From Bacteriovoracaceae bacterium (lineage in GTDB: Bacteria > Bdellovibrionota > Bacteriovoracia > Bacteriovoracales > Bacteriovoracaceae), in the NCBI GenBank assembly GCA_017858255.1, contig JAFMBV010000021.1:1-45910 (forward strand): a stretch of 45,910 bases of DNA. Reading direction: 5' to 3'. The translations under genes and the position numbers were made by a program. This document shows positions 1 through 45,910 of the stretch, in pieces. Every line of letters starts with the position of its first letter. The stretch's first letter is position 1. The notes under the pieces were generated by a model. It was not told where the DNA came from. It saw only the letters and a program-made list of their open reading frames with translations, and did no database searches.

Positions 1-859
1 CGGAAAATTCGCCTCTGGCCAAGGAGTTAACGACATGGCGATCGGGGCCATTTCCCTGGCCCAACACGTTCACCTTGTGGCAGAAAAATACAATGTATTC
101 ATTGCCCTCCATACGGATCATTGCCACCCAGAGCATGTAGATAACTTTCTTATGCCTTTATTAAAGGCCTCGGAAGAACGAGTAGCTAAGGGGCTCCCTC
201 CTCTCTTTAACTCTCATATGTTTGATGGTTCAGTTCTCCCTTTAGTAGAGAACCTTAAAATGAGTAAGGATCTTCATGAGCGTTGCCAAAAGCTGGGAAT
301 GATTCTTGAAATCGAAACAGGCATCGTTGGTGGTGAGGAAGACGGTGTTAACAATGAGGATGCTCCTGCAGATAAGCTCTATACCAGTCCAGAGGAAATG
401 GTAGAGGTTGCCAAGGTATTGCGTCCGATCGGCCCCTTTATGTATGCCGCCACATTCGGCAATGTTCACGGAGTCTATAAGCCTGGAAATGTTAAGCTCA
501 AACCTGAGATTCTTAAAAATGGTCAGGATGCCGTTGTTAAAGAGTTAGGACAAGAGAATCTCCATTGGCTCGTTTTTCACGGTGGTAGTGGCTCTGAGCT
601 TTCTGAAATTCATGAAACTCTTGGCTATGGTGTCGTTAAAATGAATATTGATACCGATACTCAATATGCTTATACCCGACCCATTGTGGATCATATGTTC
701 ACCAATTACGAAAAAGTATTAAAAATAGAAGGTGAAGTCGGTTCAAAAAGTCATTACGATCCTCGTGCTTATATGAAGGCGGGGGAAAAAGGCATGACCG
801 CTCGAATTGCACAGGCCACAAAAGACTTAAAGTCAGAAGGTAGGTCGCTTCTCGCCTAA
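1..859 (+). CDS. fbaA: Class II fructose-bisphosphate aldolase, 5'-truncated by window edge
   Basis: Glycolytic/gluconeogenic zinc enzyme that interconverts fructose-1,6-bisphosphate with DHAP and glyceraldehyde-3-phosphate in the cytosol. Reading frame 2 is open from the window edge, so the gene starts outside; the ATG at 35 is internal. Visible family motifs are HTDHC (zinc and catalytic region), GGEEDGVNN, FGNVHGVYKPGN, FHGGSGS and NIDTDTQ, in the order and spacing of the E. coli FbaA type. About 285 residues are present; the family usually has 340-360, so roughly 70 N-terminal residues are missing. No clear terminator follows; about 60 nt downstream comes the hairpin that precedes the next gene. 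Confidence 0.95.
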   Translation, partial: GKFASGQGVNDMAIGAISLAQHVHLVAEKYNVFIALHTDHCHPEHVDNFLMPLLKASEERVAKGLPPLFNSHMFDGSVLPLVENLKMSKDLHERCQKLGMILEIETGIVGGEEDGVNNEDAPADKLYTSPEEMVEVAKVLRPIGPFMYAATFGNVHGVYKPGNVKLKPEILKNGQDAVVKELGQENLHWLVFHGGSGSELSEIHETLGYGVVKMNIDTDTQYAYTRPIVDHMFTNYEKVLKIEGEVGSKSHYDPRAYMKAGEKGMTARIAQATKDLKSEGRSLLA

Positions 860-916
860 AGTAGGAAGCTTTTACCGTTTCTCTTTTAAAAATCCAACTC
901 GTCTTTATAGTAAAGC

Positions 917-945
917 TCCTCCTGTCGATATGTTCGATAGGAGGA
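917..945 (+). promoter_or_regulatory. Hairpin sequestering the ribosome-binding site
   Basis: Positions 917-928 pair with 934-945 over 12 consecutive base pairs (one G-U), closing a 5-nt loop (TATGT). The right arm contains the whole AGGAGGA Shine-Dalgarno (939-945) of the ATG at 950, and the left arm carries the matching TCCTCCT. There is no U-tract, so this is not a normal terminator. The layout suggests translational control (RNA thermometer, protein- or sRNA-opened switch). The pairing is seen directly; the function is inferred. Confidence 0.7.
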
Positions 946-949
946 CCTT

Positions 950-1594
950 ATGGTCAGAGACTTTTTCCAAGATCTTATTACCTTTCCTACTCTTTTTACC
1001 AAGAGTAGTTTTTGGCGCAAACTCAATCTGCGTTGGCAAGGTCCTCGCCCAAGTCTTGCCCTTCGTCTCAAGTTCTTAAGAGACACTCCCCTTGATATTT
1101 CAAATCAGGCAACAATACGTCTGCTCACCTTTGAGGCCATCAAGTATATTGGAGAAAAAACGAATTACTTCAATCGACAGGTTATTAAAGAAAACGAAAA
1201 AGAAGACCACAATCTTTTAGAGGCCAGTTGGCTGAAGTTTTATCCCCATGAAGTCACCATTATTAAGATACAAAATATACAAAATGAAAATTTCATCTCA
1301 AAGCACCACCATGGTGGACCATATAGAGGGGCTTCACTTAAAGGTCTTAGGTCTCAAATTACAAAGTTATGTTTTGAGGCCCGTAAAAAGGGGCTCTCTG
1401 TGACTGAAGTTCAGATTATCCACACTCACCCTTCAGTAGAGGCCATCATTGAAGATGGTAAAGAATCTTCTTTTATTTTTAATGGATTAAGCACAAGTGA
1501 TATTCAATTAGGAAAAACACTGGCCCCCTTCGTTCCTTACCCCTTACGGGTTAAGGCAGTCACTCCGGCGGCCAATTACTCTATGCTTTTTTAA
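950..1594 (+). CDS. Divergent JAMM/MPN-like protein (putative metalloprotease fold)
   Basis: A 214-residue protein with no signal peptide. The start is fixed by AGGAGGA at 939-945. The C-terminal half resembles a JAB/MPN domain: H158-T-H160-P, then S181-T-S-D184, which matches the HxH...SxxD zinc motif, and E101 could be the upstream glutamate. The canonical spacing between the second His and Ser is 7 residues; here it is 20, so the loop carries an insertion. The basic N-terminal ~50 residues (FWRKLNLRWQ region) are unassigned. It follows the aldolase gene and meets pepN tail to tail with a 4-bp overlap. Activity is not established. The fold assignment rests on the motif only, and a structural JAB domain without catalysis is possible. 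Confidence 0.5.
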   Translation: MVRDFFQDLITFPTLFTKSSFWRKLNLRWQGPRPSLALRLKFLRDTPLDISNQATIRLLTFEAIKYIGEKTNYFNRQVIKENEKEDHNLLEASWLKFYPHEVTIIKIQNIQNENFISKHHHGGPYRGASLKGLRSQITKLCFEARKKGLSVTEVQIIHTHPSVEAIIEDGKESSFIFNGLSTSDIQLGKTLAPFVPYPLRVKAVTPAANYSMLF

Positions 1595-4254
1595 TCTTTT
1601 ACAATCTTAGAGACAATCTCATAAACATTCTTTGAGAGACCATCTAGTTCAAGGATCTGCTCAAGTTCTTTGCCCATGAGTGCTTTAAGAGGTTTTGTTA
1701 GTCTTTTATAATCTTTAAAAGAAGAGGCCAGACGAGAGGCCACTTGTGGATTAATCCCATCAACTTCTATAATCTTTTGGGCCATAAACTTATAGCCTCG
1801 TCCTGATTCATGGTGAAATTGAACATGGTTGCGACTAAATCCACCAAGTAATGAGCGCACAAGGTTTGGAACATTCTTGTCATAAACAGGATCATTCTCT
1901 AGCTCCAACACTCTATTAAATGTTTCATCATTAGACGAAGAGCTGCAAACAACTAACCACTTTTGAATAACAAGAGTGTCTTTTTGCCATTTTGCATAAA
2001 AATCTTTCGAGGCCTTTTGAAAAGAGTCCCCTCCAATATGACTTAAAACGCTTAGACCTGAGAGTTCCTCAGTCATATTGGCCGCTTTCTCAAAATGAGT
2101 TTGAGCTATTTTCGTGACAGCATCGACTTCGTCATCATCATCGAGGTGAGCGAGCATACCCAAAACTCGTGAACGCAAGTTTCTTTTCCCAACAGAAATA
2201 GGATCAAGATGGTAAGGTCCAGGCGTAGAATTTGATTCATATACTTTTATGAGATCATCTCTAAACATCGACGCTAATTTTTTACCCACAAATTTTCTAA
2301 CTTCATAGATCGCCTTGTAATCAACGGGATTATGTTCTTGTGCCAATAAAGTAACACTTGGAATACTGAGGAGCATAGACTTTACAGCAGGATCTAAAGA
2401 GTCATCTTTTACAAGCAGACCAAATGATTCGATAAAGCCCGTATCTAATACCAGCTCTTTCCCCTCTAACTTGTCTCTTAAAAGATGAGAAATAATCTCA
2501 CTACTTGCCCTTTGAACGGCTTCATAACGATTAAAAAGATCATTATCATTGGCCATCATAAAGAAGAACTCATTTAGTTTATAGGGTGCCTTCACTCTAA
2601 TCGGTGCACTAAAACCACGATTCAAACTTACGATTGGTTTCTCTTTAACTCCGGTAAAAGTAAAAACATGTTCCTTTTCTTTTATATGAAGGAGACCTTT
2701 ATCAATTTGTGTTTGTCCTGCTTCTTTGAGGTTTAAAGGAAGATCATTTCCTTGATGATCAAGAAGACCAATGGCCAATGGAAAGTGATAAGCTTCTTTA
2801 TGGGCCTGCCCTGGTGTGGGCGGACAACTTTGGTCAACACTCAAAGTGAGAGTTTCTTTTGATTCATCATGCACCCACTTCACATCTATTTGAGGCGTCC
2901 CTGCTTGGTTGTACCAATTCTTAAACTGCTTAAAGTCAAAGTCTCCATTGGCAACACTCATGGCATGAAGAAAGTCCTCAGTCGTCACTGCTTGCCCATC
3001 AAAGAGCTCAAAGTACTTGTCCATACCCTTTCTAAAGCCATCTACGCCGAGCATAGTCCGAACCATGCGAATAATCTCAGCTCCTTTTTCATAAATTGTC
3101 GCTGTATAGAAGTTATTAATTTCAATATAAGAATTTGGTTTAATGGGATGAGAAGTAGGGCCAGCATCCTCAACAAACTGAGAAGTTCTAAGCCTTTGAA
3201 CATCTTGAATTCTTTGAACAGTTCTAGAATTAAGATCACTTGAAAATTCCTGATCTCTATAAACAGTTAGTCCTTCTTTTAGAGTCAATTGAAACCAGTC
3301 TCGACACGTGATGCGGTTGCCTGTCCAATTGTGGAAATACTCATGACCGACAACTGATTCAATCCCAAGGAAATTGTCATCAGTGGCACTCTCTGGATTT
3401 GCCAGTACATAAACCGAGTTAAAAATATTAAGACCCTTATTCTCCATCGCTCCCATATTGAAAGAGTCAACGGCGACGATCATGTAAATATCTAAATCGT
3501 ATTCTAGGCCAAAAGTATCTTCATCCCATTTCATAGATTTCTTAAGAGACTCCATTGCATGGTCACAACGACTTTCATTTCCTTTGTCACAGTAAATTCT
3601 GAGATCAATCTTACGGCCGCTATGGGTTGTGTAACTGTCTCTCACTAACCCCAAATTTCCAGCGACCAGAGCATAAAGGTAACTTGGTTTTGGAAAGGGA
3701 TCTTCCCATTCCGCCCAATGAAGGCCTCCATCGAGTTGGCCCTCACCGATTGGATTGCCATTGCTTAAAAGAATGGGAAAATCCTCAAGAGGAGCAATAA
3801 TTTTGGTGGTGAATCTGGCCATGACATCTGGACGGTCTAGATAATAAGTAATTCTTCTAAAACCTTCTGGTTCATTTTGAGTGCAAAAAATATCCCCAGA
3901 TTTATAAAGACCATCTAAGGCCTTATTACTTTCAGGATTGATGGTATTTTCAATTTCAAGAGTAAATTCGTCTGGAACATTGTTGAGAACTAGCCCCTCA
4001 GAAGAAATTTGATATTCGCCTTCTTTAACAAGCTCTCCATTTATCTTTGCCGTTACAAAAGTAAGTTCCTCGCCATCTAGAATAAGGTTATTCTCTTTTT
4101 TAGCAGAGGCCGGGTTTCTCTTAACAGTTAGGCGAGACTCCACTTTAGTCGCTGTTGAGTGCAAGTGAAATGTAAGGTGTACCGTATCAATGGAGAATGG
4201 ATGGGCCTGGTAATCAGCTAAATGAATCGTCCGTGGTGTCTCAGTTTTAAGCAT
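1591..4254 (-). CDS. pepN: Aminopeptidase N (M1 family)
   Basis: Zinc aminopeptidase that removes N-terminal residues from peptides, probably cytosolic since no signal peptide is seen. The 887-residue length matches the E. coli PepN subfamily (about 870). Diagnostic residues are GAMEN at 268-272, zinc site HEYFH at 304-308 and the third ligand E327, 19 residues after H308 as in E. coli PepN. The start is supported by a GAGGGAT ribosome-binding site just upstream on the minus strand. The gene is monocistronic as far as can be seen. Its stop codon overlaps the stop of the convergent JAMM-like gene (TTAA shared), and it is divergent from the PilZ gene. Confidence 0.96.
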   Translation of the reverse strand: MLKTETPRTIHLADYQAHPFSIDTVHLTFHLHSTATKVESRLTVKRNPASAKKENNLILDGEELTFVTAKINGELVKEGEYQISSEGLVLNNVPDEFTLEIENTINPESNKALDGLYKSGDIFCTQNEPEGFRRITYYLDRPDVMARFTTKIIAPLEDFPILLSNGNPIGEGQLDGGLHWAEWEDPFPKPSYLYALVAGNLGLVRDSYTTHSGRKIDLRIYCDKGNESRCDHAMESLKKSMKWDEDTFGLEYDLDIYMIVAVDSFNMGAMENKGLNIFNSVYVLANPESATDDNFLGIESVVGHEYFHNWTGNRITCRDWFQLTLKEGLTVYRDQEFSSDLNSRTVQRIQDVQRLRTSQFVEDAGPTSHPIKPNSYIEINNFYTATIYEKGAEIIRMVRTMLGVDGFRKGMDKYFELFDGQAVTTEDFLHAMSVANGDFDFKQFKNWYNQAGTPQIDVKWVHDESKETLTLSVDQSCPPTPGQAHKEAYHFPLAIGLLDHQGNDLPLNLKEAGQTQIDKGLLHIKEKEHVFTFTGVKEKPIVSLNRGFSAPIRVKAPYKLNEFFFMMANDNDLFNRYEAVQRASSEIISHLLRDKLEGKELVLDTGFIESFGLLVKDDSLDPAVKSMLLSIPSVTLLAQEHNPVDYKAIYEVRKFVGKKLASMFRDDLIKVYESNSTPGPYHLDPISVGKRNLRSRVLGMLAHLDDDDEVDAVTKIAQTHFEKAANMTEELSGLSVLSHIGGDSFQKASKDFYAKWQKDTLVIQKWLVVCSSSSNDETFNRVLELENDPVYDKNVPNLVRSLLGGFSRNHVQFHHESGRGYKFMAQKIIEVDGINPQVASRLASSFKDYKRLTKPLKALMGKELEQILELDGLSKNVYEIVSKIVKD

Positions 4255-4345
4255 AAGTTATCCCTCGTGTTTGGAGTCTCTCTAATGACAAGATAATGTG
4301 CCAAAGAAGGTAGATTCTGTCAGTTATATGCCACTAAATAGGGTT

Positions 4346-4351
4346 TATAAT
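4346..4351 (+). promoter_or_regulatory. Possible -10 element for the PilZ gene
   Basis: A perfect TATAAT lies in the divergent gap between pepN and the PilZ gene, about 73 nt before the ATG at 4424. No convincing -35 lies 16-18 bp upstream, so this is only a candidate. Confidence 0.3.
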
Positions 4352-4423
4352 AAATTTAACTTTGGTCTTTGCGTCATGAGCAGTTTTTGATTAAAATACA
4401 AAGGATAATTATATTAAGGACTT

Positions 4424-5188
4424 ATGGTAAATCTAAAAAATGACCCAAATAAAAAGCATTATTTCGCTGAGGTTAATCCTCAGGAGTTTGCAGAAATAAT
4501 GAATAAGGTCCTAGAAGATAAAGTTGAGATCCTCGCCTGGGAACAAGGCAAGAGTGATAAGGACGTCGAAAAATACACGGCCAAATCTTATGATAAGGAC
4601 AGCTTTACAGTCAGCCTGGAGTCTACCGGAGGTCTACTATCAAAGCTCAGCACATCAAAACTAATAGACAAAGATATTTTTATAAAAATTGGTAGTGGCA
4701 AATTTCAATTTTTTTCCACGACAGTATTTAAACAAAATAGCGAAAGCAAAAGCTATGAGTTTGTTCTCAACAGAAGCGTTTTCAAAACCCTTCAAAGAGA
4801 GAACTATCGTCTTCAAACAGGTCCCCATATAAAAATCCAATTTCGAATAGACGACGACACTCTTCATAACGCTCTTGATATTAGCGCCGGAGGAACTGCT
4901 TTTATTGTTCCTGAAGAAGAGGCCCCTAGGTATGAAAAAGGCACAATCTTTAAAGACTGCAAATTAGGTCTCAATAAAGACAAGTTTAATATTCCAACAG
5001 CAAAAGTCGCTGGTAGCTGGCCCGTGAAAGATACCGAAAACAATCCCACAGGTGAACTCAAAGTTGGATTGGCCTTTGAGGATATTACTGATGAAACGGA
5101 AGAGGCGATGTTTAAATCCATTAATGGTGAGGCCCGCGCTGAAGAGATGCGTAAGAAATTGCTCGAAAAGAAAGTAAACAATAAATAG
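4424..5188 (+). CDS. PilZ-domain protein (putative c-di-GMP receptor)
   Basis: A 254-residue soluble protein. The C-terminal half (from about residue 120) carries both PilZ signatures: RxxxR at R125-R129 (LQRENYRL) and DxSxxG at D152-S154-G157 (LDISAGG). These are the c-di-GMP contacts in known PilZ domains, so binding competence is likely. The N-terminal ~115 residues form an uncharacterised domain that may correspond to the YcgR-like N-domain of two-domain PilZ proteins. AAGGA precedes the start. It stands alone between a divergent pepN and the ceramide operon and is followed by its own terminator. The output target is unknown; motility, adhesion and predation control are possibilities from the family only. 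Confidence 0.85.
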   Translation: MVNLKNDPNKKHYFAEVNPQEFAEIMNKVLEDKVEILAWEQGKSDKDVEKYTAKSYDKDSFTVSLESTGGLLSKLSTSKLIDKDIFIKIGSGKFQFFSTTVFKQNSESKSYEFVLNRSVFKTLQRENYRLQTGPHIKIQFRIDDDTLHNALDISAGGTAFIVPEEEAPRYEKGTIFKDCKLGLNKDKFNIPTAKVAGSWPVKDTENNPTGELKVGLAFEDITDETEEAMFKSINGEARAEEMRKKLLEKKVNNK

Positions 5189-5238
5189 CATTTATCACCC
5201 TCAACCTGCATAATTTCAAACTCTTAGACATTCATTAT

Positions 5239-5267
5239 TTTCCTTCTAATAATAAGGGAATGTTTTT
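5239..5267 (+). terminator. Rho-independent terminator after the PilZ gene
   Basis: TTTCCTT (5239-5245) pairs with AAGGGAA (5254-5260) across an 8-nt loop with one wobble pair, followed directly by TGTTTTT. It lies 50 nt after the PilZ stop and just upstream of the ceramide-operon promoter. Confidence 0.6.
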
Positions 5268-5286
5268 CAAACCTGACTGTAAGGGT

Positions 5287-5316
5287 TTGACGAATGTTCA
5301 GACCAGGGGGTATGTT
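5287..5316 (+). promoter_or_regulatory. Candidate sigma-70-like promoter of the ceramide operon
   Basis: TTGACG (5287-5292) and TATGTT (5311-5316) are separated by 18 bp. This would start transcription near 5323 and leave a leader of about 100 nt before the ATG at 5422. It sits immediately after the preceding terminator, which is the expected position for the operon promoter. Confidence 0.5.
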
Positions 5317-5421
5317 ACATCGCACAAATTTCTAAATCATAAAAGGTCAAAACATAGTAAATCGTCAGGAATATCATAGACTTCTGAAGCGAATTAATGA
5401 CCTAGAGAAAAGAGAGACGCT

Positions 5422-6624
5422 ATGAATATTGAGACGATGCGTGGCTATAAAATGGTTCAAAAAGCCAATATATTAAGGGCCAATAATCTCTATCCCTTTT
5501 TCCGCTCTATTGGTGACTCTGAAGGAACTGTTGTTAAAGTTGATGGTCTCGATCAGATCATGATTGGCTCAAACAACTACTTAGGGCTCACACACCATCC
5601 TCATGTAATAGAATCAGCAATCAAGGCCATTGAGAAGTACGGTACTGGTTGTACAGGCTCTCGCTTTCTCAATGGAAACCTAACCATCCATGAAGAACTA
5701 GAAGACCGTCTTGCTAAGTACGTGGGTCATGAAGCATCCCTTGTCTTCTCAACAGGTATGCAAACGAATTTAGGAGTAATCTCTGCCCTTTGCGGCCCTA
5801 AAGATTGCTTATTATTTGATAGCGAAAACCATGCCTCACTCATTGATGCCTCTCGCTTGGCACTAGGTCCTACCTTTAAATACAAACACAATAACATGGA
5901 ATCCCTAGAGCAAGTGCTTGCAGAGAATGTTAATCGCTTTAATCATGTGTGGATTGTTACAGATGGTGTTTTCTCAATGACAGGAGAGCTTGCCAAACTT
6001 CCAGAGATCGTAGAGCTCGCAGAAAAATACGGTGCTCATGTTTACAATGATGATGCTCATGGTATCGGTGTAATGGGAAGTCAAGGCCGTGGAACACTTA
6101 CTCATTTTGATCTTGTGGATAGAGTTGCCCTTAACATGGGAACCTTCTCAAAATCATTTGCCTCTATTGGCGGCGTGATTACAGGTTCTGTAGAAATGAT
6201 TGATTACATTAAACATAATGCTAGAAGCTTCATGTTTTCAGCTTCTATGCCACCATCAGCAGTCGCAACGGTAACTGCATGTTTGGACGTTATCGAACAA
6301 GACACAAGCCTTCATGATAGACTTTGGGCCAATGTAGATATGATGCGCCAAGGTTTTAAAGATATTGGCTTTTATACTTACAACTCTCAAACGCCAATCA
6401 TTCCTATTTTCATCGGCGATGAAATGAAGGCCTTAACCGTAACAAACTACCTTAAAGATAACGGTGTTTTTGCCACTCCAGTTCTGCCTCCAGCAGTTCC
6501 TAAAGGAGAGGCCCTCATCCGTACGAGCTATATGGCCTCTCACTCAAATGAAGAGCTGACAAAAGTTCTAGAAGTCCTTAAGAAGGCAAAACAGGAATTC
6601 GATATTCCTGCAACAATCCATTAA
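5422..6624 (+). CDS. spt: Serine palmitoyltransferase (alpha-oxoamine synthase family)
   Basis: PLP enzyme that condenses L-serine with a long-chain acyl-thioester to give 3-ketosphinganine, the committed step of sphingolipid synthesis. The 400-residue protein has the full alpha-oxoamine synthase layout: GSNNYLGL, GTGCTGSRFLNGN, cofactor-stacking His137 (ENHASL), DDAHG (D210/H213) and the Schiff-base lysine K244 in GTFSKSFASIGG. The LYPFFRSI opening and HNARSFMFSASMPPSA segment resemble Bacteroidota-type SPT more than glycine C-acetyltransferase or BioF. The strongest support is context: ceramide synthase-like and ceramide reductase-like genes follow at +9 and -4 nt. A purine-rich GAGAGA precedes the ATG. 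Confidence 0.85.
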   Translation: MNIETMRGYKMVQKANILRANNLYPFFRSIGDSEGTVVKVDGLDQIMIGSNNYLGLTHHPHVIESAIKAIEKYGTGCTGSRFLNGNLTIHEELEDRLAKYVGHEASLVFSTGMQTNLGVISALCGPKDCLLFDSENHASLIDASRLALGPTFKYKHNNMESLEQVLAENVNRFNHVWIVTDGVFSMTGELAKLPEIVELAEKYGAHVYNDDAHGIGVMGSQGRGTLTHFDLVDRVALNMGTFSKSFASIGGVITGSVEMIDYIKHNARSFMFSASMPPSAVATVTACLDVIEQDTSLHDRLWANVDMMRQGFKDIGFYTYNSQTPIIPIFIGDEMKALTVTNYLKDNGVFATPVLPPAVPKGEALIRTSYMASHSNEELTKVLEVLKKAKQEFDIPATIH

Positions 6625-6633
6625 GAGCTGAGT

Positions 6634-7758
6634 ATGAGTAAAGTTGTCATTAGTCCTGTGCAGACCTCTAGAGATCAAAAGGTCTTTATCAATCTCCCTT
6701 GGACAATTTATAAGAATGACCCTAATTGGGTTCCTCCCTTAAAGATGGCGATCAAAGATCAGCTCAATCCTAAACATCCTTTTTACGAAACTGGAGAGGT
6801 CCAATCCTTTTTGGCCACAAAAGATAAAGAGCCGATTGGCCGTATTATGGCCATAAATCCAATCGCCTATAATAAATTCCACGAGTCTTCGGTTGGTTTT
6901 TTTGGCTTCTATGAATGTACTGCTTCAATGGAGGCATCAAAGGCACTTTTTGAAGCCGTTGAAAATTGGTGCAAAGATAAAGGCCTTACCCAAATGATGG
7001 GCCCCTTTAATCTTTCTTCAAATTATGAATGTGGTCTACTTGTTGAGGGATTTAATGATCCTCCGCAAGTCATGATGACCTACAATCCCAAGTATTACAT
7101 GAAACACTTGGACGAGAATCAATACACAAAGGCAAAAGACCTCTTGGCCTATGATGTTGATTACCCGGTTACGATGCCCGAAATTATCGTAAAGATCGCT
7201 GCACGTGCAGAAAAGAAAAATAAAATCACCTACCGTTATCTAGATAAAAAAGACTTTGAAGGTGAAGTTGATCGCATGCTTGATATATACAACGACGCAT
7301 GGGAAAAAAACTGGGCCTTTGTTCCCATGACAGAAAAAGAGTTCCGTCATACAGCAAAGGATCTTAAAACTGTTGTAGATGAACGCTTGGTTGTTTTTGC
7401 AGAAGTTGACGGTGAAGCAGCTGGCTTTATTGTAGGCCTTGCTGATCTTAATCAAGTTTTTAAACAAATCCCTAATGGTTCTCTATTCCCTACAGGACTC
7501 TATAAACTGTTAACATTTAAGAAAAGAGTTAACCGTATGCGTGTTCCTACGATGGGAGTTAAGAAGAAATTCCGCAAACTGGGTCTTGAAACACTTCTTT
7601 ATAGAAAGTGTCAGCTCAATGCTGAAGAGGCCGGTATCTACAGAAAGTGTGAGGCCAGCTGGATTCTTGAAGACAACCCAGACATGAATAAGCCACTTAT
7701 TCGTATGGGGTTTGACCCATACAAGACTTATAGAATTTACGAAAAAAATCTCACATGA
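6634..7758 (+). CDS. bcerS: GNAT-fold acyltransferase, putative bacterial ceramide synthase
   Basis: A 374-residue cytosolic GNAT-type protein. The opening block LPWTIYKNDPNWVPPL, then FLATKDKEPIGRIMAI and GFFGFYEC, then a second acetyltransferase-like half with GVKKKFRKLGLETLLY, are features of the acyl-CoA N-acyltransferase family to which the Caulobacter bacterial ceramide synthase belongs. The proposed reaction is N-acylation of 3-ketosphinganine or sphinganine to (keto)ceramide. It sits 9 nt after spt and overlaps the next gene by 4 nt, so the three are probably translationally coupled; its own ribosome-binding site (GAGCTGAG) is weak. Family is clear; substrate is inferred from gene order. 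Confidence 0.7.
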   Translation: MSKVVISPVQTSRDQKVFINLPWTIYKNDPNWVPPLKMAIKDQLNPKHPFYETGEVQSFLATKDKEPIGRIMAINPIAYNKFHESSVGFFGFYECTASMEASKALFEAVENWCKDKGLTQMMGPFNLSSNYECGLLVEGFNDPPQVMMTYNPKYYMKHLDENQYTKAKDLLAYDVDYPVTMPEIIVKIAARAEKKNKITYRYLDKKDFEGEVDRMLDIYNDAWEKNWAFVPMTEKEFRHTAKDLKTVVDERLVVFAEVDGEAAGFIVGLADLNQVFKQIPNGSLFPTGLYKLLTFKKRVNRMRVPTMGVKKKFRKLGLETLLYRKCQLNAEEAGIYRKCEASWILEDNPDMNKPLIRMGFDPYKTYRIYEKNLT

Positions 7759-8747
7759 AAATTCTGATTACTGGGGCCACAGGCTTTTTAGGAAGTCATC
7801 TCTACGAAGGTGCTCTTTCTGATGGCATTGATTCAATAGGACTTGCCCGCAGTTCAAAGAAATGGCAAGAATTTCAACTTCCAGGAGAACCTCTTATTGG
7901 TGACCTCTCCGAAGAGTCCATCAGTGAATGGATTGAAAAACTTCCCGATGACCTGACTCACGTGATTCACACGGCAGGAATTGTTCATTCCTTTGATAAA
8001 CTTATTTTTCAAAAGATCAATACCCTTGCAACAATTGACCTTTTTAAGAAGCTCACAAAGAAGTACCCAAAACTGCATTTCGTTTTTATCTCGAGTTTGG
8101 CCGCCGTTGGACCTTCACTTCCTAATATTCCCCATGACGAGATGACTTCTTTAAACCCTACTTCTCTTTATGGAAAATCTAAAAGAGAAGCAGAGGACTT
8201 TCTCAAACAAAACCTTCCTCCAAAATGGAGCCTAACAATCATTAGACCTCCCATGGTGATAGGACCAAGAGATCCAGCCGTTCTAGATATCTTTAAGATG
8301 GTAAAAGGTAGACTCGTACTTCAAACAGGGTTTAGAGGCACAAAAAAGCTATATAGTTTTGTGTGCGTTCATGATGTCGTTGGAATTATAAAAGAGAGTC
8401 TAAAAAAAGATCACCAAAACCTTGCCGTTTATTTCCCCTCCTATCCCACCGATCATTCATTTGGTGAGATTATTGAAGTCATTAGTCAGCAGATGGGAAA
8501 AAAACCATTTTTTCTTCCTATCCCCTTTCCAGCAATATCAGCACTTGCCCATTCCATGGCATTTTTAAGGAAGTTTTTTCCGATTGAACTTCGATTAACT
8601 CCCGATAAACTCCATGAACTAAAACCACAGGCGTGGACATGCTCGGGTGAAAAAGCAAATAGTGAGTTAGGGCATCAATATCTTTGGTCTTTAGAAAAAA
8701 CGGTTGCTGCGACTTTGGAAGATTACCAAAAACGAAAGTGGCTTTAA
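7755..8747 (+). CDS. cerR: NAD(P)-dependent epimerase/dehydratase-family reductase, putative ceramide reductase
   Basis: A 330-residue extended short-chain dehydrogenase. It has the Rossmann motif TGATGFLGSH at the N terminus, the SSLAAVGPS strand with catalytic serine, and the YGKSK (YxxxK) catalytic pair. In bacteria that make ceramide by the SPT/bCerS route, a reductase of this extended SDR type reduces the 3-keto group of the (oxidised) ceramide; the ATGA overlap with the upstream gene supports that role here. Other SDR functions such as sugar-nucleotide epimerisation cannot be excluded from motifs alone. The gene ends tail to tail with the next gene on the minus strand, sharing TTAA. Confidence 0.7.
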   Translation: MKILITGATGFLGSHLYEGALSDGIDSIGLARSSKKWQEFQLPGEPLIGDLSEESISEWIEKLPDDLTHVIHTAGIVHSFDKLIFQKINTLATIDLFKKLTKKYPKLHFVFISSLAAVGPSLPNIPHDEMTSLNPTSLYGKSKREAEDFLKQNLPPKWSLTIIRPPMVIGPRDPAVLDIFKMVKGRLVLQTGFRGTKKLYSFVCVHDVVGIIKESLKKDHQNLAVYFPSYPTDHSFGEIIEVISQQMGKKPFFLPIPFPAISALAHSMAFLRKFFPIELRLTPDKLHELKPQAWTCSGEKANSELGHQYLWSLEKTVAATLEDYQKRKWL

Positions 8748-10375
8748 GTATCTTCCTCCTCTTTAGAAGTATCCTTTGCGACAGAAGAGTCATCTGAACT
8801 CTTTTTTGATTTTTCTTCTACTTTCTTTTCTAGATTCTCTTCAAATTTTATTTCTTTATGAATAAGCTGATTGATGGCCACACGCATATTAGAGCGCTCT
8901 CTTTCTCCAAGGCCATGCACAACACCACGATATTGAAAACATCCCGGATTGGCCCAGTCCTTCTCATCAAGGGCCTCAATAACGGTCAAATTAAAAGGAA
9001 CAGGTTTTTCTACGCTCAGGATAGACCACAAGGCCACTTCTTGTTCAGATTGAAATTTTACCCAAGTTTCACAGATCGCTTTAAATTGAATGGGAAATGG
9101 ATACTCCATGAAACTCTCTGGTGAATCCTTTTGAATATAAAAACGCTTCTCCTTACTGTGAAAGGAGTGACTCATATCGTGACTTTTTTCTCTTCCGTAT
9201 TTATTTTCATAGGTTTCACAAAAAGTTAGAAGTTGATCAAAGCTAAACTTTTCATCCCAAGCAATAATACGCGAATAATTATAATGTTTTTGAAGGTGCT
9301 CTGAAGTCCACGCCGATTGAAAGATCACAATAAAAGGATTAAAGTTGGAGATGTCCTCTGTTTGTTGCATGATCTCCCCAAGCTCACCTTCTGATTTCTC
9401 AGGACATTGGTAGCATAGGATGCCTGGCCTCACTCTATTGATCAAGTTGTCTCTATTTTTAAGAGTACGATAAAAGCGAATTGAGTAAGGGTAACTATCA
9501 ATAGGTTTTATCGCCTGATCAAGAATATTCATCTCTTGGTCAATAACCATTAAACGAGTCCTCTTTGCCCCTCCTCCATTTTCATGCTTTTCGATATAAG
9601 CTTTTATTTTCTTCTTTTTACTGTCCATGGATTCTCTCTGCCCATGCTCCTGCCAAAATGCTTTCTTCTTTTGATCATTTGTATTTTTCTTAAGTTGTTC
9701 TGCTTTTTCTTTCGCGTCTAAAAAGACGAAGCTTAAATCACTCACATAAGCGGCTTCATAGTAGTAATTAAAGTCTAACCGCCGTTCTAAACGAAAGTAA
9801 TCTATGGGAAAGCTATCCTCGAAGTGATGATCAAGAAGTAGTTCTTCCTTGTTGGGTGGCATAAAGTCATGCTCAACATGGACGTAAGTCTCAGTTAAGT
9901 AACCTATGCGAAATAAACTCTTGGCCGTCACTTGCAATGGCACTTTCATTACTTCGGCCTTAGCAAACTCTCCTTCGGGAAAAATGCCGCCTTTTAATAA
10001 AAATAACGACTGAGCAATAATGTCGCTATATTCAGGAGATTTAAAATGAGTGAAAGGAATGCCAAGAGTTTGACTCTCTTTAAGATGGCCTAGGTCTGCT
10101 TGATAATCCCAAAGACCAATAAGACTTGGCCCTCGATCAAAAAGTCTTGGTAAACTCCTGGCCACTGTCATCATCTTAAGTGGATTAGAGCTGTAATCTA
10201 AAAAGGCGATATTGGGCAACTCTCTAACGATTTCGGAAGATAAACGCTGAAAATTATCCGAGTCCTCGTGCCAAAGAGTTTTAAATTCAAACTCTTCATC
10301 TGAGCCTTCACGAAAACGCTTTTTCATATCCTCAAAGTACGTAATGTCTTTGCCAACGTAGATAACTTTAATCAT
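8744..10375 (-). CDS. Atypical double receiver-like signalling protein
   Basis: 543 residues, cytosolic. The N-terminal ~125 residues look like a response-regulator receiver: MIKVIYVGKD opens strand 1, NIAFLDYS holds a candidate phospho-Asp, and SLIGLWDY occupies strand 4. A second receiver-like segment (about 275-400) starts at TRLMVIDQEM and has FIVIFQSAW, but CYQCP stands where the acceptor Asp should be, so it is probably a pseudo-receiver. The segment between is unassigned. The last ~35 residues are charged low complexity (Lys/Glu/Ser). No DNA-binding, kinase or GGDEF domain is visible. There is no Shine-Dalgarno; TAAAAT ends 6 nt before the ATG. It lies between the ceramide operon and the lipid-modification genes. 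Confidence 0.5.
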   Translation of the reverse strand: MIKVIYVGKDITYFEDMKKRFREGSDEEFEFKTLWHEDSDNFQRLSSEIVRELPNIAFLDYSSNPLKMMTVARSLPRLFDRGPSLIGLWDYQADLGHLKESQTLGIPFTHFKSPEYSDIIAQSLFLLKGGIFPEGEFAKAEVMKVPLQVTAKSLFRIGYLTETYVHVEHDFMPPNKEELLLDHHFEDSFPIDYFRLERRLDFNYYYEAAYVSDLSFVFLDAKEKAEQLKKNTNDQKKKAFWQEHGQRESMDSKKKKIKAYIEKHENGGGAKRTRLMVIDQEMNILDQAIKPIDSYPYSIRFYRTLKNRDNLINRVRPGILCYQCPEKSEGELGEIMQQTEDISNFNPFIVIFQSAWTSEHLQKHYNYSRIIAWDEKFSFDQLLTFCETYENKYGREKSHDMSHSFHSKEKRFYIQKDSPESFMEYPFPIQFKAICETWVKFQSEQEVALWSILSVEKPVPFNLTVIEALDEKDWANPGCFQYRGVVHGLGERERSNMRVAINQLIHKEIKFEENLEKKVEEKSKKSSDDSSVAKDTSKEEEDT

Positions 10376-10381
10376 GAATTC

Positions 10382-10387
10382 ATTTTA
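10382..10387 (-). promoter_or_regulatory. -10-like hexamer of a likely leaderless gene
   Basis: On the minus strand TAAAAT is followed by exactly 6 nt (GAATTC) and then the ATG of the double-receiver gene. No Shine-Dalgarno is present, so transcription would start at or next to the start codon. Confidence 0.4.
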
Positions 10388-10434
10388 AATGACTTAGGCG
10401 TGAGATTAAAGAAAACTCTTCATTAAGGGGAGAA

Positions 10435-11262
10435 TTAAAAATTCCAGCTGACCTTAGGCCCATAGATACCATTGTGGCGTAAAAAGCCAATCTGCGCCTG
10501 ATGCTCGAATACCCACTTGTAAAATGGATCATTCTTATCGTAGCCAGCGGCCTTCCTAACGCCCTCACTTGCCCATGCAGACAATAAGAAGGAGCCGGTA
10601 ATGTCGGAAAACCAATGCTTTTCATCTTGAATTCTTTGCATAGAGGAGAGAATTGTAAGAGCAAGGGGAACACTTGACCATGCTGGTCCATAAAACTGGA
10701 GGGTTTTAAAAAACAGTGTCATATAAGGTATGACATGACCGCTAGGCCATGAAGAATCTCCTCGAAACTGACTCTCCCAGAAGGATAAGTCTCCTGTCTT
10801 TGGACGATTGTGGACATCGATATAACTTAAAAGACCTGACTCACTTAAGGCCAAGTACATGGACGCGAAGTATTCTTTGGCAAACTGAACATGGTGGTTA
10901 TTGCCCGTTTTCTTACCATAATAATAAAAACCTGCATGTAGGAGTGGAAAGTTAAAGGCCACACCGAGATCTCCGACATTATTAACGATATTGGCGATCT
11001 TGGTGCCTCCATATCTTTCTTTGATACGGTCATCATTTTCAAAGGCATAAATATTAAGAGGGACACCCCAAGCAGCATGGTAGAGGTTATTGACTTCTGT
11101 AAACTGTAAATAACTTCCTCGAAAAAGCAGCGAAAATGCTTCTTTAGTGTCAGACCACACAACCTCTTTTGTCAGAGGACTCCCTTTTTGATTAGGCGAT
11201 TCTTCTGCAAAATTCTGATAAAGGTAAGAACAACAAAGAACTAAGAATAAAAACTTCTTCAC
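10435..11262 (-). CDS. Secreted PAP2-family phosphatase
   Basis: 275 residues with an N-terminal signal sequence (hydrophobic FLFLVLCCSYLY). Phosphatidic-acid-phosphatase type 2 motifs 2 and 3 are present: PSGH at 173-176 and R210-x5-H216-x3-D220 (QRIQDEKHWFSD). Motif 1 is reduced to R153-P154 without the usual upstream lysine. Family members remove phosphate from lipid phosphates or polyprenyl diphosphates on the periplasmic side. The GTG start directly abuts the stop of the fatty-acid hydroxylase gene (TAAGTG), so the two are one operon. A lipid phosphate is therefore a likely substrate, possibly a sphingoid or phosphatidate species; this is inference. Confidence 0.75.
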   Translation of the reverse strand: MKKFLFLVLCCSYLYQNFAEESPNQKGSPLTKEVVWSDTKEAFSLLFRGSYLQFTEVNNLYHAAWGVPLNIYAFENDDRIKERYGGTKIANIVNNVGDLGVAFNFPLLHAGFYYYGKKTGNNHHVQFAKEYFASMYLALSESGLLSYIDVHNRPKTGDLSFWESQFRGDSSWPSGHVIPYMTLFFKTLQFYGPAWSSVPLALTILSSMQRIQDEKHWFSDITGSFLLSAWASEGVRKAAGYDKNDPFYKWVFEHQAQIGFLRHNGIYGPKVSWNF

Positions 11263-11877
11263 TTACTTTTGTTCCTTTTTAGGACCTGTCACGGTTCCGA
11301 GAACATAATCCCAAAGAGGGTTAGATACACCGTACTTCGATTCTTCTTTAGCATGATGATGGCGTAAGTGATATTTTCTCAAATAGCGACCAACTGTTGA
11401 TGTCATAGGGAAATGGTGAGTTGCATAGTGAATATAGTCGTAGCAAAGATAACCAACAATGAAGAAGCCCATAAAAGACTCAAGGTATAGTGCTGGAACA
11501 AACAAACTAAATAGCCCATAAAAAAGTGCCATCAAAACAACTGCAGGAACTGGAGGCATCACTAAACGGGTAGCATCATCTGGTTGGTCATGATGAATGC
11601 CATGAAAAAGGTAGACCATTCTTTTAGAAAAATCACTCTTACCTGGAAAATGGAAGAGGTAACGGTGGACGGCATATTCAGTTATAGTCCAAATAATAAG
11701 ACCAGCAACCGCAGTCATTAGAAACTCTGAAAAAGAGAGTCCTTTATTGTAGGCCTTTCCAAGTAACCAAATAGTAAATGGTCCCCACATAACGAGTGGA
11801 ATAATGGGATGGACATGAGTCATAGACTCAAGAAGCGAGTTTTCAAACAAGCGAATAGATTGTGTTTGCTTGGACAT
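11263..11877 (-). CDS. Fatty-acid 2-hydroxylase (sterol desaturase superfamily)
   Basis: A 204-residue membrane di-iron enzyme. All histidine boxes are visible: H71-x4-H76 (HRYLFH), H92-x2-HH96 (HGIHH), H150-x3-HH155 (HYATHH) and H170-x2-HHH (HLRHHH), set among four hydrophobic segments. This compact pattern is that of FA2H/Scs7-type hydroxylases, which 2-hydroxylate the N-acyl chain of ceramides; no cytochrome b5 domain is fused. GAGG precedes the ATG. It is the first gene of a two-gene operon with the PAP2 phosphatase and lies 3 kb from the ceramide operon, so 2-hydroxylation of ceramide is the most economical reading. Carotenoid or sterol hydroxylases share the fold. Confidence 0.8.
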   Translation of the reverse strand: MSKQTQSIRLFENSLLESMTHVHPIIPLVMWGPFTIWLLGKAYNKGLSFSEFLMTAVAGLIIWTITEYAVHRYLFHFPGKSDFSKRMVYLFHGIHHDQPDDATRLVMPPVPAVVLMALFYGLFSLFVPALYLESFMGFFIVGYLCYDYIHYATHHFPMTSTVGRYLRKYHLRHHHAKEESKYGVSNPLWDYVLGTVTGPKKEQK

Positions 11878-11972
11878 TGGACCTCTTCCTTAAATTTCCT
11901 CGCTAGGAGGATGACTTTATTAATTCAGACACTTATACTGCAGGAGGCTATAAAAAAAAAGGTAAATTGTAA

Positions 11973-12644
11973 ATGAAACCAGTACTTTCTCCACTCTTTC
12001 TAAGCTTTGTCCTATGCTTTTTACACTGTTTTAACGTTTGGCCCGAGAAGGTCCTTACGGCGACAGAGATTACCGTTCGAAGTGTTAAAATTAAAGACAA
12101 GGTTTGGCCTGAAGTACATGCAAAGGCCCTCATAAAGGCCGACCCTCTCACGAGCGTGGCAATATTTGCGGCCTACGATTATCAGAAGAACTACATTCCA
12201 AAACTTATAAAATCAGAGGTATCCTCAGAAAAGGTCACCAAAACGAGCAATGCCACTGAGGTCAGCTACAGCATGGATATGCCGTGGCCTTTAGACGATA
12301 GTGAATATATTCATGGCCATAAACTTGAAAAGGTCGAAAGTGGTTACAAAGTCCGCTGGTACATGGTTAAAAGCAACGTTGCCCAAGATGTTCGTGGCCA
12401 TGCTCTTTTTGAGACCCACCCACAAAACCCAAATTACACCCTTTTGACCTACGTAAGTCTTATAAGCCCAAATTCATTTTTTGCGGGAATCTTTAAAAAA
12501 GTAATGGTTAGTGACCTTATCAAAAGTATTGAGGCCATTCGTGACACAACAGAGGAACTTTTAGAGAAGAACCCCCAACTAATTAAGAAATACCAAGACA
12601 AAATCAAAGTTGTCTTGGAAGGTAAGCCTGCTTATTTGAGATAA
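11973..12644 (+). CDS. Secreted START/SRPBCC-like lipid-binding protein
   Basis: 223 residues with a signal sequence (SPLFLSFVLCFLHCF) and then a mature domain. The pattern of strands AAYDYQKNYIPKLIKSEV, TEVSYSMDMPWPLDDSEY and YKVRWYMVKSN with a C-terminal amphipathic helix resembles START-domain proteins, in which the WPL...RDY-type stretch is typical. START domains bind a single lipid in a hydrophobic cavity. Its placement, divergent from the fatty-acid hydroxylase operon, suggests carriage of a hydroxylated or sphingoid lipid across the periplasm. The ribosome-binding site is weak (AAGGT); a 21-codon ORF ends by ATGA overlap with this start. Fold assigned from sequence feel only. Confidence 0.55.
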   Translation: MKPVLSPLFLSFVLCFLHCFNVWPEKVLTATEITVRSVKIKDKVWPEVHAKALIKADPLTSVAIFAAYDYQKNYIPKLIKSEVSSEKVTKTSNATEVSYSMDMPWPLDDSEYIHGHKLEKVESGYKVRWYMVKSNVAQDVRGHALFETHPQNPNYTLLTYVSLISPNSFFAGIFKKVMVSDLIKSIEAIRDTTEELLEKNPQLIKKYQDKIKVVLEGKPAYLR

Positions 12645-12928
12645 ATAGAATTTCTTACATTTTCATTTTCATGCCAAAACTATTTAATATTAATGACTTA
12701 GAACTTACATAGTGATTCTTTATTTATTTGAGCGTGAGACATTGTAAGAAATGATGTCTATCAATCAGGCGGTCCCCACCCTAAAATAGATGAACAGAGA
12801 CATTAACATCGCACTTAAGAATCGGCGGTGGAAAAAGGGAGTTTGATATCGCCGATTTTCTTAATTTAATTCCACCTAAATTTTATTAACTAAATCCACA
12901 CCAAAATCTTTTACAGACTAGATAATAA
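12645..12928. other. 284-nt intergenic stretch with several inverted repeats
   Basis: Between two convergent genes. Perfect arms are AGACAT (12737-12742) with ATGTCT (12754-12759), and AATCGGCG (12820-12827) with CGCCGATT (12850-12857), the latter followed by TTCTT. CCACC near 12776 could alternatively pair with GGTGG near 12826. No ORF with a ribosome-binding site was seen. It may hold a structured RNA, or just a loose terminator for the START gene. Confidence 0.35.
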
Positions 12929-13762
12929 CTAAGGGACTTTTAGTTCTCGATAGATCGACTCTTTTAAATATTCAAACCCTGCTGTCTTTAAGCGATCGTA
13001 ACGATAAATCAAGGCAAGTGGCACTTCCCCTACTCCCTTGCCAACAGGCTTTAAACCTCCAACTCTTTCGGCAACAGGCTCCGGCAAAAGAGTAAGACCC
13101 TTTGCTCTTTGGCCAATGTGCGCCAATACCTCATAGTTGGCCACTGGAACCTTTCTCCAGTTTTGATACTTTTTTAATACCTGACCCAGCGTCACCATAT
13201 CCGGATGATAATAGATTATTTCCTCAGTATCCGTTTTGAGTTTACTTCCTTGGTAAAGAAATACTTTTTCCTTATGAAGAGGTTTTATAACAAGTTCTGG
13301 GTGCTGCTCAGGTTTAACTACCACGGCCAAATCTACTTCATGGGCCACGACTTTTTTTAGTGCCTCACGTGATGTGGAAAAGATCAGGTCTAACTTTAAA
13401 TTAGGATGGGGCTCAAGAACCTTTGCAAAGCTTTTGGATATAGAAGAGATAGCAATTGTCGGATGAATGGCAAGTGAGTAAGCGCCAGCTAAACTTTCAA
13501 TATGAGATAGCCCCTCTTTCATGCGAGACTGCCAAATGTCTTGAAGAGACCTCAACTCTTTTTCAATAAGTAGCCCGTACTCTGTTGGCTTAACTCCTCG
13601 ACCAAGGCGCACAAAGAGCTTCTTATCAATACTTTCTTCTAACTTCTTAATCGACTTTGAAAGAGCTGCTTGCTGCAGCCCTAAAAGCTCAGCGGCCTTA
13701 GTCATGCTTCCTGCTTCACATAGAAGAAGAAAATACTCCCACTCTCTTTGAAGGATTTCCAT
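12929..13762 (-). CDS. LysR-family transcriptional regulator
   Basis: 277 residues. A winged helix-turn-helix occupies residues 1-60 (LLLCEAGSMTKAAELLGLQQ, then ALSKSIKKLEE, typical LysR recognition pattern). It is followed by a linker helix and a periplasmic-binding-protein-like effector domain (YSLAIHPTIAISSISKSF onward; VDLAVVVKPE). The family senses a small molecule and binds T-N11-A dyads. GAGGT precedes the ATG. It is divergent from the cytochrome lipoprotein gene, with a candidate dyad in the gap, so self- and cytochrome-gene regulation is the likely arrangement. The effector is unknown. Confidence 0.9.
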   Translation of the reverse strand: MEILQREWEYFLLLCEAGSMTKAAELLGLQQAALSKSIKKLEESIDKKLFVRLGRGVKPTEYGLLIEKELRSLQDIWQSRMKEGLSHIESLAGAYSLAIHPTIAISSISKSFAKVLEPHPNLKLDLIFSTSREALKKVVAHEVDLAVVVKPEQHPELVIKPLHKEKVFLYQGSKLKTDTEEIIYYHPDMVTLGQVLKKYQNWRKVPVANYEVLAHIGQRAKGLTLLPEPVAERVGGLKPVGKGVGEVPLALIYRYDRLKTAGFEYLKESIYRELKVP

Positions 13763-13792
13763 AATTACCTCAGCATATTCTCAAAGTTAGTC

Positions 13793-13807
13793 ATTCCATA
13801 GAGGAAT
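13793..13807. promoter_or_regulatory. Dyad, candidate LysR-type operator
   Basis: ATTCC-ATAGA-GGAAT is a perfect 5-bp inverted repeat with 5-bp spacing. It fits the T-N11-A rule and lies 31 bp upstream of the LysR gene, in the divergent promoter region shared with the cytochrome lipoprotein gene. Confidence 0.45.
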
Positions 13808-13877
13808 ACCTAATAAAACTCCTAACATCTACCACCTCTATAAAGAATTCTCTAATCTAGTATGAGAGGGCATGTAA

Positions 13878-14240
13878 ATGATGAAACAGTTTGTCAGAAT
13901 TTCAGTATTAATTACTCAGCTTACCTTTTTAAGCGGCTGTGGAGTGAAACAGGGACCTTTAAAGTTTCGCCAAAAGGTCATCAATATTTCCGATATTCAG
14001 GATGGCTCCTCTCAGCTTATTAAACTTCAAAAAGAATTACTCATTCCTCGATGTTCTAGTTGTCACAATTGGGTAAACTCCCAAGAGGGTATCAAGTCCC
14101 GTCTTAACCTTAGCAATCCCTTAAAGAGCTCCTTGTATTTAAGAATAGAAGATGGCTCCATGCCTTTATTTGGAGAATCCTTTAACGAAGAAGAATTAGC
14201 GAGAGTTGCAGAGGTTCTAGAGTCTTTACAAGAGATCTAA
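13878..14240 (+). CDS. Monohaem c-type cytochrome lipoprotein
   Basis: 120 residues. The signal peptide ends in a lipobox (LSGC, Cys21), so the mature protein should be lipid-anchored. A single haem-attachment motif C59-S-S-C62-H63 follows, and M95 in DGSMPLFGE is a good distal haem ligand, as in small class I cytochromes. GAGAGGG precedes the ATG with 7-nt spacing. The role is probably electron transfer in the periplasm. The partner is unknown; the divergent LysR gene suggests conditional expression. No other haem or oxidase gene is nearby. Confidence 0.75.
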   Translation: MMKQFVRISVLITQLTFLSGCGVKQGPLKFRQKVINISDIQDGSSQLIKLQKELLIPRCSSCHNWVNSQEGIKSRLNLSNPLKSSLYLRIEDGSMPLFGESFNEEELARVAEVLESLQEI

Positions 14241-14328
14241 TAAATATTTCTAAACAGAAAAGGTCGGTCAAGTAAGTGAAACTAAATCGAGGCCACCTCC
14301 AAGCTTTCCCTAAACCCCAAAGTTACCT

Positions 14329-14334
14329 TACAAT
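14329..14334 (+). promoter_or_regulatory. -10-like hexamer of a likely leaderless gene (glf)
   Basis: TACAAT ends 6 nt before the ATG at 14341, and no Shine-Dalgarno is present. A start of transcription at the A of the ATG would give a leaderless mRNA. No convincing -35 was found. Confidence 0.45.
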
Positions 14335-14340
14335 TAACAA

Positions 14341-15465
14341 ATGGAAACAGACTATCTGATTGTAGGGGCAGGCTTCTTTGGTGCTGTCATCGCCAATAAA
14401 ATTGCCAGTGAATTAAAGAAGAAGGTTCTCATTGTTGAGAAACGGGATCACATTGGTGGTAATTGCTACTCAAAAATAGATGAAGAAACAGGCATTGAGC
14501 ACCATGTATATGGGACCCATATTTTTCACACAAACTCTAAAAATGTATTTGAATACCTCTCACAATTTACTGAATTTAATTCATATTATCATCAGGTTTT
14601 AACAACCCATAATGATCGCGTTTATCAGATGCCCATAAACCTAGAAACAATAAATTCATTCTATGGCGTAAATCTAAAACCTTTCGAAGTCGATGATTTT
14701 CTAGCTGAGGAAAAGGCCAAAGAACAATACCCAAAACCAAAGAACTTAGAAGAGAAGGCGATCTCTTTGATTGGACGTCCACTCTATGAGGCGTTTATAA
14801 AGGGCTATACTCAGAAACAATGGCAAAAAGATCCATCAGAGCTTCCGGCAAGTATCATCAATCGCTTACCAGTAAGAAATAACTATGATGAATCTTATTT
14901 TAATAATGGTCGCTACCAGGGTATCCCTCTTGATGGATACACAGCTATCTTTGAACGAATGTTAGACCATGAACTCATCACAGTAAAAACTAGTACCGAT
15001 TACTTTTCCATTAAAGATAAAATTACAGTTAATGAGAAGACAATCTATTCAGGTCCTATAGACCTCTATTTTAATTATACTCATGGCCACCTTGATTGGC
15101 GCTCTGTTCGATTTGAAAGGGTGGTCTCACCATATAAGGATTTTCAGGGAACATCGGTTATGAACTTTGCTGATGAGTCTCCGGCCTATACACGCATCCA
15201 TGAACCACGTCATCTTCATCCGGAGAGGAACTATACTGAAAGTCAGTCGTTGCTCTTTTATGAATACTCGGAAACAAACCCCGAAGAACCTTACTACCCT
15301 GTAAATAATCAAGAGAACAAAGTAAAACTTGAACGCTATCAAGAGCTGGCCAAAAAAGAAGAGAAGGTTCTATTTGGCGGTAGATTAGGTACTTACTCTT
15401 ATTACGATATGGATCAAGTCATAGGCCAAGCACTGAGTCTCTTTGAGACTCAGATTAAAAGCTAA
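14341..15465 (+). CDS. glf: UDP-galactopyranose mutase
   Basis: FAD enzyme converting UDP-galactopyranose to UDP-galactofuranose for surface glycans. The 374 residues match the bacterial family length. The N-terminal dinucleotide motif VGAGFFGAVIANK is followed by IVEKRDHIGGNCY, GTHIFHTN, and the FVKGYT/Q-like block FIKGYTQKQWQKDP; the C-terminal FGGRLGTYSYYDMDQVI binds the flavin. No glycosyltransferase genes lie next to it, so the galactofuranose acceptor cannot be told from the window. The 3' end overlaps the convergent outer-membrane protease gene by 11 bp. Confidence 0.95.
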   Translation: METDYLIVGAGFFGAVIANKIASELKKKVLIVEKRDHIGGNCYSKIDEETGIEHHVYGTHIFHTNSKNVFEYLSQFTEFNSYYHQVLTTHNDRVYQMPINLETINSFYGVNLKPFEVDDFLAEEKAKEQYPKPKNLEEKAISLIGRPLYEAFIKGYTQKQWQKDPSELPASIINRLPVRNNYDESYFNNGRYQGIPLDGYTAIFERMLDHELITVKTSTDYFSIKDKITVNEKTIYSGPIDLYFNYTHGHLDWRSVRFERVVSPYKDFQGTSVMNFADESPAYTRIHEPRHLHPERNYTESQSLLFYEYSETNPEEPYYPVNNQENKVKLERYQELAKKEEKVLFGGRLGTYSYYDMDQVIGQALSLFETQIKS

Positions 15466-18244
15466 ACTGACTTGCCAAGAAGAAGTCCCATACTGGGTCA
15501 CGATCAATTTTATTACTGAAGCGAACTCCATAGGTTAGAGGAAACCTCCTAAATAAATTCGTTTCAAGAAATAACTCAGCACCAAAAGACTGAAGGTCTC
15601 CACTAAATCCAAGAATTTCATAATTAGTGTGATCAAAGAAAGTGGCAAGGTACGCCCTTCTTAAATAATGAAAGTCCCATAAATTCCAATCGGCATACAA
15701 AAGAGGAAATACATAATCTATGCTGCTCTTTAAATAGCGATCCACATAGGCATAAGTAAAGCCTCGTGAAAAGACATAGTCAGTAGCAAGCTCGCCTACC
15801 GGAGAATGACGATAATTAGAAAGACCCACAGTTTGATCTTCAAAAGTACCACGCAAACGAATTCCATTATTTTCAAAAAATCCAGGAAGAAAAGCAGAGC
15901 CCTCAAGGAAAGTTAGGTCTGAATCAAAACGAGGTCGACGATCGCTCAAAACCTTGCGATAAAAACCTCTTAAACGTGTTCCATAGTTAGGATAAATATC
16001 TTGATAGGTAAGAGTTCTTTGCCACTGCCAAGATAACTCTGCTCCATAAAAGTTTAGAGTCTCATTATTTGGAACTTCAATATTGGCTCCAGTAACTTCT
16101 CCCACTTGAAGAATACCGCCATTAAATCCAGCATTAAAAGTAAATTGATCAAAATCACTTAACCATACCTGAGGGTACATAAAACGCAGCCCTACTTCTT
16201 TTTCATCCCACCTTATCTCTGGACCAGCAGTTATAACATTCGACTTTCTTTTTTCATAAAGGCCATAGATATTGGCGGTAATAGGATATTTATTGTAGCC
16301 AAAACCTATTGAGCCATAAGGCACTTGCTCTTCAGCATTTACTCCGACAGTAGCAGAATAAGAAAAAGTTCCAAGATAGTTATTCCCATCGAGTTTAACT
16401 TGAAAGCCTCTCCCTCCAATAAAACTCCATGAGTTAGGAGAAAGACCTTTAAAGAATTCTGCCGCAGGTCTAGGCTCATAACTCTTTTGCTTAGTTTTCA
16501 TTTTTTTCGCTGACCCTGCCTGGTGAAAACCTAAGTCATCTTGTGGGTACTTGAAGAAACTCTCTTTCTTTAAGGAGCGACAATCCTTTAAGGAAGAAAA
16601 CTTAAGCTTTTGACCATTGGATACTTCTGCGGCGTAAACGAGTTTTCCTCTAATGACATTAGGAGAAGACGCCATAATAGGTTCTTTAGAGCAAACTGAT
16701 AGAGTTTGCTTGCGTAAAGACATTACTTGGACTCGCCCCTCATGATCTCCTTCAAAAAAAACGGAGTCTTTATAGGTCCGTAAATTAAAGAAGTTATTTC
16801 TGCTTAATGGAGTGATTCTCTTCGCTAACTTAGTCTTTAAATTAAACTCTCCAAGGGCACGCTCCCCCGTAATCGTTTGGTAAAGAACAACCAAATTACT
16901 TCCATTTTTAAAGGCCGCCTCTAGGGGGATTCCTAATGGAAATGCTAGATTCCACCATTTACCCAATTTATTTCTAAGTGATATTTTCCAATTACCATTT
17001 TTTCCCTTATTGAGCACGAGTAGGTGTTCTCCATTTGGGCTCCATTGTGGGTGATAAAGATATTTTCCTTCTGTAATTCTCTGTTTTTCGCCAGTCTTCA
17101 AATCATAAATAAAAAGGTCGGAGCTCCCCTTAAAACCGTATCGCTTATCGGGTAAAACTTGAGTGTAAGCAAACTTCCCCTCTCTTAGGTCAACCTTTGA
17201 AAAGCTTGGAATAACAGGCAATTCTACAATAGCACCCTGTTTTTCCTCTATAAGAGTCCAGAATCCGTTGAGTTCCTTTTTTAAATAATAAAGTTTACCT
17301 TCATCCTCTAGAGGAAAGCGATACTGAGTATAGTCAGCAGGATACTTATCCACTTTTGCGAGATGATCGCCTTCTTTTTCCCAGTGTTCCTTTAACTCTT
17401 GAAATGTATCAGCAAAAAACTTTTCGAACTCTACTCCACTCGCCTCTTCAAACTTGCTATAAATACGATAAGGGTTAATAGCGAAGTCCATTACGTCATC
17501 TAAAACTATATTCCAAAATTGATCTCCATATAATCGATAAGCGCGGGCCACAAGGAAGTAGCCAAAGACATAGTGATTCGGAAGAACGGTACGATAACTA
17601 CGCCCAATGAATTCATCATAACTAGGTAATTGATCCGATAAGACAAGTGCCTTAAGGCGTGCCCAAAAACGTGGAGAACGTCCTCGACCAGCATTTGTAT
17701 ACTGTGTTTCGGCCCATACTGCATCACCTTCAAAGAACCATGAAGGGATACCAATGGCATTAAGTATGGAAATACCAAATTCACCAAAGAGATAATAGCC
17801 CATCATATTGGTGCTACGGTAGGTAAAATCAAATTGATTCACATGCCGATACTCATGTATCGCTAGTGCCTCAAAGAAATCCAATCCGCCAACAAAGGGA
17901 TTAAATGATTGATGAAAGAACCATTCACTTCTTCTTGGCATCAAAGTAACAAAACCATTTGGAAGTGCCATTTCGGGTCTTAAGATAAGAGGAAATTTCT
18001 TAGGTTTCTTAAACCCAAGATTGTCACCGACTTGATCAGAGAAATGCTCGATTAAGTTTGCTGCACGAGCGGCCTCAGAATCCCAGCCTCTAGGATAGAG
18101 TACTTCCACAAACTCATTTTCGATTTGAAGCCAATCGTGATCAGCTGAACTCTGGGAGGTGTCCGTCCCTCGAAATGGTGAAACTTGGGCGAATCCAATA
18201 GAGGAAAGGAAGAGGCAGCAAAAGAAAAAAGGGTATAATTTCAT
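15455..18244 (-). CDS. Outer-membrane HExxH metalloprotease with beta-propeller and C-terminal beta-barrel
   Basis: 929 residues with a Sec signal (cleavage near FAQ, 18-20). Residues ~40-330 form a gluzincin-type peptidase: H130-E-Y-R-H134 and a third-ligand candidate E172 in GIPSWFFEGDAVWAE. Residues ~330-590 contain repeated blades such as LYHPQWSPNGEHLLVL and DLFIYDLKTGEKQRI, typical of TolB-like propellers. The last ~330 residues are alternating aromatic strands (YGSIGFGYNKYPITANIYGL) ending in FFLASQFSF, a terminal-Phe outer-membrane barrel signature. The natural reading is a protease plus propeller held at the cell surface or the periplasmic face of the outer membrane. GGAG precedes the start. 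Confidence 0.7.
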   Translation of the reverse strand: MKLYPFFFCCLFLSSIGFAQVSPFRGTDTSQSSADHDWLQIENEFVEVLYPRGWDSEAARAANLIEHFSDQVGDNLGFKKPKKFPLILRPEMALPNGFVTLMPRRSEWFFHQSFNPFVGGLDFFEALAIHEYRHVNQFDFTYRSTNMMGYYLFGEFGISILNAIGIPSWFFEGDAVWAETQYTNAGRGRSPRFWARLKALVLSDQLPSYDEFIGRSYRTVLPNHYVFGYFLVARAYRLYGDQFWNIVLDDVMDFAINPYRIYSKFEEASGVEFEKFFADTFQELKEHWEKEGDHLAKVDKYPADYTQYRFPLEDEGKLYYLKKELNGFWTLIEEKQGAIVELPVIPSFSKVDLREGKFAYTQVLPDKRYGFKGSSDLFIYDLKTGEKQRITEGKYLYHPQWSPNGEHLLVLNKGKNGNWKISLRNKLGKWWNLAFPLGIPLEAAFKNGSNLVVLYQTITGERALGEFNLKTKLAKRITPLSRNNFFNLRTYKDSVFFEGDHEGRVQVMSLRKQTLSVCSKEPIMASSPNVIRGKLVYAAEVSNGQKLKFSSLKDCRSLKKESFFKYPQDDLGFHQAGSAKKMKTKQKSYEPRPAAEFFKGLSPNSWSFIGGRGFQVKLDGNNYLGTFSYSATVGVNAEEQVPYGSIGFGYNKYPITANIYGLYEKRKSNVITAGPEIRWDEKEVGLRFMYPQVWLSDFDQFTFNAGFNGGILQVGEVTGANIEVPNNETLNFYGAELSWQWQRTLTYQDIYPNYGTRLRGFYRKVLSDRRPRFDSDLTFLEGSAFLPGFFENNGIRLRGTFEDQTVGLSNYRHSPVGELATDYVFSRGFTYAYVDRYLKSSIDYVFPLLYADWNLWDFHYLRRAYLATFFDHTNYEILGFSGDLQSFGAELFLETNLFRRFPLTYGVRFSNKIDRDPVWDFFLASQFSF

Positions 18245-18309
18245 AGGGTTATGTCTCCAAAAACCCCTTAATCATACCCCTTATTGACCTTAATAAGCAA
18301 AAATTTGAA

Positions 18310-18729
18310 TTATTCTGCGTAGATCGTATGACTTATCTCGAAAAGCTTACGGGTATCTGTGTACAACAGAACAAAGTGAGCCGACTCACCATAACCACCC
18401 CAGTAGCTACCAGAAACATAGACCACATACAGTTCACACGAAGCCTTGTAGTAACAGCGGTAAAGCTCACCTACTTGATCATCATCAAGAGTAGTTTCAT
18501 ATCGGTTATCTTTTTTCACATGATCATCTAAGACTTTTTTTGTAACAAATTCCGTCCCACTAGAGACATCTTCGTGCCCACTTACCCAATAAACTTTTCT
18601 TATTTCCTTTGCGACATCGTCTATATAGGTCTTTTGCTCCTCATTACTCATGTGAGTCTCAGAGGGAAAATCTCCTGCAAAAATTAAATTAGAAATAAGT
18701 AAACTTGTTAAAAGAACCAATGTTTTCAT
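18310..18729 (-). CDS. Small secreted protein of unknown function
   Basis: 139 residues with a clear signal peptide (LVLLTSLLISNLIFAG). The mature part has an acidic helical start (SNEEQKTYIDDVAKEIRKVY) followed by strands with two cysteines (CYYKASCELYVVYV) that could form a disulfide, and a GSYWGGYGESAHFVLLYT stretch. No family recognised. It lies 19 nt downstream of the next gene on the same strand (18749-19903) and probably shares its transcript. AGGTTG lies just before the ATG. Confidence 0.65.
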   Translation of the reverse strand: MKTLVLLTSLLISNLIFAGDFPSETHMSNEEQKTYIDDVAKEIRKVYWVSGHEDVSSGTEFVTKKVLDDHVKKDNRYETTLDDDQVGELYRCYYKASCELYVVYVSGSYWGGYGESAHFVLLYTDTRKLFEISHTIYAE

Positions 18730-18748
18730 TTCACAACCTTCTTTAAAG

Positions 18749-19903
18749 TTATTCAGGTCTCAAGCTCATAAAGAATTTAAAATCCTTAACCAATTGAGCA
18801 TTGCCTGCGTTTGTACCTACAAAATTCTGGATACGTTTATTGTCTTCATTACGACCACTCTGTAATTCAAAAGAACATTCTTTTAGGCTACAACCAATTG
18901 TATTACCCCAAAAAACTCTCTTACCACTCGCGCCTTTTAAAATGGCCTTACAATTTTCAAAGATAGACGAATCGCCCATACGAGGACACATGTGATCAAT
19001 AACTTTATCTTCCCACGATTTTGGAGAAATGGTTGCCGTTGCATTAATACCTGCTGCAATTCCAGCTTTACAATCACGAGCTACAGAACCACCATAATTA
19101 CAAAATGCTTGATAGTAAGGAAGGCCTATATCGTAATTACCCCAGTAACCACGGTAAGGATGAACATTAGGCATCATGCGGTGACAGTACCCTTTCCAAC
19201 AAGAAAGGGATTGATTAAACAGCTCACCACTTGTTGTAAGCTTCTTCATTCCAGCAGGAAACTGATCAAATTGAGAATTATTGTGGTACCACTGACCATT
19301 GTTAAAGATCTCTTGAAAGTCTGTAGATGTTAAAGAGCCAAATACCGGTTTCTTTAGTTTCTTTGAAATGCCAGGTGCTACAATAAAACCAGTATTACAA
19401 CCATGAAGAAAGACATATGAGTCTTTAGTAAACTTTGATGTTAATTTTTCCCAAGGAAAGTTATTGTGACCTAGACGATCCGTAGTTTTCTGAATCGCAC
19501 TACCTTGAAAAGCAGCATTATGGCTCACAATATGAAGGGAGCTAATCGAAGGCAACTGCATAAGATAATCTTCGACAACCTTATTTTTTAACTTACGTGA
19601 ATTAATTTCGAGTATTGTAAGACCACGATCTCTAAGAACTTTTCGATCTTTTCTTTTATTATCTTCTTCTGCCCATAGAATAACTTGGGCGCGGCTATCA
19701 GGATAAAGGTCATCATGAACCTGAGCTCTGGTGATGGCACCATAAAGGAATTGAAGTCCCATTTCCTCGCCGTAGCCCGCTATAAAGACATCAACAGTTT
19801 TTACACGAGACCAGTTGACGGGTTTAAGAGTAGAAATACTGTAAGAAAAACACTTGAAATTAAATAGTAAAATCCCCAAAAAGACCAAAAATCTCATCAC
19901 CAC
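18749..19903 (-). CDS. Secreted protein with clan CD (caspase-fold) His/Cys signature
   Basis: 384 residues with an N-terminal signal (FLVFLGILLFNFKCFS). The central block has the hallmark of caspase-fold cysteine peptidases and of DUF4347/CHAT-like domains: a hydrophobic strand ending in His (SSLHIVSH128) and about 40 residues later a strand ending in Gly-Cys (SYVFLHGC169NTG), then KPVFGSLTSTDF. The C-terminal third is Cys-rich (at least eight Cys) and probably disulfide-bonded. AGGGAG precedes the start. It heads a two-gene unit with the small secreted protein. Peptidase activity is inferred from the dyad only; a non-catalytic surface protein is possible. Confidence 0.5.
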   Translation of the reverse strand: MVMRFLVFLGILLFNFKCFSYSISTLKPVNWSRVKTVDVFIAGYGEEMGLQFLYGAITRAQVHDDLYPDSRAQVILWAEEDNKRKDRKVLRDRGLTILEINSRKLKNKVVEDYLMQLPSISSLHIVSHNAAFQGSAIQKTTDRLGHNNFPWEKLTSKFTKDSYVFLHGCNTGFIVAPGISKKLKKPVFGSLTSTDFQEIFNNGQWYHNNSQFDQFPAGMKKLTTSGELFNQSLSCWKGYCHRMMPNVHPYRGYWGNYDIGLPYYQAFCNYGGSVARDCKAGIAAGINATATISPKSWEDKVIDHMCPRMGDSSIFENCKAILKGASGKRVFWGNTIGCSLKECSFELQSGRNEDNKRIQNFVGTNAGNAQLVKDFKFFMSLRPE

Positions 19904-19951
19904 TCCCTTTAAATTTATTTCGCTAACACCTTAAAACAAAGGGAGAAAGGA

Positions 19952-20095
19952 ATGTCTGTAAAGAACGATCATGGCAGGAATTATTACTCGGTATTTTCCA
20001 AATTTGTGAAAACAATTAGTATTGCTAGTGTATTGAAAATGTATTTCTTACCGAAGTTTGAATGCCTTCTATTAATTCCCAATATTTACAGGTAA
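19952..20095 (+). CDS. Possible 47-residue peptide ORF directly upstream of the OsmC-YcaO gene
   Basis: ATG at 19952 has GGAG (19942-19945) 6 nt upstream, and the frame is open for 47 codons to TAA at 20093-20095, 11 nt before the OsmC-YcaO start, which itself lacks a good ribosome-binding site. The peptide is basic at the start (MSVKNDHGRNYY) and hydrophobic toward the end, with one Cys (FECLLLIPN). It could be a leader peptide coupling translation, a small protein, or chance. Whether it is translated is unknown. Confidence 0.3.
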   Translation: MSVKNDHGRNYYSVFSKFVKTISIASVLKMYFLPKFECLLLIPNIYR

Positions 20096-20106
20096 TTCAA
20101 TAACCT

Positions 20107-22320
20107 ATGCAAGTAAATGTTCGTTTTTTAGATAACCTAAGACTTGAAGCAAGCTTCGATGACTTTAGCATTATAACGGACCAACCAGTTCGCTATAAAG
20201 GCGATGGTACGGCCCCAAGTCCATTCGACTATTTCTTGGCCTCCTCTGCCTTATGTGCGGCCTACTTTGTTAAGCTCTACTGTAGTGCCAGAGATATCCC
20301 TACCGAAGACATTCAAGTCACACAGAATAACCTCGTTGATCCAGATAATCGCTATCATCAAGACTTCGTTATACAAATAGACCTTCCAGAGACTATCTCT
20401 GAAAAAGATCGCCAAGGTATTCTCTCTGCCATGGACCGCTGTACTGTTAAGAGAGTTATTCAAAACACTCCTAAATTTAATATTGAGGCAAAAGAGGCTT
20501 TAGGTGATGGCCCGTCTCTCGATTATCAAGAGTATGTTGAGAGTGACTTTAAAACCAAGATCCTTGGAAAAGATGCCACTCTCGAAGAAACGATCACTAA
20601 TATGCGTGGGATCCTCTCTTCACTTGGTATTAATATAGAAGTTGCATCCTGGAGAAACCCTATTCCCCATGTTTGGTCTGTGCATATCAGAGATGCTGAT
20701 TCACCAATGTGTTACACAAATGGCAAGGGAGCAACTAAAGATGCGGCCCTATGTTCGGCACTTGGCGAGTATTTAGAACGCATCAGTAATAATTATTTTT
20801 ATAACGACTATTTTCTCGGAGAAGAGCTCTCAAAAAGTGAGTTCGTTCATTACCCCAATGAGTTGTGGTTTGAATTAGAGGCGGATAAAGACTTTCCCAC
20901 CGGCCTAATGGATGATTACCTACTTGAAACCTACAACCCAGATGGCGAATTAAAGGCGGCCCATTTAGTAGACACCAATTCAGGTAATCACAAACGAGGT
21001 ATATGCGCCCTCCCCTATGAGCGTCAATCGGACAAAGAAACAATTTATATTCCTGTAAACCTTATTGGAAACCTATTCGTAAGTAATGGCATGAGTGCAG
21101 GAAACACCATTTACGAGGCGCGTGTTCAATGCTTATCAGAAATATTTGAAAGGGCCGTTAAGAATCAGATTATTTTAGAAGAACTAACACTTCCTGACGT
21201 TCCAAGAAGTGTCTTAGAAAAGTACCCTAATATTCTAGAGGGTATTCAGTCCTTAGAAGAAAAGGGTTACCCAGTTTTAGTAAAGGACGCTTCTCTTGGC
21301 GGAAAATTCCCCGTGATGTGTGTCACACTAATGAATCCAAAGAACGGTGGTGTTTTCGCCTCCTTTGGTGCCCATCCTAATTTTGAAGTCGCCCTAGAGC
21401 GTAGTTTAACAGAACTTCTGCAAGGCAGAAGCTTTGAAGGACTTAGCGACACCGCTCCTCCGACCTTTAATTATTTTGCCATAAGTGAACACAACAATAT
21501 AATCGATCACTTCATTGACTCAACGGGCGTAATTTCATGGAAGTTTTTTAGTGAAAAAACAGACTACGATTTTAATGAATGGAATTTTAGTGGTTCTACA
21601 AAAGAAGAATTTACTTATCTTATGAACATCCTAGAAGAGCTTGGTAAAGAAGTTTATATCGCAGATTATGAAGAACTAGGCGCCAAAGCTTGCCGTATTT
21701 TAGTCCCAGGTTATTCTGAAATATATCTAGCAGAAGACCTCATATGGGATAATCACAATAAGGCATTAGATTACCGAGAGGATATTCTAAATATCCATTG
21801 TTTGAGTGATAAGGCCCTAAATAAGCTAGTCGAGAGATTAGAAGAAAGTGAACTCGACGATAATATGCTCATTTCCGAGCTTATTGGCATCGCTTTTGAT
21901 GAAAATGATAGTTGGGGCCGTCTCACAATGGGAGAATTAAAAGGCTTAATTTTTCTCACACTAAAACGTTTTGATGAAGCAAAGCAGATGATTGAGATGT
22001 TCTTGACCTTTAATGATAGTACGCCTGAGAGAAGGGTATTCTATCAGGTACTAAATATTCTTCTCGACATCACTCTCACAGGTGCTGAGGAAGACACAGA
22101 AACTCTCAACCTCAATGATTACTTACCCAACCTTTCTCGTATGTATGGAGTGGAGCTCTTAGAAACTGCAAAGGCCTGTATGGAAGGAACTTGTAGATTT
22201 CATGGACTATCACAGACAAATCTAAAGCTGGAAGGGCTGGTAAAACATCAGCGATTAATAGAGAGCTATCAAAAACTTCAAAAAGCAAGACGACACTATA
22301 AAGCTGAGTCAAAGTCATGA
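20107..22320 (+). CDS. OsmC-YcaO fusion protein
   Basis: 737 residues. Residues 1-140 are an OsmC-like thiol-peroxidase domain retaining both family cysteines (C50 in SALCAAYF and C112 in DRCTVKRV). Residues ~150-530 are a YcaO domain with the ATP-binding motifs E221-x2-E224-R225 (GEYLERIS) and Q341-x3-E345-x2-E348-R349. The C-terminal ~200 residues look helical and TPR-like. YcaO proteins use ATP to activate peptide backbone amides; the stand-alone E. coli YcaO has been linked to ribosomal protein S12 beta-methylthiolation. No RiPP dehydrogenase or E1-like partner is nearby. Overlaps the next gene by ATGA. Confidence 0.85.
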   Translation: MQVNVRFLDNLRLEASFDDFSIITDQPVRYKGDGTAPSPFDYFLASSALCAAYFVKLYCSARDIPTEDIQVTQNNLVDPDNRYHQDFVIQIDLPETISEKDRQGILSAMDRCTVKRVIQNTPKFNIEAKEALGDGPSLDYQEYVESDFKTKILGKDATLEETITNMRGILSSLGINIEVASWRNPIPHVWSVHIRDADSPMCYTNGKGATKDAALCSALGEYLERISNNYFYNDYFLGEELSKSEFVHYPNELWFELEADKDFPTGLMDDYLLETYNPDGELKAAHLVDTNSGNHKRGICALPYERQSDKETIYIPVNLIGNLFVSNGMSAGNTIYEARVQCLSEIFERAVKNQIILEELTLPDVPRSVLEKYPNILEGIQSLEEKGYPVLVKDASLGGKFPVMCVTLMNPKNGGVFASFGAHPNFEVALERSLTELLQGRSFEGLSDTAPPTFNYFAISEHNNIIDHFIDSTGVISWKFFSEKTDYDFNEWNFSGSTKEEFTYLMNILEELGKEVYIADYEELGAKACRILVPGYSEIYLAEDLIWDNHNKALDYREDILNIHCLSDKALNKLVERLEESELDDNMLISELIGIAFDENDSWGRLTMGELKGLIFLTLKRFDEAKQMIEMFLTFNDSTPERRVFYQVLNILLDITLTGAEEDTETLNLNDYLPNLSRMYGVELLETAKACMEGTCRFHGLSQTNLKLEGLVKHQRLIESYQKLQKARRHYKAESKS

Positions 22321-23138
22321 TTGAAAGTATAATTGATCTGGCAAAAAACTTAGACTCTAAATCACAGTCTTTTCAAGAAGAGGCCGTCTCAAGACTACAA
22401 TCCTTTTCATTAGACTTACCTATTGACGAGTTTAATGATCAGCTCGCAACCTGGATTTTAAAAACAAAACTTCCGACTCAACTAAATGTTTTTAATAATT
22501 TTGGTCAACCACCAGTCACGATATTTAATAATGAAGAGTTTGTTATTGACCTCTATTTCTGGATGTATTCAGACACCTCTATCCATACTCATGCCTTTAA
22601 CGGCGCTTTCAAAGTTCTTTACGGTGAATCTAAACAAGATCTTTTTGAAATAAAGGGATTAAAAACTTATCAAGATGACGTTAAATTAAACGATATAACC
22701 GTAAGCGAAAGTAAAATCCTCCATCAAGGTGATTGTCAGCAAATCATCAGGGGGGATAGCTTTTGCCATAGGGTCATTCACCATGCTTCCCCAACGATAA
22801 CCCTTTGCATTCGAACCATTCACGACAAAAACACTCCTCAATGGCACCAGTTTGAAAATGGTCTCAGTATATTAAAAGTAGAACTGGAAGAGGAAGTTTA
22901 TAAAGCGATATTCTTCTTTGAATTTCTTCTCAGTCAAAATCATCAGTCTGCAAGTAAATTCTTAAATGAGATCATTAACAAATACCCTCCCTCAGTTATC
23001 ATGAATTTATTTGAAGAAGTATTGAGTGGTTCAATTGGTTTGAACGATGAGGCCACAGAGGTATTCCACGACAATGTCTTGAAGAAATATCGAAAAAAGG
23101 AGTGGTTTAAACTATACCTCAAGGCCTGTGAAGCTTAA
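22317..23138 (+). CDS. Cupin-like protein coupled to OsmC-YcaO
   Basis: 273 residues, soluble. The middle contains a metal-cupin-like pattern: H90-T-H92 with the following FNGAFKVLYGES strand, and later SFCHRVIHHASPTITLCI. This resembles motif 1 and 2 of non-haem iron dioxygenases such as the cysteine dioxygenase group, but motif 1 lacks the usual glutamate at the normal spacing. The C-terminal ~90 residues are helical. It starts inside the OsmC-YcaO stop codon (ATGA), so the two are translationally coupled and probably act together. Function unknown; an oxygenase acting on a thiol or on the YcaO product is conjecture. Confidence 0.5.
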   Translation: MIESIIDLAKNLDSKSQSFQEEAVSRLQSFSLDLPIDEFNDQLATWILKTKLPTQLNVFNNFGQPPVTIFNNEEFVIDLYFWMYSDTSIHTHAFNGAFKVLYGESKQDLFEIKGLKTYQDDVKLNDITVSESKILHQGDCQQIIRGDSFCHRVIHHASPTITLCIRTIHDKNTPQWHQFENGLSILKVELEEEVYKAIFFFEFLLSQNHQSASKFLNEIINKYPPSVIMNLFEEVLSGSIGLNDEATEVFHDNVLKKYRKKEWFKLYLKACEA

Positions 23139-23232
23139 GACAATTCGAGTGATCCTTTCTCTCCACAACAAACACCAAATCCTGAACTTATTACAAATTT
23201 CGAAATAAATAGAAACTGCCCTTATTTGATGC

Positions 23233-23238
23233 TAATTT
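23233..23238 (+). promoter_or_regulatory. Extended -10-like element of a likely leaderless gene (dbpA)
   Basis: TGCTAATTT (TG at 23230-23231, hexamer TAATTT) ends 6 nt before the ATG at 23245. No Shine-Dalgarno precedes the ATG. Confidence 0.4.
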
Positions 23239-23244
23239 AAGCCC

Positions 23245-24624
23245 ATGGATGAAAAATTTGAAAAACTAGACCTACGAGCAGAGCTCTTGAGTAACTTGGA
23301 CGAGTTAGGCTTCACAAGTATGACCCCAATCCAAGCAGGTGCCCTACCAAAAGTTTTGGAGGGAGGCGATGTCATAGGCCAGGCTAAGACAGGTAGTGGT
23401 AAAACAGCAGCTTTTGGTCTCGGTATTCTTAATTCCTTAGATGTTAAAAATTTTAATACTCAAGCATTAATTTTGTGCCCCACGAGAGAACTAGCTGAAC
23501 AGGTTGCGGTGGAACTTCGTAAACTTGCACGCATGATGAATAATATAAAGATTCTTACGATCACCGGAGGAGTTGGCTACAATCACCAAGAAAACTCCCT
23601 TTTTCATGGTGCACATATAATCGTTGGAACTCCCGGCAGAGTGGCCAAGCTCATCAGAACTGAATTTATTTGGATTAAAGATATTAAGGCCTTTGTTTTA
23701 GATGAAGCAGACCTCATGCTTGATATGGGCTTTTATGATGAGATCATGGGCATTGAAGAACAACTTCCCAAAAAGAAGCAAACATTATTATTCTCGGCAA
23801 CTTTTCCAGAAGAAATTTTAAAGCTTAGTGAAAGCGTACAAGATAACGCAGAAAAAGTTGTTGTTGATTCACAACACCATGAGGGCGATATTGAGCAATA
23901 CTTCTATCTTCTTCCAAGTCATAAAGTTAAAAACTCTAGTGTTCTCAAAATATTGGGCGAATTTAACCCGGATAGATTAATTATATTCTGCAAGACTAAA
24001 TTAATTACAGATAACCTAACAAGCTTCTTAAAAGAAAATGATATCAAGGCCGCTTGCATTCACGGAGACCTTGACCAAAGTGAGAGAACGGCAGTTATGA
24101 CTAAGTTCTCAAATCATAGTTTATCCGTATTAGTGGCCACGGATGTCGCAGCAAGAGGTTTAGATATAAAAGACCTCGCGGCCGTCATTAATTATGATTT
24201 ACCAAATGATCCTGAAGATTATGTGCATAGAGTTGGTAGAACCGGACGTGCAGGGAAAAAAGGAAAGGCCTACAGCATGTATGTAGAGGCCGAAGAATAT
24301 AAAATCGATCAAATTAAATCAATGATCAGCGAGGAACTCTCCATTGAGTCGATAGACAAACTAGTCGATTCAAAAGAATACATTGCAACTCCACCAATGG
24401 AGACCATTTTTATCAGCGGCGGTAAGAGGGATAAATTACGTCCAGGTGATATTCTTGGGGCCCTAGTTAAAGAAGCACACTTAGAACCAAGCGATGTTGG
24501 CAATATCTCGATTCTTCCCATCCTCACGTATGTCGCTATAAAGAAAGAGTCTGTACAACAGGCAATAACAAAACTTTCGGAAGGAAAAATTAAAAACCGC
24601 AATTTCAGAGTTGGTTTGGCCTAA
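23245..24624 (+). CDS. dbpA: ATP-dependent RNA helicase DbpA
   Basis: DEAD-box helicase of 459 residues, acting in assembly of the large ribosomal subunit. Motifs in order: Q-motif region (TSMTPIQAGALP), AKTGSGKT, PTRELAEQ, TPGR, DEAD, SAT, VATDVAARGLDI and HRVGRTGRAG. The C-terminal ~75 residues carry the DbpA RNA-binding domain signature (TIFISGGKRDKLRPGDILGA), which in E. coli recognises hairpin 92 of 23S rRNA. Length agrees with E. coli DbpA (457). Two rRNA-modifying genes lie directly downstream on the other strand. The start lacks a ribosome-binding site (see leaderless note). Confidence 0.93.
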   Translation: MDEKFEKLDLRAELLSNLDELGFTSMTPIQAGALPKVLEGGDVIGQAKTGSGKTAAFGLGILNSLDVKNFNTQALILCPTRELAEQVAVELRKLARMMNNIKILTITGGVGYNHQENSLFHGAHIIVGTPGRVAKLIRTEFIWIKDIKAFVLDEADLMLDMGFYDEIMGIEEQLPKKKQTLLFSATFPEEILKLSESVQDNAEKVVVDSQHHEGDIEQYFYLLPSHKVKNSSVLKILGEFNPDRLIIFCKTKLITDNLTSFLKENDIKAACIHGDLDQSERTAVMTKFSNHSLSVLVATDVAARGLDIKDLAAVINYDLPNDPEDYVHRVGRTGRAGKKGKAYSMYVEAEEYKIDQIKSMISEELSIESIDKLVDSKEYIATPPMETIFISGGKRDKLRPGDILGALVKEAHLEPSDVGNISILPILTYVAIKKESVQQAITKLSEGKIKNRNFRVGLA

Positions 24625-24666
24625 TATTTCGTATGTATTCTTTATCTTTTCTTTAGAAAAATAAGA

Positions 24667-25593
24667 TTAAAAATGCCAGGCCAAAATACGACTATTTTTT
24701 TGACCATGCTGCATCTCTATCGTGCGCACTTCTGAAGGTTTTAATACTTCTAATGCTTTATAGAAATCCTCCAAATGGTCTTTCTTAGATACGAGAGTTG
24801 TAAACCAACGACACTGTTCTTTAACCTCATTACTTTCTTTGATCATTTTGAGAATGAAGGCCTTCTCGCCGCCTGGGCACCACAGTTCCGCCTTCAATCC
24901 GCCAAAGTTTGAGGTCTTATCATTATTTGACTTTGATAAGGAGTGCCCCTTTTTAACTTTATTCTTATTCAAATTTTTACTCTTGCGATCAGAAGCACTA
25001 TTTGCTTCTTCCAAAGATGAATAAAAAGGTGGGTTACACATACTAAAGTCGAATTTTTCATCAGGCTTTATCATATTAACAAAGATATTAGCTGGAGAAT
25101 CCTGATAGCGTGTTTTTATATTTTTCTTAAAAGTTGGATGGGAACTCAAAAGTCCTTTTACATGATTTATGGCATCAGTACTGATATCGGTACCAACAAA
25201 CTTCCAACCATATATACTATTGCCCAATAAAGGATAAATACAACTAGTCCCAGTTCCAACATCAAGACCCTTTACCTTAGTCCCTACGGGTGGAACTCCA
25301 TTATGAGATTCCCCTAAGAGGTCAGCGATGTGATGGATATAATCGACTCTGCCTGGAATGGCCGGACACAGATGCCCTTTAGGGATAGTCCATTTTTCAA
25401 TTTTGTAGTGATGGGATAAGAGGGCTTGATTTAAGCAAAGAACAGCGTTTGCATCAGAAAAATCTACTCCAAGATCTCCATACTTATTTTCTTTAACGTA
25501 ACTACTCAAGCTCGGATGATCGCTTATTAGTTCTTTAAAATTATAATTTTCAATATGTTTGTTTCTTGGGTGCAACCCTTTTTCTTTTTCCAT
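24667..25593 (-). CDS. rlmF: 23S rRNA (adenine-1618-N6)-methyltransferase RlmF
   Basis: 308 residues, the family length. Family blocks are LHPRNKHIENYNFKEL at the N terminus, then KYGDLGVDFSD, the SAM-binding loop VGTGTSCIYPLLG and the catalytic amino-methyltransferase motif NPPFYSS. It should methylate N6 of A1618 in 23S rRNA. A Ser/Lys/Asn-rich insertion follows the NPPF motif (SDRKSKNLNKNKVKK). No good ribosome-binding site precedes the ATG. Convergent with dbpA. Confidence 0.92.
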   Translation of the reverse strand: MEKEKGLHPRNKHIENYNFKELISDHPSLSSYVKENKYGDLGVDFSDANAVLCLNQALLSHHYKIEKWTIPKGHLCPAIPGRVDYIHHIADLLGESHNGVPPVGTKVKGLDVGTGTSCIYPLLGNSIYGWKFVGTDISTDAINHVKGLLSSHPTFKKNIKTRYQDSPANIFVNMIKPDEKFDFSMCNPPFYSSLEEANSASDRKSKNLNKNKVKKGHSLSKSNNDKTSNFGGLKAELWCPGGEKAFILKMIKESNEVKEQCRWFTTLVSKKDHLEDFYKALEVLKPSEVRTIEMQHGQKNSRILAWHF

Positions 25594-25677
25594 AGTATTC
25601 TTTTACACTAAAACATAACGATTTGAAAGGTAAGTAGCTTTGTTTGAAAATCGGGGTATCTATCTATAAGAAGAAAA

Positions 25678-26544
25678 TTAACGCCTATTACTTTTTTTCT
25701 TTCGACGATCGGGTTTGTTAGAGTTTTTATTAAAGCCTTGAGATTTATTAGTTTGAGCCTTGCTTACGTTTTTCTTACTAGGATTATTATTGTTTTTCTT
25801 TGTAATTTTCTTAGCTACTTTCTTAGGAGCTTCAGAAGAGGACCCCTCTATCAGTTTGAATAAACCTTCAAGCTCTTTTGGATCCAGATCACGCCAGTCC
25901 CCGACAGAAATCCCCTTTAAACTTACGTTCATGATTCTTACACGATCCAGTTTAGTAACTTCATAATCAAAGTATTCTGCCATCCGTCTAATTTGACGAT
26001 TAAGTCCCTGTATCAAAGTTATCCGAAAAACATAGGTAGATTCCTGTACGACTTTACAACCTTTAGTAACGACTCCAAGAATTGGGACTCCCTTACTCAT
26101 AGCTTCAATAAACTTATCCGTAATGGGCCTATTTACTGTAACTAAATATTCTTTTTCGTGATTATTGCCGGCCCTTAAGATCTTATTAACTAGGTCTCCA
26201 TTATTTGTTAAAAAAATTAGCCCTTGAGACTCTTTATCTAGCCTGCCAATTGGAAAGATTCGTATTGGGTGGCCAACGAAATCAACAATATTACTTCTTT
26301 CAGTTTCCTCAGTCGTGCTGACAATGCCCCTGGGTTTATTAAGAGCAATAAAAATCAATTTTTCCTCATCTCGAGGCTCAATGGTATGACCATTTACGAC
26401 AACTGTATCTCCAGGCGCCACTTGGGTGCCAATACCAGCAGTCTGACCATTAATAACAACCTTTCCGTCGCTTATATAGCTATCTGCCTCTCTCCTTGAG
26501 CAAAGACCACTTTGGCTAATATATTTATTAAGGCGAATAAGCAC
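25678..26544 (-). CDS. rluF: Pseudouridine synthase RluF/RsuA family
   Basis: 288 residues. An N-terminal S4 RNA-binding domain ([20 protein letters not shown]) is followed by the RsuA/RluB/E/F catalytic domain with [18 protein letters not shown] (catalytic Asp) and [12 protein letters not shown]. The wording closely resembles RluF, which makes pseudouridine 2604 in 23S rRNA. The C-terminal ~55 residues are a lysine/asparagine-rich tail, probably for RNA contact. The start is GTG with AAGGA 6 nt upstream. Confidence 0.88.
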
Positions 26545-26577
26545 TCTTTATCCTTATTTTTTCTGTTATTCATATGC

Positions 26578-26583
26578 TATAGA
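26578..26583 (+). promoter_or_regulatory. Extended -10-like element of a likely leaderless gene
   Basis: TGCTATAGA (hexamer TATAGA) ends 6 nt before the ATG at 26590. No Shine-Dalgarno is visible in the gap. Confidence 0.4.
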
Positions 26584-26589
26584 CAAATT

Positions 26590-27744
26590 ATGGTAAAGAA
26601 AAAAAATAACTCTGGATTTGATCAAAAGGGAATTGCTCCCAACATTCTCCTTAAACACGTAGAAAATACCGCCCCCTTTCTATTTGAGGGAGAAATAGAT
26701 ACGAGCACTGATAGTCGTAAATACCTTGAAAAAATCCGCTTTTATAAGAAAAACTTAAAGTTACTAAAAAACCAAGACTTACATGATTATTTTCATCTCT
26801 GTCTTTGTGCCCACTGGGCGACGGCCGGAACTTTTGTACCGACAGATGTCGACAATCAAATCCGAGAAGGACTTTGGAACCACGGCACTATAGGTAAGTA
26901 TATTGATCGAATGGTGAAAACAACCATTGAGGCCTGGAAGTGGGATTACTCTCCAATGACAAATCGAGTATCCTACAACACTCTGCCAATGAGCACCCAC
27001 GAAGGGACTTGGCTTAGTGTCGCCATCGGTGCCTACTGTGCAACTGTAAAACAAAATCGACCAAACTTAACCGCCGATCTAGAAGAAGTCATTCTTGCAG
27101 AAATTAGAAAAGAAGAGGAAATTCTTTTAAAACTTAAAGAAGATCAAGACCACATTAACTTCTTGCGAGCAGCTCCATTAATGGCCCATAACTTTGGAGA
27201 TTTAGATAGGGTTATCATTCAATGGGATATGGACCTAGATAACCCTTTTATTAAAAAGATCTATAAACTAGGCCATCAAATTCACCCAGAATATTCTGAA
27301 ATATTGGTTTATACCGGAAAGGTTAATAAGGCGTTTACCTCAAAAGAGAATCATCGCCATATGGCCTTAAGGGTACCCAAATGCCTAAGACGATCGCATA
27401 AATTCTTAATTCCCGTCGGTCCTTTTATGGATGATTGGGGCGAAGCAATCGTTGAAGCAGGTATACTTTCACTTGGAGAAATTGGAGAGATCGTAGCTGC
27501 TCTTTATGACGGTTTTTTACGCCAAGAAGAAGCATTCGGTTATGCCCGTGGTTTTAGAGGGATATTGAATAAACTTGAAAATGGTTTGGCCAGTCTTGAA
27601 TCATCATTACCATTTGATCTGGTAAGAGACATTAAGAAGTCACAATTTTTTAAGCTCTCAGAAATTTCAAGGTCGACTTTTGAAGACCAGTACAAGGCTC
27701 AACTTGAAAATTTCAAATGTCCTGAAACTACGTTTACGTTTTAA
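26590..27744 (+). CDS. Conserved-looking protein of unknown function
   Basis: 384 residues, no signal peptide or membrane segment. An in-frame ATG at 26512 would overlap the divergent rluF start and add a hydrophobic stretch that looks like translated promoter, so the ATG at 26590 is preferred. Features seen: an HLCLCAHWATAGTFVP segment, STHEGTWLSVAIGAY, an acidic helix (EVILAEIRKEEEILLKLKED) and a Gly/Ala-rich C-terminal part. It reads as a globular, probably enzymatic protein, but no family was recognised. Gap to the convergent exonuclease gene is 3 nt. Confidence 0.75.
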   Translation: MVKKKNNSGFDQKGIAPNILLKHVENTAPFLFEGEIDTSTDSRKYLEKIRFYKKNLKLLKNQDLHDYFHLCLCAHWATAGTFVPTDVDNQIREGLWNHGTIGKYIDRMVKTTIEAWKWDYSPMTNRVSYNTLPMSTHEGTWLSVAIGAYCATVKQNRPNLTADLEEVILAEIRKEEEILLKLKEDQDHINFLRAAPLMAHNFGDLDRVIIQWDMDLDNPFIKKIYKLGHQIHPEYSEILVYTGKVNKAFTSKENHRHMALRVPKCLRRSHKFLIPVGPFMDDWGEAIVEAGILSLGEIGEIVAALYDGFLRQEEAFGYARGFRGILNKLENGLASLESSLPFDLVRDIKKSQFFKLSEISRSTFEDQYKAQLENFKCPETTFTF

Positions 27745-27772
27745 AACCTAGGGAATTCCTATCTCTAGGTTT
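27744..27772 (-). terminator. Hairpin at the end of the exonuclease gene
   Basis: AAACCTAG (27744-27751) and CTAGGTTT (27765-27772) are perfect 8-bp arms with a 13-nt loop, spanning the stop codon of the minus-strand exonuclease gene and the end of the convergent gene. On the minus strand it runs into TTTT. Probably a weak terminator. Confidence 0.4.
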
Positions 27773-28542
27773 ATAGGACAGTGGTCACTACCTAAAATCT
27801 CTGGAGAATGAGTACAAGATTTAACATTGGTTACAAATTCATTCGTAGACCAAAAATAATCGATTCTCCAGCCAATATTTCGTTCCCTACAATCACCTCG
27901 ATAAGTCCACCAAGTATAATGACCACTTTCATCAGGAGAAAAGGTTCTAAATAGGTCTGTAAAACCTTGCTCTTGAAATTCATCCATCCAATCTCTTTCG
28001 ATCGGAAGAAAGCCTGTCGATTTCTTATTCGTTTTGGGATTGGCGAGGTCAATTTCGTTATGGGCCGTATTATAATCTCCTGTGATTATAACTTCCTTTT
28101 TTAACTTCTTCTTCAATTCGAGTGCTTTAGTGGCGACCTTTCGACAAAATTCTAGTTTATAAGGAACTCGACTATGATCACGTTTGCCATTAGGAAAGTA
28201 ACAATTGAAAAGAATGAAAGTTTCAAATTCAGAGATAATACAACGGCCTTCAATATCAAACTCTTCGACTCCTAACCCTATACTGTGCTTATGCTCTATT
28301 CCTTTCTTAACCCAAGTAGATACGCCAGAGTAACCTTTCCTTTCGGCCGAACCATAAAGGCTTTCATAATCACCGGGCTTAACGAGTTCTTCACTTAGTT
28401 GTTCCGGTAGTGCCTTTGTTTCTTGTAAACAAATGATATCAGGCTTTGACGCTGCAACCCAGTCATGAAATCCCTTTTTTTCACATGCACGAATTCCGGC
28501 CACATTCCACGACGAAATTTTCAAAACTTGCTTATTCAACAC
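27748..28542 (-). CDS. xth: Exodeoxyribonuclease III / AP endonuclease
   Basis: 264 residues of the ExoIII/APE1 branch of the endonuclease/exonuclease/phosphatase fold. It cleaves abasic DNA in base-excision repair. Motifs: SSWNVAGIRA, DIICLQETKA (catalytic Glu), NCYFPNGKRDHSRVPYK (Tyr), ITGDYNTAHNEIDLANPK (Asp/Asn), WRIDYFW and LGSDHCPI (catalytic His). The start is GTG, with AAGGGAAG just upstream; a TTG one codon later is an alternative. Confidence 0.95.
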   Translation of the reverse strand: MLNKQVLKISSWNVAGIRACEKKGFHDWVAASKPDIICLQETKALPEQLSEELVKPGDYESLYGSAERKGYSGVSTWVKKGIEHKHSIGLGVEEFDIEGRCIISEFETFILFNCYFPNGKRDHSRVPYKLEFCRKVATKALELKKKLKKEVIITGDYNTAHNEIDLANPKTNKKSTGFLPIERDWMDEFQEQGFTDLFRTFSPDESGHYTWWTYRGDCRERNIGWRIDYFWSTNEFVTNVKSCTHSPEILGSDHCPINLEIGIP

Positions 28543-28613
28543 AACTTCCCTTGATAAATGTCACATATTCACAACGTAACACCTTACTAACTGTTGTGCA
28601 CATTTAGTAACCT

Positions 28614-28829
28614 TTAAGGTAAATGGTTACAATCCTCCATCCTTGTTTCCACTTGAAAGACAACATATACAACAGGATAAACAAAAGTATATATCAAAAA
28701 ACAAGCAACATAGGAGGTTCCTAATAGATACTCAATAAAAAGGGGGACAACTATCATTATTGTAATTACCAATATGATCAACCAATGTTTTGAAATGTAA
28801 CTTTCAATAGTAAAATTGTATGTTTTCAT
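28614..28829 (-). CDS. Small membrane protein of unknown function
   Basis: 71 residues with two predicted membrane helices (WLIILVITIMIVVPLFI and VACFLIYTFVYPVVYVVF) joined by a short loop. AAAGG just before the ATG is a credible ribosome-binding site. No family recognised. First of a run of small ORFs between 28.6 and 31.7 kb. Confidence 0.55.
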   Translation of the reverse strand: MKTYNFTIESYISKHWLIILVITIMIVVPLFIEYLLGTSYVACFLIYTFVYPVVYVVFQVETRMEDCNHLP

Positions 28830-29328
28830 TCCTTTCCCCTTTTTAATAACTTTTAAATACTTAGTTCACCCCACTGCAGTCTAATGTTAGGCTTGACCAA
28901 AATAAACAGGCCTTGCTATACATTCGTTAATTCTTCCAACTTTGTTCAAAATCGTCCTCAACAAAAAAATCATTTTTAAAAGGTGCACCATAGTAGGAAC
29001 AATTAAAGTACTTCCTTTCAGCACCGTTCTTGTTTAGATTTTCTCTCTCCTGTGGCTCTAAAGTATCCTTATCATTTAGGTTTATAAAAATATTTTCATT
29101 TTCTTTATCGTTTAAAAAATTTAATAATCTTTTTTAAATTATATTTTTCATTGAATCCTCCTTAACCGATCACTGCGAAACAAAACCTTTAAACGACATG
29201 TGATAATGTTAAAAAATGAAAATTCAAATGATGCTTGCTTTTCAGATGCCCATTCTTAAGAGGAGACCTATTGTTTCGCATCAAAATAAACTTCATATCT
29301 CTTAACTCAATCACACTCTTTCTAGTCA
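28830..29328. other. 499-nt stretch without an intact recognised gene
   Basis: Contains the interrupted 75-codon minus-strand frame at 28927-29151. On the plus strand, AGGAGA at 29261-29266 is followed by a TTG-started 44-codon frame (29271-29405) encoding a hydrophobic signal-like segment, which runs into the opposite-strand gene. Nothing else was found. Confidence 0.5.
28927..29151 (-). pseudogene. Small ORF interrupted by an in-frame stop at codon 6
   Basis: On the minus strand AAGGAGGATTCA precedes ATG at 29151, an ideal ribosome-binding site. The frame reads five codons, then TAA, then stays open for 68 further codons to the stop at 28927-28929. The downstream part looks protein-like: acidic N-terminal half (NDKENENIFINLNDKDT) and an aromatic end (KYFNCSYYGAPFKNDFFVED). 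There is no later ATG in frame. A substitution to TAA is the simplest explanation, giving a recent pseudogene; a sequencing error or recoding would also fit. Confidence 0.5.
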
Positions 29329-29634
29329 TTATTTTCCAAATCCCAATTCAGGATTCTCATTACTTGGTTTGCCAAGCCCCGTATGGCAACCTTGTAAATC
29401 CATAATCTTCTGAACCGTACAGAACTTCTTATTATTACCATTTGAAACAACAATTCCGGTTACTCTTACTCTGTGATTTAAATAAGGCTTAAACTTATTT
29501 ACCCCTTGGCCATGTATCAGATGAATATCTTCATTATCTTTGGTAACAAGATTAACCTTCCTTACAAAACTTAGCCTATCCCATCCGGCGGCGACAACCG
29601 TTCCCTCATAGGTTTTGCTTCCTTTAATAGTCAT
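29329..29634 (-). CDS. Small OB-fold-like protein of unknown function
   Basis: 101 residues from ATG at 29634, chosen because AAAGGA lies 7 nt upstream. A GTG at 29691 would add 19 residues but has no ribosome-binding site. The alternating pattern KTYEGTVVAAGWDRLSFVRK...FKPYLNHRVRVTGIVVS...KKFCTVQKI resembles a five-strand OB barrel of the type found in small periplasmic or nucleic-acid-binding proteins. No signal peptide is present. Function unknown. Confidence 0.6.
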   Translation of the reverse strand: MTIKGSKTYEGTVVAAGWDRLSFVRKVNLVTKDNEDIHLIHGQGVNKFKPYLNHRVRVTGIVVSNGNNKKFCTVQKIMDLQGCHTGLGKPSNENPELGFGK

Positions 29635-29858
29635 AACCCAATCCTTTGTTAAAATTAAATGCCTATATGCTTTCCTTATTTTTTCCCCCACTCGTCAATA
29701 ATTTATTGTGGGAGTTGAGACAACCTATTCCCCTCCTTCTTGGTTATCTTACTGAGTTACAAAGCAACAAGCGTGCCAGTAAAAATAACAAGTGATTTTG
29801 AATAGTTAAAAAAGATGCGTTGAAACTAATTGACCTAAATATTCTCACACTTTCGAAA

Positions 29859-30047
29859 CTAGCTAAATTCACATTTAAACAAAGTGTATTTTTTATTCGT
29901 GCCTAACTTAGATTGTTCACAAAGAATGAGCATGATTAGAATTATAAATGAGAAATAATAACTGAGAAATTTCATTATTTTCAAATCACCTATAACTGTT
30001 CGTTTCTTATGAATTGTTTCGTAAATCCCATAATTCAATTTATTCAT
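29859..30047 (-). CDS. Possible small single-span membrane protein
   Basis: 62 residues with one hydrophobic helix (FLSYYFSFIILIMLILC) in the second half. AAGGAGGGG lies about 11 nt before the ATG at 30047, longer than usual, and sits in a 6-bp hairpin. An internal ATG at 29975 with AGGTGAT upstream would give a 38-residue signal-anchored peptide. No homologue recognised; expression uncertain. Confidence 0.4.
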   Translation of the reverse strand: MNKLNYGIYETIHKKRTVIGDLKIMKFLSYYFSFIILIMLILCEQSKLGTNKKYTLFKCEFS

Positions 30048-30056
30048 TGAAAAATT

Positions 30057-30075
30057 ACCCCTCCTTAGAAGGGGT
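30057..30075 (-). promoter_or_regulatory. Hairpin overlapping the ribosome-binding site of the small membrane ORF
   Basis: ACCCCT (30057-30062) and AGGGGT (30070-30075) form a perfect 6-bp, GC-rich stem with a 7-nt loop. On the minus strand it holds part of AAGGAGGGG in the stem and part in the loop. Confidence 0.35.
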
Positions 30076-30204
30076 CATAAAGGTTCACAAAACTATGGAA
30101 AGCATGCTAGCCTTCCCAAATCAGTATTCGCTCTTTTCTTCAATAATATGAACAAAGGCAAATAAACCGTTAGCAAAACCAATACACTCAACTTAAGGAA
30201 ACTC

Positions 30205-31026
30205 ATGCAAGCCACCAAAAGCCTTGTACTATTAATACCGGGAAATCCAAGTGTCCCAGGAATATATGACCCTTTTCTAAATCAGGTCATTGAAGATCTA
30301 AACCTACATGGAGAAGTTGTCTCAAAAGTACTTCCCCACCTAGGTCAATGTAATCAAAGAAGCATGAATTTTAAAAATGTTAGAGTGCAAGACGTAATTG
30401 CAGACCATAAAAAGACAATCAAAATTTTAGTAGAAGAAAATAGACCACAACGGGTCATTCTAATCGGTCATTCGCTTGGTAGCGCGGTTACGATCTGTCT
30501 TTATAGAGATTTATCCAATATTGTTGATAAGTTTATTATTGTATGTCCATTTCTAGGGCCAAGTCCTAATAATGAAAAGTATTTAAAATTATTTCAAAAT
30601 CCAATCACCAGACTAGGAATGAAAGGAATTACTTACTCAGGCTTAAAGATCCATAAGATTTCGCACCAAGTTTTTAAAACGTGGCTGGGTGAAAATCCCT
30701 TTAACGAACATATTCCTAGAGAAATAAGAAAGCCTTATTATATAAAGAACTTCTTTTCTCTCGTTTCCAATTATTTTACAGATTTTGAAGAACTAAACCT
30801 AAAAGAAAGAGTAAAGGAGATGGACCCTAAGAAGTCATTCTTCATTTTTGCACCAAATGACTATTGGGTACCTGAAGAAACTGTCCACCATCTACCTGAG
30901 AGTTCATACTTTTTCCAATGCCCAGATATCAATCATGATTTTTGTTTAAGAAAAGAACAATATCAATCGGTTTCGAAAGCAATCACAAGTCATCTACTAA
31001 AAGAAATGAAAAGCGAATCTATTTAA
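30205..31026 (+). CDS. Alpha/beta hydrolase, LDAH (lipid-droplet-associated hydrolase)-like
   Basis: 273 residues, cytosolic. The PGNPSVPGIYDPF opening (oxyanion region typical of the LDAH/C2orf43 group), nucleophile elbow GHSLGS and terminal INHDFCL (catalytic His) are visible; the acid is probably Asp in FAPNDYWVP. Family members act on lipid or sterol esters, but the substrate here is unknown. AAGGAAA precedes the start. It is followed by a strong bidirectional terminator. Confidence 0.75.
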   Translation: MQATKSLVLLIPGNPSVPGIYDPFLNQVIEDLNLHGEVVSKVLPHLGQCNQRSMNFKNVRVQDVIADHKKTIKILVEENRPQRVILIGHSLGSAVTICLYRDLSNIVDKFIIVCPFLGPSPNNEKYLKLFQNPITRLGMKGITYSGLKIHKISHQVFKTWLGENPFNEHIPREIRKPYYIKNFFSLVSNYFTDFEELNLKERVKEMDPKKSFFIFAPNDYWVPEETVHHLPESSYFFQCPDINHDFCLRKEQYQSVSKAITSHLLKEMKSESI

Positions 31027-31056
31027 ATTCGTTTAAATTATGAGACACCATTTTTT

Positions 31057-31113
31057 TAGACAAAAAGGATAAAAAAAGGCTTCAGTTAAGAGGCCCCTTA
31101 TTGTCTATTTTTT
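31057..31113. terminator. Bidirectional nested terminator
   Basis: Outer arms TAGACAA (31057-31063) and TTGTCTA (31101-31107) enclose an inner stem pairing 31074-31083 with 31090-31099 (AGTTAA loop). The plus strand runs into T6 (31108-31113) after the outer stem; the minus strand runs into T7 (31077-31071) after the inner stem. It serves the two convergent genes on either side. Confidence 0.7.
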
Positions 31114-31121
31114 AAATAGGA

Positions 31122-31436
31122 CTATTTCTTACACATAACGTTTACGATTGCTGTGTAAGTACCAGTTACATGATTGATATATACTGATGATGAGTTAGTC
31201 CAAGCATTTCTTTTAAAGAAGATACTTCTATCATTTCTCTTTGGATTACATTTCTTTAAGTAAGGAAGATCAACTGTTCCTCTTGCGCCTTTAATCTCTA
31301 CTACAAGATCAAGAGCTTTGTCATAAGCAACTTGAGCCGTTGAACCATTTACACGAATTGTTTCTCTAACATTTTCTTTTTTTGCAAAGCTACTTACAGA
31401 AAGGAGAGCGATAGTAATTAGAATAATTTTTTTCAT
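31122..31436 (-). CDS. Small secreted protein of unknown function
   Basis: 104 residues from the ATG at 31436, chosen because GGAGGA lies 5 nt upstream; an ATG 12 nt earlier would prefix MEDT to the signal peptide and is unlikely. The signal is MKKIILITIALLSVSSFAK. The mature protein is a basic ~85-residue domain with two Cys (LKKCNPKR and VNVMCKK) and strand-rich spacing (TYTAIVNVMC). No family recognised. Terminator follows. Confidence 0.7.
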   Translation of the reverse strand: MKKIILITIALLSVSSFAKKENVRETIRVNGSTAQVAYDKALDLVVEIKGARGTVDLPYLKKCNPKRNDRSIFFKRNAWTNSSSVYINHVTGTYTAIVNVMCKK

Positions 31437-31670
31437 AGTGTCCTCCAAAGACGTATTTAATAAACTATGAAGAACTTATAGGTTTTTATTTCTATTTATA
31501 AAATAAAATTTCACATTTTTTATTTTGTTAATTTACTAAAGATAAATTTACTAAAGGATGTGATAGTTTGATGAAAGAAATTAAATCAGATGACATTTCC
31601 CCAGAAGAAGCAGAGTCGGGATGACACCAATTTTCACAGATTGTTAAAACCTTGCTTTTAGATCTAAAAC

Positions 31671-32024
31671 TTACTTAAAGGGACAGATTACAATATCGTC
31701 ATTTTTTATTATCGTTGCCTGGCAGCTTAGTCGAACTTCTTTCATATTAAGAGAATCTTTGCCGTGCTTTCGTTCATAGTTTTCTTTGAACTTTGTAAGA
31801 GTTTCAGATTCTCTTGCCTTTGGGAAACTTAAGTGTTCATGGCCCTTTAGTACTTCTACAAGACAAGAGCAGCAACCACCATTTAAACAACCATGAGGCA
31901 ACTCATAATCAACTTTTTCAAAAATATCAAATAGTACATCTCCAACAACGAATTCTACCTTACACTCATCTTCTGCAGTGATTTCTTTTTTATCATTCCT
32001 TTTTTTTACAGATACATACGACAT
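31671..32024 (-). CDS. 2Fe-2S ferredoxin
   Basis: 117 residues. Plant-type cluster ligands are C46-x4-C51-x2-C54 (GCLNGGCCSC) and C101 (RLSCQA), in a ferredoxin fold beginning CKVEFVVGDVLFDIFE. A charged helical insertion (ESETLTKFKENYERKHG) separates the third and fourth ligands and is longer than usual. Soluble one-electron carrier; the redox partner is not apparent from the neighbours. AAGGAAG precedes the ATG. It lies about 100 nt downstream of the RND gene on the same strand. Confidence 0.88.
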   Translation of the reverse strand: MSYVSVKKRNDKKEITAEDECKVEFVVGDVLFDIFEKVDYELPHGCLNGGCCSCLVEVLKGHEHLSFPKARESETLTKFKENYERKHGKDSLNMKEVRLSCQATIIKNDDIVICPFK

Positions 32025-32123
32025 ATAGAAACTTCCTTTGCCTATTGTTTAAAACTTTTAATCTTTTTTGAGTAAATCCTATCTTTCTAAAACCTTCTTC
32101 AAAGGAAGATTTCTTTTCTCTTT

Positions 32124-35084
32124 TTAAACCAATTTTTTAAAAATTCTAGGTGATAAATGATCCAAACTATTCTTGGTTACAGCAAATAGAAGTGTATTTT
32201 CTTGGACCACAGTATCGGCTTTTCTTACAATATTACCTTCTTGATGATGAAGAAGATCACCTTTTATAAGAATACATAGTTCGTTTTCAATTGGAGTGTA
32301 TACACCGAGAGGAAGTACTTTAAATTTACCACAACGAAACAAAGTAAATAACTCTTGATAAGTAAGCTGGTTAAGATCTTTGTTTGCTGTTAGTGCTTTA
32401 GGTCCAATAAGGTAACTAAAGAAGTTTCTTCTTCCCCTTATACTTTTCAAATCAAAATAAGTTAATATCCAAGGTCCAATATATAGGTCACTTATAACAG
32501 CAAGGCATAAAACGTAGGCTGAAAGCAATCCAAACTCTACGACCGGAACGATCTTAGAAATAACAAATGTGCTAAAGGACAAAGACAAGGTTAGAGAAGT
32601 TGTGAGAATAGGAATAAGCTCCTCATGAATACTCTTACTTGCAGTTGAAAAGGGATTAAGGTCTTCTTCTCTGTCTTTGAAGTAACGAGAAAACAAATGA
32701 ATAGTATCATCTGCAGCAATACCAATGGTGATTGCCGCCACAACACATGTCCCCATATTAAGAGGAATATCAAACATCCCCATAACTCCAAATAATCCAA
32801 TGATTGGAATCAAGTTTGGAATAAGCGATAGAAGACCAATTTTAAAAGATTTAAAAAAGAAGGTCATTAGTATGATGATCACTGAAACCATTGTTATAAG
32901 GGAGAAAACCTGGCTCCGAATAATGGTATTTCCTGCATTGATATTAAGAATATTTCGACTAGTAAGGTAATAAGTGAGGCTTTCTCCAGAGATTTGTCTT
33001 TTGACTAGACTCTCAATTTTTTGGATAAACTTTTCTGCTGCAATAGAGGAGCTAACATCATGGGACAAGCGAATGTTTGCCTTTCGCTTATCCGGGGTCA
33101 AGAAGGGGTCTACATCATCTCGACTTAAGGTAAGCATATATTGCAAAATGAGGTTTTTAGATTTGGGTATATCGTAATCTTTTTCCTTACCTGAGATCAT
33201 TTCTTTATTAAGCAGGGCAAGTACTCCAGCGATACTCTGAACATCTTCAACGTCTTTCACGTTTTTGATTTCTTTGTGGATTTCCCATATTTTTTTTAAG
33301 CCTTTTGGACTCACCAGAGATTCTTTACTTTCAATCACTAAATGAAGTCCCTTCATCCCACCAAGGTTGTCTTTAAAATAATTAATGTCTCTCTTAGTTT
33401 GGGTATAGGGAGCGATCATTTCAGATGAGTCGTTGTCCATACGCACTTTGGCACCAAACCAAAGGTGAATAACTATTAAGATAAAAAGAATAGTAAGGGC
33501 CTTGGGACTAAAAAAACTATGCAGGTAAAAGCGATAAAACACATCCTTCAATTTAGCAAAAATCTTTAAGTCTGACTTTACAGGTATTTCGGCGCTTCCT
33601 TTGGTAGAAAAGACTCGTATATGCAACGGAAGGTATAAAATAGTTACCAAAAAATCAAAGACTAGGGCCATAAACGAGACTATCGCAAATTCTTGTAAAA
33701 TTTGAATTTGGCTAAAGAGAATACTTAAAAAACCAAGAGAGGTACTCAAGAAAGTAAGGACAATGGCCTTACTGATATCCTTACTCATAAAGGACAGTGC
33801 CTCGCTTTTATTAAGCCCTTTTCTAAGTCCTGTTTTGTAAGAGGAGATCAAGTGAACTATCTCGGTAGCACTTAAGGTTAGAGTAATTCCCGGTATCAAA
33901 ATAATCATAGTCTGTATTGGAATATCAAAATAAGTCATAATACCAAAAGACCAGAAGATACTAAGAACTGTCCCGACCATCGTGATCACAAAAGCATCAA
34001 TAGACTTTATGAAAAAGGTAAAACCCAAAAAAAGAATTAACGCAATTAAAGGTAGGAAGATTTTAGGAGAGAACACCATCTCCTTTTGGCTAAAGAGCTC
34101 AATAACAGGCTCACCAGTTTGATAAAAGACTTTAAACTCCTTTTTCAAAGGAGCAATTTTTTCATCAAGCTTAGCAGCTACACCTGACATTAGTTTTAGG
34201 TTCTTATCTAGTTGAAGGGTAATAACAAGAATCCCCTTAGGAACATCAATCAGTCTTCCATGAAGGATGGGGTCATCTTGAACTTTTTTCAATAAGGCAT
34301 CTGAATCTTTCTCAATACTCTGGAAGAGTGGTTCTGTATATAGAGTTTCGTCATGTCCTCTGATGAAGGTAGAGGTAAAGACAGAATTTACTTTATCTAC
34401 ATTAGGCCATTTCTGCAGATCCCAAGCGAGCTTACGCAGAACTTTAAGTTTCTCAGGTTTAAAGATATTTGGGTCTTGAATAAAGAGAATAGCACTACGA
34501 TCCGAGCCAAAGAGATCAAGACTATTTTTATAGATCTTCATCTCTGGGGAGTCTTTAACTAAAATCCTATCCAAACTTGGGTCAATTTGAATATTCTTAA
34601 TTTGGCTTGCTGGAAAAATAGATATTAACAAAAGGATAAGAACACTTATCCATGGTTTATTAAAAAGTAACAGAATAATTCTTTCAAAGAATCGTGCAAT
34701 TGGCCCATTATCAATATGTTGTTCATCTATTGGACTTGCCTCACTTAATCCCTCATTTCTAGGCAGTTGATCTATAAGCCATTCACTTAGCTCCTCACTT
34801 GGGAGACGAACAAGAAATTTTCGGTATAGATCTTCAGATAATTCAGGTTTCAAACGAAGTTGCGTATAATAAAGGTCATCTACCTTTTGCTCATCTTTCT
34901 TATCAAAGGGATAGACCTCTCCCTCAAAAACCAGACTTCCTCTTAGTGGAAGAGAGTCGGCCCCTTGTAGAACAAGATAATCGCCCCCTACCTCTACGAC
35001 TTTGCAGTCACCAATACTCTGTGGACCATTTTTTTTGATTTGAATGTGAGGGCGGTCCTTTGGACCAAAGATTAAAGGTTTCAT
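32124..35084 (-). CDS. RND/MMPL-family exporter with N- and C-terminal extra domains
   Basis: 986 residues. Residues ~150-890 form a two-repeat RND protein of the MMPL/HpnN type, with two clusters of membrane helices (ILLLLFNKPWISVLILLL; IFLPLIALILFLGFTFF; TMIILIPGITLTLSATEI; SLIPNLIPIIGLFGVMG) and large periplasmic loops. This family exports hydrophobic lipids across the inner membrane. The first ~110 residues are a soluble strand-rich domain of PilZ-like feel (DYLVLQGADSLPLRGSLVF) but without RxxxR. The last ~90 residues (LTYQELFTLFRCGKFKVLPL to SLDHLSPRIFKKLV) look like a cyclic-nucleotide-binding-like module. No Shine-Dalgarno; TATAGA lies 5 nt before the ATG. Confidence 0.8.
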   Translation of the reverse strand: MKPLIFGPKDRPHIQIKKNGPQSIGDCKVVEVGGDYLVLQGADSLPLRGSLVFEGEVYPFDKKDEQKVDDLYYTQLRLKPELSEDLYRKFLVRLPSEELSEWLIDQLPRNEGLSEASPIDEQHIDNGPIARFFERIILLLFNKPWISVLILLLISIFPASQIKNIQIDPSLDRILVKDSPEMKIYKNSLDLFGSDRSAILFIQDPNIFKPEKLKVLRKLAWDLQKWPNVDKVNSVFTSTFIRGHDETLYTEPLFQSIEKDSDALLKKVQDDPILHGRLIDVPKGILVITLQLDKNLKLMSGVAAKLDEKIAPLKKEFKVFYQTGEPVIELFSQKEMVFSPKIFLPLIALILFLGFTFFIKSIDAFVITMVGTVLSIFWSFGIMTYFDIPIQTMIILIPGITLTLSATEIVHLISSYKTGLRKGLNKSEALSFMSKDISKAIVLTFLSTSLGFLSILFSQIQILQEFAIVSFMALVFDFLVTILYLPLHIRVFSTKGSAEIPVKSDLKIFAKLKDVFYRFYLHSFFSPKALTILFILIVIHLWFGAKVRMDNDSSEMIAPYTQTKRDINYFKDNLGGMKGLHLVIESKESLVSPKGLKKIWEIHKEIKNVKDVEDVQSIAGVLALLNKEMISGKEKDYDIPKSKNLILQYMLTLSRDDVDPFLTPDKRKANIRLSHDVSSSIAAEKFIQKIESLVKRQISGESLTYYLTSRNILNINAGNTIIRSQVFSLITMVSVIIILMTFFFKSFKIGLLSLIPNLIPIIGLFGVMGMFDIPLNMGTCVVAAITIGIAADDTIHLFSRYFKDREEDLNPFSTASKSIHEELIPILTTSLTLSLSFSTFVISKIVPVVEFGLLSAYVLCLAVISDLYIGPWILTYFDLKSIRGRRNFFSYLIGPKALTANKDLNQLTYQELFTLFRCGKFKVLPLGVYTPIENELCILIKGDLLHHQEGNIVRKADTVVQENTLLFAVTKNSLDHLSPRIFKKLV

Positions 35085-35295
35085 AATTTTCTATAGTATT
35101 GATTTTCGGTAAAATCAGTTCATTCCTAAAGCGTAATCAACTGTTTATTTGAAAGTTATCGCAATGGTAGAAGGTAGAATCAAAGTAAAACGCTCAACCT
35201 TCAATTTTCACTTTTTTACAAAGGCCATGAGATTTTTTTAATCACCCATTAATTTTTTAGAAATTAAGAAAGAGTAAATTTAATTAAATAAACTT

Positions 35296-35324
35296 AAGAA
35301 CTTATAAGGAAGTTCTTTCCTTAT
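35296..35324 (+). promoter_or_regulatory. Two mutually exclusive perfect inverted repeats before the MCE operon
   Basis: Hairpin A is AAGAACTT (35296-35303) with AAGTTCTT (35310-35317), loop ATAAGG. Hairpin B is ATAAGGAA (35304-35311) with TTCCTTAT (35317-35324), loop GTTCT. Both are perfect 8-bp stems that share bases, so only one can form at a time. They lie 57 nt before the MCE permease start. This could be an RNA switch or a pair of overlapping DNA operators. Confidence 0.45.
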
Positions 35325-35380
35325 TTAATCATTTCTTTATGAGAATTCAATAATTTAGGACATAAACTCGATATTTATTT

Positions 35381-36124
35381 ATGGAAATAAGAAAAGAACG
35401 TCCTATAGATTTTGGTATCAAAGTATTGGAAGATTTATTTTCGTATCGGACAAGACTTATTGGAAAAGACGTCCTTATCAATCAAATCTTTTTCACAGGA
35501 ATTCAAGCCTTAAAAACGGTAGTCCTTCTGGCCTTTGTCTTGGGAGTCCTCCTTATTTGGGGAGGCCACATGTTTTTCCTCGATACAGGTCAAATTGAGC
35601 TTCTCTACCCTCTTATTATTAGTGGCTTTGTTTCAGATCTCGCTCCGATAACAGTCAGCCTCATTATTTTAATACGATCAGGCTCTGCGATTACAACAGA
35701 GCTTGGATACATGAAGGTCAACCAAGAAGTCGCACTTTTAAAGGCCAAAGGCATATCTCCTATATCCTACTTGGTTTCGCCAAGAGTCCTTGGTTGCGTT
35801 CTCTCTGGTCTATTGCTTACCTCCTACTTTGCTTTTAGCGGAATTTTCCTTGCCTACCTTTTCAGTAGCCTTGTTTTTCATCTCCAATATGACGATTTTT
35901 TCAGAGGTATAGTTAATGTCATTACTCTTTGGGACGTTTTCCTTATGATCTTAAAGGTAATGCTTTCGACTTCTATCCTGACAATCATTTGCTGTTACCA
36001 GGGACTCAAAGTAAGTCGCGCCTATACTGAAATCCCAGGAAGAGTCATCAATGCCTTAACGATATCTTTATTTGTTATTCTTTTTATGAATTTACTCTTA
36101 ACCATTGCAAGGTTATTTCTATGA
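35381..36124 (+). CDS. mlaE: MCE-system permease, MlaE/YrbE family
   Basis: 247 residues with five to six membrane helices. The MlaE family core is clear: RSGSAITTELGYMKVNQEVALLKAKGISPISYLVSPRVLG, which corresponds to the conserved EIGTM...Q..AL..MG...Y...PR block. This is the inner-membrane permease of a Mla/MCE phospholipid transporter. The next three genes (ATPase, MCE protein, lipoprotein) overlap in turn by 4, 4 and 17 nt, a tight operon. No Shine-Dalgarno precedes the ATG; GATATT ends 5 nt before it. Confidence 0.88.
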   Translation: MEIRKERPIDFGIKVLEDLFSYRTRLIGKDVLINQIFFTGIQALKTVVLLAFVLGVLLIWGGHMFFLDTGQIELLYPLIISGFVSDLAPITVSLIILIRSGSAITTELGYMKVNQEVALLKAKGISPISYLVSPRVLGCVLSGLLLTSYFAFSGIFLAYLFSSLVFHLQYDDFFRGIVNVITLWDVFLMILKVMLSTSILTIICCYQGLKVSRAYTEIPGRVINALTISLFVILFMNLLLTIARLFL

Positions 36125-36756
36125 AGGTTAGTTTTAATGACATCCTTCTTCCTAATCCTCAATACCCAAGTAAACCTAGGAAGATTAATATTGAGGTTAA
36201 TCAATCAGGTTTATTACTGCTACCTCCCTCAAGTGGAAAGACCCTTCTTTTTGAACATATAATTGGAGTTAGAGATAAAATACCCGGTGAAATCCTTATC
36301 AATAATATTAGAGTAGACTTGGACTTAAAGAGTAAATTTTTCGAGCTTAGAAAGAAAATGGGGATTTTATTTGAAATTCCCGTATTGATATCAAACCTTA
36401 CTTTACATGAGAACTTAAGACTCATCTTAAAGAATGCCTCAACGTCTAATGGAGAAAATCATTCTCAAGATAGAATATCAACTTTTCTGAAGCGCTTTAG
36501 ATTAGAGAAGTTTTCAGGTAGTAGACCTTCAGAACTGACCCAGTCTCAAAAAAAGGTCGCAGCATTTATTATGGCGATTATTCATAAACCTGAACTTCTC
36601 ATTTGGGATGAACCTCACTTCAACTTTGATGAGGATATTAAATTAGAAGTAAAAAAAGAGCTCAATAATTTATCTTCAAGAAACGGTTTAATGTTAGGGA
36701 TAAGCAGTTCCCCAACGGCTTTTGAGAATATTAATTTGGAAAATTACACCTTATGA
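36121..36756 (+). CDS. Degenerate ABC ATPase of the MCE system (MlaF-like)
   Basis: 211 residues, shorter than MlaF (about 270). ABC layout is recognisable but motifs are eroded: Walker A is LPPSSGKT (34-41), keeping G39-K40-T41 but losing the first two glycines. The Q-loop reads ILFEIP with Glu for Gln. The signature LSGGQ is replaced by ELTQSQKK. Walker B with catalytic Glu (LLIWDEP) is intact, and the H-loop His is replaced by Ser (ISSSPTAF). It may bind but hydrolyse ATP poorly, or be a structural subunit. It overlaps mlaE by 4 nt and the MCE gene by 4 nt. Confidence 0.7.
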   Translation: MKVSFNDILLPNPQYPSKPRKINIEVNQSGLLLLPPSSGKTLLFEHIIGVRDKIPGEILINNIRVDLDLKSKFFELRKKMGILFEIPVLISNLTLHENLRLILKNASTSNGENHSQDRISTFLKRFRLEKFSGSRPSELTQSQKKVAAFIMAIIHKPELLIWDEPHFNFDEDIKLEVKKELNNLSSRNGLMLGISSSPTAFENINLENYTL

Positions 36757-37634
36757 AAAATAGAAGTAAGCTTGTCACAGTATTTATTGTTTTATCGTTG
36801 GCCATTGTTATTGGCACGATTAGTATGATTTTAATCAAAAACAAAACATTTAAATCCAGAGTTAAATTTCACACAATGCTAGATACAGCACGTGGTTTGT
36901 CAGGTTTTCCCCCTATTTACTTTAAAGGTTATACAATTGGGAAGGTTTCTTCTTACACTTTGGACTCCGACCTTCAAATCAAAGTAGAGTTTTATGTCTA
37001 TGAGGAGTATTCAAACCTTTTCTTTGAAAAAACTCTTATAGAAAAAAATGAAAATATAATCTCTAATCAGATAACCGACTTCAGAATTATACTACCCAAA
37101 AAAGAGTTTCGCTCTATAAGACAGACAAGTAATCGCTATGTTCTTGAAAGGTCCACGAAGAAGGCCACTGAATTGGCACTAGCAGGAGAAATAGAGGGAA
37201 GCCGTGATGGAATCTCAGGAATTGTAGATAAGGTAAATCTCATCCTAGATCGGTTTGATAACAATAATAGATCAGAGAAGCTGGTCACGTTTGTTACGGA
37301 ACTTACTGAGATGACAAAAAAGTCAAAGGAAACAATTGCTAGTTATAATAGTGTAAACAACCCTAAAGTGAAAAAGGAATTTGAAAAGGAATTTGAAAAG
37401 ATATTCAAACAGGTTTCAAGTAGCGTCTCAGCTATAGAACAGAATCTGACATTCTTAAGAGGTATTCTTAAAGTACTCCATCAAAATAAGAATGAAATTA
37501 CACCAATCCTACTTAAAACAAATAGAACTCTTGATAATGCTCAAGATACTTTAGAGGGAATTAACAATAACCCCCTTATCCGTGGCGGAATACGTCGTAA
37601 AAAGGAAGGTATACAACTTGAAACTCTCGATTAG
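36753..37634 (+). CDS. mlaD: MCE-domain protein (MlaD-like)
   Basis: 293 residues: an N-terminal membrane anchor (VTVFIVLSLAIVIGTISMIL), then an MCE domain (TMLDTARGLSGFPPIYFKGYTIGKVSSY, the conserved GL..G.pV...G..iG.V pattern), then a long helical/coiled segment (about 150-270) that could form a bundle or needle. It ends in NNPLIRGGIRRKKEG, a tail common to MlaD-type proteins. It should form a periplasmic ring that passes lipid between the membranes, with the permease encoded two genes upstream. Confidence 0.85.
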   Translation: MKNRSKLVTVFIVLSLAIVIGTISMILIKNKTFKSRVKFHTMLDTARGLSGFPPIYFKGYTIGKVSSYTLDSDLQIKVEFYVYEEYSNLFFEKTLIEKNENIISNQITDFRIILPKKEFRSIRQTSNRYVLERSTKKATELALAGEIEGSRDGISGIVDKVNLILDRFDNNNRSEKLVTFVTELTEMTKKSKETIASYNSVNNPKVKKEFEKEFEKIFKQVSSSVSAIEQNLTFLRGILKVLHQNKNEITPILLKTNRTLDNAQDTLEGINNNPLIRGGIRRKKEGIQLETLD

Positions 37635-38433
37635 TCTTCTTCTCTTATTTTTGCTTTACTCTTGTTCTTCTGTGAACCAATCGAAGCTCGTTTACGACAA
37701 TTTGGGTAAGAATGCTATTAGCTATTACTATAGTGCGGAAGAGTTCAGATTAAGAGGAGAATACAAAAATGCTATCACTCTCTATGACCGTGCAGGAAGT
37801 CTTTATATTTCCAAACTTGCTTATCATGATTTTACGCTAACCCAGCTTAAGAAGGCACTCGTCCTTATTACTTTAAATAAAACAATAAGTGCAGAGAAAA
37901 TCATTGATCAAGCTACTTTTTGGCAAAAGGTTTTTTACCTCAATACTGAAAAAGAAATAAAAGGAGTTAAGGCAAAGCTGCTACTTGCTCAAGGAAAAAC
38001 GAATGAGGCAACAGAGCAAATAAAAGAGCTTATTGTTCAATATGATTCAAACTTACTTTTAAAAACCTATTATCAAGCACTTCTTTTAGAATCCGCACAA
38101 GAACAATCAATTGAAGCAATTCAAGAGATCACTGCCACCTTTAATACCCTCTTCGAAAAATACCAAGATAAAGGTACCGATAACCCCGATGCACTAGTCT
38201 ACATCGGAAAGAGCCTCCTTAGTAATCAAAAGGACTTCTCGAAAACACTATTAAAAAAAATGGAATCTTTAAGTCGGGAATTAGAAATCCCAACCCTCTC
38301 GCTATTTCTAATTGAATACTATCAAAAATACGCTCCCGAAGACGAGAAGAGTTATTTTGAATACTTAATCGAGGAAATAAAACAGAAGGAAGTGACCAGT
38401 CTTACCGATAAGCAAAGTAAAGGTCTTTTGTGA
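37618..38433 (+). CDS. TPR-like lipoprotein of the MCE operon
   Basis: 271 residues from a TTG start at 37618, chosen because AAGGAAGG (37602-37609) lies 8 nt upstream and it gives a clean lipoprotein signal (MKLSISLLLLFLLYSC). A more upstream ATG at 37582 lacks this. The mature part is almost all helical with TPR-like repeats (FRLRGEYKNAITLYDRAG; AKLLLAQGKTNEATEQIKELI). It overlaps the MCE gene by 17 nt. Likely a periplasmic, outer-membrane-anchored partner of the MCE complex, taking the place of MlaA or PqiC; that is inference. Confidence 0.65.
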   Translation: MKLSISLLLLFLLYSCSSVNQSKLVYDNLGKNAISYYYSAEEFRLRGEYKNAITLYDRAGSLYISKLAYHDFTLTQLKKALVLITLNKTISAEKIIDQATFWQKVFYLNTEKEIKGVKAKLLLAQGKTNEATEQIKELIVQYDSNLLLKTYYQALLLESAQEQSIEAIQEITATFNTLFEKYQDKGTDNPDALVYIGKSLLSNQKDFSKTLLKKMESLSRELEIPTLSLFLIEYYQKYAPEDEKSYFEYLIEEIKQKEVTSLTDKQSKGLL

Positions 38434-38550
38434 CTTAAGGTCACTATTACCACTTATGATTGTTTAATTAAATAAAGTTATTGCCTAAATATTTAAAAAT
38501 TTATTATCGTTTTTAGCTTATTAATAAGAAGTTGGAACAAAGGCTTATTC

Positions 38551-39234
38551 ATGAAGTTTAAATTTTTTATATCGATCTTTATCATGTCAGTAAATACGCT
38601 TTCTGCCCCGAAAGTTTCCTATAAGTTGAATATGGAATATGCCTGCAAGGGTGATATCTTAGGGTACAATGATTCTGTGACAGTATATGATAATCAAAAT
38701 TATGAAGTTACTAGGATAGTTAACATCACCAATAATAAAGCAAAAGAAAAGACTCTAAAAGGGACAAATTATAATTCCTATGCATTATCCTTTAATCTTT
38801 TCTCCGAACGACAGACAATCAATCGTGTTGGTGAACTTGTTAAATACTCTAGGAAAATAAACAAAAAGATCATAAAAGGAAGCCTAAAAGAATTAAATAA
38901 AGTGAAGGTAGGTTTAACATTCAAAAATGAAATCAATCAAGAAAGAGAAAATTCTTTTAAAAACACTAAAGAACCGTTAAGAACCTTTTTCCATCTAAGA
39001 GTTTTAGAAAAACAAAACATTGATAATTCAGTAGTAGGCAAAGTCGATAGCTTTAACGTTCTAATATCTGACAAGCGTGAGCTAAATCAAAAGGATTCCA
39101 AGCTTTACGTATCAGAATTTAGTGGAAACTACTCACCAAAACATGGTTATCTTAGATTCACCTGGGTTGATTACTCCGACTCAAAAATCACCTGGTTTGA
39201 ATCATGTGTCCTAAAAAGCTGGAGTAAAGAGTAA
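38551..39234 (+). CDS. Secreted protein of unknown function
   Basis: 227 residues with a signal peptide (FKFFISIFIMSVNTLSA). The mature protein is strand-rich, lysine- and asparagine-rich, with two Cys (YACKGDIL and ESCVLK) near the ends that could close a disulfide. No family recognised. AAAGG precedes the ATG. It lies 117 nt after the MCE operon, with a weak 5-bp hairpin at its junction, so it may be a separate unit. Confidence 0.6.
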   Translation: MKFKFFISIFIMSVNTLSAPKVSYKLNMEYACKGDILGYNDSVTVYDNQNYEVTRIVNITNNKAKEKTLKGTNYNSYALSFNLFSERQTINRVGELVKYSRKINKKIIKGSLKELNKVKVGLTFKNEINQERENSFKNTKEPLRTFFHLRVLEKQNIDNSVVGKVDSFNVLISDKRELNQKDSKLYVSEFSGNYSPKHGYLRFTWVDYSDSKITWFESCVLKSWSKE

Positions 39235-39258
39235 GCTCCTTTCATCTCCCCTTTCTTG

Positions 39259-40077
39259 CTACTTATTTTGCAATAGGTTATTTTGATCTATCATTAAAAA
39301 ATTAAAAACTTCAGTTAATCTATCGCTGTGGTGGTCATGAAGGTTTTGTAAATCTATCTTAACCTTCCCTCGCCTATTAACCTGTGAAGCAAAGGTTCCC
39401 ATATCAACCATGTCAATGGTGCCATTAAATAGCTTATAAATAGTGTAGTTTGCAAAGAGAAAGGCTTCGTATTCATTATTTAATGTTAGAAAGTCAGAGA
39501 ATCCGAGTTGCCCAGATAAATCTTTTTGTGCCTTGAAAGCTTGATAATAATGATGTCCTAAAATCTCAGTTGAAACATTCTTAGCAAGATTGAGCTGAGC
39601 TGAATGTCTAGTCTCATGGATTAACAAAGAAAGAGACATGAACTTATTCGTATTAAAAGTGATTGAAGGATTGATATAAACGATGCCATTTGTAGCGTCT
39701 TGAAGATCATATTCAAAATAGGCAGCCCTCTCATAATTTACATCAATTATTAACTTGGGTGGGGTAATATTCATTGCCCTAACCTCAATCTCAAATACAT
39801 TCCTCAAAACAACGATTTGCTCTACTAATGTCAAAAGGTGGTAATTTTTAACTTTTTCAAACAGCTCTTCATTTTTAGCGAGTTCCACTAAAAATTTATC
39901 GGCTTCTGAATAAGTCGTGAGGGAAACAGTATTGATAAACTCTTTTGACGCCATCTCTAGTGCAAAAGCAGGAGGAGAAAGCTCTTGAATACTTCTATTC
40001 GCATAAAATCGACTGGGACCTTCAGCATTTAAGGCCGAAAAAGAAAGCAGAGCAATTAGGGTAAGAATATTCTTCAT
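39259..40077 (-). CDS. Secreted HExxH zinc metalloprotease-like protein
   Basis: 272 residues with a signal peptide (ILTLIALLSFSALNAEG). The zinc motif is H154-E-T-R-H158 on a helix (SLSLLIHETRHSAQ), with a third ligand likely at E202 or E204 in NNEYEAFLF, so a gluzincin-like peptidase. Other residues: a conserved-looking YINPSITFNTNKF before the helix. Substrate unknown; exported to the periplasm or beyond. AGGAGG precedes the ATG, and an inverted repeat overlaps it. Divergent from the HTH regulator gene, which may control it. Confidence 0.7.
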   Translation of the reverse strand: MKNILTLIALLSFSALNAEGPSRFYANRSIQELSPPAFALEMASKEFINTVSLTTYSEADKFLVELAKNEELFEKVKNYHLLTLVEQIVVLRNVFEIEVRAMNITPPKLIIDVNYERAAYFEYDLQDATNGIVYINPSITFNTNKFMSLSLLIHETRHSAQLNLAKNVSTEILGHHYYQAFKAQKDLSGQLGFSDFLTLNNEYEAFLFANYTIYKLFNGTIDMVDMGTFASQVNRRGKVKIDLQNLHDHHSDRLTEVFNFLMIDQNNLLQNK

Positions 40078-40085
40078 TTAGACCT

Positions 40086-40113
40086 CCTAGTCTTTGACTT
40101 TAGGTACACTAGG
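40086..40113 (-). promoter_or_regulatory. Inverted repeat overlapping the metalloprotease ribosome-binding site
   Basis: CCTAGT (40086-40091) and ACTAGG (40108-40113) are perfect 6-bp arms. On the minus-strand mRNA the downstream arm includes the first part of AGGAGG, so pairing would mask the ribosome-binding site. The 16-nt loop makes the structure weak. Confidence 0.3.
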
Positions 40114-40143
40114 CAATACTTTTTTAAAATTAAAAGACATAAA

Positions 40144-40160
40144 GTATCAAAATACGATAC
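40144..40160. promoter_or_regulatory. Dyad in the divergent promoter region
   Basis: GTATC-N7-GATAC (40144-40148 and 40156-40160) is a perfect dyad 21 bp upstream of the HTH regulator gene and in the shared gap with the metalloprotease gene. It is a candidate operator for that regulator. Confidence 0.3.
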
Positions 40161-40181
40161 CAAACTTACTGAGATGTAATT

Positions 40182-40934
40182 ATGGCCGATACTGACGTTA
40201 GACTGATCATCGATTCACTAAAAGCGCTCACCAAAACTCAAAGCATGACTTATAAGGATCTGGCCAAGGAGTTGAGTTTATCTGAAGTTTCTATCAAGAG
40301 AGTTTTTTCAACTTATGAATGCTCTCTTTCGAGGCTATCAGAACTATGTAATGTTCTTAATACCTCCTTGCTAGAAGTATCAAAGATAGCGATCAAACGT
40401 TCACAGAATCAGAGTTATTATTTAACAGATGAACAGGATAGCTATTTTTCTAAGGCTCCATTTTCCTTCTTCATTTTTAGAGAAATTTACCGCGGCAAGG
40501 CGTTTAAAGAAGTTCAGGAAGAGTTCAACATAGATCAGAATAAATTGATTAAGATCTTAGCTAAGCTTGAAGAATTAAGGCTTCTTGAACTCCACCCAAA
40601 TAATCGTATAAAAATCCTTATCTCTGGGCAAATAAGAGTCGACTTAATGGGTTCATTTTTCAATAAAATTATGAAGAAACAAAATAATGATTTTTTAGAA
40701 AATGTTTATCGTGAAGTAAAAAGAGAGGACTGTTGTTTGCAAACAAGTGAAATTCAGCTTACAAAGAAGTCTTATATGAGTATGGTCAGTGATATAAATG
40801 AATTAGGTAAGAAGTACCGTGAAACATCATTTTTCGAATCGAAAACTACTCCTTCAAAAGATTTAAACGATGTTCGCTGGCTATTCGCTTTTTTGCCATA
40901 TAAGACAGATTGGAATCAATACAATGAAACCTAA
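40182..40934 (+). CDS. XRE-type HTH regulator with C-terminal winged/sensor region
   Basis: 250 residues. An N-terminal Cro/XRE helix-turn-helix (MTYKDLAKELSLSEVSIKRVF, about residues 22-42) is followed by a dimerising helix pair. A second helix-turn-helix-like segment lies at about 108-140 (AFKEVQEEFNIDQNKLIKIL, then LEELRLLELH), and the C-terminal part is uncharacterised. The layout resembles XRE proteins common in Bdellovibrionota that carry a C-terminal sensor domain. It is divergent from the secreted metalloprotease gene; regulation of that gene is a reasonable guess. Ribosome-binding site is weak (GAGAT). Confidence 0.75.
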   Translation: MADTDVRLIIDSLKALTKTQSMTYKDLAKELSLSEVSIKRVFSTYECSLSRLSELCNVLNTSLLEVSKIAIKRSQNQSYYLTDEQDSYFSKAPFSFFIFREIYRGKAFKEVQEEFNIDQNKLIKILAKLEELRLLELHPNNRIKILISGQIRVDLMGSFFNKIMKKQNNDFLENVYREVKREDCCLQTSEIQLTKKSYMSMVSDINELGKKYRETSFFESKTTPSKDLNDVRWLFAFLPYKTDWNQYNET

Positions 40935-40981
40935 TAACATCTTTTAGATTAAAGATTATATAGAATTATAAGAGGCCAACT

Positions 40982-41413
40982 ATGTGTTTAATTTGTGATC
41001 GTATTCAATCTGCTAAGAATGGAACAAATTCTTATGTCATCAAGGAATTTAAACATTCTTTTTTTGTCATAGGAGATCATCAATACTTTAAAGGCTACTC
41101 CCAACTCATCTTGAAAGAACATGTTCAAGACATAACTGATCTTGATGAAAATATACAACGGGAGTATATGGAAGAGGTTTTCCAAGCAGGAAAGCTCTTA
41201 AAGAGAATTTTCAATCCAGTAAGAATTAACTATTCCTGTTTAGGTAACTTCGTACCTCATGTTCACTTTCACCTATTCCCACGTTATGACGAAGACCTTA
41301 AGCTAGATGAAACCAAGAACCCTTGGCATAATATGGATGAATTTAAGAAGTATACTCTAGGCGAAGAGGAGGCCAAAACATTGGCCAAAAAAATTGCTCT
41401 ATCAGGTAACTAG
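40982..41413 (+). CDS. HIT-family nucleotide hydrolase/transferase
   Basis: 143 residues. The histidine triad is HVHFHLFPR, with the usual N-terminal CLICDRI opening (probable zinc-binding cysteines) and the FVIGDHQYFKGYSQLILKEHV strand block. HIT proteins hydrolyse dinucleoside polyphosphates or AMP-lysine type substrates. The C-terminal ~40 residues are an acidic-helical extension. AGAGG precedes the ATG. It follows the regulator gene by 47 nt and may be co-transcribed. Confidence 0.85.
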   Translation: MCLICDRIQSAKNGTNSYVIKEFKHSFFVIGDHQYFKGYSQLILKEHVQDITDLDENIQREYMEEVFQAGKLLKRIFNPVRINYSCLGNFVPHVHFHLFPRYDEDLKLDETKNPWHNMDEFKKYTLGEEEAKTLAKKIALSGN

Positions 41414-41484
41414 CTATCCCCGACCGCAACACTCGGATTCGTTTTAAATTTCATCTTTATTTATCAGGATCCGATAAATGGTAA

Positions 41485-42060
41485 ATGAAAAGTATATTTA
41501 AAGCAGCTATGCTCACTCTTATCCTCTCAACCCAAAACATACACGCGGTTAATCCTGTTTTTTGCTGGCTTATGGATCTTCAGGGTTGCCCAGGTGTCGA
41601 AGTAGAGCAAGGCCGAGCACGTGGATTAAATAATAGCGGAGGAGCTGGAATTGGTGGTATCGGTGCAAAATCAGAAAAAGTGGAAAAGAGGACAATTATA
41701 ACTATTCCAGACCATAAGATGCGATCCATTATGAGATTCTTTGGTCTCGGCGGCACAAGGATAAATATTTCATATCAAGAAGATCAGCAAAGAGATTGTC
41801 TGCATCAAGACGACATTCTTCCAAATATGGAAAACCCTCTATTTGAATCAGGTAGTTTTAATGAATGCCTTCAGGCACTTGGCAATGACTTAAATGAACT
41901 TCCTAATGGAATTAATTTGAGAATTGTTCAATGTGAAGAAATCTTTTGTCGACCAACATTTATCCAAAAATTTCAATTATTTCTAGATGAAAATCCTAAA
42001 TATCAAGTTAGAGAAACGGAGAGGTTCCTAGGCTGTAGGCCAAATAGCGTTGATATTTAA
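41485..42060 (+). CDS. Secreted Cys-containing protein of unknown function
   Basis: 191 residues with a signal peptide (IFKAAMLTLILSTQNIHA). The mature part has a glycine-rich stretch (GLNNSGGAGIGGIGA), then a domain with about seven Cys (DCLHQDD, ECLQAL, VQCEEIFCRP, LGCRPN), so probably disulfide-bonded. No family recognised. The start at 41485 has no clear ribosome-binding site; AGGA at 41466 sits in the loop of a 7-bp hairpin (41459-41465 with 41473-41479). Confidence 0.6.
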   Translation: MKSIFKAAMLTLILSTQNIHAVNPVFCWLMDLQGCPGVEVEQGRARGLNNSGGAGIGGIGAKSEKVEKRTIITIPDHKMRSIMRFFGLGGTRINISYQEDQQRDCLHQDDILPNMENPLFESGSFNECLQALGNDLNELPNGINLRIVQCEEIFCRPTFIQKFQLFLDENPKYQVRETERFLGCRPNSVDI

Positions 42061-42246
42061 ACAAAAGCAATTCCTAATTATTCAAAATGAAGTCGATATT
42101 CGCATATAAATAGTTGAAGGATAATGTTTACCTTTAAGCTTTGTACCAGAGTGTCCCTGCCTACTTAGAAATAACAAAAGTATGATATTCTAGAGACGTA
42201 CGGAGCATTATAATTTCCATCATTTTTTTTTAATCCGTAATAGGCA

Positions 42247-42993
42247 ATGAGTTTAAAAATAATAAGTTATAACATTCACAAAGGGCTCAGTCCCAGCAAC
42301 TTAAACTTTAGTCTTGAGAAGATTAAATGTTTCCTTGAGGAAGAAGCTGCTGACATTGTCTTTCTACAAGAGGCCGTTGGTGAACATTCGGGAAAAAAGC
42401 ATATTATCCCAAACTTTGAAAGTAATAATCAAGTTGAATATTTAGCTGAAGGCCTTTATCCCTTTGCCATTTATGGTGCTAATAAGAACCATAAGCTAGG
42501 AAGTCACGGTAATGCGATCCTTAGTAAACTCCCTCTTAAAATTGTCGAAAACCATGATATAAGTCAACATCGCTTTGAATCACGGGGATTACTTCATGTA
42601 ACCTGCCAACTTCCAAACAGCGAACTACATTTATTAAATACTCACCTCAACCTTCTTGAAGTTCATCGTCAGAAACAAATCAAGTGGATTCATAATTATT
42701 TAGATAAAGAACTCCTTGAAAATCACTCCATCATACTCGCCGGCGACTTTAATGATTGGCGTAAGAAAATAATCCACTTTATCCATCAAGAGGGAGCGCT
42801 AAAGGAAGCCTTTGGTCACCCCCATGAGTCGTCACCAAACTCTTTTCCAAGCTTCCTTCCCACACTTTCATTAGATAGGATTTTTTATAAGAACTTAAAG
42901 CTAAAAGAGTCCCATCAGTATTCTGGAAAGAAGTTTACTAATATGAGCGACCACCTTCCCCTATTGGCACAATTTACGCTTGAGAAGAGATAG
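42247..42993 (+). CDS. Endonuclease/exonuclease/phosphatase-family protein (YbhP-like)
   Basis: 248 residues of the EEP fold, distinct from the ExoIII gene at 28 kb. Motifs: ISYNIHKGL, ADIVFLQEAVG (catalytic Glu), LNTHLNLLEVHRQKQI, LAGDFNDW (Asp/Asn) and MSDHLPLLAQF (Asp/His pair). The NIHKG opening is that of the phospholipid/inositol-phosphatase-like branch that includes E. coli YbhP, found beside cardiolipin synthase, rather than of DNA-repair ExoIII. Substrate unknown. The stop abuts the next ATG with zero gap (TAGATG), so the pair is coupled. Confidence 0.75.
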   Translation: MSLKIISYNIHKGLSPSNLNFSLEKIKCFLEEEAADIVFLQEAVGEHSGKKHIIPNFESNNQVEYLAEGLYPFAIYGANKNHKLGSHGNAILSKLPLKIVENHDISQHRFESRGLLHVTCQLPNSELHLLNTHLNLLEVHRQKQIKWIHNYLDKELLENHSIILAGDFNDWRKKIIHFIHQEGALKEAFGHPHESSPNSFPSFLPTLSLDRIFYKNLKLKESHQYSGKKFTNMSDHLPLLAQFTLEKR

Positions 42994-43686
42994 ATGAAAG
43001 AAGGCCCTATAAACTTACTTTTAATACCAGGTTTGGCAAAAGAAACTCATCATTGGGAACCATTCTCTCAAATGCTAGAAGAGCAAATCCCTCTTTCAAA
43101 AACTCATTTACTAGAAATCTCCAGTGTTAGCGAAAAAATAAATTTAGGAAGTTTCAAAAGCATTGAAAAATATACCAACGAACTTCGCGAAGAATGGCTT
43201 TACCTAAAAGACAAGCACCATGGGCCTTGGGTCATAATGTCGCTATCATTGGGAGGAATGATAGGTATGGATTGGTGCAATCGCTTTCCGCAAGACATGG
43301 CTTCTCTCATCCTCATCAATTCATCGGCCGGTAATTTATCACTTCCCTTACATCGTTTTAACTTAAAAGCGATGGGTCTGGTTCTTACGCATTTCTTTAA
43401 AGAGAGTGCGGAGCATCCTATAAATAAGAGCAGTTTTTTAAAACAAATATATGCTCTTACCAGCTTTAAAGGCCCCAATGAAATAAACTGCCCTATAAAG
43501 GTCTTGGCCTCCAAAAAAGATAATATTGTTAGCTACAAATGTTCTGAGGTCATCGCAAAGCGCTTCTCCACAAGAGCAACCTTACATAATGAGGCCGGCC
43601 ATAACCTCCCATTAGATGATCCCCAATGGTTAATAGATCAAGCTAAGATTTTTTTTAAAGCTAGTGATAACCATTTGTTCATCTAA
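42994..43686 (+). CDS. Alpha/beta hydrolase
   Basis: 230 residues. The fold markers are NLLLIPGLAKETHHWEPF, nucleophile elbow MSLSLGGMIG (Ser in SLSLGG), acid in ASKKDNIV and His in GHNLPLDDPQW. It resembles broad-specificity esterases of the AB hydrolase-1 family; substrate not predictable. It begins immediately after the EEP gene, so the two may act on the same compound, for instance a phosphate ester and an acyl ester of one lipid; that is a guess. Confidence 0.75.
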   Translation: MKEGPINLLLIPGLAKETHHWEPFSQMLEEQIPLSKTHLLEISSVSEKINLGSFKSIEKYTNELREEWLYLKDKHHGPWVIMSLSLGGMIGMDWCNRFPQDMASLILINSSAGNLSLPLHRFNLKAMGLVLTHFFKESAEHPINKSSFLKQIYALTSFKGPNEINCPIKVLASKKDNIVSYKCSEVIAKRFSTRATLHNEAGHNLPLDDPQWLIDQAKIFFKASDNHLFI

Positions 43687-43704
43687 AATGAACTAGGGTA
43701 TAAT
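43675..43704 (+). promoter_or_regulatory. Candidate promoter of the thioredoxin gene
   Basis: TTGTTC (43675-43680) and a perfect TATAAT (43699-43704) are separated by 18 bp. It lies at the end of the hydrolase gene; transcription would start near 43711, about 80 nt before the thioredoxin ATG. A second weaker extended -10 (TGTATAGT) lies at 43749-43756. Confidence 0.4.
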
Positions 43705-43793
43705 TTTCACGATCAAATTAATTCTGAAGTATTATCTTTATAAACTCTTGTATAGTGAAAATACGCGTTAAGTATTGTTGGGCCAAAATATCT

Positions 43794-44222
43794 ATGAATA
43801 AATTAAACAGTGAGAACTTTGAAAAAGTTGTAAATGATGAATCAGGACTATTCATCATCAAATTTTCTTCACCAACTTGTGGTCCTTGTAAAACAATGAT
43901 TCCAGTCTTTGAGGCGTTAACGGAAAAGAACCCTGAAATAAATATTTATGAAATTGACACTATGGAAAGCCCAGAATTGGCGAGCCATTTTGGTGTAAGA
44001 GGGGTTCCCTTCGTAACCTATTGCGAAAATCGAGAAGTTCTCTACAGTTTTACAGGAGTTACACCTCTCGGTAATCTTCAGTATGTTATCAATAATATAA
44101 ATGATCCCTATTTTCGTGAAAATGGGGAATTTCGTTCCGAGGAACCCAAAAAATCGCCCTGGTTTGCTCTTTCCATTATTGCCGTAATTCTCTTTTTTAT
44201 TACTGTTTATTTCTTGGTCTGA
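43794..44222 (+). CDS. Thioredoxin-fold protein with C-terminal membrane anchor
   Basis: 142 residues from the ATG at 43794; an upstream GTG at 43755 overlaps a promoter-like TATAGT and is less likely. The redox motif is CGPC in SPTCGPCKTMIPVF, and the cis-proline loop is GVRGVPF. Residues ~118-142 are a membrane helix (WFALSIIAVILFFITVYFLV) at the very C terminus, so it is tail-anchored with the catalytic domain in the cytosol. This topology is unusual for thioredoxins, which are normally soluble or N-anchored toward the periplasm. No clear ribosome-binding site. Confidence 0.75.
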   Translation: MNKLNSENFEKVVNDESGLFIIKFSSPTCGPCKTMIPVFEALTEKNPEINIYEIDTMESPELASHFGVRGVPFVTYCENREVLYSFTGVTPLGNLQYVINNINDPYFRENGEFRSEEPKKSPWFALSIIAVILFFITVYFLV

Positions 44223-44369
44223 CTCACCAAGGTATAAAGGATTCACAAAGAACCTAGTGCCCAGATTGGTTGCTAAGCACAATCATATTTTAACTTGAGC
44301 TGCGCCATACGCTCCTAGTTCCCTTGATGTTAATCCTAATGACAACAAGAGTACTAAAACGAGGATTTT

Positions 44370-44573
44370 ATGGAAGCAAGAGACTACGACTTCGAAGACC
44401 TTCAAGAAACCGAATACCCCTTAACTACTCTCGATAGTGATGATGGTGGTATCGGGGAACTTATGGATCTAATCGAAGATATTTACTCACATGCAGTTGG
44501 TCTATCTGAGCATGAAGTTTCAGATGTAATAGCTAACCTTAAAAGTCTCAAAAAGAAGCTATCAATTAATTAA
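44370..44573 (+). CDS. Small acidic protein of unknown function
   Basis: 67 residues, highly acidic in the first half (DYDFEDLQETEYPLTTLDSD), with a helical, basic end (VSDVIANLKSLKKKLSIN). GAGGA lies 6 nt before the ATG. No family recognised. It is isolated between the thioredoxin gene and the convergent lysozyme gene. Confidence 0.6.
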   Translation: MEARDYDFEDLQETEYPLTTLDSDDGGIGELMDLIEDIYSHAVGLSEHEVSDVIANLKSLKKKLSIN

Positions 44574-44584
44574 CTAGTGAATAT

Positions 44585-44616
44585 TAAAAAAGATAAGGCG
44601 AGCTACCGCCTCATCT
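44585..44616 (-). terminator. Rho-independent terminator of the lysozyme gene
   Basis: On the minus strand, arms 44607-44615 and 44592-44600 pair (GATGAGGCG/CGCCTTATC, one mismatch) with a 6-nt loop, followed by TTTTTT (44591-44586). It lies 16 nt after the stop of the GH25 gene. Confidence 0.75.
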
Positions 44617-44631
44617 CAAATGCTCTGTTGG

Positions 44632-45576
44632 TTAATCGTTATGCCACCTTGCACGAATATCATTTTTATTACCGAAGAAGACATTTACATCCATGTCAAA
44701 CCTAGTGCCCGGTACATTGTAGAGACAATTACCAGTAGTGTTGCAATTGATCTCACTTGAAAACTGCCAAAGAAAGTAGTTATTCCAAACGCCAAAAGGA
44801 AAGTCCGTAACATTTGACTTAAACCTGGCATACCAAAGTTTTGACTGTTGAAAGAGTGGATGTGCTGCGACACGAGAGTTTAAAAGCTTTGTCGTTGAAT
44901 GATTTGCGTAGACAACTGGAATTCGCCCAGTTTTTTCAAAGATATACTCCATAAAAGTAATGGCCTCACTAATAGGCATAAAAGTTCCATTAGTCGTATT
45001 TTCCAGGTCAAGAACCATTAGGGTATCCTCTTCGCCATTTATAAGACCCAAGAAAAGGTCAGCTTGTTTTATCGTATTTCCACGATAACCGAGGTGGTAG
45101 GCTCCCCATAGATAGCCTCGACTTTTAGCAATTGCTTTTCGAGATTGATATTTACTATCCACCCTTAGTCCAATACTTGATCGATGGATAACGCCGACCA
45201 TTTTTGTGTCTGACTTCATTAAATCCCAATTAATGCTATTACCTTCATATGCATCTATGACAATAGATGTATTACTTTTATTCCAAGGATTGAAAAAGGA
45301 CTCCTTATTCGTTTCCGTCGGTTCACCTTCTTTCGGTGCATCAGGAGGCGTTGTTGGTGGCGTGTCTGGTGGTGTTGTTGGTGGTGCATCCGGAGGTGTT
45401 TCATCACCTGGGTTATCCTCTTGCTCGCCCGGAATAGGTTGGTCATCAGACTGGCAATTTGCCTGTCCCACAGTGTTGTTGGCATTTGGTTCCTGACATT
45501 CTTGTTCATCAACACATGAAGAAGTTATCAGGAGTAAAAAAACGGATAAACTAATAGACAAAAACTTAGGCTTCAT
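44632..45576 (-). CDS. GH25-family lysozyme lipoprotein
   Basis: 314 residues from the ATG at 45576, chosen because GGAGGG lies 4 nt upstream; an ATG 30 nt earlier only lengthens the signal. The lipoprotein signal ends in LLITSSC (Cys21). A Pro/Thr/Asp-rich tether follows, then a GH25 (Chalaropsis-type muramidase) domain: VIDAYEGNSINWDLMK, VIHRSSIGLRVDSKY, YLWGAYHLGYR, catalytic LDLEN (DxE), PVVYANHS and LWQFSSE. It should cleave MurNAc-GlcNAc bonds in peptidoglycan from a lipid-anchored position. A role in wall remodelling or in digesting prey wall is plausible but inferred. Confidence 0.88.
   Translation of the reverse strand: MKPKFLSISLSVFLLLITSSCVDEQECQEPNANNTVGQANCQSDDQPIPGEQEDNPGDETPPDAPPTTPPDTPPTTPPDAPKEGEPTETNKESFFNPWNKSNTSIVIDAYEGNSINWDLMKSDTKMVGVIHRSSIGLRVDSKYQSRKAIAKSRGYLWGAYHLGYRGNTIKQADLFLGLINGEEDTLMVLDLENTTNGTFMPISEAITFMEYIFEKTGRIPVVYANHSTTKLLNSRVAAHPLFQQSKLWYARFKSNVTDFPFGVWNNYFLWQFSSEINCNTTGNCLYNVPGTRFDMDVNVFFGNKNDIRARWHND
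45334..45396 (-). repeat. Pro/Thr-rich tandem repeat in the lysozyme tether
   Basis: Encodes alternating PPDAPPTT and PPDTPPTT units between the lipobox and the GH25 domain. The DNA is a tandem array of GG(T/C)GG-type units, so copy number may vary between strains. It is probably an extended, protease-resistant tether. Confidence 0.7.
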
Positions 45577-45910
45577 TTTCCCTCCATGGATAAAAGCAGA
45601 CATCAACTAAATCTTGGTTGGTGCTAGATATATTGTCTCAAGCCTGGAAAAATTTAATCACCAGGAAAAAAGGGAGCTATCCCTGAAGCAATGATAAACA
45701 GAAGGCTTTGTTCACTTATGCTTTAAGTTACTGATAATTTATTAAATAGATTAAGAGAAACTTATCCATTGCACCCGCTCAATTAGATTCGACAAGGACG
45801 CTGAGTGCCCCTCCACAACAGACGTTTAGGGATTGACCTTTTTCATGATTAATGAATTTCTAAATTTAAACATAAGAAAATTGATTTTCATCATGACTTA
45901 AGATGTCCTT
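45577..45910. other. 334-nt upstream region of the lysozyme gene, no gene seen
   Basis: Contains the terminator-like hairpin at 45666-45684. On the minus strand the 45760-45825 part is more GC-rich and can fold (GCACTCA with TGAG/GTGC around a bulge). No ORF with a ribosome-binding site was seen. It may be a regulated leader for the lysozyme or hold a small RNA. Confidence 0.3.
45666..45684 (-). terminator. Terminator-like hairpin upstream of the lysozyme start
   Basis: On the minus strand AGGGA-TAGC-TCCCT (45684-45671) is followed by TTTTT (45670-45666). It lies 90 nt upstream of the GH25 ATG. The stem is only 5 bp, so it may be weak or conditional. Confidence 0.4.

Follow-up and report, generated by a model that had tools for sequence, protein, structure and literature searches.

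The window, a stretch of 45,910 nucleotides from a 4.1 Mb assembly of a Bacteriovoracaceae bacterium (genome G000), carries a ceramide operon and, beside it, a block of three genes encoding a PAP2-superfamily protein, an FA2H/Scs7-type hydroxylase and a divergently transcribed, secreted START-fold protein (Table 1). In the operon, serine palmitoyltransferase (SPT) is adjacent to a GNAT-type bacterial ceramide synthase (bCerS) and an SDR-type ceramide reductase (CerR), the gene set by which the bacterial ceramide pathway is recognized. SPT orthologues share 58-89% identity over most of the order, strong orthologues of bCerS are present in 63 of its 71 SPT-encoding genomes vs 1 of the 58 that lack SPT (129 genomes in all), and CerR stands immediately 3' of bCerS in the window and in most neighborhoods inspected. 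PepN and the PilZ-like gene are found beside SPT in most of the loci inspected across the order, and the PilZ-like protein may be a regulator of the ceramide operon. Promoter and terminator scans returned matches at chance level.

Table 1. Features of the ceramide locus and of related loci discussed in the text; positions without a locus label refer to the window.
Feature	Position	Strand	Remarks
Aminopeptidase N (PepN)	1591-4254		flanks SPT
PilZ-like protein, 254 aa	4424-5188		flanks SPT
Serine palmitoyltransferase (SPT)	5422..6624	+	best NCBIfam model SerpalmtaseCFB, 489 bits (below the cut-off of 640)
bCerS-like GNAT acyltransferase (bacterial ceramide synthase)	6634..7758	+	PF00583, E 1.3e-5
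CerR-like NAD-dependent SDR (ceramide reductase)	7755..8747	+	PF01370, E 1.6e-21
ORF, 543 aa, family unassigned	8744..10375	-	between ceramide genes and PAP2-hydroxylase-START block
PAP2-superfamily protein, 275 aa	10435..11262	-	PF01569, E 1.1e-7; N-terminal signal-like segment
FA2H/Scs7-type di-metal hydroxylase, 204 aa	11263..11877	-	PF04116 (FA_hydroxylase), E 1.3e-20
Secreted START-fold protein, 223 aa	11973..12644	+	Sec signal ~1-24, START domain ~28-205
Phosphonolipid head-group operon	G000:C151, L104:6578-13643		outside the window
START loci of genus g36	L070, L072, L073, L074, L089		diverged secreted START, SPT absent
Cysteine-rich protein, ~200 aa	L076:4033-4623, L078:9478-10095, L079:1457-2074		beside PAP2

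The ORF coordinates bear out the layout given in the original prediction: the PAP2, hydroxylase and divergent START genes lie where it placed them, the GTG start of PAP2 abuts the hydroxylase stop with zero gap, and the hydroxylase, which was said to lie 2-4 kb from the ceramide genes, is found ~2.5 kb past the end of CerR. The divergent START and hydroxylase ORFs are 95 bp apart. The 543-aa ORF that intervenes is convergent with the ceramide operon, and Pfam and NCBIfam scans returned no family match for it. It was found in L065, L066, L067/L082, L083 and L086 and is missing from L081, L085, L087 and L088, being restricted to genera g1, g17 and g32 among the loci inspected; retained in close genera only, it is probably dispensable for the block.

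The hydroxylase scores 74.6 bits against the Pfam FA_hydroxylase model (cut-off 31), and its residues 9-199 match the yeast Scs7 structures 4zr0/4zr1 with E ~1e-29, in agreement with the FA2H/Scs7-type enzyme originally proposed. Ten histidines (H71, H76, H92, H95, H96, H150, H154, H170, H173, and H174), in the Scs7-type arrangement HxxxxH, HxxHH, HxxxH, and HxxHH, are invariant in 30/30 orthologues and align with those of the Scs7 metal site. Assignment to the Scs7/FA2H family is strongly supported by these sequence features, and the enzyme shares with yeast Scs7 and mammalian FA2H both homology over the full length of the hydroxylase domain and the same histidine clusters; it differs from them in being bacterial and in consisting of the hydroxylase domain alone, with no N-terminal cytochrome b5 domain. 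The cytochrome b5 domain is present in animal and fungal FA2H and absent from the plant enzymes (PMC10002949), so its absence here is not disqualifying. Functional FA2H-like enzymes have also been reported from myxobacteria (PMC10002949), and that source cites Ring, Schwar and Bode (2009) for a tie between the myxobacterial homologues and sphingolipid formation. By their published description, these homologues resemble the window enzyme in being bacterial, FA2H-type, furnished with the histidine motifs and connected with sphingolipids, and they come from a different phylum. The hydroxylase is thus of a kind already known. Elsewhere, genome G000 carries three more FA_hydroxylase-family genes (C75, L111:6405-7166; C30, L112:1195-2127; C2, L004), one of which is followed by a hexapeptide acyltransferase gene, and these are possibly other lipid hydroxylases or desaturases.

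The START assignment comes from structure, although Pfam and NCBIfam cannot give it: neither database returned a START-family match for the window protein, a single-sequence PDB search also failed to recognize START, and one of 27 relatives touched Polyketide_cyc at a chance-level E of 0.09. A profile built from the 27 relatives found only two PDB matches, both of them weak and both START proteins (3qsz, E 0.11; PCTP, E 0.26). An AlphaFold model computed from six sequences (pLDDT 78.6) has the strand and helix order of the helix-grip fold; Foldseek placed CERT START domains at the top of its matches (E 1e-7, TM ~0.5-0.6), and VIA-align gave Z 18.0 to the bacterial START protein 3qsz, ~17 to polyketide aromatase/cyclases and 16-16.5 to CERT over ~172 residues (5jjd, 16.5), so that CERT scores below both 3qsz and the cyclases. 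Going by this model, the window protein has a START fold, and since polyketide cyclases score ~17 the comparison establishes the fold and not the ligand; sterols, phosphatidylcholine and polyketides are further ligands known for START folds. Because no START-family profile matches, we use the term START-fold for the protein and do not assign it to any named START family. Signal peptides are visible among its relatives, in line with the secretion originally proposed, and no lipobox occurs in 30 orthologues, features consistent with a soluble periplasmic protein. Two other candidates were rejected: the matches of SCO1 were weak and attributable to chance, and those of PRELI were weak, with START scoring higher.

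The PAP2 protein reaches 32 bits against PF01569 (cut-off 27.2), the only Pfam model that it matches at E ≤ 1, so PAP2_C, the sphingomyelin synthase family, is not hit; its best NCBIfam match is an undecaprenyl-diphosphate phosphatase model, at 31 bits vs a cut-off of 229. Three motifs were scored (KxxxxxxRP, PSGH, and SRxxxxxHxxxD). PSGH and RxxxxxHxxxD are intact in the relatives checked, and the lysine of KxxxxxxRP is replaced, by serine in 10/11 and tyrosine in 1/11, with RP kept and a histidine just upstream. Apart from its N-terminus the protein has almost no strongly hydrophobic stretch, a scarcity unusual among membrane-embedded PAP2 enzymes. The AlphaFold model has a pLDDT of 37, and we therefore make no claim about its fold. 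In genomes with PAP2 and no hydroxylase, PAP2 has beside it a cysteine-rich protein of ~200 aa that starts CxxC...CFC, family unassigned.

Across the order, the recurrent arrangement in these Bacteriovoracaceae-like bacteria is PepN–PilZ–SPT–bCerS–CerR…PAP2–hydroxylase–(divergent) START, which upholds the proposal that the block accompanies the ceramide operon. START and the hydroxylase are divergent on one contig in 37 genomes from 15 genera, out of 40 with both genes, the hydroxylase and PAP2 are same-strand neighbors in 38/40, and the hydroxylase lies 27-4890 bp from bCerS in 46/55; the maintenance of all three arrangements argues that the block is not a product of chance, and physically it is retained over 15-16 genera. 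That the six genes stand together, as the original prediction supposed, is therefore the majority pattern in the order, but it is not a strict one: in 16 of the SPT-encoding genomes the hydroxylase is present but START and PAP2 are both missing, and 10 lack all three. Some sphingolipid producers thus do without START and PAP2. START and PAP2 themselves are both present in 39 of the 71 SPT-encoding genomes, both absent from 26 and found singly in 3 + 3, a pairing much tighter than that of either one with the hydroxylase, and the two are still divergent in G073 and G063, where no hydroxylase gene separates them. Together with the 16 hydroxylase-only genomes, these patterns divide the block into two sub-modules, the hydroxylase and the START-PAP2 pair, and the co-occurrence shows START and PAP2 to be partners. 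The genomes of the order that have the hydroxylase and lack SPT (G012, G052, and G108) are incomplete assemblies (73-84% complete), and in G012 the 4,954-base contig stops just beyond bCerS.

To assess the association with sphingolipid synthesis more broadly, we surveyed 293 genomes of the phylum with completeness ≥85%, 126 with and 167 without SPT, calling presence at E up to 1e-90 for SPT, 1e-30 for the hydroxylase, 1e-15 for PAP2 and ~1e-20 for the START profile. The hydroxylase occurs in 83/126 SPT-encoding vs 2/167 SPT-lacking genomes (Fisher p 6e-38), PAP2 in 38/126 vs 0/167 (p 3e-16) and START in 48/126 vs 10/167 (p 7e-12), all three p-values ignoring relatedness. The expectation that hydroxylase and START orthologues would be found chiefly in genomes with SPT is thus largely borne out, though less fully for START, which ten SPT-lacking genomes also carry. 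Outside the order, SPT is present in 35/37 hydroxylase-bearing and 11/12 START-bearing genomes, and START is not adjacent to SPT in the loci inspected there; the 11/12 figure mostly rules out a house-keeping function of START throughout the phylum, with genus g36 as the exception. Nine of the ten SPT-lacking START carriers come from g36, and the tenth is G294. In the order set, 13/26 genomes of g36 have START homologues of 29-36% identity with SPT absent and different neighbors, so that the link to sphingolipids does not hold throughout the START family. In an unrooted tree that contains long branches, the START homologues of g36, together with those from outside the order and that of the SPT-encoding genome G057, split from the SPT-linked STARTs at a branch with 98/94 support. 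A conserved gene of ~200 aa (FxRAYTGWRASGAKE) precedes START in 4/5 of the g36 loci, L070 being the one without it.

Taken together, we think it fairly probable that the block serves to tailor and traffic ceramide, as a conserved module adjoining the ceramide operon in Bacteriovoracaceae-like bacteria. Dihydroceramide would be made by SPT, bCerS and CerR, and the Scs7/FA2H-type hydroxylase, seated in the inner membrane, would add a 2-hydroxyl group to its N-acyl chain; 2-hydroxylation of the ceramide acyl chain is what homology and co-occurrence suggest for this enzyme, and the hydroxylation role of the module is well supported. From the structural model we infer that the helix-grip pocket of the START protein would hold (2-hydroxy)ceramide or a derivative and carry it through the periplasm. 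The secreted PAP2 protein, its partner, would remove or exchange a phosphate-type head group, putatively on the same lipid or else on a feeding carrier lipid. In Caulobacter, CerR resides in the periplasm (PMC11087976), the compartment in which a carrier and a head-group enzyme of this kind would be well placed. By analogy with CERT and sphingomyelin synthase, one might go further and imagine a relay in which the periplasmic START protein passes (2-hydroxy)ceramide to an enzyme of PAP2 fold for extracytoplasmic addition or exchange of the head group, an extension that we regard as improbable. We know of no prior description of an extracytoplasmic START-to-PAP2 head-group step in the assembly of complex sphingolipids.

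The alternative that survives best limits sphingolipid tailoring to the hydroxylase and makes START and PAP2 a general envelope-lipid pair that adjoins it by chance, concerned for example with undecaprenyl- or phosphatidate-phosphate recycling and with a phospholipid-type carrier. Such a pair would accommodate the START homologues of SPT-lacking g36 and G294, the 16 SPT-encoding genomes with the hydroxylase and without START or PAP2, and the undecaprenyl-diphosphate phosphatase model as best NCBIfam match of PAP2, far under its cut-off; however, PAP2 never occurs without SPT phylum-wide, the block is physically kept in as many as 16 genera, and the SPT-linked and g36 STARTs fall on opposite sides of a supported branch, all of which leave this account unlikely, though deserving of serious attention. 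A second alternative keeps ceramide as the ligand and dispenses with transport between membranes: the START-fold protein would assist an enzyme or act as a sensor, for example as an SRPBCC protein of substrate-presenting or cyclase-like type, and would bind ceramide on behalf of PAP2 or the hydroxylase. In the structural comparison polyketide aromatase/cyclases do as well as START carriers, and the divergent gene arrangement is one common for regulators, but a protein with a secretion signal is unlikely to meet a hydroxylase that faces the cytoplasm and no cyclase catalytic residue was identified, and we give this role a low probability. More doubtful still is that the hydroxylase targets C4 of the long-chain base (phytosphingosine type) instead of the acyl chain, for although sphingoid C4-hydroxylases fall in the same Pfam superfamily, its nearest solved relative over the whole length is the 2-hydroxylase Scs7, in a comparison that held no Sur2-type sequence, and the two have the stretch HGxHHxxPxDxxRLVMPP in common.

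The sphingolipids of Bacteriovorax stolpii have 1-hydroxy-2-aminoethylphosphonate as head group and a 2-hydroxylated acyl chain. In G000, an operon outside the window encodes a TauD-type dioxygenase, an NTP transferase, a CDP-alcohol phosphatidyltransferase, LysE, a PEP mutase-NTP transferase fusion with the motif EDKIFPKTNS, a TPP decarboxylase and a class V aminotransferase; it is mostly conserved in L105, L106, L107 and L109 and partly in L108, and is likely a complete genetic basis for sphingophosphonolipids. Within the order, PEP mutase matches that pass the curated cut-off come from SPT-encoding genomes only (22/71 vs 0/58), in agreement with published accounts of a phosphonate head group on the sphingolipid of Bacteriovorax stolpii (PMC6148460, PMC5648825) and with the nucleotidyl-activation route of PMC6697681. 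We also considered whether the START-PAP2 pair is specific for phosphonate head groups and rejected this, since PAP2 is not associated with PEP mutase among the SPT-encoding genomes (10/22 with PEP mutase vs 32/49 without).

Among known START proteins, CERT (STARD11) shares the fold of the window protein and heads its Foldseek matches, with Z ~16 over ~172 residues, but identity is ~14%, and CERT is cytosolic, whereas the window protein is secreted and has no PH or FFAT parts. The Xanthomonas STAR-related protein 3qsz is a bacterial START and the best match both in structure and in profile searches, with a profile score short of significance and 17% identity; to our knowledge it has no sphingolipid context. 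The sphingolipid cluster of Caulobacter likewise links a ceramide operon to candidate genes for inner-to-outer-membrane transport, but in the accessible part of its description these are Lpt-like bridge candidates (LptC2/F2/G2) and a putative flippase, with no START found (PMC11324152), where the window block has START and PAP2. The sterol carriers BstA/B/C of Methylococcus were, like the START candidate, envelope lipid carriers of bacteria found by bioinformatics, but they have other folds (BstB PhnD-like, BstC TPAT T-component-like), bind sterols and are not START proteins (PMC10942540).

No flippase or carrier for bacterial sphingolipids had been identified (PMC11087976), and how these lipids reach the outer membrane from the inner one is described as unknown (PMC11324152). 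A sphingolipid-linked secreted START–PAP2 pair appears to be undescribed. The block described here supplies a conserved candidate carrier in the START protein, a genetic partner for it in PAP2, and a hydroxylase, together a candidate means of finishing sphingolipids and moving them from membrane to membrane.
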